Part shown: piece by piece, positions 1 through 64,000 of the stretch | Layout: each line of letters begins with the position of its first letter | Position numbering within the stretch: position 1 is the first letter of the stretch | NCBI GenBank assembly: GCA_903826575.1 | Contig: CAIKEU010000013.1 | Span: 62,001 to 126,000, forward strand | Length of the DNA: 64,000 nucleotides | Source: an uncultured bacterium | Lineage (GTDB): Bacteria; Actinomycetota; Actinomycetes; S36-B12; CAIYMF01 | Direction of reading: 5' to 3' | Translations under genes and position numbers: made by a program | Notes under the pieces: model-generated | Database searches by the model: none | Seen by the model: only the letters and a program-made list of their open reading frames with translations | Told to the model about the DNA's origin: nothing

Positions 1-250
1 CCACTGCGATAAACGTGCGCGCATGTTTCAACGACGCTGGGGTTCCTTGCCAAAGCAGAACCGTGATAAAGACGTAGATCAACGCTGCTAATGCCGACAG
101 CAAGTATGCGATCGGAGCGTCAGAAAATTTCGTCGCAAGTTGAAATAGCGCACGCGACGTGGCCGCAATTGCGAATACGGCGTAGACGCCGATTATCACT
201 CGCCCTGGTCCGTGGTGGGTCGCAACGTTGCCGGGCTTTGATTCACTCAT
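1..250 (-). CDS. Small membrane protein, 3' end cut by window edge
   Basis: An open frame starts at ATG 248-250 on the minus strand and runs off the left edge; 83 codons are visible. The protein begins MSESKPGN, with a short polar N-terminus (about residues 1-16), then hydrophobic stretches at about 18-38 and 46-68 that look like membrane helices. Its ATG overlaps the TGA of the next upstream gene (ATGA), so the two are probably translationally coupled and work together. I do not recognise the family. The frame is open throughout and the start is well defined by the overlap, but the C-terminus is not visible. Confidence 0.7.
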   Translation of the reverse strand, partial: MSESKPGNVATHHGPGRVIIGVYAVFAIAATSRALFQLATKFSDAPIAYLLSALAALIYVFITVLLWQGTPASLKHARTFIAV

Positions 251-633
251 TGGGTTATTCCTCCAGTCCACACCTGCGTCACGCGAATAATCAGCACCGC
301 AAGGACAATCAGGGCCACCGCCGCGGCCCCACTACCCCATCGTCCCGGCTCGCCCTTGGCCCACACGATCATTCCCGGGGGCAGTGCCAAACACGCAATG
401 AGGTAACACACGAACACGACAGGCTCTGCCGGTGCCGTGCCTTGCACCCACAGTCGTACGCACTGGAATCCGATAACCAGAAGCCCAATTTCGAGGACCC
501 CTAGCAGCGCCATCGCCCACGTCGGCACTGACTTTTTCATGATCGCGAGCACGACAAGGACAGCGGCGAGGGCAAGGGATCCGTACATGACGACGGCCGT
601 AAGTTGCTGAGCCGGGAAGGTTGACATCGTCAT
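247..633 (-). CDS. Hypothetical four-helix membrane protein
   Basis: This is a 128-residue protein with about four predicted membrane helices (near residues 10-30, 38-60, 70-92 and 98-122) and almost no soluble part. It lies 2 bases downstream of the EamA transporter gene, and its stop overlaps the ATG of the next gene (ATGA). The three genes therefore look like one operon on the minus strand. No catalytic or ligand-binding motif is visible, and I do not recognise a named family. It could be a small accessory subunit of the neighbouring transporter, but only proximity suggests this. Confidence 0.7.
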   Translation of the reverse strand: MTMSTFPAQQLTAVVMYGSLALAAVLVVLAIMKKSVPTWAMALLGVLEIGLLVIGFQCVRLWVQGTAPAEPVVFVCYLIACLALPPGMIVWAKGEPGRWGSGAAAVALIVLAVLIIRVTQVWTGGITQ

Positions 634-635
634 AA

Positions 636-1496
636 TCAGCCCAACGCAAGTAGAGCGGATGCGACAAGGGCCGTGAGCATCCCAAAGATTTGAATCGGCC
701 TAAGTCGCTCGGCCAAAACGAATCGTGCCAAGAACACCGTGGCCGCGGGATATAGGGATCCCAGGACGGCCACCACCGACAGCATGCCTAGATGAACTGC
801 CAGAACGTAAAACGCATTCGCGCCTACGTCAAGAACACCAGCGCCGATGGCCTGCCATCTGGTTACTGAATCGGGCGGGAGGACCGGCGTGCGAAGTCGG
901 CGGGCAACGATTAAGGCGATCGAGACCAAGACGACCGTCGAAGTCGTCCGTGCGAAGACCACTGGCCATAAACCAGCATCCGTCGGCGCAAGCCCGATCA
1001 ACGCAAAGAAGAATCCGATCCCGACACCAGCACCGAGCGCGTAGGCCAAGGCTCGCGGAGTGACGCGTTGATGAGTTCCATCGTCGGTTGGGTTAGATGG
1101 CTCGAGCCCAACGGTGATGATGGCAACAACTGCTAGCGCCATACCCACGTATGCCAGGGCCCCCGGTCGCTCACCTCGAAAAAGACCTACAACGACTGGG
1201 ATTGCCGCGCCTAGCACTGCCGAGATTGGCGACAGCACCCCCATGGGACCGGCACTCAAAGCCAAGTAAAGCAAGAGGATTCCGAAGGCTCCACACACTC
1301 CCGCGGCTATACCTGGCAGAGCGCTACCAGAACGATTTCCGCCAAGAATCAGCGCAACCGGAATGATGAACGCCATTCCCGCAGGTGTCGTCAGGACAAG
1401 GGTTTGTAGCGGAGTGGATTTTCTCGAAGCGAATCCACCGACAAAGTCAGCAACACCCCATACCAACGCTGAGATGAGTGCGAGAAGGGCGGCCAC
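636..1496 (-). CDS. EamA/DMT-superfamily transporter
   Basis: This 286-residue polytopic membrane protein has about ten hydrophobic helices arranged as two similar halves (roughly residues 1-130 and 148-286), the layout of the EamA (DUF6) drug/metabolite transporters. The start LLALISALVWGVADFVGG is typical: a small-residue-rich first helix with Trp-Gly. Such proteins export or import small metabolites, and the substrate cannot be read from the sequence. The start is GTG with only a weak upstream purine stretch, so a slightly different start is possible. It is the first gene of a three-gene minus-strand operon with two small membrane proteins. Confidence 0.85.
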   Translation of the reverse strand: MAALLALISALVWGVADFVGGFASRKSTPLQTLVLTTPAGMAFIIPVALILGGNRSGSALPGIAAGVCGAFGILLLYLALSAGPMGVLSPISAVLGAAIPVVVGLFRGERPGALAYVGMALAVVAIITVGLEPSNPTDDGTHQRVTPRALAYALGAGVGIGFFFALIGLAPTDAGLWPVVFARTTSTVVLVSIALIVARRLRTPVLPPDSVTRWQAIGAGVLDVGANAFYVLAVHLGMLSVVAVLGSLYPAATVFLARFVLAERLRPIQIFGMLTALVASALLALG

Positions 1497-1609
1497 ACAG
1501 GTATCTCAGCACATCGTCGCTTGTTCGGCGCACGCCGCCGCACCTTCGAACTACGTCAACGCCGAATCACGTGAGGGTGTAACTGCAACCGAGATGAATT
1601 CCGCCGACA

Positions 1610-1948
1610 CTAGAGACGACGGCTGAGCACCAATTCACGCGAACCCGGGGCAATGCGCGCTGCCAGTAGCGGAGCCGACTGGGGCTGCTCGGCTACCGCG
1701 CGCACCGAACGCAAAACACGTGGAGTTGGCTCTGCCCACAGTCGCGGGACAATACCCCAGCAAATCATCGCAAGCGGAATCAGGAACGCAAGATTGAGCA
1801 ATCCGCCCATGTCGTGCAGTAGGGCGATCTGAGCCGCGGTAGAAACAACACCCAAGGTGAGACCGCTGAGCAAGGCAGCTGAGACGAGCATGCGGGCGGC
1901 ATAGGGGAGCGTGGTCGTCTCTGCTCCGAACTGCTCACGTCGCTTCAT
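1610..1948 (-). CDS. Hypothetical membrane protein
   Basis: This is a 112-residue protein with two hydrophobic segments (about residues 20-42 and 50-70) followed by a basic and polar tail of some 40 residues. I chose ATG 1946-1948 rather than the upstream ATG at 1975 because an AAGGGAG sequence sits at a proper distance in front of it. It is separated from the EamA operon by about 110 bases and is divergent from the amidohydrolase gene. No family was recognised. The frame is open and the start signal good, so it is probably a real gene, but its role is unknown. Confidence 0.6.
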   Translation of the reverse strand: MKRREQFGAETTTLPYAARMLVSAALLSGLTLGVVSTAAQIALLHDMGGLLNLAFLIPLAMICWGIVPRLWAEPTPRVLRSVRAVAEQPQSAPLLAARIAPGSRELVLSRRL

Positions 1949-2126
1949 GCCATGTCTCCCTTGTAGGACGGCCACAGTGCGTAGACATTGCTTGTTTCAA
2001 TGTCACTCACAGGGACTATTTGTGCGTAAGGGGATGATCGGCACGGCTGCTGGCCGGCAAAAGCAATGTCACCCGTTAGCCTCAGGGGAGTGGCTATTTT
2101 CAAACGAACATCTCAGGGGCGCACCG

Positions 2127-3779
2127 ATGTCCAACCACACCAATCCCGCCGACGTCGTCTTCACCGGCGGCACGATCCTCACGATGGACGAGGCCCATCC
2201 GACAGCCGAAGCTGTCGCCGTCCGCGACGGAATCATCGTCCGCGTTGGTCAGGCTGACTACGTCAATGAGTTAACTGGACCAGCCACAGAGGTCCGCGAC
2301 TTAGGCGCCTCAACTTTACTACCGGGTTTCATCGACCCCCATAGCCATTTCATCAACTCGCTCGCCATGTCTGAACAGGTCAACATCTCCCCGCCACCGG
2401 TTGGACCTTGCTCGACGGCCGCCGAGATCGTGGCCGAACTTCGCCGCGTCGCCCACGAGCGCGGGTTGGCACCGGGAGAGCTGTTCATTGGCTATGGCTA
2501 TGACGAGAACCAACTTGCGACTGACCATCCACTGACCAAAGACGATCTCGACCCCGTGTTTCCTGACAACCCTGTATTGGTAATGCACGTATCGCTGCAT
2601 GGCGCTGTGCTCAATAGCGCCGCCATGAAGAAATACGCCGTGAGCGATGCAACCGAGACGCCGGAGGGCGGCATCATTGTGCGGCGGCCAGGTACTCAGG
2701 AGCCGCTCGGGCTAGTGATGGAGACGGCCTTTCTTCCCATCTTCGCTAATCTGCCGGTCCCGACACCTGAACAAGAACTGGAGCAGGTCAAGGCGGGTCA
2801 GATGATCTACGCGGCGGCGGGGGTGACTACAGCGCAGGAAGGCGCCACACACGCAGCCCAGCTAGCCGTACTGCAACGTGCTGCCCAAGCCGGCGCCCTA
2901 TTCATCGATGTCGTCGCCTATCCATTCATCACCGATATGGAACCCGTCTTAGCCGACAACCCGCCGGAGACGTTTGGCACGTATAACAACGGACTTAAAC
3001 TCGGCGGCATCAAAATCACCATGGACGGCTCCCCGCAGGGACGCACGGCCTACTTCACCACCCCGTACCTGACAGGCGGGCCAAGTGGCGAGCAGGACTG
3101 GTGCGGCGAGCCGTCATTCCCCCAAGAGTTCTTCAACAAGGCGCTCAAGAGGTGCTACGACCTTGGGCTGCAGGTGACGTTCCATGCCAATGGCGACGCA
3201 GCGATCGACATGATCCTCGAAGGTCATGCCTATGCGGCTGGCGACGATCCGAGCGCCGACCGTCGCAGCACCGTCATCCACTCGCAGTTCGTTCGCCCCG
3301 ACCAGTTGCAAAAGTACGTCGAGTACAACCTCATTCCGTCGCTCTACACCGAGCACACCTTCTACTTCGCAGACGCACACATTGCCAACCGAGGGGTTGA
3401 TCAGGCCGCATAAATCAGCCCCATGCGCGACGCCATTGACTTGGGCCTCCACCCGACCAACCACACCGACTTCAATGTCGTGCCAATCGACCAGTTGTTC
3501 GTTGTGTGGTCGGCGGTGACGCGCACGCGACGCGATGGTCAAGTCATAGGCGCTGATCAGCGCGTCACGCCACACGAGGCGCTGCGGGCAATCACGATCG
3601 ACGCGGCCCGGCAGTACTTTGAAGAGGACCGTAAAGGATCGATCACCACGGGCAAGCTCGCCGACTTCGTCATTCTTGACGCAGATCCGACATCGGTTGC
3701 GCCGCATGCGATCCGCGACATAACGGTGATTGAAACCATCAAGGCTGGCACCACCATCTACCGAACGGCCGATGCCTGA
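2127..3779 (+). pseudogene. YtcJ-type amidohydrolase interrupted by an in-frame TAA
   Basis: The first part (2127-3410) encodes an amidohydrolase-superfamily metal-dependent hydrolase. It has a beta-sandwich start (VVFTGGTILTMDEAHP), the HxH metal motif in LPGFIDPHSHF and the later HANGDAAID segment. A TAA at 3411-3413 ends this frame. The same frame continues without any indel as ISPMRDAIDLGLHPTNHTDF and on to 3779, with the family's C-terminal EEDRKGSITTGKLADFVILD. A single-codon change explains the interruption. ATG 2127 is chosen over the GTG at 1911 because AGGGG precedes it and the family starts here. The catalytic barrel lacks its last segment if translation stops, so I call it a pseudogene; a base-call error is the alternative. 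Confidence 0.8.
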
Positions 3780-3886
3780 GCCCGGTCAGTGGCCGCTAAC
3801 CTCAACGACCTTTGCGCAGACCTCGACCTGACAATGTGGCTCCAAGTGGCTCTAACCACGGTGCACTCTTCGCACCCCCGTCGGGC

Positions 3887-4391
3887 TCACCCCACAGAAC
3901 GCTCCGTCGGCATGAAGTACGCCATCGAACCAACCTGCCGAAGACCAAACTCCTCGCCAGCGGCAGCGATTGCTGCCTTAACCGCCGGACCTTCGAGCTG
4001 GTAGCGGTCAACGCGACGTCCACCAGCAGCATTTTCTGAGAAGCGCTGATCGCGTTCGGGTTCAACATCCCAGCCACCTGCTTCAGCTTGGAACTGCAAC
4101 CAGTTGTGACCGGACGCGCGACCGACGAGTGCGATCTCATCCGGATTTGAGTAGTAGAGGACACCGTCACCGATCACATGCCCACTCGGACTCGCAGCCA
4201 CGTAGTGGCGTGCCTTCGTTGGGGACAACGTCGCAAACCTGTTGACTCCAAGGGATGTAATCAAGGGCAATGCATCCTTGCACGGATGAACGTCATGGTC
4301 ATGTGATACGACTGATCATAGAGAGCAACCGTCTCGCGACATGGGCTGTTCGTCGCGCCAGTTCGTGAACTCAGGTGAAACGAACTGCGTT
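3887..4391 (-). pseudogene. Remnant of a LigM/GcvT-like aminomethyltransferase-family demethylase
   Basis: Pieces of one tetrahydrofolate-dependent O-demethylase (LigM-like, GcvT fold) are spread over frames on the minus strand. The segment SPEFTNWRDEQ lies near 4345-4380 and VALYDQSYHMT in another frame near 4300-4335. LITSLGVNRF...ARHYVAASPSGHVIGDG lies at 4130-4265 in the frame that stops at 3887. The sequence then jumps from the N-terminal folate-binding part (VERDQRF-like, RYQLEGP) directly to GEEFGLRQVGS, a C-terminal motif of the family, so an internal deletion is likely. Intact members are about 450-480 residues long. At least two frameshifts, a deletion and 3' loss make it non-functional. 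The upstream limit is uncertain. Confidence 0.7.
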
Positions 4392-4548
4392 GGCTGACGG
4401 TGCACCGCATACGTCGTCGCTACGTGATGTAGTCGCAGGCTATGAGACGAAGAGCTGGCTGGGATACAGCAATGTTTCGCAGGGGCGAACATGGGCGTAT
4501 CCGTCCCAGCAGCCCCACATGGTCCTTCGGTTCTGGCAGACTCCTCAC

Positions 4549-5037
4549 ATGACGTCAATTCGCGATACCGACCTAACGCTCCTAGATGGCTCCACCACTA
4601 GGTTGGGGGATCTGGCTGCTGGGCGCGCCATCCTGATCGTGAACGTCGCGAGCAAATGCGGCCTCACGCCCCAGTACGCGGGGTTGGAAGAGATCGCACG
4701 CGAGTATAAGGATCGCGACCTGATCGTCCTAGGCACTCCATGCAATCAGTTCGGTGGCCAAGAGCCGGGCACGAATGAACAGATCGCTGAGTTTTGCTCA
4801 ACGACGTACGGCGTCACCTTTCCTCTCACCGACAAGCTCGACGTGAACGGAGAAGGGCAGCACCCATTGTTCGCCGAACTCACCGGTGTCGAAGATGCTG
4901 AGGGTCACTCGGGCGCGGTTCGCTGGAATTTCGAAAAGTGGCTGATCGGCAAAGACGACTCGATCACCCGATTCTCTCCTCAGGTTGAGCCGGTGTCGGC
5001 AAAGCTGATCGACGCCATCGAGGCGGCCGTCTCTTAA
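4549..5037 (+). CDS. Glutathione peroxidase family protein (Cys type)
   Basis: This 162-residue thiol peroxidase reduces hydroperoxides in the cytosol, usually with thioredoxin as donor in bacteria. The catalytic tetrad is visible: Cys37 in NVASKCGLT, Gln67 in CNQFGGQEPG, and Trp126-Asn127 in VRWNFEKWL. It uses Cys rather than selenocysteine. Cys83 in EFCSTTYGVTFPL is at the place where a resolving cysteine occurs in many Cys-GPx proteins. The frame is open up to 4375, but ATG 4549 gives the normal family N-terminus (beta strand before LDG). The ribosome-binding site is weak. Its upstream flank is the ligM-like remnant on the other strand. Length and motifs are complete. Confidence 0.93.
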   Translation: MTSIRDTDLTLLDGSTTRLGDLAAGRAILIVNVASKCGLTPQYAGLEEIAREYKDRDLIVLGTPCNQFGGQEPGTNEQIAEFCSTTYGVTFPLTDKLDVNGEGQHPLFAELTGVEDAEGHSGAVRWNFEKWLIGKDDSITRFSPQVEPVSAKLIDAIEAAVS

Positions 5038-5097
5038 CAACTACGTCAATTCACCGTGATTGGCAATCAACCCAACAGCGATGAGATTGGTGGCCCG

Positions 5098-5214
5098 ATG
5101 ACATCGACACTCAATGAGCGCTTAATCAAGGGTTCCCTCGCTTCACTTGGTTTGGGCCTGCTATTCATTGGCTTGGGCGCATATTTGGCGTTCAACCAAA
5201 CGACCCGTCGGTGA
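5098..5214 (+). CDS. 38-residue single-helix membrane micro-protein
   Basis: ATG 5098 opens a frame of 38 codons with a charged N-terminus (MTSTLNERLIKG), one hydrophobic helix of about 20 residues (LASLGLGLLFIGLGAYLAF) and a basic end (NQTTRR). Its stop TGA at 5212-5214 overlaps the GTG of the next gene (GTGA at 5211-5214). This overlap and the clean single-helix layout are the reasons for calling it. The upstream Shine-Dalgarno is poor (GGTGG). No family was recognised. It and the next gene look like a small membrane pair with coupled translation. Confidence 0.5.
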   Translation: MTSTLNERLIKGSLASLGLGLLFIGLGAYLAFNQTTRR

Positions 5215-5414
5215 ATAGTCCAAGTGACTTTCACGTTCCAACATCAACCACTCTGGTTTATGTGCTGAACGCGTTGGGCGGATTCTGCATCACAGTGGCA
5301 GTGGTGTGCGTAGCGGGCTTTGTCGCGTCGTTAGTGGTCGGAGAGCATTTTTCTACCGGCCAAGAATCGAGCCTCGCTGAGTTCGACGAGGATGACGAGG
5401 ACGAGTCCGACTAG
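5211..5414 (+). CDS. Small membrane protein with acidic tail
   Basis: This is a 67-residue protein starting at GTG 5211 inside the stop codon of the preceding micro-gene. A short polar N-terminus is followed by a long hydrophobic stretch (about residues 13-43, enough for one long or two short helices). The tail is very acidic (LAEFDEDDEDESD). The start has no independent ribosome-binding site, which fits reinitiation after the upstream gene. The acidic tail would be cytosolic or external depending on topology. I do not recognise a family. A real gene is likely because overlap and layout agree. Confidence 0.55.
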   Translation: MNSPSDFHVPTSTTLVYVLNALGGFCITVAVVCVAGFVASLVVGEHFSTGQESSLAEFDEDDEDESD

Positions 5415-5427
5415 CGTCAAATGAAAA

Positions 5428-5987
5428 TCAGTAGAAAGACAATTGACCATTGCTACTCCCCGGAAACAGCGGTATCCAGTTGGGATTCTTCATCTTTTCT
5501 AGGGTCGCGTTGAGAATTTCACACGAACCGATCTTGTACTCAACAATGTCCCCATAGGGCAGCAGCAGGGTTGTAGTTGTGAACGGGATCTGCCGCGCTT
5601 GCACTCCGAGAGTGCAAACCGCATAGGTTTCAGCAAAGCTCTCCGCGCCCGAATTGAAATAGTCGTCGAACGACGTCTCGGACCAATGATCGAGCCCGGT
5701 ATGCGACAGGTAGTAGGCCTCCGCCGACGTGTCTTGGTAAATGTCGGCCAGAGCATGTCCCGTTTCATGTGCCCGGGTGAATGTCTCCACCCCATCGGTC
5801 TCAACGATCACAATGGTTTTTTCACCGTGTCAGTTTGACGGGCGATCTCGTACTTAGCGTTTGCAAACATGCCCTCAGAATCGGGGATAGTAGCAACGCA
5901 GGAGTAGCGGTACCCGGCCTGCACTACCTCGATATACCCGGGCACAAGCGCTGGATCCGAACATCCCGGAGAACCACATGTCTGGAT
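5428..5987 (-). pseudogene. Frameshifted zinc metalloprotease-like protein (HETGH)
   Basis: The 3' part encodes HETGHALADIYQD, an HExxH zinc-binding motif, followed about 35 residues later by ESFAETYAVC, a probable third ligand (Glu) of a gluzincin-type site. The open frame from GTG 5811 is only 127 residues long. Another frame upstream (5987 to about 5823) reads CGSPGCSDPALVPGYIEVV...RQTDTVKK and joins it if one A is added to a run of six (5817-5822). The joined text then reads VKKTIVIVETDGVETF without a break. Either the run lost a base in the genome or the assembly is wrong. No start codon or signal peptide is found before the TAG at 5988-5990, so the gene also seems cut at its 5' end. Confidence 0.6.
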
Positions 5988-6022
5988 CTAGGCAGTGAAA
6001 GCAAACATTGCTGCGGAAAACA

Positions 6023-6055
6023 ACAGTGGGGCCTGTCAACAACAGGCCCCACTGT
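6023..6055 (-). terminator. Rho-independent terminator of the collagen-like gene
   Basis: A perfect 14-base inverted repeat (ACAGTGGGGCCTGT and its complement) with a 5-base loop lies 24 bases after the stop of the collagen-like gene. Read on the minus strand it is followed by TTGTTTT, which completes a terminator. It also separates that gene from the metalloprotease remnant downstream. Confidence 0.85.
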
Positions 6056-6078
6056 CTTACTCCTTACAAACCACGCGT

Positions 6079-7653
6079 CTAGGCAACGCAGACAACGTAC
6101 AGCGTGACGTTTTCTGTTAAGCCCGGATTGTTAATCGCAAAGTGCCACGTGTCACCCGCGTTCAGATCGGGCGAACTCCCGATCGTCGTGAGCCCGGAGT
6201 TGTACGTCCAGCCTCCACTCATGGCATACGTGCCCGCGGCACATGTGACATCGATACTCGTCGTCACTCGTGATGCGGCTACCAGTGGGAGGGTGACGAC
6301 GGTTCGGGATGCAGCGACGGATGGACCCGTTGCTCCGGTATCACCCTTGGGCCCCTGCGATCCGGTCAAGCCCGTATCGCCCTTGGCACCCTGAGGACCC
6401 GTGGCCCCCGGATCACCCTTTGCACCCTGCGCACCCTGCGATCCGGTCAAGCCCGTATCGCCCTTGGCACCCTGAGGACCCGTGGTCCCCGGATCACCCT
6501 TTGCACCCTGCGCACCCTGAGATCCGATAAGGCCTGTATCACCCTGAAGGCCTGCGGGGCCTTGTGGACCAACAGCACCTTCGATTCCCTGAGGTCCCTG
6601 CGGACCGGTCGCGCCGGTTTCACCCTTAGGTCCCTGAGCTCCTGCAACACCCGGAACACCTTGAAGACCCTGTGGCCCCATAGCACCCGTGGCTCCGATT
6701 GGACCTTGAGCTCCACTTGACCCTTGTGGCCCAGCGGGACCAGTTCGACCAACCGCTCCCTGCGGACCAGTCTGGCCGTCAGCTCCAGTTGGACCCACCG
6801 GTCCCTGAATGCCTGGATCACCCTTGTCGCCCTTGGCTCCTTGCGGACCCTGTGGTCCAGTGGCACCAGCTACACCAGGGATTCCCTGAACGCCCTGCGG
6901 GCCTTGTTCTCCGGTGGCTCCATCCAGCCCGTCAAGGCCGGGGGCACCAGTTGGACCTGCAGGACCTACCGCTCCATCGACACCGTTGGTGCCGTTAATG
7001 CCGTTAGTACCGTTAGTACCCGGAGCGCCCGTCGGGCCCGTCGCACCAGCAGGGCCAGTTGCCCCCGTTGGACCAGCAGGACCAGTGGCACCATCGGCAC
7101 CATTGGCACCGGCCAGACCTGTTGAGCCAGTTGGACCTGCGGGGCCTGTTGCACCCGACGGACCAACCGCACCCGGAGCACCATCAACACCGTTAGTTCC
7201 GTTAGTGCCCGGCGCACCCGACGGACCAACCGCACCCGGAGCACCATCAACACCGTTGGTTCCGTTAGTGCCCGGCGCACCCGACGGACCGACAGCACCC
7301 GTGGGACCGGTCGGACCCGCAGGGCCCGTTGCGCCAGTCGCACCAACAGCACCCGCCGGACCAGCGGGGCCGGTGGCACCGGTCGCGCCCGTCGCTCCGG
7401 CGGCACCATCAGTACCCGGTAGGCCGGACTGATTCCACGTGATCGACGCATCCCCTTCTCGACACTTGCGAGGTGTGGCCGGGGACTGCGTTACGTAATA
7501 AACCTGTCCATTAGTCGAGGTAATACAGGCTGAGAAAACGGCCGAGTTGACCTGGGATTGCGGGCGGGGGGACGCAACCGCGACGCCGGTTACAGCGACC
7601 GCACTTACCGTCGAAATCACTAATACGGTGGGGAGCGCTCTGAGCATTGACAC
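6079..7653 (-). CDS. Secreted collagen-like Gly-X-Y repeat protein
   Basis: This is a 524-residue protein. Residues 1-28 form a Sec signal peptide (basic start, hydrophobic core, VAVAS). Residues about 29-76 are a small domain with Cys43 and Cys64 that could form a disulfide. Residues about 77-443 are some 120 consecutive Gly-X-Y triplets with no break that I can see. The last 80 residues form a globular tail with two cysteines ([14 protein letters not shown] and YVVCVA). The repeat has local duplications such as [13 protein letters not shown] and [12 protein letters not shown]. The start at 7653 has a strong AGGAGG. Bacterial collagens form triple helices without hydroxyproline. No LPxTG or membrane anchor is visible, so it should be released or held non-covalently. 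GC-rich repeats may have expanded by slippage. Confidence 0.93.
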
Positions 7654-7994
7654 TTCCTCCTAGATTCCGTCTGACTGGCAGGACGGCATGGGAATGAAAC
7701 CTAAATTCTGCGGGGAAGCATTTGGCACTCTAGCCCAAACAAGTGACACCCACAATGGGCAAGATCATTAACTTTTCGCGAACACATTTATAGCTCGAGA
7801 ACGTCTCGTCTCTTGCAAGTGGTTGCGGCGTCGGAGTGCCTCGGTGTACACGGAAGATTTGGCCACAGAACTTATGAGTAAGGAGTACACCGACTCATTC
7901 GCAATACGACGTATTCCGCTTCAATTAAGATAATTGCGACATTTGGTCAAAAAGCCCATCGTACTGGATCTCGTATCTTGTCGGTGCATCGTTG
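7654..7994. other. 341-base non-coding interval
   Basis: This stretch separates the collagen-like gene from the next minus-strand gene and is more AT-rich than its surroundings. It must hold the collagen gene's promoter, and it begins with its AGGAGG ribosome-binding site. I find no open frame with a good start, no tRNA and no clear hairpin in it. Confidence 0.5.
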
Positions 7995-8528
7995 CTATCG
8001 ATTCGCCTGACCATTGCGGTGAACTAGCAGGCCGGCAGTGATAAAAGCCCACGCAACCGGCCCCGAAAAGAGCACGGCCGGATAAAAGACGGCTGAGCCG
8101 GCGGAATCTGACGAGAGGCCTAGGATTTCACCTTTGAGTGAAGCAAGGACAGGAACGTCGTTCGTCACATCGCCGATAACGAACATAAACACCGCCAGCA
8201 CTGACGTGATCAGCGCGACAAGCGCAAAAGTGACACCTTGGCGTCCTCGGTCAGCAACGGCGAATCCGAATGCCACAGCCGTCGTCAAGAAAGCTGTTAG
8301 TTCCAAAATCCACGCGGCTTTCCACGTCAAGAGCGACAAAGATGTAAACGTCGAAACGCCCTGACCCCAGAGGTTGACCTGCGTGCCTGTTTGACATAAC
8401 AGAGCGAGTGCAAGAAGTCCGCTAAATATCCATCGAACTGCGTCATTAGCTTCAGGTTCAGCAGGTTCGATCGCGCGCGATCGCCGGTAGCGTGCAAAGG
8501 GATCCTCGTCGTCAATATTCGTCGACAT
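7995..8528 (-). CDS. Hypothetical four-helix membrane protein
   Basis: This is a 177-residue protein with a charged N-terminus of about 32 residues (MSTNIDDEDPFARYRRSR, acidic then basic). Four hydrophobic helices follow, near residues 33-52, 70-92, 100-125 and 150-172, and the end is short and polar. I chose ATG 8526-8528 rather than the ATG at 8561 because a GAGAGAG purine run precedes it. It sits alone between the collagen-like gene and tRNA-Leu, on the minus strand. No family or motif was recognised. The layout resembles small actinobacterial membrane proteins of unknown function. Confidence 0.65.
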   Translation of the reverse strand: MSTNIDDEDPFARYRRSRAIEPAEPEANDAVRWIFSGLLALALLCQTGTQVNLWGQGVSTFTSLSLLTWKAAWILELTAFLTTAVAFGFAVADRGRQGVTFALVALITSVLAVFMFVIGDVTNDVPVLASLKGEILGLSSDSAGSAVFYPAVLFSGPVAWAFITAGLLVHRNGQANR

Positions 8529-8747
8529 TTTCACTCTCTCAATCTCATCTGAATGCTGCATCGGAGAATAGAGGTGGAAGGTCGTGGCTGACCAGATGGG
8601 TTGCCAATTAGCGCCTAGCGGAAGGTGGCTCGCACGAAGAACTGCGAGTTTTCCAAACGTGGCGGAAGTGTCAGTCGAACACGAGCTCCGCTCACCAAAG
8701 TGAGACGAACGTAATGAACAGCGTCGAGCATCTCTTCTTTACAAATG

Positions 8748-8831
8748 TGCGCGAGGGGGGAGTTGAACCCCCACGCCCTTTCGGGCACACGGACCTGAAC
8801 CGTGCGCGTCTGCCTATTCCGCCACTCGCGC
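8748..8831 (-). tRNA. tRNA-Leu (anticodon CAG)
   Basis: The 84-base class II tRNA has acceptor arms GCGCGAG and CTCGCGC that pair perfectly, discriminator A, and anticodon CAG in GGTTCAGGTCC. It has a long variable arm (GTGCCCGAAAGGGCGT) and a T arm with GTTCAACTC. It lies at the border between the conserved fhaA block and the accessory segment. M. tuberculosis also has a leu tRNA beside fhaA. Confidence 0.97.
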
Positions 8832-8998
8832 GCGCCGGAAAAGGCTAACACGCGAAGGCCGAGAGGCCCACATTCACACTTTTACAGGCAGATCCAAACA
8901 CAACATTCATGGCGAGCGCTCAGGGTGCACGCTCACGGCGGGTTACGATCATCTCGGGGCATGCGGGAATCGTCCGCGTCGCCGGTGGAGGGTATGTC

Positions 8999-9709
8999 GT
9001 GGGCTTGTTAGACCGGTTTGAACAACGGCTCGACCGCATGGTCAACGGGGCGTTTGCCCGCGCCTTCAAGGCCGAAGTGCAGCCCGTCGAGATCGCCGCG
9101 GCCCTTCAACGCGAAATGACCGATCACGCCGCTGTTGTCAGTCGTGGACGCACCGTCGTCCCCAACGTTTACAGCGTCGATTTGAGCCCCCGTGATTTCG
9201 AGCGGCTATCCGTTCACACCGACGCCCTCACAACTGAGCTCAGCGCGATGGTGAACGAGTTCGCCGAGGAGCAGCGTTACACCTTCCTCGGGGGCACGCA
9301 GATCGCGCTTGGCATGGACGACGCACTCGAGACCGGGCTGTTCCGCGTCCACAGTGAGTCCAAGGCGGGGGTTGCCAGCACTCATCAGGCCACGAGCGCA
9401 CCCGGTGCATCAGCCTCAGCCTCATCGGTAGGCTCCGGACAGCCGCTCCTGGTCACCGACGACACGACCCATACCCTCAGCCGCGCAGTCACCCGGCTTG
9501 GCCGCGGCACCGATGTCGACATCCGGGTCGACGATCCAGGAGTCTCACGTCACCACGCCGAAATCTTGCTCGGACGAGAGGTAGTTCTCCGGGATTTGCG
9601 GTCTACGAACGGCACGTACGTCGATGGCGTTCAGGTCGGTGAGGTCGTACTGAGCGAAGGCAACGTGATTCAAATTGGGGCAACGCGGCTGACGTTCCGA
9701 GCAGGCTAA
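8999..9709 (+). CDS. fhaA: FhaA, DUF3662 and FHA-domain protein
   Basis: This 236-residue protein has an N-terminal DUF3662 domain (about 1-115, beginning VGLLDRFEQRLDRMVNG), a Ser/Ala-rich linker and a C-terminal FHA domain (about 165-236). The FHA phosphothreonine pocket is seen in LGRGTDVDI, VSRHHAEI and STNGTYVDG. GTG 8999 is chosen because GGAGG precedes it and orthologues start here. In mycobacteria FhaA binds the phosphorylated pseudokinase domain linked to MurJ and tunes peptidoglycan synthesis; a separate pseudokinase gene is present in this window. It is the first gene of the fhaA-fhaB-pstP-rodA-pbpA-pknB run, 2 bases before fhaB. Confidence 0.95.
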   Translation: MGLLDRFEQRLDRMVNGAFARAFKAEVQPVEIAAALQREMTDHAAVVSRGRTVVPNVYSVDLSPRDFERLSVHTDALTTELSAMVNEFAEEQRYTFLGGTQIALGMDDALETGLFRVHSESKAGVASTHQATSAPGASASASSVGSGQPLLVTDDTTHTLSRAVTRLGRGTDVDIRVDDPGVSRHHAEILLGREVVLRDLRSTNGTYVDGVQVGEVVLSEGNVIQIGATRLTFRAG

Positions 9710-9711
9710 GC

Positions 9712-10245
9712 ATGTCCGAACTTGTCCTCACCCTCTTCCGCCTCGGCTTTCTGGCTGCGCTCTGGGCGCTGGTGATAGCCGCAATACTGGTGCTGCGCCG
9801 CGATTTAAGGGCTCCACGCGACGCCCGTCCACTGGTCGCTGTGCCAACTGTACGCGCGGGCTCGACGGCAGACTCAGCCGCAGCGGATCTGGGGAACGGG
9901 AAGACTGCGAAACCGGCGAAAACGTCCAAGGCCTCAGCGAAGGCCGCAAAGAATCTACCTAAATCGCTTGTCGTCATTGAAGGTCCGCTCAAGGGCACGA
10001 TCATTCCGTTGGGCCAATCCGACATCACGATCGGTCGCGCCGGAGATTCCACCATCGTTCTTGACGACGATTACGCAAGTAGCAACCATGCGCGCATCTC
10101 ATTCGTTGACGGTTCATGGGTAGCACAAGATCTCGGCTCGACGAACGGTACGTGGATTGACCGCGCCCGAATCACCACACCAGTCACCCTTCGACCGGGG
10201 CAGCAGATCAAAGTTGGCCGAACCGTTCTTGAATTGCAGCGGTAA
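9712..10245 (+). CDS. fhaB: FhaB, membrane-anchored FHA-domain protein
   Basis: This is a 177-residue protein with one N-terminal membrane helix (about residues 5-28), a basic, Ala/Lys-rich linker and a C-terminal FHA domain (about 83-177). The phosphopeptide-binding residues lie in TIGRAGDST, SSNHARISF and GSTNGTWID. In mycobacteria FhaB (FipA) is a PknA/PknB substrate that links the kinases with septal and elongation proteins. The gene begins 2 bases after fhaA and is followed 4 bases later by pstP, so it is in the middle of a tight operon. Length and domain order match the family. Confidence 0.95.
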   Translation: MSELVLTLFRLGFLAALWALVIAAILVLRRDLRAPRDARPLVAVPTVRAGSTADSAAADLGNGKTAKPAKTSKASAKAAKNLPKSLVVIEGPLKGTIIPLGQSDITIGRAGDSTIVLDDDYASSNHARISFVDGSWVAQDLGSTNGTWIDRARITTPVTLRPGQQIKVGRTVLELQR

Positions 10246-10249
10246 CGCG

Positions 10250-11611
10250 ATGACCATGAGGCTGCGCTCATCTGCGCGCTCAGACGTTGGCCTAGTCCGG
10301 AGCGGGAATGAGGACTCCGGCTATGCCGGCCCAGATCTTCTCGTTGTCGCCGATGGAATGGGCGGACATGCCGCTGGAGAATTGGCGTCGGCCGCAGCGA
10401 TTTCCACCATGTCAGCCGTGGAGCCCGCAACGACCAACGAATCGGACACCCTAGAACGCCTCTCCGACGCAGTCGTCACCACCAGCGAACGGATCGCCGA
10501 TGTGGTTTCCGCCCACCCGCAATTCGCCGGGATGGGAACGACGCTGACCGCACTTGCCTGGCTAGGAAACACACCACCGAGGGTTGCCGTTCTGCACGTT
10601 GGCGATTCGCGCGCGTATCTATGGCGCGATGGTGAATTGACCCAACTCACCCGCGACCACACCTACGTTCAATCCCTCATTGATTCAGGCGAATTGACGC
10701 CCGAGGAAGCCGCACACCACCCGCGACGCAATTTGCTCATGCGGGCGATCGACGGAGTGCATCACGCCGAACCAGATCTATCCGTTCGTGAGGCACATCT
10801 CGGCGATCGGTTTCTGGTGTGCAGTGACGGCTTGTGTGGCTACGTTGACGACGGCCAACTACGAACGCACCTAGCGCTACCCGACCAAATTGCTGCGGTG
10901 ACCGCGTTGGTCGATGCCGCGCTGGAAGCTGGCGCGCCGGACAACGTCACCGTATTGGTTGCCGACGTCGTCAACGACGACTCCACGACGCAGGCCGCTC
11001 CCGTCGTCGTTGGGGCGGCAGGTGAGCCACGCAACCGTGCCCGACTTCCAGGTATGGCGTTCCCCGCCGACGAACAGCCCGACTCACGCGCGGGCATCGT
11101 CAAGGTGAACTCGCAGCCAGACCTCTCACGATCAGATATCCGAGCGTTAGCCGACGTGTACGAAGAAGAGGATCGACGTCGCAGTCGTCATCGGCTTCTG
11201 CGCGTGGGCGCAGCGGTCATTGTGTTCGCGGCCCTGATCACCACGCTGGCGGGGCTGGTAGGCATGTGGGCCAATAACCAGTACTACGTCGCCGCGAACG
11301 ACGGCTATGTCGCAATCTTTCGCGGTGTTCCGGGAACTTTAGGTCCAATCCACCTAAGCACCGTTGAGCAGCAAACAACGCTCGCGGTTGGTTCCCTGCC
11401 TGACTTTGAAGCGATGCAGGTCTCTGCAACGATCAATGCCGAATCTCTGACTGCAGCAAAGCAAGTCGTGCAGCGCCTCACCGAACGCGCCGACCAGTGC
11501 GTAACAACTCCGTCCACACCCGGATGCCCTGCATCAGCAACGAATCCCGATCCGTCACCAACAAACATGGCAACCGCATCTCCGAGCGCAATTCCAGCGA
11601 CGACACCATGA
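10250..11611 (+). CDS. pstP: PstP, PP2C-family Ser/Thr protein phosphatase
   Basis: This is a 453-residue membrane phosphatase that removes phosphate from PknB targets. The cytosolic PP2C catalytic domain (about 1-240) shows RSGNEDS, VVADGMGGHAAGE, HVGDSRAYL and GAPDNVTV, including the metal-binding aspartates. One membrane helix follows near residues 315-337, then an extracellular part ending in a Pro/Ser/Thr-rich tail. ATG 10250, four bases after the fhaB stop, gives the normal family start; the longer frame from 10157 overlaps fhaB. Its stop overlaps the rodA start (ATGA). It is the counterpart of the kinase encoded three genes downstream. Confidence 0.95.
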   Translation: MTMRLRSSARSDVGLVRSGNEDSGYAGPDLLVVADGMGGHAAGELASAAAISTMSAVEPATTNESDTLERLSDAVVTTSERIADVVSAHPQFAGMGTTLTALAWLGNTPPRVAVLHVGDSRAYLWRDGELTQLTRDHTYVQSLIDSGELTPEEAAHHPRRNLLMRAIDGVHHAEPDLSVREAHLGDRFLVCSDGLCGYVDDGQLRTHLALPDQIAAVTALVDAALEAGAPDNVTVLVADVVNDDSTTQAAPVVVGAAGEPRNRARLPGMAFPADEQPDSRAGIVKVNSQPDLSRSDIRALADVYEEEDRRRSRHRLLRVGAAVIVFAALITTLAGLVGMWANNQYYVAANDGYVAIFRGVPGTLGPIHLSTVEQQTTLAVGSLPDFEAMQVSATINAESLTAAKQVVQRLTERADQCVTTPSTPGCPASATNPDPSPTNMATASPSAIPATTP

Positions 11612-13008
11612 GTGCGACCGCGGCAGTCATGCCTCGGTATCGTCAGCCGACCCGACGCAACACCGAACTTGCCCTGATCCTGTTGGCACTGGCCGTTTGC
11701 GGATTTGGTTACGCCCAATGCGATCTCGCGGTGCTAGGAAGTTTGGCAAGCAACACGATTCCGGTGATGTCTGCGATCGCTGCGATCGCGCTCGTCGCTC
11801 ACCTCGCAATTCGTATTCTTGCTCCGAACGCTGACGTAGTCCTTGTTCCAGTCGCTCTATCTATCAACATGATCGGCTTGACGATGATTCATCGTCTCGA
11901 TCTAGCCGAGGCTCAACGAGCGGCTCGCAATGGCACGACCCCACCATCACCGGACGTCTACAGCCAGCTCACGTGGACAGCTCTTGGCGTGATCCTGTTC
12001 ATTGCAATCTTGTTCTTCGTTCGAGATCACCGCATCCTTCAGCGCTACACCTTCACCGCCATGCTGATTGGTCTCTTACTGCTGCTTCTACCTCTCGTCC
12101 CGGGCATTGGCGCCACAATCAATGGCGCGACACTGTGGGTACGGATCGGCAGATTGTCATTTCAGCCCGGCGAAATCGCAAAGATCATGTTGACGATCTT
12201 CTTCGCCGGTTATCTCACGCAAACCCGCGATTCCCTCGCCCTTGTCCGGACGAAGGTTCTCGGCGTCGAGTTTCCACGCGGACGTGATCTGGGCCCGCTG
12301 CTCGTGGCATGGTTTATCTCGCTAGCCGTGTTGGTCTTCGAGCGCGATCTCGGCACATCGCTTCTGTTCTTCGGCCTTTTCGTTGCCCTTCTCTACGTCG
12401 CAACGCAGCGTCGTAGCTGGCTGGTTATGGGCGCAGTGCTGTTCCTCACCGGAGCGGTGTTTTCGTATCTTGCATTTGGTCACGTCCGACTACGGGTGAA
12501 CGTGTGGCTTGATCCCTTTGGTGACGAAGCAAACACCGGTTACCAGATCGCGCAAGGGCTTTACGGCTTCGCCAGCGGGGGCATGTTCGGTTCTGGGTTA
12601 GGTCAGGGGTACCCACAATTGGTGCCCTACGCGAAAAGCGATTTCATCATTGCCTCGCTCGGCGAAGAGTTGGGAATGATTGGGCTGTTCGCCATCCTGA
12701 CGATGTACGCAATCATTGTTGAGCGTGGCCTTCGAACAGCCGTCGCCTGCCGCGACGTGTTCGGTACCTTGCTTGCAAGTGGACTCGCGATTGTTATGGC
12801 CCTTCAGGTCTTTATCGTCGTCGGCGGCGTAACCAGGCTCATTCCTCTCACCGGATTGACAACACCATTCCTCGCGCAAGGTGGTTCGTCACTTATTTCC
12901 AACTGGATTGCCGTCGCGCTGATCATGCGCATTAGCGATACGACCCGGCGTCCAGAACCTGAAGTCGTTGCACTCGAAGACGCGATGACGCAGGTGATGA
13001 GTCGATGA
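11608..13008 (+). CDS. rodA: RodA/FtsW-family peptidoglycan glycosyltransferase
   Basis: This 466-residue integral membrane SEDS protein has about 10-12 helices. Conserved SEDS features include QPGEIAKI in the central region, the large extracellular loop with YQIAQGLYGFASGG, and FLAQGGSSLISN near the end. SEDS proteins polymerise lipid II glycan strands with a class B PBP partner, here encoded by the next gene. The start at ATG 11608 overlaps the pstP stop (ATGA), and its own stop overlaps the pbpA start, so the genes are translationally coupled. Position in this operon supports RodA (elongation) rather than FtsW. Confidence 0.95.
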   Translation: MSATAAVMPRYRQPTRRNTELALILLALAVCGFGYAQCDLAVLGSLASNTIPVMSAIAAIALVAHLAIRILAPNADVVLVPVALSINMIGLTMIHRLDLAEAQRAARNGTTPPSPDVYSQLTWTALGVILFIAILFFVRDHRILQRYTFTAMLIGLLLLLLPLVPGIGATINGATLWVRIGRLSFQPGEIAKIMLTIFFAGYLTQTRDSLALVRTKVLGVEFPRGRDLGPLLVAWFISLAVLVFERDLGTSLLFFGLFVALLYVATQRRSWLVMGAVLFLTGAVFSYLAFGHVRLRVNVWLDPFGDEANTGYQIAQGLYGFASGGMFGSGLGQGYPQLVPYAKSDFIIASLGEELGMIGLFAILTMYAIIVERGLRTAVACRDVFGTLLASGLAIVMALQVFIVVGGVTRLIPLTGLTTPFLAQGGSSLISNWIAVALIMRISDTTRRPEPEVVALEDAMTQVMSR

Positions 13009-14462
13009 TTCGTTCAATTCGTCGCCTCGCTGTCGTAATGAGCATCCTGCTGCTCGCTCTGATGGCGAATGCCACGTACCTGCAGTACTTCGCGGCTTCA
13101 AGTATTCGAAATCGCCCAGCGAACACTCGAGTGCTCCTCGAGGAGTACTCGCGCGAGCGCGGACCAATTCTGTTGGGCTCCACCGCAATTGCGCAGTCTG
13201 TCCGAACTCCTGATCAACTGAAATATCTACGTTCCTATTCAGACGGTGCCATGTACGCGCCTGCCACTGGCTACTACTCACTCGTCTACGGCGCTACCGG
13301 TATCGAACGCGCAGAGAACACTGTCCTGTCAGGCTCAGACGACCGGTTCTTCGTCGATCGGCTGCAACACCTTTTCGCTGGACGCGGCGTGAAGGGTGGG
13401 GCGGTGCGACTGACCCTCAATCCGGCCGCGCAGAAGGCAGCCTACGACGGACTCGCCGGACGTACTGGTGCCGTCGTTGCGATTGATCCGCGAACCGGCG
13501 CCATCCTTGCTCTGGCCAGTTCGCCCTCTTTCGACACGAACCTTCTCAGCAGCCACAAGCCCGCTGAGATTCGCGCAGCGTACGCAGCCCTTTCGGCAGA
13601 CCCCAAGCAGCCCATGCTTAATCGCCCCTTGGTCATGACTCTTCCGCCTGGCTCAACGTTCAAATTGGTTACGGCAGCCGCGGCGCTCGAGAGCGGCCGC
13701 TACACCGCCACAACACAGGTTCCGGGTCCAAAAGAATTGAAACTGCCCAGCTCCACGAAGGTGCTCCACAACTGGTCGGGCACAGCATGTGGACCGAACG
13801 ATAAAACAACTCTCGAGAACGCCCTAGCGATTTCTTGTAACACTGCATTCGCCTCGATCGGTATGGATCTCGGCGCCGATGTTCTTCGCCAGCAGGCACA
13901 GAAGTTCGGGTTCGACACGAACTTCGACATTCCGCTGCACGCAGCCAAGAGCCGGTTTCCAGACATCATGGACGAACCGCAAACCGCTATGGCCGCGATC
14001 GGCCAGTACGACGTAAGCGCAACCGCACTTCAAATGGCCATGGTCGGGGCCGCGATCGGTAATCACGGCCAAGTCATGTATCCCTACCTAGTTTCACAGG
14101 TTCTATCACCAGAACTAACGCCGCTCGATACCGCACAGCCAACCGTCTTCTCTCAAGCACTGAGCCCCGCCAACGCCGAAACTCTCCTGAGCATGATGGT
14201 GACGGTTGTCGATCGCGGCACGGGCTCAAATGCACAAATCCCTGGCGTGGTCGTCGGTGGCAAAACCGGTACTGCACAAACCGCACCCGGCCTACCGCCG
14301 CACGCATGGTTTGTCAGCGTGGCGCCAGCAGCTCCGGGTGGAACATCATCGGTCGCTGTGGCGGTGGTACTGCAAAACGGTGGCGGGGCCGCGGAGGTTA
14401 GCGGCAACAAACTTGCCGCACCCATTGCTCGAGCGGTGATGCAGGCAGTGCTAGCGCCATGA
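13005..14462 (+). CDS. pbpA: PbpA, class B penicillin-binding protein (transpeptidase)
   Basis: This 485-residue protein has an N-terminal membrane anchor (about 7-30) and a periplasmic-side part. All three transpeptidase motifs are present: the active serine in STFK (Ser217-Lys220), SCN (277-279) and KTG (420-422). It cross-links peptidoglycan and is the expected partner of RodA, with which it shares an ATGA overlap. Length is typical for actinobacterial PbpA, and the catalytic motifs are complete. M. tuberculosis has pknA between pbpA and pknB; here pknB follows directly after 40 bases. Confidence 0.96.
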   Translation: MIRSIRRLAVVMSILLLALMANATYLQYFAASSIRNRPANTRVLLEEYSRERGPILLGSTAIAQSVRTPDQLKYLRSYSDGAMYAPATGYYSLVYGATGIERAENTVLSGSDDRFFVDRLQHLFAGRGVKGGAVRLTLNPAAQKAAYDGLAGRTGAVVAIDPRTGAILALASSPSFDTNLLSSHKPAEIRAAYAALSADPKQPMLNRPLVMTLPPGSTFKLVTAAAALESGRYTATTQVPGPKELKLPSSTKVLHNWSGTACGPNDKTTLENALAISCNTAFASIGMDLGADVLRQQAQKFGFDTNFDIPLHAAKSRFPDIMDEPQTAMAAIGQYDVSATALQMAMVGAAIGNHGQVMYPYLVSQVLSPELTPLDTAQPTVFSQALSPANAETLLSMMVTVVDRGTGSNAQIPGVVVGGKTGTAQTAPGLPPHAWFVSVAPAAPGGTSSVAVAVVLQNGGGAAEVSGNKLAAPIARAVMQAVLAP

Positions 14463-14502
14463 GTGCGCATACGATCAGACGAAAGACGAATGAGGAGGAA
14501 CG

Positions 14503-16284
14503 GTGACGGACGATATTCGCCGACTTGGTGATCGCTACGAGCTCGGAGAAGTCATCGGTCGTGGTGGCATGGCCGAGGTCTTTGCTGGTCGCGATATGCG
14601 CCTCGATCGTCGAGTCGCAGTAAAGATCCTTCGCCCAGACTTGGCGCGCGACCCGAACTTCCAAGAGCGATTCCGCCGCGAAGCTCAGAGCGCAGCGTCG
14701 CTCAACCACCCGAACGTCGTTGCGGTCTATGACACCGGTGAGGATGTCCTACTCTCCGACGAGGGTGCGCCCGGCGAGATCGTCCCTTACATCATCATGG
14801 AATTCGTTGAGGGCATTACCCTTCGCGAGCTCATGGCGAGCGGACGTCGACTCTTGCCTGAACGTGCGTTAGAAATTAGCAGCGGTGTGCTCGCTGCCTT
14901 GGATTACAGCCACCGGCACGGCATCATCCACCGCGACATCAAGCCAGCGAACGTGATGTTGACGCGCGGCGGCGACGTCAAAGTCATGGACTTTGGTATC
15001 GCGCGGGCGTTGGCGGACGCCGGCAACACCATGACTCAGGCCTCGGAAGTGCTCGGCACGGCGCACTATCTTTCGCCCGAGCAGGCTCGTGGCGAGGTCG
15101 TCGATAGCCGTAGCGATATCTACTCCGCCGGCTGCTTGCTGTACGAACTTCTGGCGGGTCGACCTCCATTCACTGGCGATTCCCCCATCTCAATTGCCTA
15201 CCAGCACGTCAGCGAAATGCCGACGCCCCCATCGCAATGGGACGCAGCGGTTTCGCCGACCATTGACGCCATCGTCCTGCGCGCGATGGCTAAGCGTCCC
15301 GAGGATCGCTACCAGTCCGCGGCAGAAATGCGTGACGACATCGAACGCGCGATAAGCGGCGTGCCCATCACAGCACCCGTTGCTGTGGTTAGCCAAGACA
15401 CCACGGTCATGACGCCGATCGGCGCCGCCGCGGCCGTTGAGGATGAAGAAGAGCGTCGTCGCGGACCGGGTTTCTGGATAGCGCTCACGTTGGGGGTTCT
15501 GGGCCTTGGCCTTGCAACCTTCTTCATCGGCCGTGCGCTGTTCGGTTCACCCAATGTGGAACAGGTTGCGGTTCCCAACCTTTCCGGCTTGACGATTCAG
15601 GCCGCGACGACGTTGCTTGAGCAACAGGGTCTCGTCCTCGGAAGTCAGACCGCGCAACCGTCACCGGATAAGCCGAAGGACACCATCATCGGCCAGCTGC
15701 CCACAACGGGTGACACCGTCGATAAGGGGTCGCGAATTGACGTAACGGTGTCCACCGGAAAGCAGCAGGTAACGGTGCCGAATCTGGTCGGGCTCACCTC
15801 CAGCGACACCGCACGCGCCACCCTGGTAGCGGCAGGTCTGGTACTCGGAAACATCACGCAGGTGGACTCAGATCAGCCCACCGGCTGGGTCGTGGCGCAA
15901 AACCCAGTGAGTGCAGCGACAGCTGAATCAGGTTCGGCAGTCGACATCTCAGTCAGCACGGGCAAGACGGCCGTTCCTTCCGTCGTTAACCAAAGTGAGG
16001 CTCAGGCCAAGAGTGACCTGGCCAATGCGGGGTTCACCGTCAATGTGGTGCATCAAGAAGATGGTCAAGTCGCAGCCGGAACAGTGCTGGCCCAGTCACC
16101 TAAGGGTGGGTCTACTGCGGTGAAGGGAACGTTGGTGACGATTACCGTCGCAATCGCTCCGGCGCCCACGCCGACACCGACTCCAACGCCAATACCTACG
16201 CCGACACCGACTCCCACCCCAACTCCGACTCCAACTCCGACAAAGCCCTCACCCACACCGACAACTCCACCGCCCACGGCCTAG
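14503..16284 (+). CDS. pknB: PknB, PASTA-domain receptor Ser/Thr kinase
   Basis: This 593-residue receptor kinase has a cytosolic kinase domain (about 10-280) with Lys41 in VAVKIL, HRD at 143-145 in [12 protein letters not shown] at 163-165 and the activation-loop [11 protein letters not shown] juxtamembrane linker leads to one membrane helix (about 327-349). Three extracellular PASTA repeats follow (about 355-420, 421-488 and 489-552), then a Pro/Thr tail. GTG 14503 has a GAGGAGG in front. PASTA domains sense muropeptides or lipid II, and the kinase controls growth through the phosphatase, FHA and MurJ-linked proteins coded nearby. M. tuberculosis PknB has four PASTA repeats. No pknA is present, so this may be the only kinase of the operon. 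Confidence 0.97.
16160..16262. repeat. Low-complexity Pro-Thr hexanucleotide tract in pknB
   Basis: The end of pknB is built from variants of CCNACN repeated about 17 times, coding for a Pro-Thr chain of about 34 residues after the last PASTA repeat. The third bases vary (CCGACACC, CCAACTCC), which shows selection on the peptide rather than very recent slippage. It could act as a wall-spanning or glycosylated spacer. Confidence 0.85.
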
Positions 16285-16306
16285 CCGAACTTCGTCGGAC
16301 CTTGAG

Positions 16307-16930
16307 TCACTGACCGACGACGGGTGCCAAGCCCTCACTGCGACGGATGGCGTCGGCGTCACCACATTCGGCGAGCCAGTTCGCCAGCATGCGATGGCCG
16401 CCTTCGGTGAGCACGCTTTCGGGGTGGAACTGGACGCCCTCGACGGCAAGGGTTCGATGACGGACGCCCATGATCACGCCTGAATCCGTTCGGGCTGTGA
16501 CGTGGAGAACATCGGGCATCGTTTCTGGACGAATGGCCAAGGAGTGATAGCGAGTCGCCGTAATCGGGTTTGATAGTCCTGAAAAGACGCCGAGACCGTC
16601 ATGGTGCACCAGGCTGGTTTTACCGTGCAGCAACTCAGGAGCGCGATCTACAACAGCTCCGTAAACCTCGCCAATGGCCTGATGGCCGAGGCAGACGCCG
16701 AAGATTGGCACCTCACCCCCGAGAAGCCGAATCATGTCCATGCACACACCCGCGTCGGCCGGGGTGCCCGGACCGGGAGATATCAGGACGCCGTCATAGT
16801 CTCGACCCGCTTCCGGAGCGATGGCATCATTGCGCTTCACCTCGACCTCGGCACCAAGTTGGGCGAGGTACTGGACAAGGTTGAAGACGAACGAATCATA
16901 ATTATCGACGACCAGGATTCGAGTACTCAC
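16307..16930 (-). CDS. pabA: Glutamine amidotransferase, anthranilate/aminodeoxychorismate synthase component II
   Basis: This 207-residue class I glutaminase delivers ammonia for making anthranilate (tryptophan) or aminodeoxychorismate (folate). The catalytic triad is visible: Cys80 in GVCLGHQ, with His169 and Glu171 in FHPESV. The N-terminal DNYDSF and SPGPGTP segments are characteristic. GTG 16928-16930 is chosen over the longer frame because orthologues start just before RILVVDNYDSF and the upstream small gene ends at 16938. No component I gene is nearby, so pabA and trpG cannot be told apart; the same gene sits here in M. tuberculosis (trpG) and Streptomyces. It converges with pknB, leaving a 22-base gap. 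Confidence 0.95.
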   Translation of the reverse strand: MSTRILVVDNYDSFVFNLVQYLAQLGAEVEVKRNDAIAPEAGRDYDGVLISPGPGTPADAGVCMDMIRLLGGEVPIFGVCLGHQAIGEVYGAVVDRAPELLHGKTSLVHHDGLGVFSGLSNPITATRYHSLAIRPETMPDVLHVTARTDSGVIMGVRHRTLAVEGVQFHPESVLTEGGHRMLANWLAECGDADAIRRSEGLAPVVGQ

Positions 16931-16937
16931 AAGAACA

Positions 16938-17129
16938 TCATCCCCCAGAGGGGCTAGGAGCCGCGGACGCGGGCGTGTCGACCGTAACGTCGTTGAATGG
17001 CATACGCGGCTCGAGCCACGGGAATACAACAGTAAAGAGCAGTGCGACAATCGCTACAAACAGGCCAAGCGACTCGAGAATCCTTACCGCGGTGGGACCA
17101 GGTAGCTTGCTCCACAACCAGGAATACAT
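16938..17129 (-). CDS. Small single-helix membrane protein between sortase and pabA
   Basis: This is a 63-residue protein with a Trp-rich start (MYSWLWSKLPGPTAVRILESL) and one hydrophobic helix (about residues 20-40). A short external-looking tail, rich in Ala, Ser and Pro, follows. It starts at ATG 17127-17129, about 30 bases after the sortase gene, and ends 7 bases before pabA, so it is in the same operon. Short proteins of this kind lie at this position in many actinobacteria, but no function is known to me. The conserved context makes it a likely real gene. Confidence 0.75.
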   Translation of the reverse strand: MYSWLWSKLPGPTAVRILESLGLFVAIVALLFTVVFPWLEPRMPFNDVTVDTPASAAPSPSGG

Positions 17130-17159
17130 ATCGTCACCCGCCGATCGTCGAATAGTTGC

Positions 17160-17882
17160 TCATGACGCAACCGTTCCCGTGAGTCCATCAGGTGCGCCCA
17201 GCGAGACAGCTCGTTCGCCCGAAAGCAGACCCCACCAAGCCCAGCGGCCGGTCGAACCATACCGCGGCGTACACGTGGTCATCGTCAACAGATGCTCGGT
17301 CGGTTTGGCATCGGGTCGGCCGGGGACCGGATCAACGACCCACACGTCATAGGGCGTCAGATTGGGGTTGTCCTGACGCAAGGTGTAGGTGTACCACGTC
17401 GTCGCGGTCTGTACATAGACCTTGTCGCCCACCCGCAAATCGTCAATGTTCGCAAACGGCTCATCATGCGTCGAACGGTGAGCTGCGATCGCGAAGTTAC
17501 CCAAACCGCCTGGCATCACTGAGTTTTCGTAGTGACCGGCGCCGCGGGCTAGGACATCTTTATCGGTTCCTTGGATGATCGGCAGACCCCACACCTTGTC
17601 ACGCATTCGCGGGATGTAAAGCAGGGCAAAGCCTTGACCGTGTTTAGGTTCAGGAAGTACCGAAGGCGTCGGGCTGACCGTAACACCGGGCTCGGGCTTT
17701 TCTGCATGCCACTCGGTTGCTATTTCTGCGCGACCAGCCTCGATGGCTTTGGCACTCACCACGTTCGTCCACCACAACTGGTAGACACACATCAGGAGCA
17801 GCAGGGCGCCGAGCGTGATGAAGACTTCACCAATACCTCGCACAACCCACCTGGCTCGATCGCCCTTGGTCATCGTGCTCAT
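17160..17882 (-). CDS. Class E sortase
   Basis: This 240-residue membrane-anchored transpeptidase attaches secreted proteins to the cell wall. It has one N-terminal helix (about 16-40), a linker and a sortase beta-barrel. The catalytic residues are His135 in AIAAHRSTHDEPF, Cys204 in LLTMTTCTPRYG and Arg213 in TGRWAWWG, which is the class E signature set. ATG 17880-17882 is preferred over 17927 because GGAG lies eight bases before it. Class E sortases recognise LAxTG-type signals; no such substrate is visible in this window, and the collagen-like protein lacks one. In actinobacteria this gene is commonly next to crgA and pabA. Confidence 0.93.
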   Translation of the reverse strand: MSTMTKGDRARWVVRGIGEVFITLGALLLLMCVYQLWWTNVVSAKAIEAGRAEIATEWHAEKPEPGVTVSPTPSVLPEPKHGQGFALLYIPRMRDKVWGLPIIQGTDKDVLARGAGHYENSVMPGGLGNFAIAAHRSTHDEPFANIDDLRVGDKVYVQTATTWYTYTLRQDNPNLTPYDVWVVDPVPGRPDAKPTEHLLTMTTCTPRYGSTGRWAWWGLLSGERAVSLGAPDGLTGTVAS

Positions 17883-18132
17883 GAAGTGGTCTCCAACGTG
17901 TTCCGGTACTTCAGTTCTAGCATCCACGTTAGTCCACGTGGTCAGACCGGCTAGGCCATCGTCGCCAAACTACGATCGCCGTGGACGCGAAATTTTCAAC
18001 GTCGAAGCAGCCTCGGTAGTTCCCCTACGTACACAATTGGCGTAGGGCAAAGCACATATGGCCCAAGCGGTCGCTACTGTAGGTGTATCACGTCCGAACA
18101 CCGCTGCCCGCGGATGCCACCAGGAGGCACAA

Positions 18133-18387
18133 GTGCCCGAGTCCAAGAGTCGTAAGAAGAAGGCCTACACACCCCAGGCCGTGGCTCAGGATGTCGTACG
18201 CCCGACTTCGCCCAACTGGTGGGCACCTGTGATGGTGACGCTGTTCATCCTTGGCTTGCTCTGGATAGTTGTTTACTACATCTCCGGCAGCACTCTGCCG
18301 GTGATGAAGAATCTCGGCTGGTGGAACGTTGTCGTTGGCTTCTCGTTCATCGCTGCCGGCTTCGGAATGTCAACTCGCTGGCGGTAA
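18133..18387 (+). CDS. crgA: CrgA cell-division protein
   Basis: This 84-residue septum-associated membrane protein is specific to Actinobacteria. A basic N-terminus (PESKSRKKKAYTP) is followed by two helices (about 30-50 and 60-80), with the typical NWWAPVMVTLFILGLLWIVVYY and NVVVGFSFIAAGFGMSTRWR segments between and at the end. GTG 18133 has an AGGAGG eight bases upstream. The longer frame from 18058 has no such site and would add an unusual N-terminus. CrgA helps place FtsZ-ring partners and PBPs. It is transcribed divergently from the sortase operon. Confidence 0.95.
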   Translation: MPESKSRKKKAYTPQAVAQDVVRPTSPNWWAPVMVTLFILGLLWIVVYYISGSTLPVMKNLGWWNVVVGFSFIAAGFGMSTRWR

Positions 18388-18472
18388 CTGCCGGAGCCAC
18401 GGGGGCAGGATCCTGCGCGGCATGATCCATCTCGCAGGGGAAAATTACACAGCTGTAGTTCTGTCAACACCC

Positions 18473-18481
18473 TGTGGATAA
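18473..18481 (-). promoter_or_regulatory. Isolated consensus DnaA box
   Basis: TTATCCACA is present exactly on the minus strand in the crgA-rhomboid spacer. A partial copy (TTATCCAA on the minus strand) lies near 18499-18506. They are about 11 kb from the main origin cluster. Both could be chance, but the spacing is close and the first match is perfect. Confidence 0.5.
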
Positions 18482-18570
18482 ACATGTGGACATCTAGTTG
18501 GATAACAACCGTCCACGCTCAGAACGGCATACACAAGCCTGTGGGTAGTCACAACCAAAATGTCAAGGGC

Positions 18571-19431
18571 CTAATGCATTGCATTTACAAGTTGCGTGGT
18601 TAAGGCGTGATCGCGAAGGACTGTCAAAACGATCAGGACTGCGCAGACACCAAGTACCCCGATGATCTGCACTAATACCCTGTTACGGGCCGGCGCATAG
18701 GCCATGATCGCGGCTACGACCGCACCAGTAACCAGGCCTCCGATGTGCGCGCGCCAGTCGACTCCGGAAATGACAAAGCCAAGAACAAGGTTGACGCCGA
18801 TCAAACCGATGGCCTGACGAGTGTCATTTCCAAGCCGATGCATAATCACCAAAAACGCGCCCATCAGACCGAAAATTGCGCCACTGGCACCCACCGACAC
18901 CACATAAGGGTCTGAGAACCAGAACGAGGCGATCGAGCCGCCAAGGCCGGCGAGAAGGTACAGAACCCCAAAGCGTAGGTGTCCGAGAACACTTTCGAGC
19001 TGAGGACCAAACATGTAGAGGACGTACATGTTGAAGCCGATATGCACTAACGAACCATGAAGGAACATCGCGGTGACGAGCCGGTAGTACTCCCCGTTGA
19101 CCGCGATCGCCGCAGGGAACATTCCAAAATCGCCCGCAGAGGAGTTTATGCCGGTTACGTACTGCCAGATGAAGGCAAGCACGCAAGCGCCAATCAGCCC
19201 CAGCGTGACAAACGAATTACTCGGGATCCGCGATCCCAACGTCGTGCGAGGCTGACGAACCGACGCCTGGCCCTGCGCCACGCACTCGGGACACTGGAAA
19301 CCGACCGCAGCGCTCGTCATGCAATCAGGACAGATATACCGATCACACCGAGAGCACCGAATGTAGGTCTCGCGATCCGGATGCCTAAAACAAACAGGAA
19401 CCGGCAACCCTTGCGGATCAGGCGTTGTCAC
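18571..19431 (-). CDS. Rhomboid-family intramembrane serine protease with N-terminal zinc finger
   Basis: This is a protein of about 286 residues. The first 50 residues carry paired cysteines and a histidine ([20 protein letters not shown] and CPDCM...CPEC), a B-box-like zinc finger. The rest is a six-helix rhomboid domain with the active serine in GASGAIFG and the active histidine in WRAHIGG. Rhomboids cut membrane proteins within the bilayer. The start is unclear: TTG at 19437 or GTG at 19431; I chose GTG. Either start lies inside the end of the cyclophilin gene, so the two are coupled. The zinc-finger/rhomboid fusion at this place is common in actinobacteria. Confidence 0.93.
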
Positions 19432-19942
19432 TCTCAACCGTCACGGACTCTATGACAACCGGGGTGGTTGGTCGATCCATATGACCGGTCGGAGTTGCTC
19501 CGATCGCATCCACAACTGCACGGCTTTCCGCGTCAGCGACCTCACCGAAAATGGTGTGCTTGAAGTTAAGCCACGTGGTCGGCGCAACGGTGATGAAGAA
19601 CTGGGAGCCATTGGTGTTCGGTCCCGCGTTGGCCATCGCCAACAGGTACGGGCGATCGAAGGACAACTCGGGGTGAAATTCGTCGCCGAACTTGTAGCCC
19701 GGTCCACCGGTGCCAGTGCCAAGCGGATCGCCACCCTGAATCATGAACCCAGGGATAACGCGATGGAAAACAACGCCGTTGTAGAGCGGGTCGTTGGACG
19801 TGGCACCCGACTTCGGGTCCGTCCACTCTTGCGAGCCATCGGCCAGACCAACGAAGTTACGCACGGTCTTCGGTGCGTGATCGTCGAACAACTGGATACG
19901 GATGTCGCCAAGGTTTGTGTGCAAGGTTGCGTATGAGGTCAC
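19418..19942 (-). CDS. ppiA: Cyclophilin-type peptidyl-prolyl cis-trans isomerase
   Basis: This 174-residue single-domain cyclophilin speeds proline isomerisation during folding. It shows the catalytic arginine in [16 protein letters not shown], the active-site NGSQFFIT and the substrate-binding [12 protein letters not shown]. It has no signal peptide, so it acts in the cytosol. It ends inside the start of the rhomboid gene. The same pair follows the Ile and Ala tRNA genes in M. tuberculosis (Rv0009-Rv0010c), which supports the naming. Length is normal. Confidence 0.96.
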
Positions 19943-20150
19943 GGGAAGATCCTCGCATGCCCTGCATTTCTACGCCTGCGCGGCACCCTTTGTTTGACGC
20001 CACTGGTTCGCTCGCCGGCCCAACGCAGCCTCACCTACCCTCAAGAACTCTCGTGGACGAGGTTCCGTCGTTCGCATTCTCCTGCGTCATGACATCTATG
20101 TCGCACGACTCACGCCAGCGGGAGCCCACGAAATACCCACCAACACCGAG

Positions 20151-20186
20151 AAAGAAAAAGACCACCCTTGGGTGGTCTTTTTCTTT
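20151..20186. terminator. Bidirectional terminator after tRNA-Ala
   Basis: A 17-base perfect inverted repeat (AAAGAAAAAGACCACCC and its complement) with a 2-base loop gives a strong stem with A and T runs on its flanks. It can therefore stop transcription in both directions. It lies right next to the 3' end of tRNA-Ala and so ends that minus-strand transcript. Confidence 0.9.
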
Positions 20187-20187
20187 G

Positions 20188-20260
20188 TGGAGCGACGGGG
20201 ACTCGAACCCCGGACCCCCTGCTTGCAAAGCAGGTGCGCTACCAACTGCGCCACCGCCCC
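20188..20260 (-). tRNA. tRNA-Ala (anticodon TGC)
   Basis: This is a 73-base cloverleaf with acceptor GGGGCGG, D loop AGTTGGTAGCGC, anticodon TGC in CTTTGCAAG, T arm GGGGTTCGAGTCCCC and discriminator A. It is the minus-strand partner of the nearby tRNA-Ile, as in other actinobacterial gyrA-downstream regions. Confidence 0.97.
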
Positions 20261-20321
20261 GGAACCGCTTCGCGGGCTTTCATCGTACCGGCCAACCGCA
20301 CCAGTGACGAAACGTGTTGAT

Positions 20322-20447
20322 CTATCGCAGATCAGGTGCTGAGGTCGCTTCAGACCACAGATCCTGCTCGGCCTTGCCCGACTGAACCTGGTTGTAGACG
20401 ACATAGCCCACCGCGGCCAGAGCCGCCAGCAGAAGTAGTTTCTTCAC
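20322..20447 (-). CDS. DLW-39 family micro-protein
   Basis: This is a 41-residue frame starting at GTG 20445-20447. It has a basic start (VKKLLLLAALAAVGYVVY), one short hydrophobic helix and then QSGKAEQDLWSEAT, which carries the DLW motif that names the DLW-39 family. The family is small, membrane-associated, restricted to Actinobacteria and of unknown function. Its place between tRNA-Ile and tRNA-Ala is also the usual one. The ribosome-binding site is weak. Recognition rests on the motif, the length and the context together. Confidence 0.85.
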   Translation of the reverse strand: MKKLLLLAALAAVGYVVYNQVQSGKAEQDLWSEATSAPDLR

Positions 20448-20480
20448 CAGAACATCCAATCAAAGCAACGAGAACAACAG

Positions 20481-20554
20481 TGGGCCTAGGAGGACTTGAA
20501 CCTCCGACCTCTTCCTTATCAGGGAAGCGCTCTAACCGCCTGAGCTATAGGCCC
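20481..20554 (-). tRNA. tRNA-Ile (anticodon GAT)
   Basis: This is a 74-base cloverleaf with acceptor GGGCCTA paired to TAGGCCC, D arm AGCTCAGGCGGTTAGAGC, anticodon GAT in CTGATAAG, T arm with GGTTCAAGTCC and discriminator A. It follows the DUF3566 gene, the same order as in M. tuberculosis. Confidence 0.97.
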
Positions 20555-20612
20555 GTTGTGGTGCCGGATGAGGTTACCTCAGTTACGCCGGTCATCCCAA
20601 ACTGAGGGGCGT

Positions 20613-21512
20613 TCAGGATTCTTCGGACAGGGTCACCTCGACCCCACCGGTGAGCCCCACCGAGAGGTTATAGAGGAAGGCATACAACGTCGAAAGTGCG
20701 GATGTCAGCACGATTTCTAGAGCCGCGATGATCAACGCGACACCCATTACGCGGCCAAAACCCACCAAACTAGCGAAATTGAAGTTCGTCGAACCACTAC
20801 CAGCGAGGTCGTTGACGACCTTACCGATGGCATCGAACACGCCAATTGCGTTCAGGGCGTACCACAGCACCGCCGTAGCCACCAGCATGACGATCGCCAG
20901 CGCCACAGCGAGCATAAAAGCCGTCTTCATGACAGACCACGGGTCCAGTCGGGAGACCAGGAGTCGCGCACGACGAGGGCCGACCGGACGAGCCGGGACC
21001 GCTGACGGGGCAGGGGCGCCAAGCGAACTGGGTCGGTCATCGGCAATCGGATCAAATGCTTCGGTCGGCGGCCCAGACGCCGAGGATGACTTTGGCTGCG
21101 CCCGAAATGGCGCACTAGTTCCAGCCTTGGCCGCTGCTGCAGGCGCTACCCCTGACGGTGGCACGACAGGCTGCGGCGCGGTTCCACTGCGCAGCGGCGG
21201 CGTGGCGGATTTTGGCTGCGGGGCAGCGGTTTTCGACGCGGCTCCTGAGCTAGGCGCGGGTTTTGCGGTCGAAGGCGAAGAGGTCGGAGCCGCTTGCGTC
21301 GGTTTTGGCGGCTGCTGCGAACCAGCAGGTGACGGCTTCGACGCTGCCGCTGAGTTCCCACCTTCAACCGGTGACGTCGGCTTCGGCGACGACGGCGCAG
21401 GCGACGTGCCCTTAGTTCCCTGTGATGCCGGGATTACCGGTGCTGCCGGTTTTTGCGCAGGTTTAGCACCGTCGGAGCCCTTAGGGGGCGTGCGGTCGTC
21501 ACTCACCGACAA
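20613..21512 (-). CDS. DUF3566 membrane protein with Pro/Ala-rich N-terminus
   Basis: This is a 299-residue protein. The first 170 residues are low-complexity, rich in Pro, Ala, Ser and Lys, and probably disordered in the cytosol. The last 120 residues are the DUF3566 domain, starting near RARLLVSRLDPWSVMKTAF, with two membrane helices (about 195-222 and 255-285). The gene lies 22 bases after gyrA, where Rv0007 lies in M. tuberculosis. The function of DUF3566 is not known, though its link to gyrA is widely conserved. The low-complexity half gives long false frames on the opposite strand. Confidence 0.92.
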   Translation of the reverse strand: MSVSDDRTPPKGSDGAKPAQKPAAPVIPASQGTKGTSPAPSSPKPTSPVEGGNSAAASKPSPAGSQQPPKPTQAAPTSSPSTAKPAPSSGAASKTAAPQPKSATPPLRSGTAPQPVVPPSGVAPAAAAKAGTSAPFRAQPKSSSASGPPTEAFDPIADDRPSSLGAPAPSAVPARPVGPRRARLLVSRLDPWSVMKTAFMLAVALAIVMLVATAVLWYALNAIGVFDAIGKVVNDLAGSGSTNFNFASLVGFGRVMGVALIIAALEIVLTSALSTLYAFLYNLSVGLTGGVEVTLSEES

Positions 21513-21534
21513 CGCTCCTTTGTTTCACAGGTCA

Positions 21535-24177
21535 TCACTCGTCCGCCGATTCAGACGCATCGATCTCAACCGTATCCGACGATTCGTCGGAAACCCCGTC
21601 TTCCAAGGCTGTCACAGCATCTTCAGAAGTTACATCGCCGGGAACGCCCGCATCCCCATCGGTCATGGCCTCCGCAGCATTGGCCTCATCAAGGTCCTCA
21701 TCGTCAGGGCTCGCTTCACCACGGGCAACGGCCACAATGGCGCGATCCTCGCCGACGTCCATGAGTGCAACGCCCATGGTGTCGCGACCAGTGGCCCGGA
21801 TTTCAGCTACGCGCGTTCGAATTACAACGCCGTCGGATGCGATCGCGTACACCTCGTCGTCCTCAGCCGCGATGAGCGCGCCAACGAGCGATCCACGCTC
21901 TTCAACGAGTTTCATTGCCCGCACGCCGTAGATGCCACGACCCGACTGGCGCCATTCGTCGACGAGAGTTCGCTTGGCATATCCACCGTCAGTCACCGTG
22001 ACCAAGTAGGAACCCGGCGAGACCGAACTCATTGACAGCAGTTCGTCGCCCTCGCGGAAACGCATTCCAATGACGCCGGACGTTGCCCGTCCCATTGGAC
22101 GAAGGCTCTCGTTATCGGCAGTGAATCGAACCGACATGCCCTTGCGGCTGACCAGCATTACGTCAGCATCTTCATTAACCAATTGAGCACTGATCAACTC
22201 GTCATCATCACGAAGATTAATGGCGATAACTCCACCACTTCGATTGGAATCGAATTCCTCGAGACTTGTCTTCTTGACCATTCCATCGCGAGTAGCTAGA
22301 ACCAAATACGGCGCCTGCTGATAGTCGCGAACATCAAGCACCTGGGCAATTGATTCATCCGGCTGGAACGCCAAGAGGTTGGCAACATGCTGACCGCGTG
22401 CATCGCGTCCGGTGTCTGGAAGCTCGTATGCCTTCGCCCGATAAACCCTGCCCTTATTGGTAAAGAACAGCAGATAGTGGTGTGTCGTTGTGACGAAGAA
22501 GTGTTCAACGACATCGTCGCCACGCAATGATGCACCACGAACACCGCGTCCACCTCGACGCTGCGCACGGTAGTTGTCTGTTCGGGTGCGCTTGGCATAT
22601 CCGCCGTGGGTGATCGTGACGACTACGTCTTCTTCGGCAATGAGATCCTCATCGGTGACCTCACCATCCCAGGGAATCAGAATGCTGCGACGATCGTCGG
22701 CGTACTTCGCTGTGATCTCAGCAAGTTCTTCACTCACGATGGTTCGTTGACGAACCTCACTGGCCAGGATGTCCTGATAATCAGCGATCTTGATCTGAAG
22801 TTCGTCGTATTCGTCAATAATCTTCTGACGTTCCAGAGCCGCAAGACGACGCAACTGCATATCCAGAATTGCTGTTGCTTGAATTTCGTCGACATCGAGC
22901 AGTTCCATCAATCCGGTGCGCGCCTCGTCAACAGTTGCGCTCGCGCGAATCACGGCAATCACTTCGTCTAGCGCATCAAGTGCTTTGAGATATCCAAGCA
23001 AAATATGTGCACGCTCTTGAGCCTTACGAAGGCGATAGCTGGATCGACGAACGATCACTTCGATCTGGTGTGCAATCCAGTACTTAACGAAGCCGTCTAG
23101 GGTCAACGTCCGTGGGACCCCGTCAACGAGCGCGATCATGTTGCACGAGAAGTTGTCCTGCAAAGCCGTGTGCTTAAACAGGTTGTTTAGGACAACCTTG
23201 GCAACCGCATCGCGCTTGAGCTCGATCACCAAACGCATACCCGTCCGCGAGGACGAATCGTCACGTACATCGGCAATGCCGGCAATCTTGCCTTCACTAG
23301 CCAGTTCGGCGATGCGAAGAAGCAGGTTGTCAGGATTGACCTGGTATGGAAGTTGAGTGACGACGAGAAGAACTCGCCCGCGGTGATCTTCCTCGACCTC
23401 AACCTGTGCGCGCATCATGACAGAGCCACGGCCAGTTCGGTATGCGTCCTCAATACCCTTGCGGCCGACAATCATCGCGCCCGTTGGGAAATCAGGCCCC
23501 TTGATGCGCTCGAGCAGTGCTTCGAGAAGTTCTTCGCGGGATGCTTCTGGGTGAGCGAGCGCCCACTGAACACCTTCGGATACCTCACCAAGATTGTGTG
23601 GCGGAATATTCGTGGCCATACCAACGGCGATACCAGCGCTTCCGTTCACCAGCAGGTTCGGGAAGCGAGCCGGAAGAATGACCGGCTCTTGGGTGCGGCC
23701 GTCGTAGTTCGGTGTGAAATCGACCGTCTCCTCGTCGATATCTCGAACCATCTCCATGGCCAGTTGGGCCATACGCGCTTCGGTGTAACGCATAGCTGCG
23801 GCCGGATCGTTACCCGGTGATCCGAAGTTGCCCTGGCCTTGAACAAGCGGGTAACGAAGCGCCCACGGCTGCGCCAAACGAACCAGAGTGTCGTAGATCG
23901 CGCTATCACCGTGCGGGTGATAGTTGCCCATGACGTCACCGACGATGCGAGCGCACTTCGAGAAACCGCGATCGGGGCGGTAGCCACCGTCGAACATCGC
24001 ATACAAGACACGGCGGTGAACGGGCTTAAGCCCGTCGCGTACGTCAGGCAGTGCGCGCGACACGATGACGGACATGGCGTAGTCCATGTACGAGCGCTGC
24101 ATCTCGACCTGAAGGTCAACCGCCTCGATGCCACGTTCCCCGGCGGGTTCGGTAGAGGTCACGATGTCGTCAGGCAC
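21535..24177 (-). CDS. gyrA: DNA gyrase subunit A
   Basis: This 880-residue subunit breaks and rejoins DNA during negative supercoiling. The winged-helix and tower region (about 25-520) carries the catalytic Tyr131 in [11 protein letters not shown]. The quinolone-determining stretch [11 protein letters not shown] has Ser92 and Asp96, the susceptible residues that match E. coli Ser83 and Asp87. The C-terminal beta-pinwheel (about 530-830) is followed by a very acidic tail of some 50 residues. A GyrA-box-like QRRGGRGV is present in the pinwheel. It is downstream of gyrB with a 55-base gap. Length is normal for actinobacteria, with a slightly long tail. Confidence 0.98.
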
Positions 24178-24232
24178 AAATCATCCTTAGGAGTACTTTG
24201 GTTGAATCTGTCACGATCTGGTTGGGGCCGAG

Positions 24233-26203
24233 CTAGATATCGAGAAAGCGCACGTCGCGAGCATTGCGTTGGATGAACGCACGTCGCGCCTCAACGTCTT
24301 CACCCATCAGCACACTGAACATTTCATCCGCCTGAGCTGCGTCATCGATCGTCACCTGAAGCAGTACTCGGCGAGCGGGATCCATCGTTGTTTCCCACAG
24401 TTCATCGGCGTTCATTTCGCCGAGACCCTTGTAGCGCTGGACCGATTCTTCCTTTGGCAGTCGCTTACCAGCCGCGATACCGGCCTCGACAACAACTTCG
24501 CGCTCGCGTTCTGAGTAGACGTATTCCGGTTCTTCGCGGCTCCACTTAATTTTGTATAGCGGAGGTTGTGCCAAGTAAACGTGGCCTTGCTCAACGAGCG
24601 GCTTCATGAACCGGAAGAGCAATGTCAGCAGCAAAGTACGAATGTGCTGACCGTCGATATCTGCATCAGCCATCAACACAACCTTGTTGTAGCGCAACCG
24701 ATCAATATCAAACTCATCGTGTACGCCGGTACCAAACGCAGAGATCAGCGCTTGAACTTCGTTGTTCTGCAGAACCCGGTCAATACGCGCCTTTTCAACG
24801 TTGAGGATCTTGCCGCGGATAGGCAAGATTGCCTGCGTTCGTGGGTCGCGTCCGCTGCGAGCCGAGCCACCAGCCGAGTCACCTTCAACGATGAAGACCT
24901 CGCACTCATCCGGATTATTCGACGAACACTCAATGAGCTTGCCGGGGAGTCCGGCTCCGCCCATGAGTCCCTTTCGATTACGAGCCAGATCGCGAGCCTT
25001 GCGCGAAGCGATCCGTGCCGCGGCCGCCTGGACCGACTTACGAGCGATGTCCTTGCCCTCAGAAGGATTCGCCTCGAACCAGGCACCCAGCTGATCGTGC
25101 ACAAGCTTTTGCACGAAGGTTTTGGCTTCGGTGTTACCGAGTTTGCCTTTGGTTTGGCCTTCGAACTGTGGTTCACCCAACTTAACCGAAACGATGGCCG
25201 TCAGGCCTTCGCGAATATCCTCACCGGCGAGGTTCGTGTCCTTCTCCTTGAGGATGTTCCATTCACGCGCAAACTTGTTGACTAGCGTCGTGAGCGCGGA
25301 GCGGAAACCCTCCTCGTGAGTTCCACCTTCGGTGGTGTTGATCGTGTTCGCGAACGTGTACACCGATTCGGAATAACCTTCATTCCACTGAAGGGCTACT
25401 TCGGCGGAGATCCGGCGCTCCTCATCCTCAGCCTCAACGTGAATCACGTGGGCGTGGGCAGGACCCTTACTCGCATTGAGATGTGACACAAAGTCCGCAA
25501 TCCCGCCGTCGTAGCGATAACTCACCTGGCGCACTACTACTTCGAGGTCTGCAGCATCATCGATGTCGTCGCTCGGTGCTGCTACGTCGCGCTCATCAAC
25601 CAAGCTGATCGTGAGGCCCTTGTTCAAGAAGGCCATTTCCTGGAAGCGTCGGGACAGAGTTGTGAAGTCGTAGGTTGTGGTTTCAAAAATGTCACCATCG
25701 GCCCAAAAAGTGACGGTGGTTCCGGTCGTCTCGGTCGCCTCACCTGCTGCCAGCGGTGCCACGGGGACTCCGTACGCGTAGGACTGACGGTAAACGACTG
25801 CGTTTCGACGCACTTCGACATCTAGTTTGTACGACAGTGCGTTGACCACTGAGACTCCAACACCGTGCAAACCACCCGACACCGCATAGCCACCGCCACC
25901 GAATTTTCCGCCGGCGTGCAGAACTGTCAGCACTACCTCAACAGCGGGCTTGCCTTCCACCGGGTGGATGTCGACCGGAATACCTCGCCCGTTGTCTACA
26001 ACCCGCACGCCACCATCGTTTAGTAGCGTGACGACGATGGTGTCGCAGTGACCAGCCAGCGCTTCATCTACAGAGTTATCGACGACCTCATAAACCAGGT
26101 GATGTAGACCCCGCTCACCCGTGGAGCCGATGTACATTCCGGGACGCTTTCGAACGGCGTCGAGACCTTCGAGAACCTGAATAGCGCTCGCGTCATAAGA
26201 CAC
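24233..26203 (-). CDS. gyrB: DNA gyrase subunit B
   Basis: This 656-residue ATPase subunit of gyrase has an N-terminal GHKL domain with [23 protein letters not shown] and [16 protein letters not shown] transducer domain and a TOPRIM domain follow ([32 protein letters not shown]). The C-terminal part contains the conserved [19 protein letters not shown]. Start ATG 26201-26203 has an AAGGAA purine stretch upstream. The gene lies between the DUF721/DciA gene and gyrA, as in most actinobacteria. All functional motifs are intact. Confidence 0.98.
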
Positions 26204-26484
26204 GGGTGGACCTTCCTTTTATGGATCAGCTGCCGAGATTGAATGTCGGCAGCTAGCCCTTGTGTATGTCTGTGACCAGCTCACCGGTCGGGACCGACCC
26301 GAGATTCCCGGGCCACGTAGTGGTTAGCCCTTATTCTACCCTCTCAACGCCGTAGATCGTTGTTTCGAACCCCTATCGTCAGGGGATATGTCGACGGGGG
26401 TTACGAGGCTGTGGACACCGATCTGGGCGTTTCAAACGGCTAGCGTCTGCACATGTGTCGCCGGGGCGAACGTTGACGTCAACA

Positions 26485-27006
26485 TCACCCATAGGTATCG
26501 CGTGGGCCCCTGCCCTGCACTGTGAACTTCCCGTGCCGCCATGATGGAGCCGCCGGTCCCAGGATGCTAATGTCCCGAACGGTTCCGACACCCACCTCCG
26601 CGTCAATTCGCGAGCGCACCGCCGGGAGTAAGAGCCGAAGCGAGGTGGCCCAAGCGGTGGAGTCGGCCCGAAGGACGAGCACCATGCCGATACCGTCCGG
26701 GGCAAGCTGGAAGCTTTCTGGAACGACATGTTCGGCAATATCCGCGCCAACGATTTCGTGCCAACGCCCAATCAGCCCACCAACCGCCGTCTGTCGTTCC
26801 CAACCGCGATCACGCAAAAGGTGGGCAATAGCCGAACTCACCAGCGTTGGGTCTCGCAGGTCAGGACCTGCAGCTGTTGGTGCCGAAGACCGCGAATGGC
26901 GGCTTTGTTGGGAGGGCTGACTTCGGCTGTGATTACGCGCCCGCGCGATCGCTTCTGCCGCAGCGTCCACCCTGTCTGCCGGCTCGGTTGTTTCGTCAGG
27001 ATTCAT
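26485..27006 (-). CDS. DUF721 protein, DciA-like helicase-loading factor
   Basis: This is a 173-residue protein. The first 55 residues are disordered and rich in Ser, Gln and Arg. The rest is the DUF721 domain ([54 protein letters not shown]). DUF721 is the core of DciA, which loads or activates the replicative helicase DnaB in bacteria without DnaC. The start overlaps the end of recF by 11 bases, so it is in the dnaN-recF-dciA unit next to the origin. Assignment to DciA rests on the domain and the context. Confidence 0.9.
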
Positions 27007-28144
27007 CGCGACCTACCGAACCAGCTTTCACGAAAAGTCGATCACCGGACAGGAGAGCGGGAATGTCAGCTTCGACGGCAGCTGTAATCAGAACCTGTTC
27101 TGCTGGTGCGACCAGTTCGGCGAGTCTGGTTCTGCGTTGGGTGTCCAATTCGGCAAAGACGTCGTCCAGAATGAGCACCGGTTCGCCATCGGCAAGTGAA
27201 TCTGCACGCAGAAGTTCATAGGAGGCAAGCCTAAGGGCCAAGGCGAACGACCACGATTCCCCATGTGAGGCATAGCCTTTGGCCGGTGACGAGCCCAGGG
27301 TGAGTAGAACGTCATCACGATGCGGCCCGACAAGAGAGATTCCTCTGTCGAGTTCCTCGCGTCGACGATCAGCCATCGCCCGACGAAGCACGTCGACTAG
27401 CTCGGTACGGTCGTGTGACAGTTCATCTTCGTCGGCAATTGCCGAGACGTAACTGCACGATGCAACTCCGGCACCCGAACTCACTACGTCGTACGCATGG
27501 GTGATCAACGGTTTTAGTTCATCTAAAATAAGCAGGCGCGCTGCGAGTAACTCGGCGCCCGTCGTTGCCACATGGGTGTCCCACACATCAAGGGTTTGTA
27601 GAACCTCGGGGGATTTGGATCCTGATCGACGAGCAAGTGCTGCAGTTTTGAGTAACGCATTACGTTGTTTGAGAACGCGATCGTAATCAGCCCTCACAGC
27701 GGCAAGGCGAGGCCAGCGTGTCACAAGGAGCTCGTCAAGGAACCTGCGTCGTTCACTCGGATCACCCTTAACCAACGCCAAATCTTCAGGTGCGAATAGG
27801 ACTGTCCGAAGAATTCCCAGAATCTCGCGGGGTCGCGGTACGGGGCTCTGATTGATGCGCGCTCGGTTCGCGCGTCCGGGGTTGATCTCCAACTCAATCA
27901 ATGTTGGTCGATCGTCACGCATTACCCGGCAGCGAACAGTTGCGCGCTCAGTTCCAATCTTGACCAGCGGAGCGTCAGTTGCGACGCGGTGACTATCGAG
28001 TAAGGCGATGTAACCAATAGCCTCAATGATGTTTGTCTTACCTTGACCATTGGGACCGACGAGAGTTGTGACGCCTCGAGAGAACTCAATATCGGCTTGC
28101 ACATATGAGCGAAAATTGTTGAGCCCGAGGGCACCTACATACAC
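26996..28144 (-). CDS. recF: RecF recombination mediator
   Basis: This 382-residue ABC-type ATPase helps RecA load at single-strand gaps and stalled forks. It has Walker A in [11 protein letters not shown] (about 31-41), the LGLNNFRSY start, an ABC signature region and Walker B in [14 protein letters not shown] near the end, followed by RRTRLAEL. It is 17 bases downstream of dnaN and overlaps the DUF721 gene. Length and motifs are complete. Many Streptomyces and relatives have gnd between dnaN and recF; that gene is absent here. Confidence 0.97.
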
Positions 28145-28161
28145 AGGTCTACCGAGATCGG

Positions 28162-29283
28162 TTATGAAGATAGTCGAACTGGCATGAGCAAATAACGGTA
28201 GGAAGGGGAAGACGCTTGTGACCCACCCGTCAGGACCGCAGGTCGCGTCGCAGTTGTGAATGAAAGATGGGTCGTTGCGTCATCCAACGCGCTCAGTCCG
28301 TCCTGAAGGTACTGCGGGTTGAAAGCGATCTCGATTGCTGCTCCATCGACAGAGCATTCGAGAGACTCATTAGCTTGCGCTTCATCACCCGTACCAGCGC
28401 GCAGCTCAACTTCACCATCGGCGAACATGAGGCGCACTGGTGTATTACGTTCTGCCACAAGGGATACACGCTTTACTGCCTCAACAAGTGCTGCAGTATC
28501 TACCGTGGCGGTCGTTGCGGATTCAGAAGGCAGGAGCGCACGATACTTCGGGAACTCACCATCGAGTAGTCGGGTGGTGGTTCGTCGACCATCACCCTCG
28601 AATCCCATCAATCCATCGCTGGCACCTGACGCGGCGAGGGCAAGGTGGACCTCATCACAGCCGGCAAGAGACTTTGCTGTGTCGGCCAAGGTGCGTGCCG
28701 GGACAAGTGCTTGGACGTCGAGCGATGTGTTTGCGGGTGTCCACGGGAATTCGCGTACGGCCAGACGATAGCGATCCGTCGCTGCAAGCGTGATCGTGTT
28801 GTCGAGGATTTCAACCCGGACCCCGGTGAGGGTAGGCAACGTATCGTCGCGGCCCGCAGCTATAGCTACCTGAGCAACCGCGTGTGCAAACACTGAGCCT
28901 GGAACCGTGCCGGAACTACCTGGCATATCGGGAAGGCTTGGATAGTCATCAACGGGGAGTGTTGGCAGCGTGAATGACGATCGTCCGCAGGTGACCTCAA
29001 CTCGACTACCTTCAACGGAAATCGTGACCGGCGCCGCAGGTAACAAGCGAGAGATATCCGCAAGGAGTCGACCAGAAACCAGAACCCGGCCTGGCTCCAT
29101 GACATCCGCGTTTACCAACACACGGCCTGAAACTTCGAAGTCGAAACTCGACAGCATGAGTTGCTGGTCAGTGGCCTCAATGAGCAGACCAGCGAGCATC
29201 GGCATTGACGGGCGGGTCGGCAATGTGCGAGCCGTCCAGGCAACTGCGTCGGCGATGACATCTCGCTCTAGCCGGAATTTCAC
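28162..29283 (-). CDS. dnaN: DNA polymerase III sliding clamp (beta subunit)
   Basis: This 373-residue clamp encircles DNA and holds the polymerase. Three similar folds cover about 1-120, 128-245 and 250-373. Typical segments are [37 protein letters not shown] and the end [22 protein letters not shown], which includes the hydrophobic partner-binding pocket. The gene starts at ATG 29281-29283 at the edge of oriC and heads the dnaN-recF-dciA run. It is full length with no irregularities. Confidence 0.98.
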
Positions 29284-29824
29284 TGTGCGCTCCTGTCAGA
29301 CCACGTCTGATCGTTCGTGACAAATGATGATGGTTCAGTGCAGTCATGGTTCCACGAACTACTGACCCGTGTGAACTAGACCCACATGATTGTCTAAAAC
29401 TCTGACGATCACGATGATGTCTGATCCAGCGCCCCACGGCTACTGAGAAGTGATCCCCAGATAAGTTGTTGTTAAGGCTCTTTCAAAAATTCTTAGTATC
29501 TAGGTGTAGTAGTAGTAATAGGGGCTGTGGAAACTGTGGATAAGTACTAACACCGCAGGTAGATCGCGATTCTTGACTCATGTGGGGCTGTGGATAAAGC
29601 TCGGTTGACTCATCGATTCGGTGGAAAAGTCTGTGATTCACGCTGATGTCATCGACTTATCCCCACCGCGACCGCCGTTTGACCCGAAGTGTCCACAGGT
29701 GATCCACCACGTGTAAGCCCGTTTGTCACCGCACGTTAGTGAGGGATATCCACAGACTATCCCCAACCTGTGAACACAGATTGTGACGGGAGGTGATAAA
29801 TTATTACCCTGTGTTACTTTTCAC
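29284..29824. other. Chromosomal replication origin (oriC), dnaA-dnaN spacer
   Basis: This 541-base spacer between dnaA and dnaN holds no gene and is the expected actinobacterial origin. It contains an AT-rich part (about 29461-29520) and several DnaA boxes. Two are exact (TGTGGATAA, i.e. TTATCCACA on the other strand) at 29535-29543 and 29589-29597. Near matches are TGTGGAAAC at 29526-29534, TTATCCCCA at 29657-29665, GTGTCCACA at 29689-29697, ATATCCACA at 29746-29754 and CTATCCCCA at 29757-29765. The boxes right of about 29650 point opposite to those on the left. Confidence 0.93.
29507..29543 (+). promoter_or_regulatory. Origin-unwinding module: DnaA-trios plus two abutting DnaA boxes
   Basis: Read left to right there are five trinucleotides TAG TAG TAG TAA TAG (29507-29521) and a short GC block (GGGC). 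Two DnaA boxes follow with no gap, TGTGGAAAC then TGTGGATAA. The AT-rich candidate unwinding element lies just left of the trios. This is the order of the basal unwinding system described in Bacillus subtilis, where DnaA spreads from the boxes onto the trios of one strand. Confidence 0.75.
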
Positions 29825-31279
29825 TCATTTGGCGGATTGGCGCGCTGTGCTCTTGATACGCGCAGTGAGATCAGTGACCTGATTGTAGAGACTCCGACGT
29901 TCAGCCATGAGCTGGCGGATCTTGCGGTCGGCATGCATAACAGTGGTGTGATCGCGGCCGCCGAAAGCTTGGCCAATCTTGGGTAGTGAAAGATCGGTGA
30001 GTTCGCGGCACAGGTACATAGCGATCTGGCGTGCAGTAACAAGGACCCGGGAGCGGCTTGAGCCGCAGAGATCGTCAACGGTCACGCCGAAGTAGACAGC
30101 AGTTTGCACCATGATGATAGACGATGTGATTTCAGGTCCGGCTTGATCGGTGATCAGATCTTTGAGAACTACCTCGGCTAAGTCCAGGTCGACGGGTGAA
30201 CGATTCAAACTTGCAAACGCGGTAACGCGAATCAGCGCACCTTCAAGCTCGCGGATATTTGACGAGATCTTCGACGCGATGAACTCCAGCACCTCGGGTG
30301 GTGCGCTCAATCGTTCTTGGGCGGACTTTTTACGCAAGATAGCGATGCGCGTTTCAAGGTCGGGTGGCTGAACGTCGGTGATTAAGCCCCACTCGAAACG
30401 AGAGCGCATTCGATCTTCGAAGTCCTGCAATTGCTTGGGCGGCATATCACTCGTGACAACGATCTGCTTGTTTGCGTTATGAAGAGTGTTGAAGGTATGG
30501 AAAAACTCTTCTTGTGTCTGGACTTTCCCGCTCAGGAATTGAATGTCATCAACGAGTAGTACGTCGACGTCACGATAACGACGTTGAAAGGTTGCTGCCT
30601 TGTCATCACGAATGGAGTTGATGAACTCGTTGGTGAACTCTTCGGAGCTGACGTATCGAACTCGAGACCCGGCATAAAGGGTTCTGGTGTAGTGGCCAAT
30701 TGCGTGCAGAAGGTGGGTCTTGCCCAACCCTGATTCTCCGTAAACGAACAATGGGTTGTAGGCGCGTGCTGGCTGTTCGGCGACTGCGACGGCGGCCGCA
30801 TGTGCGAATCGGTTACTGGATCCAATAACGAAGGTGTCGAAGTTGTACTTGGGATTTAGGCGACTCGACTCTTCCCCTCTAGTGCCCGGTGAGCCGGTTC
30901 CGGGACGCGAGGACTCCTGGGTTGGGGTGGTCGGAGCGAATGACGGTTCGACGGTGACCGGATCGGCGTACGTGGAATCAGCAAGATCGTCAGTTGCATC
31001 TTCATCGAGAGTTGGGGCAATTGCGGGATCGACCGTAACGGCAATGCGAACCTCGCGGCCCAGGGTTCGAGTCAACGCATCGACCACCAGTGGGCGGAGT
31101 TTGGACTCAAGGACATCCTTGGTGAATTCATTGGGCGCGGCGACAAGAGCGGTGTCTTCAACCAGTGCGAGTGGTCGGGTCAGTGACACGAATGCGCGCT
31201 GTTGAGGGGTCATGCCCTCATCACCTAACGAGGCAAGTGCGCGTGCCCACACCTCTGTCAGGTCAAGTTCGTCTGCCAT
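29825..31279 (-). CDS. dnaA: Chromosomal replication initiator DnaA
   Basis: This is a 484-residue AAA+ protein. Domain I covers about 1-85, a linker rich in Pro, Thr and Ser about 90-145, and the AAA+ domain III about 150-365, with [19 protein letters not shown] (Walker A) and [10 protein letters not shown] (Walker B). DNA-binding domain IV ends with [19 protein letters not shown] 31277-31279 has AAGGGG in front. The frame is open back to 31411, but the extra residues do not match the family. Boxes for its own product lie on both sides of the gene, which suggests autoregulation. Confidence 0.98.
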
Positions 31280-31836
31280 GTTTCCCCTTGTCTTACCTAA
31301 CATGCATTCAACTTCCACACCGTCATCCACAGGTGTGGAGCGGCGCCGTACTGTCCCACCCGAAGCCGGTGAGCCCGGTAACACCGCGAAGATTGTGGTT
31401 CCACAATTCACTGCGGCGTGGTTGGACAGCCGACCGTAGTCCTGTGGATGGGGCGGTCGTCAAGCCGTTGTCCACAGGCTGTGTGGGGAGTCTGCCACAC
31501 CTCGTTCACCACGTCCGCGTGTCGCTCCATTAATTTTGGGCAGGAAGCAGTGACAATGAGCGATTCGGCTGACGTTATGCGTAGACTTTGCAAACTACAT
31601 AGGGACGGCCTCCGCGGTTTGACCCTATGCAGGAGATGGCCGTACCTTTGACCTGCCGACGATTTGTCGGACTCTGCCGTATGCCTGCGCTTGAACGTTT
31701 GAGCGTTGGCGTGCGGTGGTGACATCTGAGGAGAAAATCTCAGGTACACACAGATTGAGTCCACGCAGGTGGCATGTGGGTCGTTAGACGCACATTGGGT
31801 AGGTCAGATTGTCTGACCGGACTTCGGAGCTGATCG
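31280..31836. promoter_or_regulatory. dnaA-rpmH divergent intergenic region with DnaA-box-like sites
   Basis: These 557 bases separate the divergent dnaA and rpmH genes and must hold both promoters. DnaA-box-like sites are TTGTCCACA at 31468-31476 (the form often seen in high-GC actinobacteria), TCATCCACA at 31323-31331 and, on the minus strand, CCATCCACA at 31443-31451. No convincing gene is present; the short frames here lack good starts. I could not assign the promoters with confidence. Confidence 0.7.
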
Positions 31837-31974
31837 ATGAGTAAGCGCACCTTCCAGCCGAACAACCGTCGGCGGGCAAAGACGCACGGTTTCCGCTTGC
31901 GGATGCGTACGCGAGCCGGCCGTTCCATTCTGTCTGCGCGGCGCCGCAAGGGCCGTTCAGAGCTGTCCGCCTGA
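31837..31974 (+). CDS. rpmH: Ribosomal protein bL34
   Basis: This is a 45-residue, very basic protein. It starts [20 protein letters not shown] and contains [19 protein letters not shown], the complete bL34 pattern. It binds 23S rRNA in the large subunit. ATG 31837 has GGAG eight bases upstream. It is the first gene of the rpmH-rnpA-yidD-yidC-jag run, with rnpA starting 8 bases later. Length is normal for the family. Confidence 0.98.
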
Positions 31975-31981
31975 CGTTCCT

Positions 31982-32347
31982 GTGCATCGTCGCGCTTCTC
32001 GGATGCGACGCAGCCGAGACTTCCGCGAGACGGTCACCTTGGGTAATCGTGCGGGCCGTCCGCGGTTGGTAGTGCATGTCCTAGTAAGTGCGGAATACAC
32101 CAGTTCTGTGCCGAATGTCGGTTTTATTGTAAGTTCAGCGGTGGGGGGCTCGGTGGTTCGCCACCGAGTAACTCGTCAGTTGCGTCATATCGTGTGGGAG
32201 CAGTTGAGCGTCCTTCCTCCGGGAACGCGTGTTGTGGTTCGTGCTCTGCCGGCAGCGGCCTCGGCCTCATCGGTGGAACTGGCAGGTGACATAGCGAAAG
32301 CGTTCAAACGCCTAGGTTTATTGCAGGGGGTGCCGGCCAGTGGCTAG
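31982..32347 (+). CDS. rnpA: Ribonuclease P protein component
   Basis: This is a 121-residue basic protein that, with the RnpB RNA, trims tRNA 5' leaders. The family pattern [12 protein letters not shown] near the start and [14 protein letters not shown] (the RNR-like helix at about 58-72) are clear. GTG 31982 is used; an ATG seven codons later is possible but would shorten the usual N-terminus. Its end overlaps yidD by 8 bases. No rnpB RNA was recognised in the window. The protein is complete. Confidence 0.95.
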
Positions 32348-32738
32348 GACACCTCTGCGCGTACCTGCATCTGCGTCAGCTGAGTCGATCCACGGTGGTC
32401 CCGGGACTGCCTCGAGATGGGCGGCTTGGCTTCTGACTGTGCCGATCAACGTGTATCGCACCTGGATTTCCCCTATGACGGCTCCGTCGTGTCGGTTTTA
32501 CCCGTCCTGCTCCCAGTACGCAGTTACTGCATTGTCTGTGCATGGTGCGGGCAAGGGATCACTACTTGCCATCGGACGAATCTGTCGCTGTCACCCGTGG
32601 ACGCCCGGTGGAGTTGACGCAGTTCCACAATTGGGACGCTGGCGCTCTGATCGGTACGTAAGCGATGCTGAACGCGCTAAAACTAACCCGAACGTCTCAA
32701 CATTGAGCCCTGTTATCGATGCCCGGAGTGCCGAGTGA
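32340..32738 (+). CDS. yidD: YidD membrane protein insertion efficiency factor
   Basis: This is a 132-residue protein whose core has the full YidD signature: [23 protein letters not shown], then [18 protein letters not shown]. The cysteines are part of the family pattern. YidD assists YidC in placing proteins in the membrane and is peripheral at the inner face. GTG 32340 lies within the rnpA end. The stop overlaps the yidC GTG (GTGA), which shows coupling with its partner. The C-terminal 35 residues are variable. Confidence 0.95.
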
Positions 32739-33649
32739 ATTTCAATCCCCTGTCCTGGCTCGAAGTCGCGGTTTCGTGGATTCTTGTTCAGTTCCACAAC
32801 CTCATTGGCGCTCAGTTGGGCATGGCCTCCGGCTGGTCGTGGATTTTGTCGATCGTCGGACTGGTCATCGTCATTCGCATCGCGCTGATCCCTCTGTTCG
32901 TTCGGCAGATTAAGAGTCAGCGCAATATGCAGATTCTGCAGCCGAAGATGAAGGAGATTCAGACCAAGTACGCGGGTGACCGCGAGCGGCAGAGCCAGGA
33001 AATGATGGCTCTGTACAAGGAGACGGGTACGAATCCGCTTTCTAGCTGCATCCCTTTGCTTGCTCAGGCACCGATCTTCTACGCCCTTTTCCGCGTATTG
33101 CAAGGCATCGCGATGGGTATTCCGTACGGCGTCTTGACTCAGGAGCAGGTGGATCAAGCCCACAACGCAACGATCTTCGGGGTACCGATTTACGGCGTCT
33201 TCATGCACGCCGACGTGACGCCAAATCCGACCGCCACACGGATTCTGACCCTCATCCTGATCATCCTCATGACGCTAACAACCTTCACGACCCAGCGTCA
33301 GTTGATGGTCAAGAACATGTCCAGGGACAATCCGATGGCGCAGCAGCAGAAGATCATGCTGTATGTCTTCCCGCTCTTTTTCGCGGTAACCGGTATCAAC
33401 TTCCCTGTGGGCGTGCTCGTCTATTGGCTAACGACGAACCTGTGGTCGATGGGCCAGCAGTTCTACGTCATTCGAAATAACCCTCAGCCGGGCACTCCGG
33501 CGTATGACGCGTATGAAGCGCGTAAGTCGGAAAAGCAACTCCGCAAGAGCGGTGGCGTGCCGCTAAGCGTTGACGAACCTGAGGCCGCACCGGCTGCTCC
33601 TCGAGAGCAACCCAAGAAGCAGTCTCGCAGTCAGCGTAAGAAAACCTGA
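32735..33649 (+). CDS. yidC: YidC/Oxa1 membrane protein insertase
   Basis: This is a 304-residue insertase of the Gram-positive type, without the large periplasmic domain. About five helices are seen, with the conserved [17 protein letters not shown] containing the functional arginine in the membrane groove. [15 protein letters not shown] and [20 protein letters not shown] are also present. The basic C-terminal tail ([12 protein letters not shown]) is typical of proteins that contact ribosomes. GTG 32735 overlaps the yidD stop. A parS-like site starts a few bases after its stop. Confidence 0.97.
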
Positions 33650-33656
33650 TTTTCAC

Positions 33657-33672
33657 CGTTTCCCGTGAAACA
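33657..33672. promoter_or_regulatory. parS: parS-like centromere site 1
   Basis: CGTTTCCCGTGAAACA differs from the general parS consensus TGTTTCACGTGAAACA at two bases and keeps the inner GTTTC/GAAAC arms. It is in the yidC-jag spacer, 2.4 kb from parB. An identical 14-base core occurs again 114 bases downstream. Confidence 0.85.
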
Positions 33673-33747
33673 TCGGGATGAGGTGGTTCCTGAAGACCGA
33701 CTGTTCCGGCTATAAGTCCGGACGCAATGAATGTGGAGAACGACGCG

Positions 33748-34251
33748 ATGACAGATACTTCCGCAACCGAGGTTTCCCGTGAAACATCGGCCGTAGAGCG
33801 ACTTGAGCGCGAGGGCGATGTAGCAGCTGACTACCTAGAAGGCCTACTCGATATCGCTGATCTTGATGGCGACATCGACATGGACGTCGAGGGAGAGCGC
33901 GCAATGGTCAGCATTGTTGGCGGTGACCTTGATTCATTAGTTGGCCCGCACGGCAAAGTTTTGGATGCGCTGCAGGAGCTCACGCGCCTTGCGGTGACCC
34001 GTGAAATCGGTGAACGTTCCCGTCTGATGCTCGACGTCGCCGGTTTCCGTGCCCAGCGCCGTACGGATCTACACGCGTTGGGTACCGAGGCCGCGCAGCG
34101 CGCTGCGTCGACAGGTGAGCCGGTGCGACTAGAGCCCATGTCCCCCTTTGAGCGCAAGATCGTCCACGATGCAGTTGCTGAAGCCGGGCAATCCAGCGAG
34201 TCTGAGGGCGTTGAGCCGCGCAGATTCGTTGTCGTCATTCCCGCGAAGTAA
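33748..34251 (+). CDS. jag: Jag/KhpB R3H-domain RNA-binding protein
   Basis: This is a 167-residue protein with a KH-like domain (about 30-100; SIVGGDLDSLVGPHGKVLDALQ) and a C-terminal R3H domain (LEPMSPFERKIVHDAVAE). In other bacteria Jag/KhpB binds RNA with KhpA and affects cell elongation. I chose ATG 33748 rather than 33727 because GGAG lies nine bases before it. Its codons 9-13 (VSRET) are the reading of a parS-like site, so the protein start is constrained by that DNA site. It belongs to the yidC operon. Confidence 0.93.
   Translation: MTDTSATEVSRETSAVERLEREGDVAADYLEGLLDIADLDGDIDMDVEGERAMVSIVGGDLDSLVGPHGKVLDALQELTRLAVTREIGERSRLMLDVAGFRAQRRTDLHALGTEAAQRAASTGEPVRLEPMSPFERKIVHDAVAEAGQSSESEGVEPRRFVVVIPAK
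33771..33786. promoter_or_regulatory. parS: parS-like centromere site 2, inside jag
   Basis: GGTTTCCCGTGAAACA shares a 14-base core (GTTTCCCGTGAAAC) with site 1 and lies within the jag coding frame. Two copies of a 14-mer near parAB are not expected by chance, so I think both are real ParB loading sites. Confidence 0.85.
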
Positions 34252-34284
34252 TGTCGAACTCATCGTGTCAGCGGTGATGGGCCG

Positions 34285-34941
34285 GTGAATTCGGACGACG
34301 TAGCGGTTCGTGATGCCTTAGCAGGCCGCTACCCGGAGGCTGCAGCCGGGCTTGATGAGTTCGTGGCACTGCTCAGTAGTGATGGTGTGACCCGAGGATT
34401 GATTGGTCCCCGTGAGGTTGATCGGCTCTGGGGACGTCATGTCGCGAACAGTGCGGTTGTCGAGGCGCTAATACCGATCGGTGCGTCACTAGCCGACGTT
34501 GGTTCGGGCGCTGGCTTACCCGGAATACCGATTGCCCTAGTTCGTCCTGATATCGAAGTCGTGTTGATTGAACCATTACTTCGACGGTCAACCTTCCTGT
34601 CTGAAGTTGTCGCCCTACTCGGTCTTGGAGATCGAGTTACGGTCCTTCGTGGCCGCGCTGAAGAGGTGAAGGTCGTCGTTGATGTGGTTACTGCCAGGGC
34701 TGTAGCTCCGTTAGATAAGTTGGCCCGCTGGACTCTGCCGCTGGTGGACGTAGGCGGCACTGTCCTCGCGCTCAAGGGTGAGAACGCGCATACCGAACTT
34801 GACGAGGCGTTGGCCGAGCTTGAACGTCTAGGTGGCGGTAGCGCAGAGATTGTTATGGTGGGTGCCGATATCGTCACCCCGGCGACCACCGTCGTACGCA
34901 TCGTAAAACGCAAGGCTCCGCGCAGAGGGGGACGACGATGA
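34285..34941 (+). CDS. rsmG: RsmG 16S rRNA (guanine-N7) methyltransferase
   Basis: This is a 218-residue SAM-dependent methyltransferase that modifies G527 (E. coli numbering) of 16S rRNA. Loss of it gives low-level streptomycin resistance in many bacteria. The SAM site is seen in LADVGSGAGLPGIPIA, with EPLLRRSTFLSEVV and TARAVAPLDKLARW further on. GTG 34285 fits the usual N-terminus, although the ribosome-binding site is weak. Its stop overlaps an ATG of a 53-codon frame (ATGA), which in turn overlaps parA. Confidence 0.96.
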   Translation: MNSDDVAVRDALAGRYPEAAAGLDEFVALLSSDGVTRGLIGPREVDRLWGRHVANSAVVEALIPIGASLADVGSGAGLPGIPIALVRPDIEVVLIEPLLRRSTFLSEVVALLGLGDRVTVLRGRAEEVKVVVDVVTARAVAPLDKLARWTLPLVDVGGTVLALKGENAHTELDEALAELERLGGGSAEIVMVGADIVTPATTVVRIVKRKAPRRGGRR

Positions 34942-35099
34942 CATCACCGCTTATTGAGGTGGCTCCCGGTCTGGGTTGGCCCTCACCCGGTACTGAGGCG
35001 GCCTCAGGTCTGGGCTGGCCACAACCACGGGACCAGATTGTTGATTCGGCAGGGGATACTGAGTCGGTTCCGATTGAGCCAATGCAGGAGTTTGTATGA
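34938..35099 (+). CDS. 53-residue protein between rsmG and parA
   Basis: ATG 34938 opens inside the rsmG stop (ATGA) and the frame ends with TGA 35097-35099 inside the parA start, again as ATGA. The product is 53 residues, soluble and acidic, with a duplicated motif (PGLGWPSPGTE and SGLGWPQPRD). This double overlap leaves no spare base between the three genes and strongly suggests coupled translation. I do not recognise a family. M. tuberculosis ParA has a long non-conserved N-terminus, so this frame might stand for such an extension as a separate peptide. That is speculative. Confidence 0.65.
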   Translation: MTSPLIEVAPGLGWPSPGTEAASGLGWPQPRDQIVDSAGDTESVPIEPMQEFV

Positions 35100-36010
35100 G
35101 CTTCGACGACACTCCTTTAGCTCGCGCCGCCGAGGCTGCCGTCCAAGTGAAGCAGCGTCGGGTCGGGGCGTTGCCTCGTCCTACCCGCACTCGGGTGATG
35201 ACAATCGCGAACCAAAAAGGCGGGGTGGGTAAGACAACGACGACGGTGAATATCGCCGCAGCCCTTGCACTACAAGGACTTTCGGTCCTCGTTATTGATC
35301 TCGACCCACAGGGAAATGCGTCTACGGCACTGTCCGTGGAGCATCACTCGAACATTCCGTCGATCTACGATGTCCTGATTGAGGGTCGTCCAATCTCCGA
35401 GGTGGCTGTCCCCGTTCCGGAGTTCGAAGGCTTATGGTGTGCTCCCGCCACGTTGGATCTCGCTGGCGCGGAAATTGAATTGGTCTCCGTCGTCGCGCGC
35501 GAGTATCGCTTACGCAAGGCCCTCACGACCTACCTCGCCGAGCACGAAGCCGCCCACGGACGACTTGATTTCGTCCTGATCGACTGCCCGCCAAGTCTCG
35601 GATTACTGACCTTGAACGCACTCGTGTGTGCTCAGGAGGTCTTCATTCCGATTCAGTGCGAGTACTACGCGCTGGAGGGGCTCGGCCAACTAATGCGCAC
35701 GGTCACTCTCGTGGCTGAGGATCTCAATCCAGCCCTTCGATTGTCGACAATTCTGTTGACGATGTTCGACGCACGCACTCGCCTTGCTGCTCAAGTTGCT
35801 CAAGAAGTGCGTAGCCACTTCGGCGATCGTGTACTGCCAACAGCTATCCCTCGTTCGGTACGCGTGTCTGAGGCTCCGTCGTATGGTCAAACAGTTATCG
35901 CCTATGACCCGGGCTCATCAGGCGCGCTGTCGTACCTTGAGGCGGCGCGCGAACTCGTTCACCAAGCTCCGAGTTCACCGGTGGTTGGCCAGAGTCCGCA
36001 TGCAGAGTAA
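35096..36010 (+). CDS. parA: ParA chromosome-partitioning ATPase
   Basis: This is a 304-residue Walker-type ATPase. About 35 residues precede the core, which begins MTIANQKGGVGKTTTTVN (deviant Walker A with the signature lysine). VLVIDLDPQGNAS, VLIDCPPSLGLLTLNAL and CEYYALEGLGQL follow. ParA forms gradients on the nucleoid that move ParB-parS complexes; in actinobacteria it also contacts polar proteins. The sequence VSEAPSYGQTVIAYDPGS near the end is typical of chromosomal ParA (Soj). Its start overlaps the small 53-codon frame, and parB begins 18 bases after its stop. Confidence 0.97.
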   Translation: MSFDDTPLARAAEAAVQVKQRRVGALPRPTRTRVMTIANQKGGVGKTTTTVNIAAALALQGLSVLVIDLDPQGNASTALSVEHHSNIPSIYDVLIEGRPISEVAVPVPEFEGLWCAPATLDLAGAEIELVSVVAREYRLRKALTTYLAEHEAAHGRLDFVLIDCPPSLGLLTLNALVCAQEVFIPIQCEYYALEGLGQLMRTVTLVAEDLNPALRLSTILLTMFDARTRLAAQVAQEVRSHFGDRVLPTAIPRSVRVSEAPSYGQTVIAYDPGSSGALSYLEAARELVHQAPSSPVVGQSPHAE

Positions 36011-36028
36011 CAAGATGAAGGGATTCGC

Positions 36029-37030
36029 GTGAATCAGCGACGAGGACTTGGCCGTGGATTAGGTGCACTCATTCCTGGGGGATCAACCCGAGAGGATGAG
36101 CGAACCGAGTCAAGCGAAATCGAGGACCCGCGGGTTGAGGTGACAATGCCGACCCTGCCCGCGGGCTCGTCTAACCGCGCAGTGGACGCGTTCATGTCTC
36201 CGGAACTGAGCGTTGTCGATGGTGTTCGATACGCCGAGATCGACATCGACAACATCCGGCCCAATAGTCGTCAGCCACGCACGGTCTTTGACGAAGATGC
36301 GCTGGCCGAACTGGTGTTTTCCATTGGTGAGATCGGGCTCCTACAGCCCATTGTCATACGCCCCAACACGTTTGACGATGGAGCGGAATACGAATTGGTC
36401 GCCGGAGAGCGACGTTGGCGAGCATCGCGCCTGGCTGGGCTGATGGCAATCCCCGCAATCATTCGTGACACGGCCGATGACGTCATGCTCCGCGACGCAC
36501 TGCTTGAGAATCTGCACCGATCACAGCTCAATGCACTAGAGGAGGCAGCTGCGTACCAGCAACTCCTTGACGATTTCGGCTGCAGTCAGGAAGAACTCGC
36601 CACCCGCATTGGGCGTAGTCGTCCACAGGTCACAAACACCATTCGACTTCTCCGCCTTCCACCGGCAGTTCAGCGCCGAGTTGCGGCTGGGGTCTTGTCG
36701 GCGGGTCATGCCAGAGCACTGCTCGGCCTTGATGACAGTGATGCAATGGAACGATTGGCCGCGCGCATCGTCGCTGAAGGGCTCTCTGTTCGTGCGGTAG
36801 AAGAGATTGTCGCCATTGGTGACGGTGATGGTCGTACGCGGACTCGAGTTGCTCGACCTCGTCAGCCCGTCGCTCCTGGGCTCGCAGACCTCGCTGAGCG
36901 ACTCAGTGACAAACTCGAAACTCGGGTGCGTGTTGAGGCAGGCAAGTCCAAGGGAAAAATCAGCATTGAATTCGCGACGATGGAAGACTTGGAACGCATC
37001 GTCTCGGTGCTCGACGGTTCAGGCCGCTGA
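36029..37030 (+). CDS. parB: ParB centromere-binding CTPase
   Basis: This is a 333-residue protein. The start RRGLGRGLGALIPG is the ParA-contacting segment. The N-terminal CTPase domain holds NSRQPRTVF and GERRWRASRLAG, and the helix-turn-helix region carries IGRSRPQVTNTIRLLRLP. The C-terminal dimerisation part is KGKISIEFATMEDLERIVSVL. ParB loads at parS, and two such sites are 2.3 kb upstream. GTG 36029 is preceded by AAGGGA. It is the last gene of the + strand run, followed at once by a terminator. Confidence 0.97.
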   Translation: MNQRRGLGRGLGALIPGGSTREDERTESSEIEDPRVEVTMPTLPAGSSNRAVDAFMSPELSVVDGVRYAEIDIDNIRPNSRQPRTVFDEDALAELVFSIGEIGLLQPIVIRPNTFDDGAEYELVAGERRWRASRLAGLMAIPAIIRDTADDVMLRDALLENLHRSQLNALEEAAAYQQLLDDFGCSQEELATRIGRSRPQVTNTIRLLRLPPAVQRRVAAGVLSAGHARALLGLDDSDAMERLAARIVAEGLSVRAVEEIVAIGDGDGRTRTRVARPRQPVAPGLADLAERLSDKLETRVRVEAGKSKGKISIEFATMEDLERIVSVLDGSGR

Positions 37031-37035
37031 TAAGC

Positions 37036-37066
37036 CTGAAAACCCTATATTTGTAGGGGTTTTCAG
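37036..37066. terminator. Convergent terminator between parB and ddl
   Basis: The arms CTGAAAACCC and GGGGTTTTCAG form a stem with one bulged base, extended by TA/TA pairs and a short AT loop. The T run on one side and A run on the other let it stop both parB and the convergent ddl. The ddl stop codon is inside its right edge. Confidence 0.8.
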
Positions 37067-38010
37067 CCACGCGCGATAGCTACGTGGATGAGATCTTCGA
37101 CGATCTGACCCATGCTCAACCCGGCAACATGCACAGCCTGCGGATAGGTAGACGTCTCGGTCATTCCCGGTGACACATTCGCTTCCAAGAACCACACCTG
37201 CCCTCCGTCGTCCACGATCAGATCACTTCGCGACCAGTCGCGCAGGCCGAGCGCACGGTGGACTCCCACGGCCGCGTCCGCACATGCAGCCAGCAGCTCC
37301 GGTGCGAGTCGTGCCGGGGTGATGAACTCGGTCGAACCGGCCGTGTAGCGCGCGTGATAGTCGTACACCCCGCTGTCCGCCCGGATTTCTACGATGGGTA
37401 GCGCGTGCGGGCCGCTTCCGGTGTCGATGACCGGGACGGCCACCTCTGTTCCCTCAACACAGGCCTGAACTAAGACCGTCGGACCATAAGCAAATGCGCT
37501 TACCATCGCCGCTGGGAGGGCAGATTCGGCGCGCACCACGCCCATGCCCAAAGAACTGCCACCCTGTGATGGTTTGACCACCAGCGGTAGGCCGATGGTT
37601 TCCACTATGGACTGCAGGACTTGCTTTGTGCCACTTTCGCGCAGACGTGATTTCTCAAGCTCCATGAACTGTGGAACGTAGAAGCCTGCGTCAGACACGA
37701 TCACGTTCGCGGTTGGTTTATCGAATGAGTGACGACAGGCCGTGGGCTCCGAGCCGACATAGGGAAAGCCGGTCCCGCTCAGTAGTTCGTGAAGCGTGCC
37801 ATCCTCGCCGACGGCGCCGTGTACGAGCGGAATAACGCATGCAGGTTGTGCGCTCGTTAGTCGCTCGGCCAACGAGTCGTCGATGTCCAGAACCTCAACA
37901 TCGAAATCCCGACGTCGCAGTGCGTCAGCGACGCGTCGTCCTGAGCGAATTGAGACGTCGCGTTCGGCCGAAAGTCCGCCTGCGAGAATGACGACGCGGC
38001 CTAGATTCAC
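37063..38010 (-). CDS. ddl: D-alanine--D-alanine ligase
   Basis: This ATP-grasp enzyme of about 315 residues makes the D-Ala-D-Ala dipeptide for peptidoglycan. It shows the N-terminal GGLSAERDVSIRSG, VHGAVGEDGTLHELL, the ATP-binding KPSQGGSSLGM and the catalytic-loop and metal region FLEANVSPGMTETS. GTG 38008-38010 has AGGAG nine bases upstream; TTG 38019 is the alternative. The loop YDYHARYTAGSTEF carries Tyr at the specificity position, as in Ddl enzymes that make D-Ala-D-Ala rather than D-Ala-D-lactate. It follows the aminotransferase gene by about 12 bases. Confidence 0.93.
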   Translation of the reverse strand: MNLGRVVILAGGLSAERDVSIRSGRRVADALRRRDFDVEVLDIDDSLAERLTSAQPACVIPLVHGAVGEDGTLHELLSGTGFPYVGSEPTACRHSFDKPTANVIVSDAGFYVPQFMELEKSRLRESGTKQVLQSIVETIGLPLVVKPSQGGSSLGMGVVRAESALPAAMVSAFAYGPTVLVQACVEGTEVAVPVIDTGSGPHALPIVEIRADSGVYDYHARYTAGSTEFITPARLAPELLAACADAAVGVHRALGLRDWSRSDLIVDDGGQVWFLEANVSPGMTETSTYPQAVHVAGLSMGQIVEDLIHVAIARG

Positions 38011-38022
38011 AGCGAGCAACTC

Positions 38023-39360
38023 CTAAGCCATGTCCGAAGCGGGTGCGATAGCGGCCGTTTTCTGGCTCGCCTCAATGGCCGGGCCGAACAGGTCAAGCAT
38101 GTCTAGCTCTGCGTGGACGACGTCGGCCAGTCGACGAACACCCTCTGCGATGCGGTCAGGCTCGGGATAGCAGTAGGACAACCTGAGTGAGTGTCGCCCT
38201 TGGCCGTCTGCAAAAAAGCCCGTTCCGGGAACGTACGCCACGCGAGCTGCAACTGCTCGAGGCAGCATCGCGGTGGAATCGACGCCGGGAGGTAAGTCGA
38301 CCCACGAGTAGAACCCACCGGTCGGCACCGTCCACGAGGTACCGGGCGGCATGTGGTTTTCGAGGGAGTCAATGAGCGCATCGCGGCGTTCGCGATACAG
38401 CTCACGGAAAACCTTGACCTGGTCGAGCCACGGTGACGTTGCAAGGTAGTCCGTAATCATCATCTGCGTGAGATTGCTCGGACACAGCATCGCTGTTTCG
38501 TTGGCCAGCACCAGCTTTTCGCGGACTCCGTGTGGTGCAACGGCCCAGCCCACTCGCAGGCCCGCAGCGATTGTCTTCGAAAACGTGCCCAAGTAGATGA
38601 CTGCCTGTGAATCGTCGGCACGAATCGCCCTCGGGACTGATCCGTCAAAGCTCAGTAGGCCGTACGGATCATCTTCCAACAGCAGAACACCATTGGTGCT
38701 AACGATGTCGAGAATCTCCTGCCGTCGTTCAGGAGTTTGGGTGACACCGCCTGGATTTTGGAAGGATGGGATCGAATATACGAGTTTGAGTTTCTTACCT
38801 TCAGCTCGCACGCGTGCGATCGCCTCGCGCAGCGCATCCGGATTGAGTCCGAGTTCGTCCATGGGAACGTGGACTACTTCACACTGATACGACGAAAACA
38901 CACTCAGCGCCGTAATGTAGGTGGGCGCCTCGACTAAAACGACGTCGCCGGGATCGCAGAAAACCCTGACTACAAGATCGAGTGCCATCTGCGAGCCAGC
39001 CGTGACGATGATGTCGTCCGGGTGTGATTCGACCCCGACGGGGGCCAGAACCTCGAGAATCTGCTCACGTAGCGCGGGATCACCCTGGCCGGATCCGTAT
39101 TGGAGAGCAACATGCCCCCGTTCGCGGATAAGGCGCGCAGTGGTTTCCGCTATCGCATCCATCGGTAGCGCGGAGACGAACGGCATTCCGCCAGCGAGTG
39201 ACACGACTTCAGGACGTGAGGCGACGGCGAATAGGGCACGTACCGCCGATGATGACAATCCGCGCGTGCGTTCTGCGTACTGATCAAGCCACGGATCGTG
39301 CCGGGTGGACGTGGAAGTCAATGTTGCCCCATGCGCGGTCATCCGAGCGTCTGAAGCCAC
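38023..39360 (-). CDS. PLP-dependent aminotransferase, class I/II (2-aminoadipate/MocR-like)
   Basis: This is a 445-residue fold-type I aminotransferase without a DNA-binding domain. It shows VSLAGGMPF near the start, TAGSQMALDLVVRVF for cofactor binding and SIPSFQNPGGVT. The PLP lysine is in LGTFSKTIAAGLRVGW, and the arginine that binds the substrate carboxylate is in LRLSYCYPEPD. Relatives act on 2-aminoadipate, valine-pyruvate or aromatic amino acids, so the exact substrate is not known. The start is either GTG 39360 or ATG 39342. It precedes ddl in the same direction and so may supply an amino acid for the wall, but that is only a guess. Confidence 0.9.
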   Translation of the reverse strand: MASDARMTAHGATLTSTSTRHDPWLDQYAERTRGLSSSAVRALFAVASRPEVVSLAGGMPFVSALPMDAIAETTARLIRERGHVALQYGSGQGDPALREQILEVLAPVGVESHPDDIIVTAGSQMALDLVVRVFCDPGDVVLVEAPTYITALSVFSSYQCEVVHVPMDELGLNPDALREAIARVRAEGKKLKLVYSIPSFQNPGGVTQTPERRQEILDIVSTNGVLLLEDDPYGLLSFDGSVPRAIRADDSQAVIYLGTFSKTIAAGLRVGWAVAPHGVREKLVLANETAMLCPSNLTQMMITDYLATSPWLDQVKVFRELYRERRDALIDSLENHMPPGTSWTVPTGGFYSWVDLPPGVDSTAMLPRAVAARVAYVPGTGFFADGQGRHSLRLSYCYPEPDRIAEGVRRLADVVHAELDMLDLFGPAIEASQKTAAIAPASDMA

Positions 39361-39591
39361 AGTTCACCACCAACACATCAGTAGGACGTCATCCATGTAC
39401 GTCGGCGGCATTGACGAAGTACAACAATCTAAGGATGCCGTATGAGTGCCCGTGAGGTGCGATGAGGGTCGCGCTCGCAATGGTTTACGGAGAAATCGAA
39501 ATCCGACGGGCTGTCGGCCACGTTGCCGGAGTGGGGTTCCGCCAACCGCACGTGAGAACAGCGATGCGTCACACATTTAACGGTCGGTGTA

Positions 39592-40722
39592 CTAGACGTG
39601 GGCGGTGTCAGTCAGCGCGGGATCGGGAGCGAAAAAACGAACAACAGCGTTAGCAATTCCTTCGGCTACCGCATCGCGGAAAGCTGGATCACTCAGGCGT
39701 TGGGCATCGCGTGGGTTGGACAAGTAGCCGCATTCAATTCGAACGGCCGGCATTCGAGTCAGGCGTAACAGGTCCCAGGTCATTGCATGGGTGCGGCAAT
39801 CAGTGAGATCGGTACGAGCGCAGATTTCTTCCTGGACCATCTCAGCGAACCGAGCCCCGAGCCTGGACCCCGTACCTTGGACACGATCTCCGTAATAGAA
39901 CGTTGCACAGCCTGCGGCATGCGGGGTGTCAACGGAATCGACGTGAACCGAAAGCACCAGATCAGCGCTGGTGTGATTGGCAAATGCGGCCCGTTGACTC
40001 TCGTCCATACTGCGGGTCGAATCCAGTGCTCGCGTGAGCAAAACCTGCACTCCGAGTGCCGCCAGTCGACCTTCGACTCTTCGGGATAGGTCACCCGCAA
40101 CCGCTGACTCCGTCAGATCACCGTGAGTAAGCCCAAAATCGTCACCGCCGTGTCCCGGATCAATCACGACCACCTTGTCAGCGACCCCAGTGCACAGGGA
40201 TTCAAGAGCCGTGAGCTCGCGAAGTGTCGTTGAACTGACAGCGCCACCGCTCATGGTCCGTGCCAACCTGCCAAGCGCCCGATACGTCTCGGGACCGCAT
40301 GTGCCATCGGAACTAACGCCGACACTGCGTTGAAATTCGCGCAAAGCACGGTCGGTTTGTGGGCCGAAGATCCCGTCGATGCGATCGAAGTGGAATCCCA
40401 AGCTGGCAAGTCGCTGCTGCAATGCGCGAACGTCGTCGCCGGAGATCAGCCAACCAGCCCGGAACGACAGAATGCGATCACCGAGCTCCCAGCGAGCCTC
40501 TTCAAGGTGCCGGAAAGTTTGCACGCCAACGATGCCGTCGACGGTAAGCCCGCGCCCTTGTTGAAAGGTGCGAACGGCCTCGTCAACAGCATCGTCGAAC
40601 GAAGCTGGCGACGAACCTGTTGGAGTAGCAGATTCTGGAAGGAGTCCTAGGCGGTGCAGACGATCGCGGATCTCCGCGACCGCCGCTCCGGAATCCCCGC
40701 GCCGTGAGGCCGGAGAAGTCAT
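39592..40722 (-). CDS. cwlM: CwlM-like N-acetylmuramoyl-L-alanine amidase-fold protein
   Basis: This is a 376-residue protein with two peptidoglycan-binding repeats (about 8-75 and 95-155) and a C-terminal amidase_3 domain (about 183-370). No signal peptide is present. Zinc-ligand positions look intact: His191 in DPGHGG, Glu205 in DLTES and His260 in LSVHVDS, with a catalytic-type Glu330 in RIECGYLSNP. In M. tuberculosis the cytosolic CwlM is a PknB substrate that activates MurA. The location after trxB-trxA is the same. Whether this copy is an enzyme or a regulator is open. It starts 5 bases after trxA. Confidence 0.88.
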   Translation of the reverse strand: MTSPASRRGDSGAAVAEIRDRLHRLGLLPESATPTGSSPASFDDAVDEAVRTFQQGRGLTVDGIVGVQTFRHLEEARWELGDRILSFRAGWLISGDDVRALQQRLASLGFHFDRIDGIFGPQTDRALREFQRSVGVSSDGTCGPETYRALGRLARTMSGGAVSSTTLRELTALESLCTGVADKVVVIDPGHGGDDFGLTHGDLTESAVAGDLSRRVEGRLAALGVQVLLTRALDSTRSMDESQRAAFANHTSADLVLSVHVDSVDTPHAAGCATFYYGDRVQGTGSRLGARFAEMVQEEICARTDLTDCRTHAMTWDLLRLTRMPAVRIECGYLSNPRDAQRLSDPAFRDAVAEGIANAVVRFFAPDPALTDTAHV

Positions 40723-40727
40723 GTGAC

Positions 40728-41054
40728 CTACAGGAACTCAGCGAGATCGGCGAGCAGTGCCGCCTTGGGCTTGGCCCCGACGATCTGCTTTACGAGCTGT
40801 CCGCCTTTGTACACGTTCATCGTCGGGATCGACATGATCCGCTCGTTGGCTGCGATCTGTGGATTCTCATCGATGTTGAGCTTGGCCACGATGAGCTTGT
40901 CGGCATTGTCGGCGGCAATCTCCTCAAGAACGGGAGCAATCATCTTGCACGGACCACACCATTCAGCCCAGAAGTCGACGAGCACCGGCTTATCACTCAT
41001 GAGCACATCGTCGGTGAACGTGGCGTCCGTAACGGTCTTAGTTGATGTCCCCAT
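40728..41054 (-). CDS. trxA: Thioredoxin
   Basis: This is a 108-residue thioredoxin with the active site WCGPCK in FWAEWCGPCKMIAP, the cis-proline in SIPTMNVYKGG and typical length. It reduces protein disulfides in the cytosol and is recharged by the thioredoxin reductase encoded just upstream. ATG 41052-41054 has a good AGAGAGG sequence in front, so the longer frame to 41072 is not used. The trxB-trxA-cwlM order is the standard actinobacterial one. Confidence 0.98.
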   Translation of the reverse strand: MGTSTKTVTDATFTDDVLMSDKPVLVDFWAEWCGPCKMIAPVLEEIAADNADKLIVAKLNIDENPQIAANERIMSIPTMNVYKGGQLVKQIVGAKPKAALLADLAEFL

Positions 41055-41148
41055 CGTGTTTACCTCTCTCACTGCTTCGCTGTTCTTACACGATCTAACT
41101 TACGTCCTCGGACCGACATATTCGACATGTAGCGCCAGGAAGGTCCCG

Positions 41149-42081
41149 TCACACGTCCCGAGCGGCTAGCCATCGTTCAGCGTCGAGGGCCGCCGAACAG
41201 CCAGACCCAGCCGCCGTGATGGCCTGTCGGTAGGTGTGATCCACCAAGTCTCCGCACGCAAAAACACCGTCGACGTTGGTGCGCGTGCTTCGATCCTGGA
41301 CAACAACGTAACCGGCATCGTCGAGCTCGATTTGCCCGACGATGAGCTCCGAACGAGGGTCATGACCAATTGCGACGAAGATCCCAGTCACTGGCAGTTC
41401 GCGAGTGTCGCCTGTAACGGTGTCGCGAAGGATCACGCCACTTACGCGATCTTCACCAAGGATCTCAGCGACTTCGGAGTTCCAAGCGAAGGTGATTTTG
41501 GGGTCATTCATCGCGCGATCCTGCATGATCTTGCTTGCTCGCAGCGAATCGCGGCGGTGTACGAGGGTTACGTTGGCAAACCGAGTCAGGAAGGTGGCTT
41601 CCTCTAGTGCGGAGTCACCACCACCAACGACGATGATGTCCTGATCACGGAAGAAGAAGCCGTCGCAGGTGGCGCACCACGAAACTCCGTGCCCGGAAAG
41701 GCGCTTTTCGTTCGGCAAACCAAGTTCCCGATAGCCAGACCCCATCGCAAGGATCAGACTGTGGGCTTGATACTCGTTGCCGGCGCCGTCCTTCACGGTC
41801 TTAATCGCCCCGCTGGTGTTGATCTCGACGATGTCGTCGGTGATCATTTCAGTGCCGAAGCGGACGGCCTGAGCGCGAATGTTCTCCATGAGTTGTGGTC
41901 CCATGACCCCGTCTTCGAAGCCGGGAAAGTTCTCAACCTCGGTGGTGTTGATCAGTGCTCCGCCGGCGGTGACGGCTCCCTCGAACAACAGCGGCTCAAG
42001 CTGGGCGCGCGCTGCGTAGATTGCGGCGGTGTAGCCCGCGGGGCCCGACCCAATGATGATTACGTTCCGAACGTCGCCCAC
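41149..42081 (-). CDS. trxB: Thioredoxin reductase
   Basis: This is a 310-residue flavoprotein that passes electrons from NADPH to thioredoxin. The FAD site is in [20 protein letters not shown], the redox pair in [10 protein letters not shown], the NADPH site in [12 protein letters not shown] and the second FAD motif in [14 protein letters not shown] 42079-42081 lies close to the conserved N-terminus and has GAAGGG upstream; the frame to 42141 adds residues not seen in the family. It is 95 bases upstream of trxA and likely cotranscribed. Confidence 0.97.
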
Positions 42082-42192
42082 GGCGAAAACCCTTCTTTGG
42101 CAAAACAGTTGGCCCAGTGCAGTCTTCGTGTCTGTTCGCAACGATCTTAGGTGCGTTTACATTCCCGCACCTACTCCGGGTGCTGACCGCCC

Positions 42193-43050
42193 CTAGCTGA
42201 CAGATGGGATGATCAGGTGATCAAGGACGCCTGATTGAGCCGTCGAGCAAGCGGCAGCAATGACCCAGACCTCGATGTGTTTGCTATCCCCTTGGATGGG
42301 GGCGAGGTAGATGTTCGCTCTTTGGCCTTCAAAAACGACGCCCGTTATCACGGTATCGGGCGTGGATCCCGGCACGCCGCCGATCAAAGCCAGACAGTCT
42401 GTCGAGGGCATGATCGCGGATCCTGCAGCAGCTGCTCCGGCCTGCCCCGTAGTCGATCCCTCGACTTCCGAGGTGGAGGGTTTAGCACTGAGCAATAGGG
42501 CGTTAACGGTAGTGCCGACATTCGCGCGGGTGATGACGCGATCGGCGGCAGGGATAGTGCGTAAATCTGTCGCTGGTTGCTTCGTCTGCGCCGACTGTGG
42601 GAGCGAAGAGGCGGAAGTCGCGGCTCCGACCGATGCCGCCGTAGCCGCCTGATCGTTCGCCGACGGCGGTTGGTTTGGCTGCGCGACGGTTTCACCGGTA
42701 GCCAGGGATGTGTTCGCTGCCGAGCCCGTATTCGACATAGCTTGACGGTAGATCGACGCACCACCGATCACGACAAGTGCTGCGGCAGCAACGGTTAGCC
42801 AGCGGGTGTTCCAGCCTCGGGTGGGCCGTTGTTCGAGGATTTCCTGCGTGGTGACGAGTCGAGCGGCCTGTTCGTGAGCGACGGCGTTGTCGAGGCGTGC
42901 GGCCACGTCGGCTGGAAGTGGTGTCTGCGTCAAGCGAAGGGAACCTAAAAGCTCGGCAATCCACACCTGTTCGGCGGTATCGACGAGTGGAGCCGAGGTT
43001 GAACCTAGGGGTGGATCTTCGTTCAGGGAGTCACCGTATTGATCATTCAT
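42193..43050 (-). CDS. Membrane protein paired with SigM, candidate anti-sigma factor
   Basis: This is a 285-residue protein with a cytosolic N-terminal part (about 1-85), one membrane helix (about 88-107) and an extracytoplasmic tail. The tail has two cysteines (DCLALIGG and AAACSTAQ) that could form a disulfide. Its start overlaps the sigM stop by 8 bases and has GGGAGG in front. That coupling and the one-helix layout suggest an anti-sigma factor, as for Rv3912 (RsmA) beside sigM in M. tuberculosis. The zinc motif HxxxCxxC of many anti-sigma factors is absent. The C-terminal region is not one that I recognise. Confidence 0.75.
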   Translation of the reverse strand: MNDQYGDSLNEDPPLGSTSAPLVDTAEQVWIAELLGSLRLTQTPLPADVAARLDNAVAHEQAARLVTTQEILEQRPTRGWNTRWLTVAAAALVVIGGASIYRQAMSNTGSAANTSLATGETVAQPNQPPSANDQAATAASVGAATSASSLPQSAQTKQPATDLRTIPAADRVITRANVGTTVNALLLSAKPSTSEVEGSTTGQAGAAAAGSAIMPSTDCLALIGGVPGSTPDTVITGVVFEGQRANIYLAPIQGDSKHIEVWVIAAACSTAQSGVLDHLIIPSVS

Positions 43051-43786
43051 CGGGTACCTCCCTTGGTTGTAGTGATGGCTGGACGTGAGTACTGCGGTCG
43101 TCGGATGTGGCGTTGACCGCGGGATACGCGTCGTTTCCACGAGGAATTTCCGGCGGCCTGGTATCTGTGACGTCAGGAACGGCATCGGGGTTCCTTAGCC
43201 CGGCCAGTGACTGGGCAAGCCGTGTGCGCCCACGCGAGCAGCGGCTCTTGATTGTCCCCTCGGGGATATCGAGGATTTCGGCCGCCTCAGCCACGGACAT
43301 ACCTTCAACATCGACCAAAATGATTGCTATGCGTTGATCGTTGGGAAGCTCCGCTAGGGCCTTTTCAATTTCGTGTCGCAATTCGAATTCGCTAATTCGG
43401 TCCCGCGAATCGGCGATACCGCGATATCCGCTGTCTTCTGATTCGTCAGGCAGTGGAATGGTTGGGCGTACCTTCTGGCGCCGAAGTCGATCGAGACTGG
43501 CGTTGACGACGACCCGATGCAGCCACGTCGTGACGGCCGCCTCACCGCGGAAGCTAGCTGCATTTCGAAACGCGGAAATCAGGCCGTCCTGGAGTGCGTC
43601 GGCCGCCTCCTCGGGATCACCAGTTGTGCGCAGTGCTACTGCCCACAGTCGGTCTCGATGGCGACGAACCAATTCTCCAAACGCATGTGCATCTCCGGCG
43701 ACATGGGCGGCGAGCAACTCCGAGTCGGAACCGCTGCGGATCGCGTCATCACCCATGGCGTTTGGCTCAGGTGGTTCGACAGACAT
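43043..43786 (-). CDS. sigM: ECF sigma factor SigM
   Basis: This is a 247-residue extracytoplasmic-function sigma factor. Region 2 covers about 25-100 (AFGELVRRHRDRLWAVAL, GDPEEAADALQDGLISAFR, FRGEAAVTTWLHRVVVNA). Region 4 covers about 130-190 (LPNDQRIAIILVDVEGMSVAEAAEILDIPEGTIKSR). A C-terminal extension of about 50 residues has no known motif. It directs RNA polymerase to a small set of envelope-stress or growth-phase genes, unknown here. It lies next to the trx genes and murJ as in M. tuberculosis. Its stop overlaps the next gene. Confidence 0.93.
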   Translation of the reverse strand: MSVEPPEPNAMGDDAIRSGSDSELLAAHVAGDAHAFGELVRRHRDRLWAVALRTTGDPEEAADALQDGLISAFRNAASFRGEAAVTTWLHRVVVNASLDRLRRQKVRPTIPLPDESEDSGYRGIADSRDRISEFELRHEIEKALAELPNDQRIAIILVDVEGMSVAEAAEILDIPEGTIKSRCSRGRTRLAQSLAGLRNPDAVPDVTDTRPPEIPRGNDAYPAVNATSDDRSTHVQPSLQPREVPDE

Positions 43787-43879
43787 AGTGATCTCAGCCT
43801 ACGGGTGAAAACTCGTAGCGACGTGTTCAGGTGATCACCACGCAACGTCATGACATCGTCGTACCCTCGTGGTGTGGAT

Positions 43880-44455
43880 ATGACGACCGCTGTGCTCACC
43901 GGACTGGGCCTTGCCGGTGCTGCCGGGTTGAATGCGTACATTCCGCTACTCGTTGTTGGTGTCTTGGTCCATACCGGTCACCTGACCGTTCCCGCGCCTT
44001 TTGATTCGCTCGGCCTGACCCCCATTCTCCTTGTTTTGGTGGTGTTGCTATCGGTTGAATTCTTTGCCGACAAGATTCCCGGTATTGATACGCTCAACGA
44101 CGTCATACAAACCGTTGTGCGCCCGGCTGCCGGGGCTTTCTTGGCGGCTGGTTCGCTCGGCGCTCTCACCCAACTCCCGCCGTGGGTTGGAGTAGCGGCG
44201 GGCCTGGTCACTGCTGGTTCGGTTCACGGGATGAAGGCGGCCAGCCGCCCGGTGATTAACGTCGGGACTTTCGGCGTCGGTGGTCCGACCGTGAGCGTCT
44301 TAGAGGATGTGACGGCACTTGCGGCGAGCATCTTGGCACTGATTGCGCCGGTGCTCCTAGCCATACTCGTGTTGATCGGTGTGCTAGTCGGCTTTCGGTT
44401 TGTGCGTCGGCGTCGACGGCCATCAACGCAGCGAACCTCGGCGACGGTCGACTAA
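43880..44455 (+). CDS. DUF4126 membrane protein
   Basis: This is a 191-residue protein with about five helices, starting MTTAVLTGLGLAGAAGLNAY, and with VEFFADKIPGIDTLNDVIQT and VHGMKAASRPVIN, which mark DUF4126. Its function is unknown. The tail is very basic (RFVRRRRRPS) and so is probably cytosolic. It is divergent from sigM and converges with the pseudokinase gene; their stop codons share bases (TAA at 44453-44455, TAG on the other strand at 44452-44454). The earlier start at 43850 is less likely because it has no ribosome-binding site. Confidence 0.85.
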   Translation: MTTAVLTGLGLAGAAGLNAYIPLLVVGVLVHTGHLTVPAPFDSLGLTPILLVLVVLLSVEFFADKIPGIDTLNDVIQTVVRPAAGAFLAAGSLGALTQLPPWVGVAAGLVTAGSVHGMKAASRPVINVGTFGVGGPTVSVLEDVTALAASILALIAPVLLAILVLIGVLVGFRFVRRRRRPSTQRTSATVD

Positions 44456-45933
44456 CTCAGAACCTTGATGTCGGTGATCCCACCCTGATATCCACCCGAA
44501 TCGCTGGCGGGAAGTTGGGTGAACCAGACGAGAATGTATTGCGCTCTCTCGGGTTTGGGCAGACGTAGACGCAGTTCAGAACCGGCACCTTTGGCTTGGG
44601 CCAAAACCGGGAAATTCTCGGGAGCCACCGTGGGATCGTCCCCCGCGGCAACCGTGACGGTTGAACCAGTTCCAACGAGATTGAGCTCAATGGCCGAGAT
44701 TTGTTGGGGACTGCCGAGATCGAACATCAAGCCGACGCCCTGCTTGCCGGACATGTCAGGGTGCCGGTACACCACCGTGTGCCACGAGGTGGTGGCATCG
44801 CCGTCAAAAGCTAATGGAGCTTCATCGGGGTTCTCGTTGTTATTGCCATACGGGTCAACATCTTTTGCGCTGACGATGGTCAGTGGACGCTCGACTACCG
44901 GAGTCACCTGAGTAGGTTTCGGAGTTGGGCTTGGCGTCGAAACCTCAGGCCGCGGGACGACGAGGGGACTGCTCCCGAGACCCATCACTAGGCTCGCGCC
45001 GAGCGCGGCAAGGCCGAGGGCAGCGGCGGTGAAAATCAGTACGCTGGCAATACGGATGACAGTTCGTCCGGCGGGCACGGGCCGACGTTTCGTTCCTGGG
45101 AGCGCAACGACGGCTGATAGTTCCTCGACGATTTCGTCAACCGAGTCGAACGGGATCTGGCCCTTGGGAGTTGGCGTGGTGAGTAATGCTCGCGCACAAA
45201 TGTCATTGAGGGGTTCGGGCACATCTGCCACCACGCGACTTGGCCACGGCGCATGGTTTTCGACCATCGGGACACCCGGTAGCCCGTCGACTGTTTCTGG
45301 CTCGGGCCAGCGATTGGTCAATGTTGCGTACAAAACCGATCCGGCGGCGTGAACGTCGGACAATTCAGGGCTGGTTTCCGGGTAGATACCAAAAAGAGCC
45401 CGATCAACGCCGAGTCCGCGCACTCGTACTTCGCCGTCAGGCGCGATCAATACTGAATCGGGATGCAGATGACCATGGGCTTGACCGGCAGCATGGACGG
45501 CGGTGAGATAGCGAGCTACTTCGAGTGACAGGGTGGCCGCCTCAACGGGAGGCATCGTCAGATCCCCGCGGGCGAGCAGGAATTCGCTCAAAGTCGCTGA
45601 ATCGACCCACTCGGAGATGATCACGAGGTGTCCGCTAGTGCGGTCATCAATGACATCAAAAATTGGAATCGCACGTCGATCGAAAACTTGAGCCGCCACC
45701 TGGGCACGTTCACGCAATTCCCGGCTGCGCGAATCGTCGAGGGGCAGTAGGCGAACGCCAACCGGACGTTTCAGTCGCTCGTCGAAGGCCCGCCACACTG
45801 AACTTCCGGCGGCATCGCTGACTCGGTCGACTAGGCGGTACCGGTCGAGGAGTCGCGTATCAGGGGCGGGCATCGCTCCCGGACGCGACTTCTTACGCTG
45901 CCGCGCTGGGGAAGACGTGGTCACACTTCCCAT
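44452..45933 (-). CDS. Membrane pseudokinase with extracellular discoidin-like domain (MviN-associated)
   Basis: This is a 493-residue protein. The cytosolic part (about 25-280) has a protein-kinase fold, but the ATP lysine is replaced (Arg61 in VGVRLL). HRD is replaced by HGH (153-155, in HGHLHPDS) and DFG by RGLG (172-175). One helix follows (about 293-317), then a Pro/Thr linker and an extracellular domain (about 345-493) like F5/8 type C carbohydrate-binding folds (SWHTVVYRHPDMSGKQGVGLMFDLG). In M. tuberculosis the same modules are fused to MurJ (MviN), and the phosphorylated pseudokinase binds FhaA. Here they are a separate gene, two genes downstream of murJ. Confidence 0.88.
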   Translation of the reverse strand: MGSVTTSSPARQRKKSRPGAMPAPDTRLLDRYRLVDRVSDAAGSSVWRAFDERLKRPVGVRLLPLDDSRSRELRERAQVAAQVFDRRAIPIFDVIDDRTSGHLVIISEWVDSATLSEFLLARGDLTMPPVEAATLSLEVARYLTAVHAAGQAHGHLHPDSVLIAPDGEVRVRGLGVDRALFGIYPETSPELSDVHAAGSVLYATLTNRWPEPETVDGLPGVPMVENHAPWPSRVVADVPEPLNDICARALLTTPTPKGQIPFDSVDEIVEELSAVVALPGTKRRPVPAGRTVIRIASVLIFTAAALGLAALGASLVMGLGSSPLVVPRPEVSTPSPTPKPTQVTPVVERPLTIVSAKDVDPYGNNNENPDEAPLAFDGDATTSWHTVVYRHPDMSGKQGVGLMFDLGSPQQISAIELNLVGTGSTVTVAAGDDPTVAPENFPVLAQAKGAGSELRLRLPKPERAQYILVWFTQLPASDSGGYQGGITDIKVLS

Positions 45934-46019
45934 GGTAAGTCAGGATTTGGGTGAAATGCGCGCCTGAAAGGCTGACTGGGCGCCACCGTTATGGCTGGCC
46001 GTAATCAACGGAAGTTCAA

Positions 46020-46436
46020 TTAACTGATTGCGTCGGTTGCGATAACTGTCGCGAGGGGCCGGGTGTCTGCGCGCAATGGCGGTATTGCGCCTGCCACGAT
46101 GGTGGGAGTTTTGCGCGCCAAGGTCACTTCGACTGCGTGATGAGTACCGGGCAACACGCGCACTGAAATGAGTTGATCCGCGGTGGTCAATACGAAAGAT
46201 TCAACGGCACGGATCGCAGCAACCGCCGATGACGAGTTCTGGTACGCCTCATTGCCGATACGCGCGGCATTCGTCGCATCGTCATGGACGCGCACTGATG
46301 CAGTTGCCATAGATAACCCATCGAAAGCGACAACGCACACAATGACGAACGACAGTAGCCACCTGGTAAGGCTGCCAAGCAAAACAGCACCGCGATCGCA
46401 GGACCGCAGCGTGCCAACTCGTCCCAATTCGTCCAC
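46020..46436 (-). CDS. Hypothetical single-helix exported protein
   Basis: This is a 138-residue protein from GTG 46434-46436. A short polar N-terminus leads to a hydrophobic helix (about 20-42, WLLSFVIVCVVAFDGL). An external-looking domain of about 95 residues follows (ATNAARIGNEAYQN and TPTIVAGAIPP). The layout resembles small TadE/pseudopilin-like or anchored proteins, but this is not a firm match. It lies between murJ (64 bases upstream) and the pseudokinase gene (86 bases downstream), so it might share their role in the envelope. The start has no strong ribosome-binding site. Confidence 0.55.
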   Translation of the reverse strand: MDELGRVGTLRSCDRGAVLLGSLTRWLLSFVIVCVVAFDGLSMATASVRVHDDATNAARIGNEAYQNSSSAVAAIRAVESFVLTTADQLISVRVLPGTHHAVEVTLARKTPTIVAGAIPPLRADTRPLATVIATDAIS

Positions 46437-46500
46437 TCGTTATCTATCGAGTGGAAATAGACGTGGCTTTATCGCCTCACTCCACAAATAACCGACTGGG

Positions 46501-48285
46501 CTATCGGACCAAACGCTTTTGAATCATTGCGACGACTTCGTTGACTTCGCTGATGCGCATTTTCCGAGCGGCGAACAGATACACCGCGCCACCGATCGCG
46601 CCAACAATGACGATGTCCAGAATCGCTCCGATACGCGCACCGCCAGGTAGATGATCGACGATCAGAAGTTGAATGCCGCGCATAACGATCAACATGAGCA
46701 GACCCGCGACGCCCATGCGCACGAGGGATCGAACCGTGCGCTTGGTGTTGAGACCGCCGAGCTTTTTCGAGATGACTCTCCAGGCAACTACCAGGGTGAT
46801 CCAGTACGCAAGTACATATCCGAGTGCTAGTAGGCCAAGTGATGACGGACCAGGGTTGCGAGTGAAGTAGATCTCGAACAGTGGCACCGCGATGGCCAGG
46901 TTCAGCACGTTGAGTACGACGGTGATCCAGAATGCCGTTCTCGTTGCCTCGAGGGCGTACCAACCACGAAGGATGACGTAGTAGAGAGTGAAAGGCAGTA
47001 GGCCAAGCGCAAAGACCGAGGCCAGGGTTCCGGTGACGCGAGCCGACTCAGTGGATGTTTGACCGTAGTTGAACAACAAAACGCCGGCTTGAGTTCCCAA
47101 CACGATAAGTGCGACGGATGACGGCACTATAAGTGCGCTAGAAGAGCGCATTCCGGACGACAGATCCTTGGCTAGATCTCGGTAGTCGAGATCATGTGCG
47201 GCCCGACTCATCCGCGGAAGTAGTGCAGCCACGATCGACACGGTAATAACCGAGTGCGGCAGGATGAACATCAAGTGTGCGTTCGTGTACGACGTCAGAC
47301 CGGCAGCGGTGAATCCCTCGTTTTGGGAAACAGCATTAACGCCGGTAGCCAGCCGCACGATCACTGCGTAAGCGATCTGATTTACCGCGACCAGACCGAT
47401 CGTCCAGAAGGCCAGTGAACCAGCGGTGTTGAGTCCGGCACCGCGAAACTTCAGCGTTGGATGGTAGACGTAATCAACCTTGCGTAAGACGAAGACGAGT
47501 ACGAGAGCTTGGGCGACGACACCTAAGGTCGTGCCTACTCCTAGCAGGGTGACCTGACTCGGCTCAAGCGTTCCGTCGGCTCCAGCAGTAGGGCCGGCGA
47601 CAACGATGAACATGACGAAGGTGATGACCGCGACGATGTTGTTCACAATCGGCGCGAACATCGGCATCGCGAAATGGCCGCGGGCATTGAGAACTTGGGA
47701 CAGCATCGTATAGACGCCGTAAAAGAAGATCTGCGGCAAACATAGGCGCGCAAACGCGGTGGCCAATGCCAGCTGCTCTGCGGTGTAGCGCGGACTTGCA
47801 TAGATCTTGACGATGAATGGCGCGAACAGTACGGCGAGGATGGTCACGCCGAGTAGGAGAAGTCCAACGAGGGTGATGAGCCGGTCGGCGTAACCGTCAC
47901 CATTGTCGGCGTCATCTTTCATATGGCGCACAAGTTGCGGGATGAACACGGCATTGAGTGCGCCGCCGATGACCAGAATGTAGACGACGTTGGGCAGGGT
48001 GTTGCCAAGATTGAACATGTCCGCGACCGTGCCTGCACCGAGTGCTGCAGCCAAGACAATCCCGCGTAAAACACCGCCGACTCGCGACAGGACCGTGCCG
48101 GCACCCATGACCACACTCGACTGCAGTGCACTGTTGCGCCCTGTGGTGGTGCCGGGTGATTGCCCGGCCGCGACAGTTACCGCGGCGGGGGTATCCGTGA
48201 CGAGATCGCCGGCAAGTTCCTCGGACAATTCCTCGACGAGTTCATCGCCGTGAGGTGGCTCGTTGGTTGGTGAGGAGGGAGGCAT
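46501..48285 (-). CDS. murJ: MurJ lipid II flippase
   Basis: This is a 594-residue MOP-superfamily membrane protein with about 14 helices and a disordered N-terminal segment of about 45 residues. It includes GAGTVLSRVGGVLRGIVLAAALG and GTVADMFNLGNTLPNVVYILVIGGALNAVFIPQLVRH, the hallmark first helices of MurJ/MviN. It moves lipid II across the membrane for wall synthesis. It ends soon after the last helix, with no kinase or sugar-binding domain; those modules are coded by a separate gene. It begins 6 bases after the DUF6049 gene. Confidence 0.97.
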   Translation of the reverse strand: MPPSSPTNEPPHGDELVEELSEELAGDLVTDTPAAVTVAAGQSPGTTTGRNSALQSSVVMGAGTVLSRVGGVLRGIVLAAALGAGTVADMFNLGNTLPNVVYILVIGGALNAVFIPQLVRHMKDDADNGDGYADRLITLVGLLLLGVTILAVLFAPFIVKIYASPRYTAEQLALATAFARLCLPQIFFYGVYTMLSQVLNARGHFAMPMFAPIVNNIVAVITFVMFIVVAGPTAGADGTLEPSQVTLLGVGTTLGVVAQALVLVFVLRKVDYVYHPTLKFRGAGLNTAGSLAFWTIGLVAVNQIAYAVIVRLATGVNAVSQNEGFTAAGLTSYTNAHLMFILPHSVITVSIVAALLPRMSRAAHDLDYRDLAKDLSSGMRSSSALIVPSSVALIVLGTQAGVLLFNYGQTSTESARVTGTLASVFALGLLPFTLYYVILRGWYALEATRTAFWITVVLNVLNLAIAVPLFEIYFTRNPGPSSLGLLALGYVLAYWITLVVAWRVISKKLGGLNTKRTVRSLVRMGVAGLLMLIVMRGIQLLIVDHLPGGARIGAILDIVIVGAIGGAVYLFAARKMRISEVNEVVAMIQKRLVR

Positions 48286-48291
48286 GTGTCT

Positions 48292-50382
48292 CTACCGTGC
48301 CTGCTCGGACTTACGGCGCGCAAGTGCGCCACGGATCATGAGTAGCACGAGTGCGGCAAAGAATGCGATGACGACCCATTGCGCCGCGTGTGCGTAGGCG
48401 GCGCTGCGCACTTGGGTTGAGATGGGATTTCCGAAAGGGAGCCCATCTGGTGTCAGCAATGCGATGTGAACGAGAACTGGGCCAGAACCCGCAACCCGCG
48501 CGGTCACTTCGAGCGTTTGCTTTTGGCCCGGCGCCAAAGTGACGGTTGGAACGTCGTCGGCATGGAAGCGAACCGACGGAGTTGAACTCAGACGCACACC
48601 CACCCGAGCGGGCCGATCTAGATCGTTCGCGATGGTAATCGGAATGACACCTTGGTCGCCGGGGAGAGTCACGGGTGCGGTAGAAAGAATTCGAATCTTG
48701 CTCATCTCGTCGTCAAGGGAATCCTGGCTCACTTTGAGTAACCGTTCGCCGGCGGATCGATTCATACGCCAGTCGGCGGACTGAGCCCGGGTCAACGCCG
48801 CTTCCTGACTCGCCGCGGAGTGAGCGTTCGTATCCGGTGCCACTGCTCGCACTAGAGCCAGATCGGTTCGAGCCGCTGCGATCTCGCTCAGGTATCGCTG
48901 GCTCAACTCGCTGTCTTGCGCTGCGTAGTCGAGTCGGTTTCTCGAAATATCGCTGGGTGCGCTTGCTAAGAGTGTGCTCAATGTTTGCGCGTGAGCAAAT
49001 CCGGATGTCGTGATGGTATCGATCATCACGTTGGTGGTGGGGGTTGGTGTCCAATTCATCGGCGGTGCGATCACGAGTGTTCTAGAGACCGTGGGCAGTT
49101 CCAAAGCACTCATGGCTAACTCTGCGAGAAATTGCTGGCCCTGGACCGCTGGACCAGCGTTGGTATCTGTCGGCGTTGGTGGTGTGGTGGTCGCCAGTTC
49201 GGACAATTGTGGATCGGCGACGACAGCACGCAATGGTGACGCTCCCGTGGTGATATCAACAGATCCACTGGGCGTATAGGACAGGCTCGGATCGGTAACT
49301 AGTTGAGATCCGGATAAAACAATGGCTCGTGAACCGGCGGCCCTAACGACGTCGAGGGTTCCATCGTCTGACGTTGCACCGGGTGGCCATGCTAACCCAC
49401 TTGCGACACCGCGTCCGAGGACCTCTGCCGGCACATTTGCCGCTGTAGTGGTGGCCAGGGCGATATCGACGTCCAGCCCGGCACGATGCAGTGCAACGAC
49501 GTCGGGGTTCGCGTAGGGGATCGCGGTCACCTCGGCGGACGCGGTCAATTGGCGTAGTTTTTCGAGCCATTGCGCAGCAGCGAGTTGACCGATGCCGGGA
49601 GTCGAATGGCCGGATCGATCCGTGACGGTGTAGCCATTTGCCATTTCTTTTGCTGCTTCAAGAAGGGCAGGATCAACAACCCAACTGACTGAAGCAGGGT
49701 TGACTGCCGCAGCCGTCAAAAGCCGTCCTAGGCGTCCGTTGGCAGCTAGTTCCTTCGCCAAATGATCGTCGAGAAATACACCGTCGGTTAAAAGTGACGG
49801 TGTTGACGACAACGGGTAAAGCCAGACAATCCGTGTCGGTGAGATTGCCCCAGGTACCGGAAACCAAGGGACGAAACTGCGCGCGAAGTCGACGGGAATC
49901 GCACCCATTCCGTCGCCCGGCGTATCGGCAAGCGCCTCGACGCCAATGACGAATACAGCGGCATCCTGCGCGGGAAGGCCCAGATCGGCGATCGGAACCG
50001 AGATGACGAAGTGAGTTCTGGACCCAGGTGCTAGCGGTTTCGGCAGATCGACCGTTGAGTTCGCTACTACAGAGCCCAAACGTCCGGCGTCTCCGGACAG
50101 GATCGCCGGGATCTCCGCTCGAGTACGAACGGGCGTTGGTGAGATGCGAAGTCGAACCGAGGTCTGCCTGACTGTCTGGCTGGTGCTGTTGACGAGGTCA
50201 CCGGACACCGTCAGCGTGTCCGTCGCGGTCGGAACTGCCGGAGACTGGCTGCGCAGATCGATCCAGACGGTATCTACGTGACTCGATGTACGCGCCGTTC
50301 CCGCGGCAGTCGGTGCGCTTGCACTGGCGACGACGGTCGACATGAGCGCCGCGCAAGCCAGCAGCCAGGCCAAACGCCTCAT
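48292..50382 (-). CDS. DUF6049 exported membrane-anchored protein
   Basis: This is a 696-residue protein with a signal peptide (about 1-28), a large extracytoplasmic part and one C-terminal helix (about 668-688) before a basic tail. The N-terminal region has [22 protein letters not shown], an Ig-like beta fold, and another such region precedes the last helix. The gene lies between the Nudix hydrolase and murJ, as does Rv3909 in M. tuberculosis, of which it is the apparent orthologue. Its ATG overlaps the Nudix stop (ATGA). No enzyme motif is known; a role with MurJ is suggested only by conserved linkage. Confidence 0.9.
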
Positions 50383-50924
50383 TGGGCATCTAACTCAGGT
50401 GACAGCGCCTTCGTCGGCAGCGCGCCGTGTTCCTCGAGCAGTTCTTGTGCTCGATCCAGAAGTCGCCGCTCGTCTGCGTAGGCGAGTCGGTGTCGTACCT
50501 CGATGAGTGGCACCCATTCCACCGCGTCAACCTCGGCATCGTCATCACTAAGTTCACCGCCGGTGGCGAACATCAGGAAGTGATGCACGGTCTTATGGAT
50601 CCTTCGCTGCTCGGCTATGAACCAGAAGTTGATGACGCCTAACCCTCCGGCAACGTTCCCGACGATGCCGGTTTCCTCACGTACCTCGCGGAGGGCGGCT
50701 TGCTCGGGTGTTTCACCCGCCTCGATATGACCCTTGGGTAACGACCAAACAAGCCGGCCCCGCCGATCGCGACGGGCAATCAGGGCCGCGGGTAAGTCGG
50801 GGTCGTCAAGATCGAGGATGAGTCCGCCGGCACTTGTCTCGTCGACTCGAGTCAGACGTGTTGGTTGCGGTGTCGGCGCAGGTCGTCCACCGCTGGGTGG
50901 GGTTGGACGAGGTGTACCGGACAT
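50379..50924 (-). CDS. Nudix hydrolase
   Basis: This is a 181-residue protein with a Pro-rich N-terminus of about 25 residues and one Nudix domain. The 23-residue Nudix box is intact: it begins [14 protein letters not shown] and ends REVREETGI, with all metal-binding glutamates. Such enzymes hydrolyse nucleoside diphosphates linked to other groups; the substrate is unknown. M. tuberculosis has mutT4 (Rv3908) at this position, beside the CCA-adding enzyme gene. It is divergent from the latter, with starts only 17 bases apart. It is coupled to the DUF6049 gene. Confidence 0.95.
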
Positions 50925-50941
50925 GTCATGAGGATACCCGG

Positions 50942-52450
50942 GTGCATGGGGCCGTAGGCTGTCTCGACGTGGCCACTACCTCAGACAGCGACACCGGCGT
51001 GTCCGCAGCGGGTTCCCCCAGCAATGGCGAGTTTGTCCAGCGCGCGGTCGCTTCCCTCACGTCCCGCGCCGGCGTGGCGATCGAACTGGGTGAGCGGTTT
51101 GCCGCCGCGGGGTACGAGCTAGCCCTCGTTGGTGGCCCGGTGCGCGATGCGCTGATGGGTCGCTTGGGCGATGACCTTGATTTGACCACCGATGCCCATC
51201 CGGACCGAATCCTGTCGATCGTTTCAGGCTGGGCCGACGCCGTCTGGGACGTGGGGATCGCATTCGGAACAGTTGGTGTGCGTAAAGGTGAGCATAAACT
51301 CGAGATTACGACCTATCGTGCTGAGTCGTACGACGCATCGTCTCGCAAGCCCGAGGTCTCGTATGGCACCACTCTGGCGGCTGATCTCGTGCGCCGGGAC
51401 TTCACCGTCAATGCGATGGCGGTTCGCCTCCCGCAGATGGAGTTTGTTGACCTGCACAACGGAGTGGCAGATATCGCCGCGGGGCTGATTCGAACTCCGG
51501 GAACTCCCGAGCAGTCTTTTAGCGACGATCCACTACGTATGATGCGCGCTGCTCGCTTTGCGTCGTCGCTAGGTTTCGCCGTGGCTCCTGAGGTGGTGTC
51601 CGCGATGACGTCTATGTCGGGACGACTGGCAATTGTTTCCGCCGAGCGGGTCCGCGACGAGCTGATCAAACTTGTGCTTGGTCGATATCCACGGGTGGGC
51701 CTGCGGCTCTTGGTTGACACGGGTCTTGCCGCGTTGGTCCTGCCGGAGCTACCCGCATTGGCTCTCGAGGTCGATGAGCACCATCGTCACAAGGACGTTT
51801 ACGAGCACACGCTCATCGTTGTTGAGCAGGCCATCGATCTTGAGACCACCCATGAACCGGTGATTGAGCCCGATTTCGTCCTTCGATTCGCCGCGCTCAT
51901 GCATGACGTTGGCAAGCCAAAGACCCGTAAGTTCGAAACTGATGGTCGAGTGTCTTTCCATCACCACGAGGTTGTCGGTGCGCGCATAACCCGAAAGCGC
52001 ATGGAGTTCCTGCGCTTCCCAAACGAGACCACCGATCAGGTGTCCAAGCTCGTCGAGTTACATCTGAGGTTTCACGGCTACGGGGATGGGGAGTGGACTG
52101 ACAGCGCCGTGCGGCGATATGTGCGCGATGCCGGTGATCAACTGGATCGGCTAAACAAGTTGACGCGTGCGGATTGCACCACGCGCAATAAGCGCAAAGC
52201 TGAGCGACTAGCTGCCACCTATGACGATCTGGAAGAGCGCATTGCCCGGCTCTCAGCCGAGGAAGAATTGGCATCGATCCGGCCGGCATTGGATGGCAAC
52301 CAGATCATGACGATCCTGGGCATTAAGCCGGGACGTGAGGTTGGTGAAGCCTATTCGTATCTACTTGAGCGCCGACTTGATGATGGGCCCATGAGCGAAG
52401 AACAAGCCGAGCAACTTCTACGTCAGTGGTGGGACGAGCGCGGGGTCTGA
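50942..52450 (+). CDS. pcnA: CCA-adding tRNA nucleotidyltransferase / poly(A) polymerase family
   Basis: This is a 502-residue protein with a class II nucleotidyltransferase head (about 45-200): [22 protein letters not shown] carries the catalytic carboxylates, and RRDFTVNAM and [17 protein letters not shown] follow. A C-terminal HD domain shows [15 protein letters not shown] and FHHHEVVGA. It adds CCA to tRNA 3' ends, and the HD part may remove phosphates. GTG 50942 is chosen because AGGA lies seven bases upstream; the frame is open earlier but overlaps the Nudix start. The gene is the counterpart of Rv3907c. Confidence 0.95.
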
Positions 52451-52469
52451 GGATTCGCGCTGCTCTCAC

Positions 52470-53720
52470 TCAGACTGATGCGTCGGCTTCGGCTTCGACC
52501 GCTGCCTCGACCTGCGTGGCTGCATCGGCAGTTGGCTCGGCACGCGGTGCGGATCGAGCGAGCACCTCAATCGCGATGGCACCGAGTAGCCCGAAGATGA
52601 ACAGCATGACCACTCGCGTGACGGAGATCGTGTCGGTGAAGAACACCAAGATGACACCCAGCAGTGAAAGCAGCGCCACATAGAGCACGCCGCGGTGCCG
52701 CGCTACCCAGGCACCGGCTGCGGCCACTGGGCTGTCACTGAGTGCATCACCAGCGGTGTCTGTCGCCTGCCCGGCCAATGCTCGGGCCTTACGCCCTGTT
52801 GAGCTGTTGCCGAGGAACCAGCCGACGGCAATCAGGACAAGCCCGATGAAGAACATTGCCCGGGCACCGTCAATGAGGAACACCGTCAGGATGGAATAGA
52901 ACGCCTGCTGCCCAATTGCCAGTGGGGTTCCGGACAGGGTGTCGGTGAGTGCACTTTCACCAAACGCGAGTCCGGTCTTGAGCACGATCGCGGTGATCAC
53001 GGCGGCAATTCCGATACCAATGATCATCCGGGGCTTGTTGCGGACCAAAATCAGAGCTAAGACGAACAACCCGAGTACGAGGAAAATGAGCCATTCGGCA
53101 ACTGGTTGGCCGATGGCGTACGCGGTGCGAGCTGTCTGCAATTGAGGTGACGTGAGGAGAACGACCTCGCGGTCGGCCTTGGCCGGAATGGGGATATCCG
53201 CGGCAAACGGAACTCCCCTGTCGACCAGCCGCTGCTTCACAGCCGTGAGCGCCTCACCCGTGTCAAGAATGACCTCGTCGCCCTGGATCGTTACGGGGCC
53301 TGTTGGATTGCCTGACAACGCCGCGATTGTCGATTTCTGAATTGAGGTGTTGATCAAAACCCAGAGGTCGTGGAACTGGGGGCTGGTCAGGAATGCGTTG
53401 ATGGCTCTCGTTACGAGAGTTGCCACTCCACCGGCCAAGATCGGGCCGAGCTGTTCGAGTTTGGGCGGAAGGATCGCGTCCAGTTTGTTTTGAACGTCAA
53501 GTTTGGCGACCGTCTTATCGGTGACAAGGGTGCCAACGGCTTCTTGGATTGTCGGGTCCTGCGAGAGCGGCGCGACAGTTGCGACGTAGCGCTCGGTATC
53601 GGTGAGTGTGCGCTGTCCCCAGAAGGCGGTCAGTGAGATGGGGAGCAAAATGGCAGCGATCGTGAAAATCACCCATGCTGCGATACCGCGCCCACGACCC
53701 TTTTTCGTACCTTCTGACAT
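52470..53720 (-). CDS. Hypothetical integral membrane protein
   Basis: This is a 416-residue protein with a first helix at about 12-34 and an extracytoplasmic domain of about 150 residues (TLTDTERYVATVAPLSQDPTIQEAVG). Some five further helices follow (about 205-225, 232-252, 278-300, 340-360 and 363-385), then an acidic Ala-rich tail. The start has a good GGAGG. This layout is common in actinobacteria as an uncharacterised membrane protein. It converges with pcnA (19 bases between stops). Function is unknown. Confidence 0.85.
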   Translation of the reverse strand: MSEGTKKGRGRGIAAWVIFTIAAILLPISLTAFWGQRTLTDTERYVATVAPLSQDPTIQEAVGTLVTDKTVAKLDVQNKLDAILPPKLEQLGPILAGGVATLVTRAINAFLTSPQFHDLWVLINTSIQKSTIAALSGNPTGPVTIQGDEVILDTGEALTAVKQRLVDRGVPFAADIPIPAKADREVVLLTSPQLQTARTAYAIGQPVAEWLIFLVLGLFVLALILVRNKPRMIIGIGIAAVITAIVLKTGLAFGESALTDTLSGTPLAIGQQAFYSILTVFLIDGARAMFFIGLVLIAVGWFLGNSSTGRKARALAGQATDTAGDALSDSPVAAAGAWVARHRGVLYVALLSLLGVILVFFTDTISVTRVVMLFIFGLLGAIAIEVLARSAPRAEPTADAATQVEAAVEAEADASV

Positions 53721-53784
53721 AGCGACCTCCGAATAGCGGCGCCACGTTTGTGGGCAATTTCCGCTGCGCCTGCATCTTAGGTGA

Positions 53785-55110
53785 TCAGGGGCTGTGGGTG
53801 CCGCCTTCTGCGCTTACATCAGCAGCATCAATCGCGGAACTCTTTGCGGGATCTCGCCTATCGCTCCACGCTGCCCACGCAGAACCTAGGATTCCTAGGG
53901 TTCCCATCAGGATGGCCATCGCCACCGACCTGCCGTCAGCCGGTGTCACCAGTGCGCAGATTGTGAGCCCGGTGACGATGGAGACGTTCACGGCAACGTC
54001 ATAGAGAGCGAACACTCGACCCCGACGGTCGTCATCGATATCGGCTTGCACGATCGTGTCCGAGCAAACCTTGACTGCTTGGCCTGCGAATCCTACGAAG
54101 GCAGCGTTAAGCATCAACGTTGCGATCGTGCCTACGCTCACAACGAGAGCCGCAGATGTCACGCCTGTGATTAAAGCCAGTGCCGCCCAACGCACCGTGC
54201 CTAGCCGTCGGGACAGACTCGGCGTAAGAACAGCGCCCACAAATGCACCTGCCCCGGCTGCTCCCGTTGCCAGGGTTAATGCGCCGAGGGCGGCCGTCGG
54301 ATCATTCGGATGTAGCGTGCCGCGGGCCTGCAAAACCGTCAGAGCAAGGGCGATCCCGAAGACGATGCGATGGATCATCACTAGGCCGATAGCGCGTGCA
54401 GCGGGCCGTCGATCGCGTAGATGTCGAAGGCCATCGACCATCCCTCGGGCGACCCCGCGCACAGATTCATGGGACGTCAGCTCGTCCGGCCCCAGTTGTC
54501 CGGGTGCTAGGCGGGATGCAATAGCCGATGCCACTGCGTAGATGCCGACGGCGCCTCCGAGCACGCACACAGAACCTCGCGTTCCACCACCAACTGCATC
54601 GTTAATGAGGACGCCAGTCAGGCCACCGAGCACCGAGGCCAATGTTCCAGCTGTTGGTGCGATCGCGTTCGCAGTAACAAGTTCACGGCCCGAAACCACA
54701 TGCGGCAAGCTGGCAGATAATGCGGCCAAAATGAATCTGTTGACCCCGAGCACAACCAGCACAGCGATCGCGAGTACGGCATCTTCACGGCCGCTGGTGA
54801 CAATTGCGGCCAGGCCGATCACGAGCAGTGCGCGAATCAGGTTGGCGGCAATCAGGATTGTGCGCCTAGGCCATCGGTCAATGAACACACCGGCGAATGG
54901 GCCAATGAATGAGTACGGCAAAAGCAGGATAGAAAAGGCCACCGCGACCTTGATGGCACTTGGTTGACGTTCGGGTGAGAAGAGCACGTACGTCGCCAGG
55001 GAGGCTTGAAGAAGTCCGTCGCCAAACTGTCCGGCTAGGCGAGTGCTCAGAAGTAGTCGAAACCCTCGTACGCCGAGCAAGGTCTGCCAGTTGACTACCT
55101 CGTCGGCCAT
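53785..55110 (-). CDS. MFS-type transporter
   Basis: This is a 441-residue protein with about 12 helices and a loop motif SFIGPFAGVFIDRWPRRTILI after helix 2, which is the MFS signature (GxxxDRxxRR). The N-terminus FRLLLSTRLAGQFGDGLLQ is typical of the MFS_1/enterobactin-exporter-like group. It probably exports small molecules by proton antiport, substrate unknown. The gene stands alone between the membrane protein gene and ino1. A hairpin (55132-55172) separates it from ino1. The frame is intact. Confidence 0.9.
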   Translation of the reverse strand: MADEVVNWQTLLGVRGFRLLLSTRLAGQFGDGLLQASLATYVLFSPERQPSAIKVAVAFSILLLPYSFIGPFAGVFIDRWPRRTILIAANLIRALLVIGLAAIVTSGREDAVLAIAVLVVLGVNRFILAALSASLPHVVSGRELVTANAIAPTAGTLASVLGGLTGVLINDAVGGGTRGSVCVLGGAVGIYAVASAIASRLAPGQLGPDELTSHESVRGVARGMVDGLRHLRDRRPAARAIGLVMIHRIVFGIALALTVLQARGTLHPNDPTAALGALTLATGAAGAGAFVGAVLTPSLSRRLGTVRWAALALITGVTSAALVVSVGTIATLMLNAAFVGFAGQAVKVCSDTIVQADIDDDRRGRVFALYDVAVNVSIVTGLTICALVTPADGRSVAMAILMGTLGILGSAWAAWSDRRDPAKSSAIDAADVSAEGGTHSP

Positions 55111-55131
55111 AGGAAAACCGTACCCGTTTAC

Positions 55132-55172
55132 ATGAGTGAGGCCGGACCCTCAAGGGATCCGGCCTCACTCAT
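55132..55172 (-). terminator. Hairpin after ino1
   Basis: Perfect 15-base arms (ATGAGTGAGGCCGGA and complement) enclose an 11-base loop that itself can pair (CCCT/AGGG). There is no clear T run, so it may be a weaker terminator or an mRNA-stabilising end for ino1. It also lies in front of the MFS gene. Confidence 0.65.
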
Positions 55173-55246
55173 GATGTGCGTTACGTCGAGCAGGTGGCAC
55201 TTATGCCCGGGGTTCGGGCGGACATAACCACCGACCTAGGGACGTC

Positions 55247-56326
55247 TTAGCGCTCGATGGTGCCAGCGATGAAGTCTTCGACTGCCTGCTTGGCCTGATC
55301 GTCGGAGTACTGCACCGGCGGGCTCTTCATGAAGTACGACGATGCGGACAGGATCGGTCCGCCGATGCCGCGATCAAGAGCGATCTTTGCTGCGCGGATC
55401 GCGTCGATGATGATGCCGGCGGAGTTCGGTGAATCCCAGACCTCGAGCTTGTACTCAAGTGAGAGCGGAATGTCACCGAAGTTGCGGCCTTCGAGGCGGA
55501 CGAACGCCCACTTACGATCGTCGAGCCATGCGACGTAGTCAGACGGACCGATGTGCACGTTGCGTGCGTCGATGCCGTTCTCCAACTGCGAGGTGACGGA
55601 CTGCGTCTTGGAGATCTTCTTTGATTCGAGGCGATCACGCTCGAGCATGTTCATGAAGTCCATGTTGCCGCCGACGTTCAACTGGTACGTGCGGTCGACG
55701 GTGACACCGCGGTCTTCGAACAGCTTGGCAAGCACGCGGTGGGTGATGGTGGCACCAACCTGTGACTTGATGTCGTCGCCGACGATCGGTACGCCAGCAT
55801 CTTCGAACTTCTTTGCCCACTCCGGCGTACCGGCGATGAACACCGGGAGTGCGTTGACGAAACCGACGCCTGCGTCGATGGCGCACTGGGCGTAGTATTT
55901 CGCGGCCTGCTCTGAACCAACGGGCAGGTAACAGACGAGAACGTCGACCTTTTCCTCGCGCAGTGCGGCAACGACGTCTACGGGCTCGTCGTCAGATTCG
56001 GTGATCATTTCGCGGTAGTACTTACCTAGGCCGTCAAGAGTGTTGCCACGCTGAACGATTACGCCACTTGGCGGTACATCGCAGATCTTGATGGTGTTGT
56101 TTTCACTCGCGACGATCGCGTGGGAAAGGTCTTGTCCAACCTTCTTAGCGTCGACATCGAATGCGGCCACGAACTCCACGTCACTGACGTGATACGGGCC
56201 AAACTGAACGTGCATCAGACCGGGCACCTTGCCGGCCGGATCGGCGTCCTTGTAGTACTCGACGCCTTGCACGAGGGATGAGGCGCAGTTACCTACGCCG
56301 ACAATCGCAACGCGAATCGAACCCAT
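55247..56326 (-). CDS. ino1: Myo-inositol-1-phosphate synthase
   Basis: This is a 359-residue NAD-dependent enzyme turning glucose-6-phosphate into inositol-1-phosphate, the first step to phosphatidylinositol, mycothiol and related glycolipids of actinobacteria. The dinucleotide site is in [16 protein letters not shown], and [10 protein letters not shown] and [13 protein letters not shown] are core active-site segments. It starts 15 bases after the padR stop, so both are one operon, and the regulator probably controls its supply. The same pair is Rv0046c/Rv0047c in M. tuberculosis. Length is normal. Confidence 0.97.
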
Positions 56327-56341
56327 TGTGATCCTTCTTTC

Positions 56342-56974
56342 TTACGTGCGCCGGGCAGTCGGGACGGTCCCGGTGCCGGTTACTTTGGTGACCGAACGTC
56401 CGTTAGGGGCGTCGGAATCTGTGGGGTGTGAACGCTCAGTGGCGATCAGTTCATCGAGCCAGCGCACCTCGCGCTCGACACTGTCGAGTCCGTGCTGCTG
56501 GAGCTCAAGGGTGTAGGTGTCCATGCGCTCGCGACCGCGCTGCAAACTCGCGCGCAAGGTATCTAGGCGCTCCTCGAGTCGTGAGCGTCGACCTTCGAGT
56601 ACCCGAAGGCGAACGGATTGGTCCGTGCGGCCGAAGAATGCCAGGCGCACTCCGAATCGCTCGTCATCCCATGCGTCGGGCCCCGCTTCGCTGAGCAATT
56701 GCTGGAAGTGCTCTTTTCCATCGGCTGTCAGGTGGTAGACCACCTTCGATCGACCGGAGGACTGCGTATCGTCGCCTGGCTCCTCAGAAAGCCATCCGCG
56801 AGCCGTTAGATCCTTCAGCGCTGGGTAGAGCGAGCCGTAGGAAATGGAGTGAAATGCACCTAAAACGCCCGTAAGGCGCTTACGCAATTCGTATCCGTGC
56901 ATCGGTGATTCTTGTAGCAGCCCCAAGATGGCAAGCTCGAGTACACCACTGCGCCTTCCGGCACGTGGGGACAT
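56342..56974 (-). CDS. PadR-family transcriptional regulator
   Basis: This is a 210-residue repressor-type protein. The winged helix (about 8-95) reads ELAILGLLQESPMHGYELRKRL, then YGSLYPALKDLTARGWL. A C-terminal helical Vir-like dimer domain covers about 120-195. It has a strong AGGAGG before ATG 56972-56974. A 14-base palindrome overlies the likely start of transcription upstream, which fits autorepression of padR-ino1. The orthologue in M. tuberculosis is Rv0047c. The ligand is unknown; inositol or a stress signal are possibilities only. Confidence 0.92.
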   Translation of the reverse strand: MSPRAGRRSGVLELAILGLLQESPMHGYELRKRLTGVLGAFHSISYGSLYPALKDLTARGWLSEEPGDDTQSSGRSKVVYHLTADGKEHFQQLLSEAGPDAWDDERFGVRLAFFGRTDQSVRLRVLEGRRSRLEERLDTLRASLQRGRERMDTYTLELQQHGLDSVEREVRWLDELIATERSHPTDSDAPNGRSVTKVTGTGTVPTARRT

Positions 56975-57045
56975 GGGCGGCCTCCTGATGATTACGTAGT
57001 CGATTCGGTGTGATTTGACGGTAGTACCTCAAACCGATGTATCGA

Positions 57046-57059
57046 ACCGATATATCGGT
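57046..57059. promoter_or_regulatory. Palindromic operator of padR-ino1
   Basis: ACCGATATATCGGT is a perfect 14-base palindrome. A second, imperfect copy (ACCGATGTATCG) lies directly next to it at 57033-57044, so the two form tandem sites. They sit about 70 bases upstream of padR, just after the candidate -10 box. Confidence 0.65.
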
Positions 57060-57061
57060 GG

Positions 57062-57091
57062 ACTATATGTACCCATCGGGTCAAAGTGCAA
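57062..57091 (-). promoter_or_regulatory. Candidate promoter of padR-ino1
   Basis: On the minus strand TTGCAC (57086-57091) and TATAGT (57062-57067) are 18 bases apart, matching a housekeeping -35/-10 pair. The predicted transcript start falls inside the palindrome at 57046-57059. Confidence 0.5.
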
Positions 57092-57174
57092 ACCCAACAT
57101 GCGGTAATCCCGCAAAATGTCGGTTTTTGCGTATGGATCGGCCTTTGCCTAGGTGAACCACGTACCCTTAGCGG

Positions 57175-57687
57175 GTGGCCGCACCCCGTCATCCGTCGCA
57201 TCGCGCGTCCCGAATTCGGGGTGAGCGTCCGACTGAGCCGCGCCGCGAGCCGCTCCCGGCCGCCGAGTCGGTAGCCGATCCTGCCCGACCTCGCTCGGTA
57301 GTTGATTACGGCCTCACTCGGCGTTCAGCGCTGGAGAAGATCGCCGCCGGCGACACCTTTGCCCGTTCCGATCATCAAGACGCCGATCCGTATCTCATTC
57401 GCGCCGCCCGCCATCACGGCGAGCCGACCGAACGGCCATGCCCCTTGTGTCGTGGCGGCTCACTTGTGCATGTGACGTACGTGTTTGGCGACGAACTTGG
57501 CCCCTACTCAGGGCGCATTAAGAACTCGCCGGATTTGCCGGTTATGGCCTATGAATACGGCCAGTTCCGCGTCTACGTCGTCGAGGTGTGCCCTGACTGT
57601 GGGTGGAACCACCTCACGTTGTCGTACGTCCTTGGTGATGGAGTGCCACGGCGACCACCCGCCACTCCACGCGATCTGCTCGATTGA
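57175..57687 (+). CDS. DUF5318 zinc-ribbon-like protein
   Basis: This is a 170-residue protein. After a basic N-terminus the DUF5318 core begins VDYGLTRRSALEKIAAG. It holds CPLC and, about 50 residues later, CPDCGWNHL, which together form a four-cysteine zinc site. The function is unknown, though the family is conserved in Actinobacteria. GTG 57175 is the chosen start; the ribosome-binding site is weak. In M. tuberculosis the orthologue (Rv0049) is followed by ponA1; here the GT87 gene follows directly after 43 bases. Confidence 0.88.
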   Translation: MAAPRHPSHRASRIRGERPTEPRREPLPAAESVADPARPRSVVDYGLTRRSALEKIAAGDTFARSDHQDADPYLIRAARHHGEPTERPCPLCRGGSLVHVTYVFGDELGPYSGRIKNSPDLPVMAYEYGQFRVYVVEVCPDCGWNHLTLSYVLGDGVPRRPPATPRDLLD

Positions 57688-57730
57688 GCGCCCGTCGGCG
57701 ATGCCGCTGCAGCTGTGAATAGGGCACGAT

Positions 57731-59182
57731 GTGACTGTGAATGAATCCGGGGTCATTGAACCGATCGTCGCCCCAGGTGGGACCGATCCGATGCTGATTC
57801 CCGCAACAGAGCGACTGGGCGGCCCGCTGGGAGTTCGTGCAAGTGCGGTGCGACGGTTCTGGAATCCACTGCGAATCCTTATTGTTCTCACCTCAGCCGC
57901 TTTTACGATTGGCTACATTTCCAAACTGCCGTGCCACGCCGAGTCGTATGGCGGCGATGCTCGATATACGCGGCTGTGCTATTCCGACATCCCGTTCCTC
58001 TATCAATTGCGCGGATTCGCCGATGGCTGGCTGCCGTACATCGACACGGGTCATGGTCAGACGTTGGAGTACCCGGTGCTGACGGGCGCATTCATGCAAT
58101 TGGCGTCGGTGCTCACCGGACACGATGGGTCGGCATCGGCTCGGGCGTTGGTCTTCTTCGACTGGAATGTTCTGCTGCTACTCATCTGCTTGATCATCGC
58201 TGTGGTGTGCACGGCGTTGACGGTACGACGTCGGCCATGGGACGCGGCACTCGTTGCCTTGGCGCCGGCCACCATTTTGTGCGCGGTAATCAACTGGGAC
58301 TTGTTGGCTGTTGCGTTTACCGCGGCATCGATGCTCGCGTGGTCGCGCAGGAAAGTTGGCTGGTCGGGGTTGCTCCTTGGATTAGCAATCGCCTCGAAGT
58401 TCTATCCACTCTTCATACTTGGCCCGCTGTTCTTACTCTGCCTGCGATCTGGGCAGCTCCGAGGCTTCTGGAAGTTGTTAGCGACGACGACGGCTGCCTG
58501 GCTGGCTGTCAATGTTCCGATCATCTTGCTCAACTTTGATGGCTGGAAAGAGTTCTACGTTTTTAGTGCGACCCGGGGAGCTGACTGGGGCTCTATCTGG
58601 TACGTCCTTATGGCGTTGAAGCATCCAATACCGCCGGATGCTTTGAATGCGGTGGTTGCGGTTCTGCTTGTGACGCTATGCGTTGGTATTGCGTTGATCA
58701 TCTTGCGCGCTGAACATCGTCCTCGCTTTGCACAGGTGGCATTCCTTGTTATTGCCGCGTTCTGCGTCACTAACAAGGTGTATTCACCGCAGTATGTTCT
58801 GTGGTTGGTTCCGCTGGCTGCGATGGCACGTCCACGCTGGCGTGACTTCCTGATCTGGCAGACCGGGCAAGTCATGTACTTTGCGAGTGTCTGGTACTTC
58901 TTGCAGCAGTACGGCAATGACAACAAGGGACTGCCTGAAGGCTGGTACGTCGCAGCGATTCTCGTGCAGATTATCTCAACCTGTTGGTTCTCCGGCGTGG
59001 TGATCCGCGACATCATCAGCCCTATCAACGATCCCGTTCGCACCGATGGTCACGACGACGACCGCGACGATCCGGGTGGAGGGATTCTTGATTTCGCGCC
59101 GGATGTTTTTACGCTGCGTGGCCGAACTGAGACAGCCCAGGACGTCGACACAACTGAAGTTCCCGTGGGAGTCTCGGACTAA
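57731..59182 (+). CDS. GT87 (DUF2029) polyprenol-phosphate-mannose-type glycosyltransferase
   Basis: This is a 483-residue membrane protein with about 11 helices and a cytosolic tail of about 50 acidic residues. The GT-C start has a helix, then an extracytoplasmic loop with YSDIPFLYQLRGFADGWLPYIDT and GQTLEYPVLTG, the GT87 pattern. WDLLAVAFTAASMLAW and ASKFYPLFILGPLFLL follow. Such enzymes transfer mannose or arabinose from polyprenyl phosphate to lipoglycans outside the membrane. GTG 57731 has AGGG upstream. The orthologue in M. tuberculosis is Rv0051. Its TAA shares bases with the stop of the convergent racemase gene. Confidence 0.88.
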   Translation: MTVNESGVIEPIVAPGGTDPMLIPATERLGGPLGVRASAVRRFWNPLRILIVLTSAAFTIGYISKLPCHAESYGGDARYTRLCYSDIPFLYQLRGFADGWLPYIDTGHGQTLEYPVLTGAFMQLASVLTGHDGSASARALVFFDWNVLLLLICLIIAVVCTALTVRRRPWDAALVALAPATILCAVINWDLLAVAFTAASMLAWSRRKVGWSGLLLGLAIASKFYPLFILGPLFLLCLRSGQLRGFWKLLATTTAAWLAVNVPIILLNFDGWKEFYVFSATRGADWGSIWYVLMALKHPIPPDALNAVVAVLLVTLCVGIALIILRAEHRPRFAQVAFLVIAAFCVTNKVYSPQYVLWLVPLAAMARPRWRDFLIWQTGQVMYFASVWYFLQQYGNDNKGLPEGWYVAAILVQIISTCWFSGVVIRDIISPINDPVRTDGHDDDRDDPGGGILDFAPDVFTLRGRTETAQDVDTTEVPVGVSD

Positions 59183-60450
59183 TCGTCCAGCCCGAGCACG
59201 GCGTCGAAATGTGCTGTCGTCATGCGCACCTCGACGGATACGTGCTCCCCCACGCTGGGAACGGCAATTCCGCTTGGCGCATGAATGAGTGACACCTGCA
59301 TGTGTGGTGGCTCAATAAACCAACGCTGGGAGCCATCGATGATGAAAGGACTCAATGACCGACCGGCCGCCTCTAGCACTCCCGTTCCGGCGGCGACTGC
59401 GCGCTGACGTACGGAGCTGACATTGGATGGGGCCGATAGAGCGACTCCATGTGCGGTGCCGCCACCAATGACCAGGATTGCGCCGTTGCCTGGGGCCCGA
59501 CGTTGGCGGTATCCGGCCGCTGTGCCCTTGGAAACCTGATTGACCGCCAGCACGGTGCCCTGTGCGCGGAAGGCCGCTCGATCACCAAGCCATAGTCGGG
59601 TGCCGATCCGCGGAAACATTTCGATATCGGGTAGAGCTGCTCGGAGCGAACCCAACTCACCATCGTCGAGATGACTGACCCACAGGGCAGCGGCGGACGT
59701 GAAAGCAGTGACGGCACGCTGACCCTGGACTAATGGGGACGAATTCAGGCGCTCACTAACGTCGGCAAGGATTACTTGCCATCCCAATCCCCACCTCCAC
59801 GCTTCGGTGGCCCGTGCGGTGAGGTGGGCAGGTGCGACAGGTGCAACGACCGCGTCGTGCCAACGAGCGCCTGGGATGGCCCGATGGTTTGTCTGCGGTT
59901 GGGTCAGTGGAAGGTGCAGGGCAAGTCCCTCCAACTGGATCCGGCCGCTTATCAGCACATCGGCGGTCTTGGGTGATGACAGCAGATCAGCGATCTCATC
60001 TGCTGACATCCCAAAGCGGCCCATGGACGTTAAGCCCTCGATAACCAGCCGCACAGGCCCCGGCCCTGCGGCCAATGCCGCCCATGCGGCCGGATCGGCG
60101 ACCGTGCGAATCACTCGATCGTGCTGCTGGCTCGATGCGACCTCACTCCACACCGCACCTGCGGTTACATCACGAGGATCGAAGGGAGTGAGAACGAGAA
60201 CATCGGCGTCGGTAGAGGCAAGAAGATCGGCTGCCTCGAAGATGGTTCCCACCGCGATCCGCGTCAGCCCAAGGCGACGTGCTTCGTTGACCAGCCGCTG
60301 ATTGCCAAAGCCGTAGCCGTTCCCCTTGATCACCGGAACGAGGTCGCCGTCAACATGCTGTTCACTGGCGATGGCAGAGCGTACCGAGTCGCGAACCGCG
60401 GAGCTCGATGCACGCCAACGTTGGCCGTCTACCTGCAAGGTGAAAGTCAC
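59179..60450 (-). CDS. Alanine racemase-like PLP enzyme
   Basis: This is a 423-residue protein with an N-terminal TIM barrel that holds the PLP lysine (Lys42 in PVIKGNGYGFG) and a C-terminal beta domain (AAGYRQRRAPG, GGGTAHGVAL). The motifs are a diverged version of alanine racemase, where VVKANAYGHG is usual, and the second catalytic Tyr may be that in AAGYRQ. It may make D-alanine or another D-amino acid for the wall. A similar gene stands beside the FemX gene in Streptomyces. It is downstream of the FemX gene by 67 bases. Substrate is uncertain. Confidence 0.78.
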   Translation of the reverse strand: MTFTLQVDGQRWRASSSAVRDSVRSAIASEQHVDGDLVPVIKGNGYGFGNQRLVNEARRLGLTRIAVGTIFEAADLLASTDADVLVLTPFDPRDVTAGAVWSEVASSQQHDRVIRTVADPAAWAALAAGPGPVRLVIEGLTSMGRFGMSADEIADLLSSPKTADVLISGRIQLEGLALHLPLTQPQTNHRAIPGARWHDAVVAPVAPAHLTARATEAWRWGLGWQVILADVSERLNSSPLVQGQRAVTAFTSAAALWVSHLDDGELGSLRAALPDIEMFPRIGTRLWLGDRAAFRAQGTVLAVNQVSKGTAAGYRQRRAPGNGAILVIGGGTAHGVALSAPSNVSSVRQRAVAAGTGVLEAAGRSLSPFIIDGSQRWFIEPPHMQVSLIHAPSGIAVPSVGEHVSVEVRMTTAHFDAVLGLDD

Positions 60451-60517
60451 GTACCCAACCTACGTGTTTTTCAGCGTGCTGGGTTGACGACCGGCTGAGT
60501 TCGAAGTGTGGGCAGTC

Positions 60518-61666
60518 TTACCGGCGCGCCAGGTAAGCATCAAAGGCACGCGACATCAGTGGACGTAGTCGTAAGTCCCACTCACCGAGGTACTCCTGGG
60601 CGTACCCGCCGGTGCCTAGCTTGAATTGAATGAGGCCGAAGAGTGGATCGCTGGGGTCCAAGGTGTCGCTAATTCCGCGCAGGTCGTAAACGGTGCAGCC
60701 GGCGTCGATGCACTCCCGAATCATTGCCCACTGAATTGCGTTGCTGGGCCGTACATCGCGACCTTCGTTTGACGATGCGCCATACGAGTACCACGCATGC
60801 GCTCCGACTTTCACCAAGGTGGTTGCGGCTAAAACTCGTCCCTCGTGGCGCGCGAGGAACAGGGTGAGTCGCTCTGGATCTTCGGCCGTCATGGCCGTCC
60901 ACATGCGTTGGAAATAGGCCAATCCGCGCGGCGTGAACCCATCACGCTGGGCGGTTTCAACGTAAACCTCGTGGAAGGCCGGAAGATCGTCGTACGTTCC
61001 GTGCGTGACCTCCACGCCAGCCTTCTCGGCCTTCTTAATGTTGCGACGCCACAACTGGTTGAAGCCGGCGAGTAGGTCGTCTGCAGTGCGGCCTTCGAGC
61101 GGTACCTGAAACACGTAACGCGGTTGGACATCTCCGAATCCAGCGCCGGTGTCTGCGCGCTGGGTCCAACCAAGAGCGATGAGTTTGTTTGCGACATCGA
61201 GCCCGGCGGGATTGTCGTAATCGGGTGTGACGTCGCGAAGGCGCTTTGCTTCGCCCGTTGCGATTGCATCCTTGAGTGAGTCTGCCGACCATCGACGTAC
61301 CGGGACCATGGGGCCCAATTTCACGGCGAACGCACCGACCTCTTTGAGGTGATCGGTCAGTGGTGTCAACCAGTCTGCGAGGCTGAAGCGGCTGTGCTCG
61401 CCAGTCCAGTCGATATCAGGCCCCTCGGGTAGGTAGGCGAGAAATCGGTTGATCCGTGGCACTTTTCGCAGGAGGACGAGCCCGGCACCGACAAGTTCCG
61501 AACCGTCAAACCAGCCCAGCGACTCGTTGCGCCATTCAGCTTTTACCCCACCCCAACTGGGCGCTTGAAGGAATGACACAGCTCCTGATGCACCGCGCGA
61601 TCGCACGTACTCCACGTGCTCGTCGGCGGAAATCACCCGGAGAGTGAGCGCGGAATGTGGGGTCAT
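60518..61666 (-). CDS. FemX/MurM-like peptidoglycan interpeptide-bridge aminoacyltransferase
   Basis: This is a 382-residue FemAB-family protein with two GNAT-like domains. LQAPSWGGVKAEWRNESLGW is the first-domain start. FNQLWRRNIKKAEKAGVEV is the family segment that in others leads into the coiled arm, and the second domain shows YDLRGISDTLDPSDPLFGLIQFKLGTGG. Such enzymes add an amino acid from aminoacyl-tRNA to the lipid II stem peptide. ATG 61664-61666 is the start. The neighbouring racemase could supply a D-amino acid, but FemX usually uses Gly, Ala or Ser. The amino acid used cannot be read from the sequence. Confidence 0.92.
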   Translation of the reverse strand: MTPHSALTLRVISADEHVEYVRSRGASGAVSFLQAPSWGGVKAEWRNESLGWFDGSELVGAGLVLLRKVPRINRFLAYLPEGPDIDWTGEHSRFSLADWLTPLTDHLKEVGAFAVKLGPMVPVRRWSADSLKDAIATGEAKRLRDVTPDYDNPAGLDVANKLIALGWTQRADTGAGFGDVQPRYVFQVPLEGRTADDLLAGFNQLWRRNIKKAEKAGVEVTHGTYDDLPAFHEVYVETAQRDGFTPRGLAYFQRMWTAMTAEDPERLTLFLARHEGRVLAATTLVKVGAHAWYSYGASSNEGRDVRPSNAIQWAMIRECIDAGCTVYDLRGISDTLDPSDPLFGLIQFKLGTGGYAQEYLGEWDLRLRPLMSRAFDAYLARR

Positions 61667-61675
61667 GTGCTCAGC

Positions 61676-62470
61676 CTAGAGGGCGAGGTCGACGACAACT
61701 GGCGCGTGATCGGAGGGCGGAGTTGTGCCGGCCTTACCGGCCTTACGGGCGTCGCGGTCCACGTAGGCATCGGTGACGGCCGCAGCGAACGTTGACGATC
61801 CGTAGACCAAGTCGATGCGCATGCCGTTGTTTTTAGGAAATGCCAGTTGTCGGTAATCCCAGAAGGTGTAGGGCAGGTCGTACTTGAGTGCGCGCGGCAT
61901 CACTTCCACTAGCCCGGTGGCTTCAAGTGCGGTGAGGCATGAACGTTCGTCAGCGGTCACGTGCGTGGAGTCAGTGAACTTTGCGATATCCCACACGTCA
62001 GCGTCAGTGGGGGCGATGTTGTAGTCGCCTAGGAAGGCCACCGGCGTCGAGGCTTTTAGTTCGGCTGTTGCAGTGTCGCGCAAGGCTGCGAGCCACCGCA
62101 GTTTGTAGGCGTAGTGAGGATCGTCGATACCTCGGCCGTTAGGTACGTAAAGGGACCAGACCCGCAGTCCTGCGCAGGTTGCGCCAATTGCTCGTGGCTC
62201 CACCACGTCATCCCAGGTCGGCTGGTTTGGCAGGTTTTTCTCAACGTCTGTCAGGCCGACTCGCGAAACGATCGCGACTCCGTTCCAGCGTCCATCGCCC
62301 AATGCGGCCACCTCGTACCCGAGTGCTTCGACCTGCGCGTAGGGGAACTGGTCTGCGGGCACTTTGAGTTCCTGTAAGCACAGGACGTCGGTCTGCGTTG
62401 ATTCCAACCACGCCACGAGCCGGTCGGTTCTGGTGGTTACGGAGTTTATGTTCCAGGTTGCGATGCGCAC
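61676..62470 (-). CDS. xth: Exodeoxyribonuclease III-type nuclease
   Basis: This is a 264-residue endonuclease/exonuclease/phosphatase-fold protein for abasic-site repair. It shows IATWNINSVTTR at the start, CLQELKVPADQFP with the metal-binding glutamate, LYVPNGRGIDDPHYAYKLRWL, FLGDYNIAPTDADVWD with Asp/Asn catalytic residues, and the C-terminal SDHAPVVVDL. GTG 62468-62470 fits the family N-terminus and has an AGGA upstream; the longer frame to 62689 is not conserved. It begins divergently from rpsF and is 9 bases before the FemX gene. Confidence 0.94.
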   Translation of the reverse strand: MRIATWNINSVTTRTDRLVAWLESTQTDVLCLQELKVPADQFPYAQVEALGYEVAALGDGRWNGVAIVSRVGLTDVEKNLPNQPTWDDVVEPRAIGATCAGLRVWSLYVPNGRGIDDPHYAYKLRWLAALRDTATAELKASTPVAFLGDYNIAPTDADVWDIAKFTDSTHVTADERSCLTALEATGLVEVMPRALKYDLPYTFWDYRQLAFPKNNGMRIDLVYGSSTFAAAVTDAYVDRDARKAGKAGTTPPSDHAPVVVDLAL

Positions 62471-62680
62471 GCTGACGATCCTGCCATTGACCGGAGGTAG
62501 TTGCTGACAGGTGGGGTTGGGGTCTATTTGAGCCGAAGGGCCTCTTACGGCTATATTTTGGAGCGAAGGTGCACGCAGGTGGCTGTCCCTATGACATGTC
62601 ATTTCCGCAGCACCCGACGCTTGAGCCCTCCTGCCACGGATCGACCGTGGCCGCTTAGTCCGAAGGAGGTGGGTATCCGC

Positions 62681-62971
62681 ATGCGTCACTACGAGGTCAT
62701 GGTGATCCTTGACCCAGATCTAGAAGAGCGCACCGTAGCCCCCAGTCTTGACACGTTCTTGAACGTTGTGAAGGTTGATGGCGGAACGGTCGACAAGGTA
62801 GATATCTGGGGCCGTCGCCGACTTGCATACGAAATCAAGAAGAAGACTGAGGGCATCTACGCGGTGCTCGAAATGACCTGCAACCCGAGTGCCGTTCAGG
62901 AGCTGGACCGTCAGCTCAACCTGAACGAAGCTGTGTTGCGTACCAAGGTCATGCGCCCGGAAATGCACTAG
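62681..62971 (+). CDS. rpsF: Ribosomal protein bS6
   Basis: This is a 96-residue protein. [17 protein letters not shown] at the start and [23 protein letters not shown] are the bS6 pattern. It binds 16S rRNA and bS18. ATG 62681 is right; GGAGGTGG stands upstream and the longer frame does not fit. It heads the rpsF-ssb-rpsR-rplI operon, the standard order in bacteria. Transcription is divergent from the nuclease gene. The bS6-bS18 pair often controls this operon by binding the leader RNA; I did not identify such an element. Confidence 0.98.
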
Positions 62972-63133
62972 ACCCGTCCGGTCTGGTCGTCGGTCTTGGT
63001 ACGGCATCCACAGTCCAGTAGAAGCGGTAAAGACCATCCACAGTCAGCGCCCGAAACTCTTCCGAACGTCGGTGCGCACCCGTAAGGTCCGGTTTATCAA
63101 CCGAAAACCTCTTAACACTTCAAGGCGGTCACC

Positions 63134-63643
63134 ATGGCAGCAGGCGACATCACGATCACCGTCGTCGGGAATCTCACCAACGATCCCGAATTGCGGTTCA
63201 CCCCGAGCGGGGCGGCAGTTGCGAGTTTCACGATTGCGTCCAACTCTCGCTACCTGGATAAGGCCACTAATGAGTGGAAGGACTCCGAGCCCGTCTACAT
63301 GCGTTGCAGCGTGTGGCGTCAGTACGCGGAGAACGTAGCCGAGTCGTTGACGCGCGGTACGCGTGTCATCTGCACGGGCCGGCTCAAGCAGCGTTCGTAC
63401 GAAACCCGTGAGGGTGAGAAGCGAACGGTGCTTGAGATGGAGGTTGACGATGTCGGCCCCGCACTCCGTACGGCAACAGCAAAGGTCACGAAAGTGGCCC
63501 GCGCTGGCGGCGGCGGATTCGGTGAGGGTGGCGGCTTCGGCGGCGGTAACGACGATCCGTGGGCAAGTGCGCCTGCGGCCGGCGGGGCCAACGATGGTGG
63601 CGCATGGAGTGGTGGATCGTCGTTTGACGAGCCCCCGTTCTAA
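63134..63643 (+). CDS. ssb: Single-stranded DNA-binding protein
   Basis: This is a 169-residue protein. The OB fold (about 1-112) starts [21 protein letters not shown] and has [18 protein letters not shown] and [17 protein letters not shown] Gly-rich linker leads to the acidic tip DEPPF, which recruits repair and replication partners. ATG 63134 is preceded by a purine-rich AAGGCGG. It is between rpsF and rpsR, as is usual. Length is normal for actinobacterial SSB. Confidence 0.98.
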
Positions 63644-63693
63644 TCGGACTTTGCACTGTCCGGGCATTAGTCCGGTTTCCTGTTCTACCCCAT

Positions 63694-63710
63694 CCCGGCC
63701 TTGGGCCGGG
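63694..63710. other. GC-rich hairpin between ssb and rpsR
   Basis: CCCGGCC and its complement with a TTG loop lie 24 bases before rpsR. No T run follows, so it is not a plain terminator. It could stabilise or regulate the rpsR mRNA, or be chance. Confidence 0.4.
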
Positions 63711-63733
63711 CTCCCAAACTAAGGAGCACCACG

Positions 63734-63970
63734 ATGGCTAAGCCACCAGTACGCAAGATCAAGAAGAAGGTTTGTGCCTTCTGCAAGGAAGAAGTCACCA
63801 CGGTTGACTACAAGGACACCGCGACTCTTCGTAAGTACATCTCTGACCGCGGAAAGATCCGTGCCCGTCGGGTCAGCGGTAACTGCACCCAGCACCAGCG
63901 CGATATCGCCATGGCCGTTAAGAACGCCCGTGAAGTTGCGCTGCTCCCCTACACCTCAACTGCTCGCTAA
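63734..63970 (+). CDS. rpsR: Ribosomal protein bS18 (zinc-binding type)
   Basis: This is a 78-residue protein. [19 protein letters not shown] begins it, and [26 protein letters not shown] contains the bS18 core. The cysteines in CAFC together with the Cys and His of GNCTQHQ mark the zinc-binding form. ATG 63734 has AAGGAG in front, and the 11-codon longer frame is rejected. It pairs with bS6 in the small subunit. rplI begins 18 bases after its stop. Confidence 0.98.
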
Positions 63971-63988
63971 GAACGGAGGCGATTTACC

Positions 63989-64000
63989 ATGAAGCTCATC
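63989..64000 (+). CDS. rplI: Ribosomal protein bL9, start only
   Basis: ATG 63989 and three codons (MKLI) are seen before the window ends. MKLI is the usual bL9 start, GGAGG lies 9 bases upstream, and the operon order rpsF-ssb-rpsR-rplI predicts this gene. The call rests on context. Confidence 0.8.

Follow-up and report, generated by a model that had tools for sequence, protein, structure and literature searches.

Our analysis provides strong evidence that positions 29461-29543 of the window (the whole stretch of 64,000 nucleotides analyzed here) are the basal unwinding system (BUS) of the chromosome, with melting expected at 29461-29521, and that the DnaA pocket of this phylum accepts either A or C at the middle of a DnaA-trio, the trio being 5'-T-M-R-3' (M = A/C). 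We put the probability of this reading at about 85%. The module is very likely the spot where the chromosome opens for replication. In all features open to a sequence test, the copy in the window is an ordinary BUS member of the A form; the phylum-wide trio variant, which had previously only been suspected, is brought out by the comparison of origins rather than by this copy.

The gene order around the module is gyrB, DciA, recF, dnaN, dnaA, then rnpA, yidC, jag, rsmG and parA (names from Pfam where tested, otherwise from sequence and gene order), and GC skew changes sign at the dnaA-dnaN spacer; neighborhood and skew change are those of a chromosome origin. Going from dnaA towards dnaN, the box cluster comes first in the spacer, then the two boxes with GGGC and the five trios behind them, and last the AT-rich flank (Table 1). 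An earlier note on this DNA had described five trios, a GC block and two gapless DnaA boxes in this order with an AT-rich stretch on the left, and the letters are exactly as claimed. The two boxes abut on the same strand and are co-oriented with the trios, from which they are separated by 4 bp (box 1) and 13 bp (box 2). The published BUS rules call for a better box with no more than two mismatches, and box 2 is perfect; they also call for at least three NAN trios at 16 bp or less from a DnaA box, and the window has five. The density of DnaA boxes in the window as a whole is not significant (22 matches at up to one mismatch vs 19.5 expected), and boxes were therefore used only to anchor the comparison and do not count as evidence for an origin. 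A pair of boxes 3 bp apart, TTATCCACA and ATGTCCACA (18473-18493, minus strand), lies 11 kb from the origin and may be a DnaA site outside oriC.

Table 1. Features of the predicted origin and of the neighboring replication genes, in window positions.
Feature	Position	Strand	Basis or remark
DciA family protein (PF05258)	26485..27006	-	Pfam; between recF and gyrB
dnaN	28162..29283	-	ORF; Pfam
dnaA-dnaN intergenic spacer, predicted oriC, 541 bp	29284..29824	.	Flanking ORFs, GC-skew sign change, DnaA-box cluster
AT-rich flank, putative DNA unwinding element adjoining the trios	29461..29506	.	70% AT
Five DnaA-trios, 5'-TAG TAG TAG TAA TAG-3' (3'-GAT-5' away from the boxes)	29507..29521	+	Sequence
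Single trios TAG, TAG, TAG, TAA, TAG	29507-09, 29510-12, 29513-15, 29516-18, 29519-21		
GC spacer GGGC, 4 bp long, separating trio 1 from box 1	29522..29525	+	Sequence
Trio-proximal DnaA box (box 1), forward letters TGTGGAAAC, box strand GTTTCCACA	29526..29534	-	2 mismatches to TTATCCACA
Second DnaA box (box 2), forward letters TGTGGATAA, box strand TTATCCACA	29535..29543	-	Perfect consensus
Further perfect DnaA box TTATCCACA	29589..29597	-	Box scan
DnaA box TTATCCCCA	29657..29665	+	Box scan
DnaA box GTGTCCACA	29689..29697	+	Box scan
DnaA box ATATCCACA	29746..29754	+	Box scan
dnaA	29825..31276	-	ORF; Pfam; start at 31276 is our choice, the ORF itself extends to 31411

The arrangement is unique. 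The 34-nt module pattern, allowing up to three mismatches, has one match in the window and none in 100 dinucleotide-preserving shuffles, and TARx5 with up to one mismatch likewise matches once in the window and never in the shuffles. In the 3.01-Mb genome a scan with TMRx4-TAR-N4-TGTGG (up to one mismatch) returned a single match and no second trio array, while the reversed control returned none. According to a nearest-neighbor stability scan, no other 50-bp stretch in the 64 kb is as unstable as positions 29472-29521, which comprise AT-rich flank plus trios (-55.6 kcal/mol vs a window mean of -74.6, sd 3.9). The module could still be a BUS while the first opening in vivo takes place at another site, such as the region upstream of dnaA with its boxes TTGTCCACA (31468-76) and TCATCCACA (31323-31); some origins in other phyla are bipartite. 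With no second trio array in the genome and the least stable stretch of the window lying at the module, we regard such a displaced opening as highly improbable.

Order, orientation, trinucleotide register and spacing all agree with the B. subtilis type of BUS architecture, as the earlier note had proposed. Both systems (PMC6669920, PMC10721633) share the order of trios, GC block and two co-oriented boxes, the trio register, trios reading 3'-GAT-5' from the boxes, a better box distal to the trios, an AT-rich region beyond them, and Asn187, Ile190, Ile193 and Glu228 in DnaA. Box 29526-34 is the counterpart of B. subtilis box 7 and box 29535-43 that of box 6. B. subtilis differs in having six trios instead of five, and Arg202 and Asn196 in DnaA where the window has Gln and Asp; across the actinobacterial phylum, moreover, the middle base is A or C. 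It also differs in its helicase-loading proteins: DnaD/DnaB_2 (PF07261) was found in none of 21 genomes (that of the window and 20 relatives), the B. subtilis control being positive, and a DciA gene lies near the origin, whose product is probably the helicase-loading partner in place of DnaD/DnaB. In the BUS survey, a BUS is predicted in 1755 of 2070 species and 13 bp is the commonest box-to-trio length (PMC8287927). This survey and the trio annotation of Ori-Finder 2022 (PMC10225481) resemble our module in the 13-bp box-trio distance, the tandem boxes and the 3'-GAT-5' proximal trio.

The residues that read the trios are known from B. subtilis, where two bases per trio are captured between neighboring DnaA protomers and Asn187 reads the amino group of the middle base (PMC10721633), while Arg202 reads the trio guanine. 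C in place of A at the middle position works in vitro in this species, G and T do not, and in vivo a middle C supports better growth than G or T; the structural study proposed the amine as the feature that is read and considered wider sequences possible in other DnaA homologues (PMC10721633). Of the five residues of the trio-reading ssDNA pocket (B. subtilis numbering: Asn187, Ile190, Ile193, Arg202, Glu228), the window DnaA keeps all but Arg202, which is Gln; Asn196, which also contacts ssDNA, is Asp. None of the five is universal according to the source paper on the pocket. Conservation in the phylum is high, with Asn187 in 139/140 actinobacterial DnaAs, Ile190 in 139/141 and Glu228 in 174/174. 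Arg202 is replaced by Gln in 91/148, including that of the window, and guanine is nonetheless kept in the trios; guanine reading must thus differ in detail from B. subtilis. No clear covariation was seen between pocket residues 196/202 and trio letters, a third-position G being equally common with Gln202 and Arg202.

For the phylum-wide comparison, 254 actinobacterial dnaA-dnaN spacers were used (same genus, family and order; same class; other classes of the phylum), including 80 loci from a DnaA search, many of them from named species. Module sites were located with a matrix that covers nothing but the two boxes (18 bp) and the 4-bp spacer, the trio letters being left out in order to avoid circularity. 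The search was confined to the dnaA-dnaN spacer after a site inside the dnaA coding sequence (GTTGTGCAGCGTGTTGAACGTGTGGAAGA) had acted as a decoy and misled the first position-weight scan. A site was found in 203/254 spacers (45/48 in the order, 75/84 in the class, 65/80 in the DnaA-search set and 18/42 in other classes), with trio register and orientation conserved. The 51 spacers without a site at threshold come chiefly from non-Actinomycetes classes (24/42) and from a group with a single box. Thinning at 72% identity left 151 sites; all 151 matched better on the expected strand, and the best matches on the opposite strand carried no trio pattern. The spacing in the boxes is fixed by the way the matrix was built, while that of the trios was found to be constant. 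In one same-genus genome with 9% contamination (L005) the spacer contains extra sequence, and 957 bp separate the module from dnaN. Three public MAG records, two under the title Bifidobacterium breve (L062, L066) and one under Acidobacteria bacterium (L061), have DnaA and origins resembling those of the window's order, and their names look wrong.

These sites also bear on whether the module might be a regulatory element of dnaN or dnaA (a promoter or a DnaA autoregulation site) instead of an opening site, as its position upstream of dnaN and its DnaA boxes would allow. Depending on the origin, the module lies anywhere from 66 to 636 bp from the dnaN start, yet its internal spacing does not change by a single base, and the five-fold 3-bp period fits no promoter type known to us. 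A purely regulatory role therefore has hardly any chance of being correct.

Across the phylum the module has exactly five trios, together with the 4-bp GC spacer and the 9+9 box pair. The first base is T in 91, 86, 81, 74 and 59% of trios 1 to 5, the third base is a purine in 97, 85, 83, 83 and 89%, and A or C occupies the middle in 96, 93, 80, 77 and 77%, against a strand-specific background of 48%; a sixth trio gives no signal (A/C at 35% of middle bases). At all five middle positions C exceeds G (p 5e-5 to 4e-19) and A exceeds T (p 2e-5 to 2e-31). G or T occupies 20-23% of the middle bases in trios 3-5, so that the A/C rule is a strong preference there. Stricter thinning (to 111, 65 and 38 sites) leaves the preference in place, though it declines as weaker sites count for more. 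On a DnaA tree of 176 taxa, parsimony attributes 55% of 121 inferred middle-base changes to A<->C, spread over the five trios, compared to 13% in the 5' flank; third-base changes are mainly A<->G (51%), and C<->T is the commonest first-base change (38%). With rising GC content middle A falls (rho -0.38), C rises (rho +0.29) and G rises weakly (rho 0.16, p 0.05). Among the fetched origins, 15 are all-C in the middle of their five trios (those of Micromonospora, Cellulomonas sp. URHD0024 and Isoptericola sp. AK164 among them), and 14, including that of the window, are all-A. NAN holds throughout trios 1-3 in 34/151 modules and NMN in 115/151; conservation of a literal middle A among relatives thus fails, and it holds in the relaxed A/C form.

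Could all this be a plain AT-rich unwinding element, opening through its instability, with the trio pattern playing no part? The flank is indeed AT-rich across the phylum (bins -50 to -21: 49-61% AT vs a background of about 36%), and in the window the least stable 50 bp are found here. The trio block itself, however, averages 53% AT, falls to 27% and in many cases places a C every three bases; G is less favored than C, though both stabilize the duplex equally; and T, M and R recur at an exact period of three over five units in a fixed register with the boxes. Instability as the whole explanation is very unlikely in the face of these data.

Conservation by itself cannot tell which strand is read, and the A/C constraint could in principle reflect the complementary strand (T/G, keto bases) being read by another protein, as by DnaD in B. 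subtilis. The DnaD element requires a T opposite the middle A, and C-form trios lose this T. The absence of DnaD/DnaB_2 from the 21 genomes mentioned above also argues against such a reader, and for the trio strand an amine mechanism has already been shown (PMC10721633). We consider reading of the complementary strand very unlikely.

Within the genus the strict TAG repeat is lost in 8/9 other members aligned, which read e.g. TTG TCG TCA TAG followed by GGGC; TAG/TAA trios persist throughout in just one of them, the nearest species (94% DnaN identity), which shares the all-A form with the window. The earlier note had named loss of the TAG periodicity or a shifted box spacing in close relatives as evidence against its reading. 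The periodicity is lost in the literal sense, whereas spacing, orientation and a period-3 T-M-R pattern are retained. A second layout was seen in L219, L221 and L222 and in the MAG loci L072, L075, L080, L082, L094 and L110, which have no proximal box: four trios (TAGTAGTAGTAA, TAGTCGTAGTAA or TATTCGTAGTAA) are followed by 14 nt, one base above the usual 13, and then by a lone box that is TGTGGATAA or closely similar to it.

Under the BUS reading, DnaA-ATP would first bind the consensus box 29535-43 and then the adjoining weaker box, and would polymerize across the GC block onto the strand 5'-TAGTAGTAGTAATAG-3', which runs 3'->5' from the boxes outwards. Two bases of every trio would enter the pocket between neighboring DnaA protomers, the duplex would melt over trios and AT-rich flank, and the helicase would then be loaded at the melted region, presumably with DciA. 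The actinobacterial pocket would take A or C at the middle position, since these two bases offer Asn187 an exocyclic amine to read; the phylum-wide trio is therefore expected to be T-M-R. The simplest account would be that the capture mechanism is the same as in B. subtilis, that the amine and not adenine is conserved, and that drift has led to C where genomes are rich in GC.

Deviant trios without a middle adenine were suspected by the authors of the BUS survey (PMC8287927). Among the main texts covered by our search, we found no description of the A/C rule in natural origins. The rule of the survey and of the Ori-Finder 2022 program demands a middle A in at least three trios, and by our emulation 113/151 actinobacterial modules would fail it at this site, though a different position within the spacer may then be reported. 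The earlier note had called the opening site of actinobacterial origins often unclear. This is only partly right: the papers covered by our search include one earlier report of trios in an actinobacterial origin, that of Kocuria rhizophila (PMC12500396). Its oriC likewise lies in a dnaA-dnaN spacer with an unwinding element, DnaA-trios and two box arrays; it differs in that the available text gives the trios as annotation, without a statement on A/C variation.

Actinomycetota probably use a relaxed 5'-T-M-R-3' code in which selection keeps the middle amine; whole lineages (Micromonospora and others) would open their chromosomes without any NAN trio, and current origin-finding rules would miss or misplace the site in most of the phylum. 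A better search rule would be TMR instead of NAN, and a likely opening site can be named for a phylum whose origins often leave it ambiguous. Actinobacterial origins would provide an independent evolutionary test of the amine rule, with repeated A<->C transversions and avoidance of G and T, and the natural all-C origins, from soil bacteria that are not pathogenic, offer the material for a simple biochemical test.
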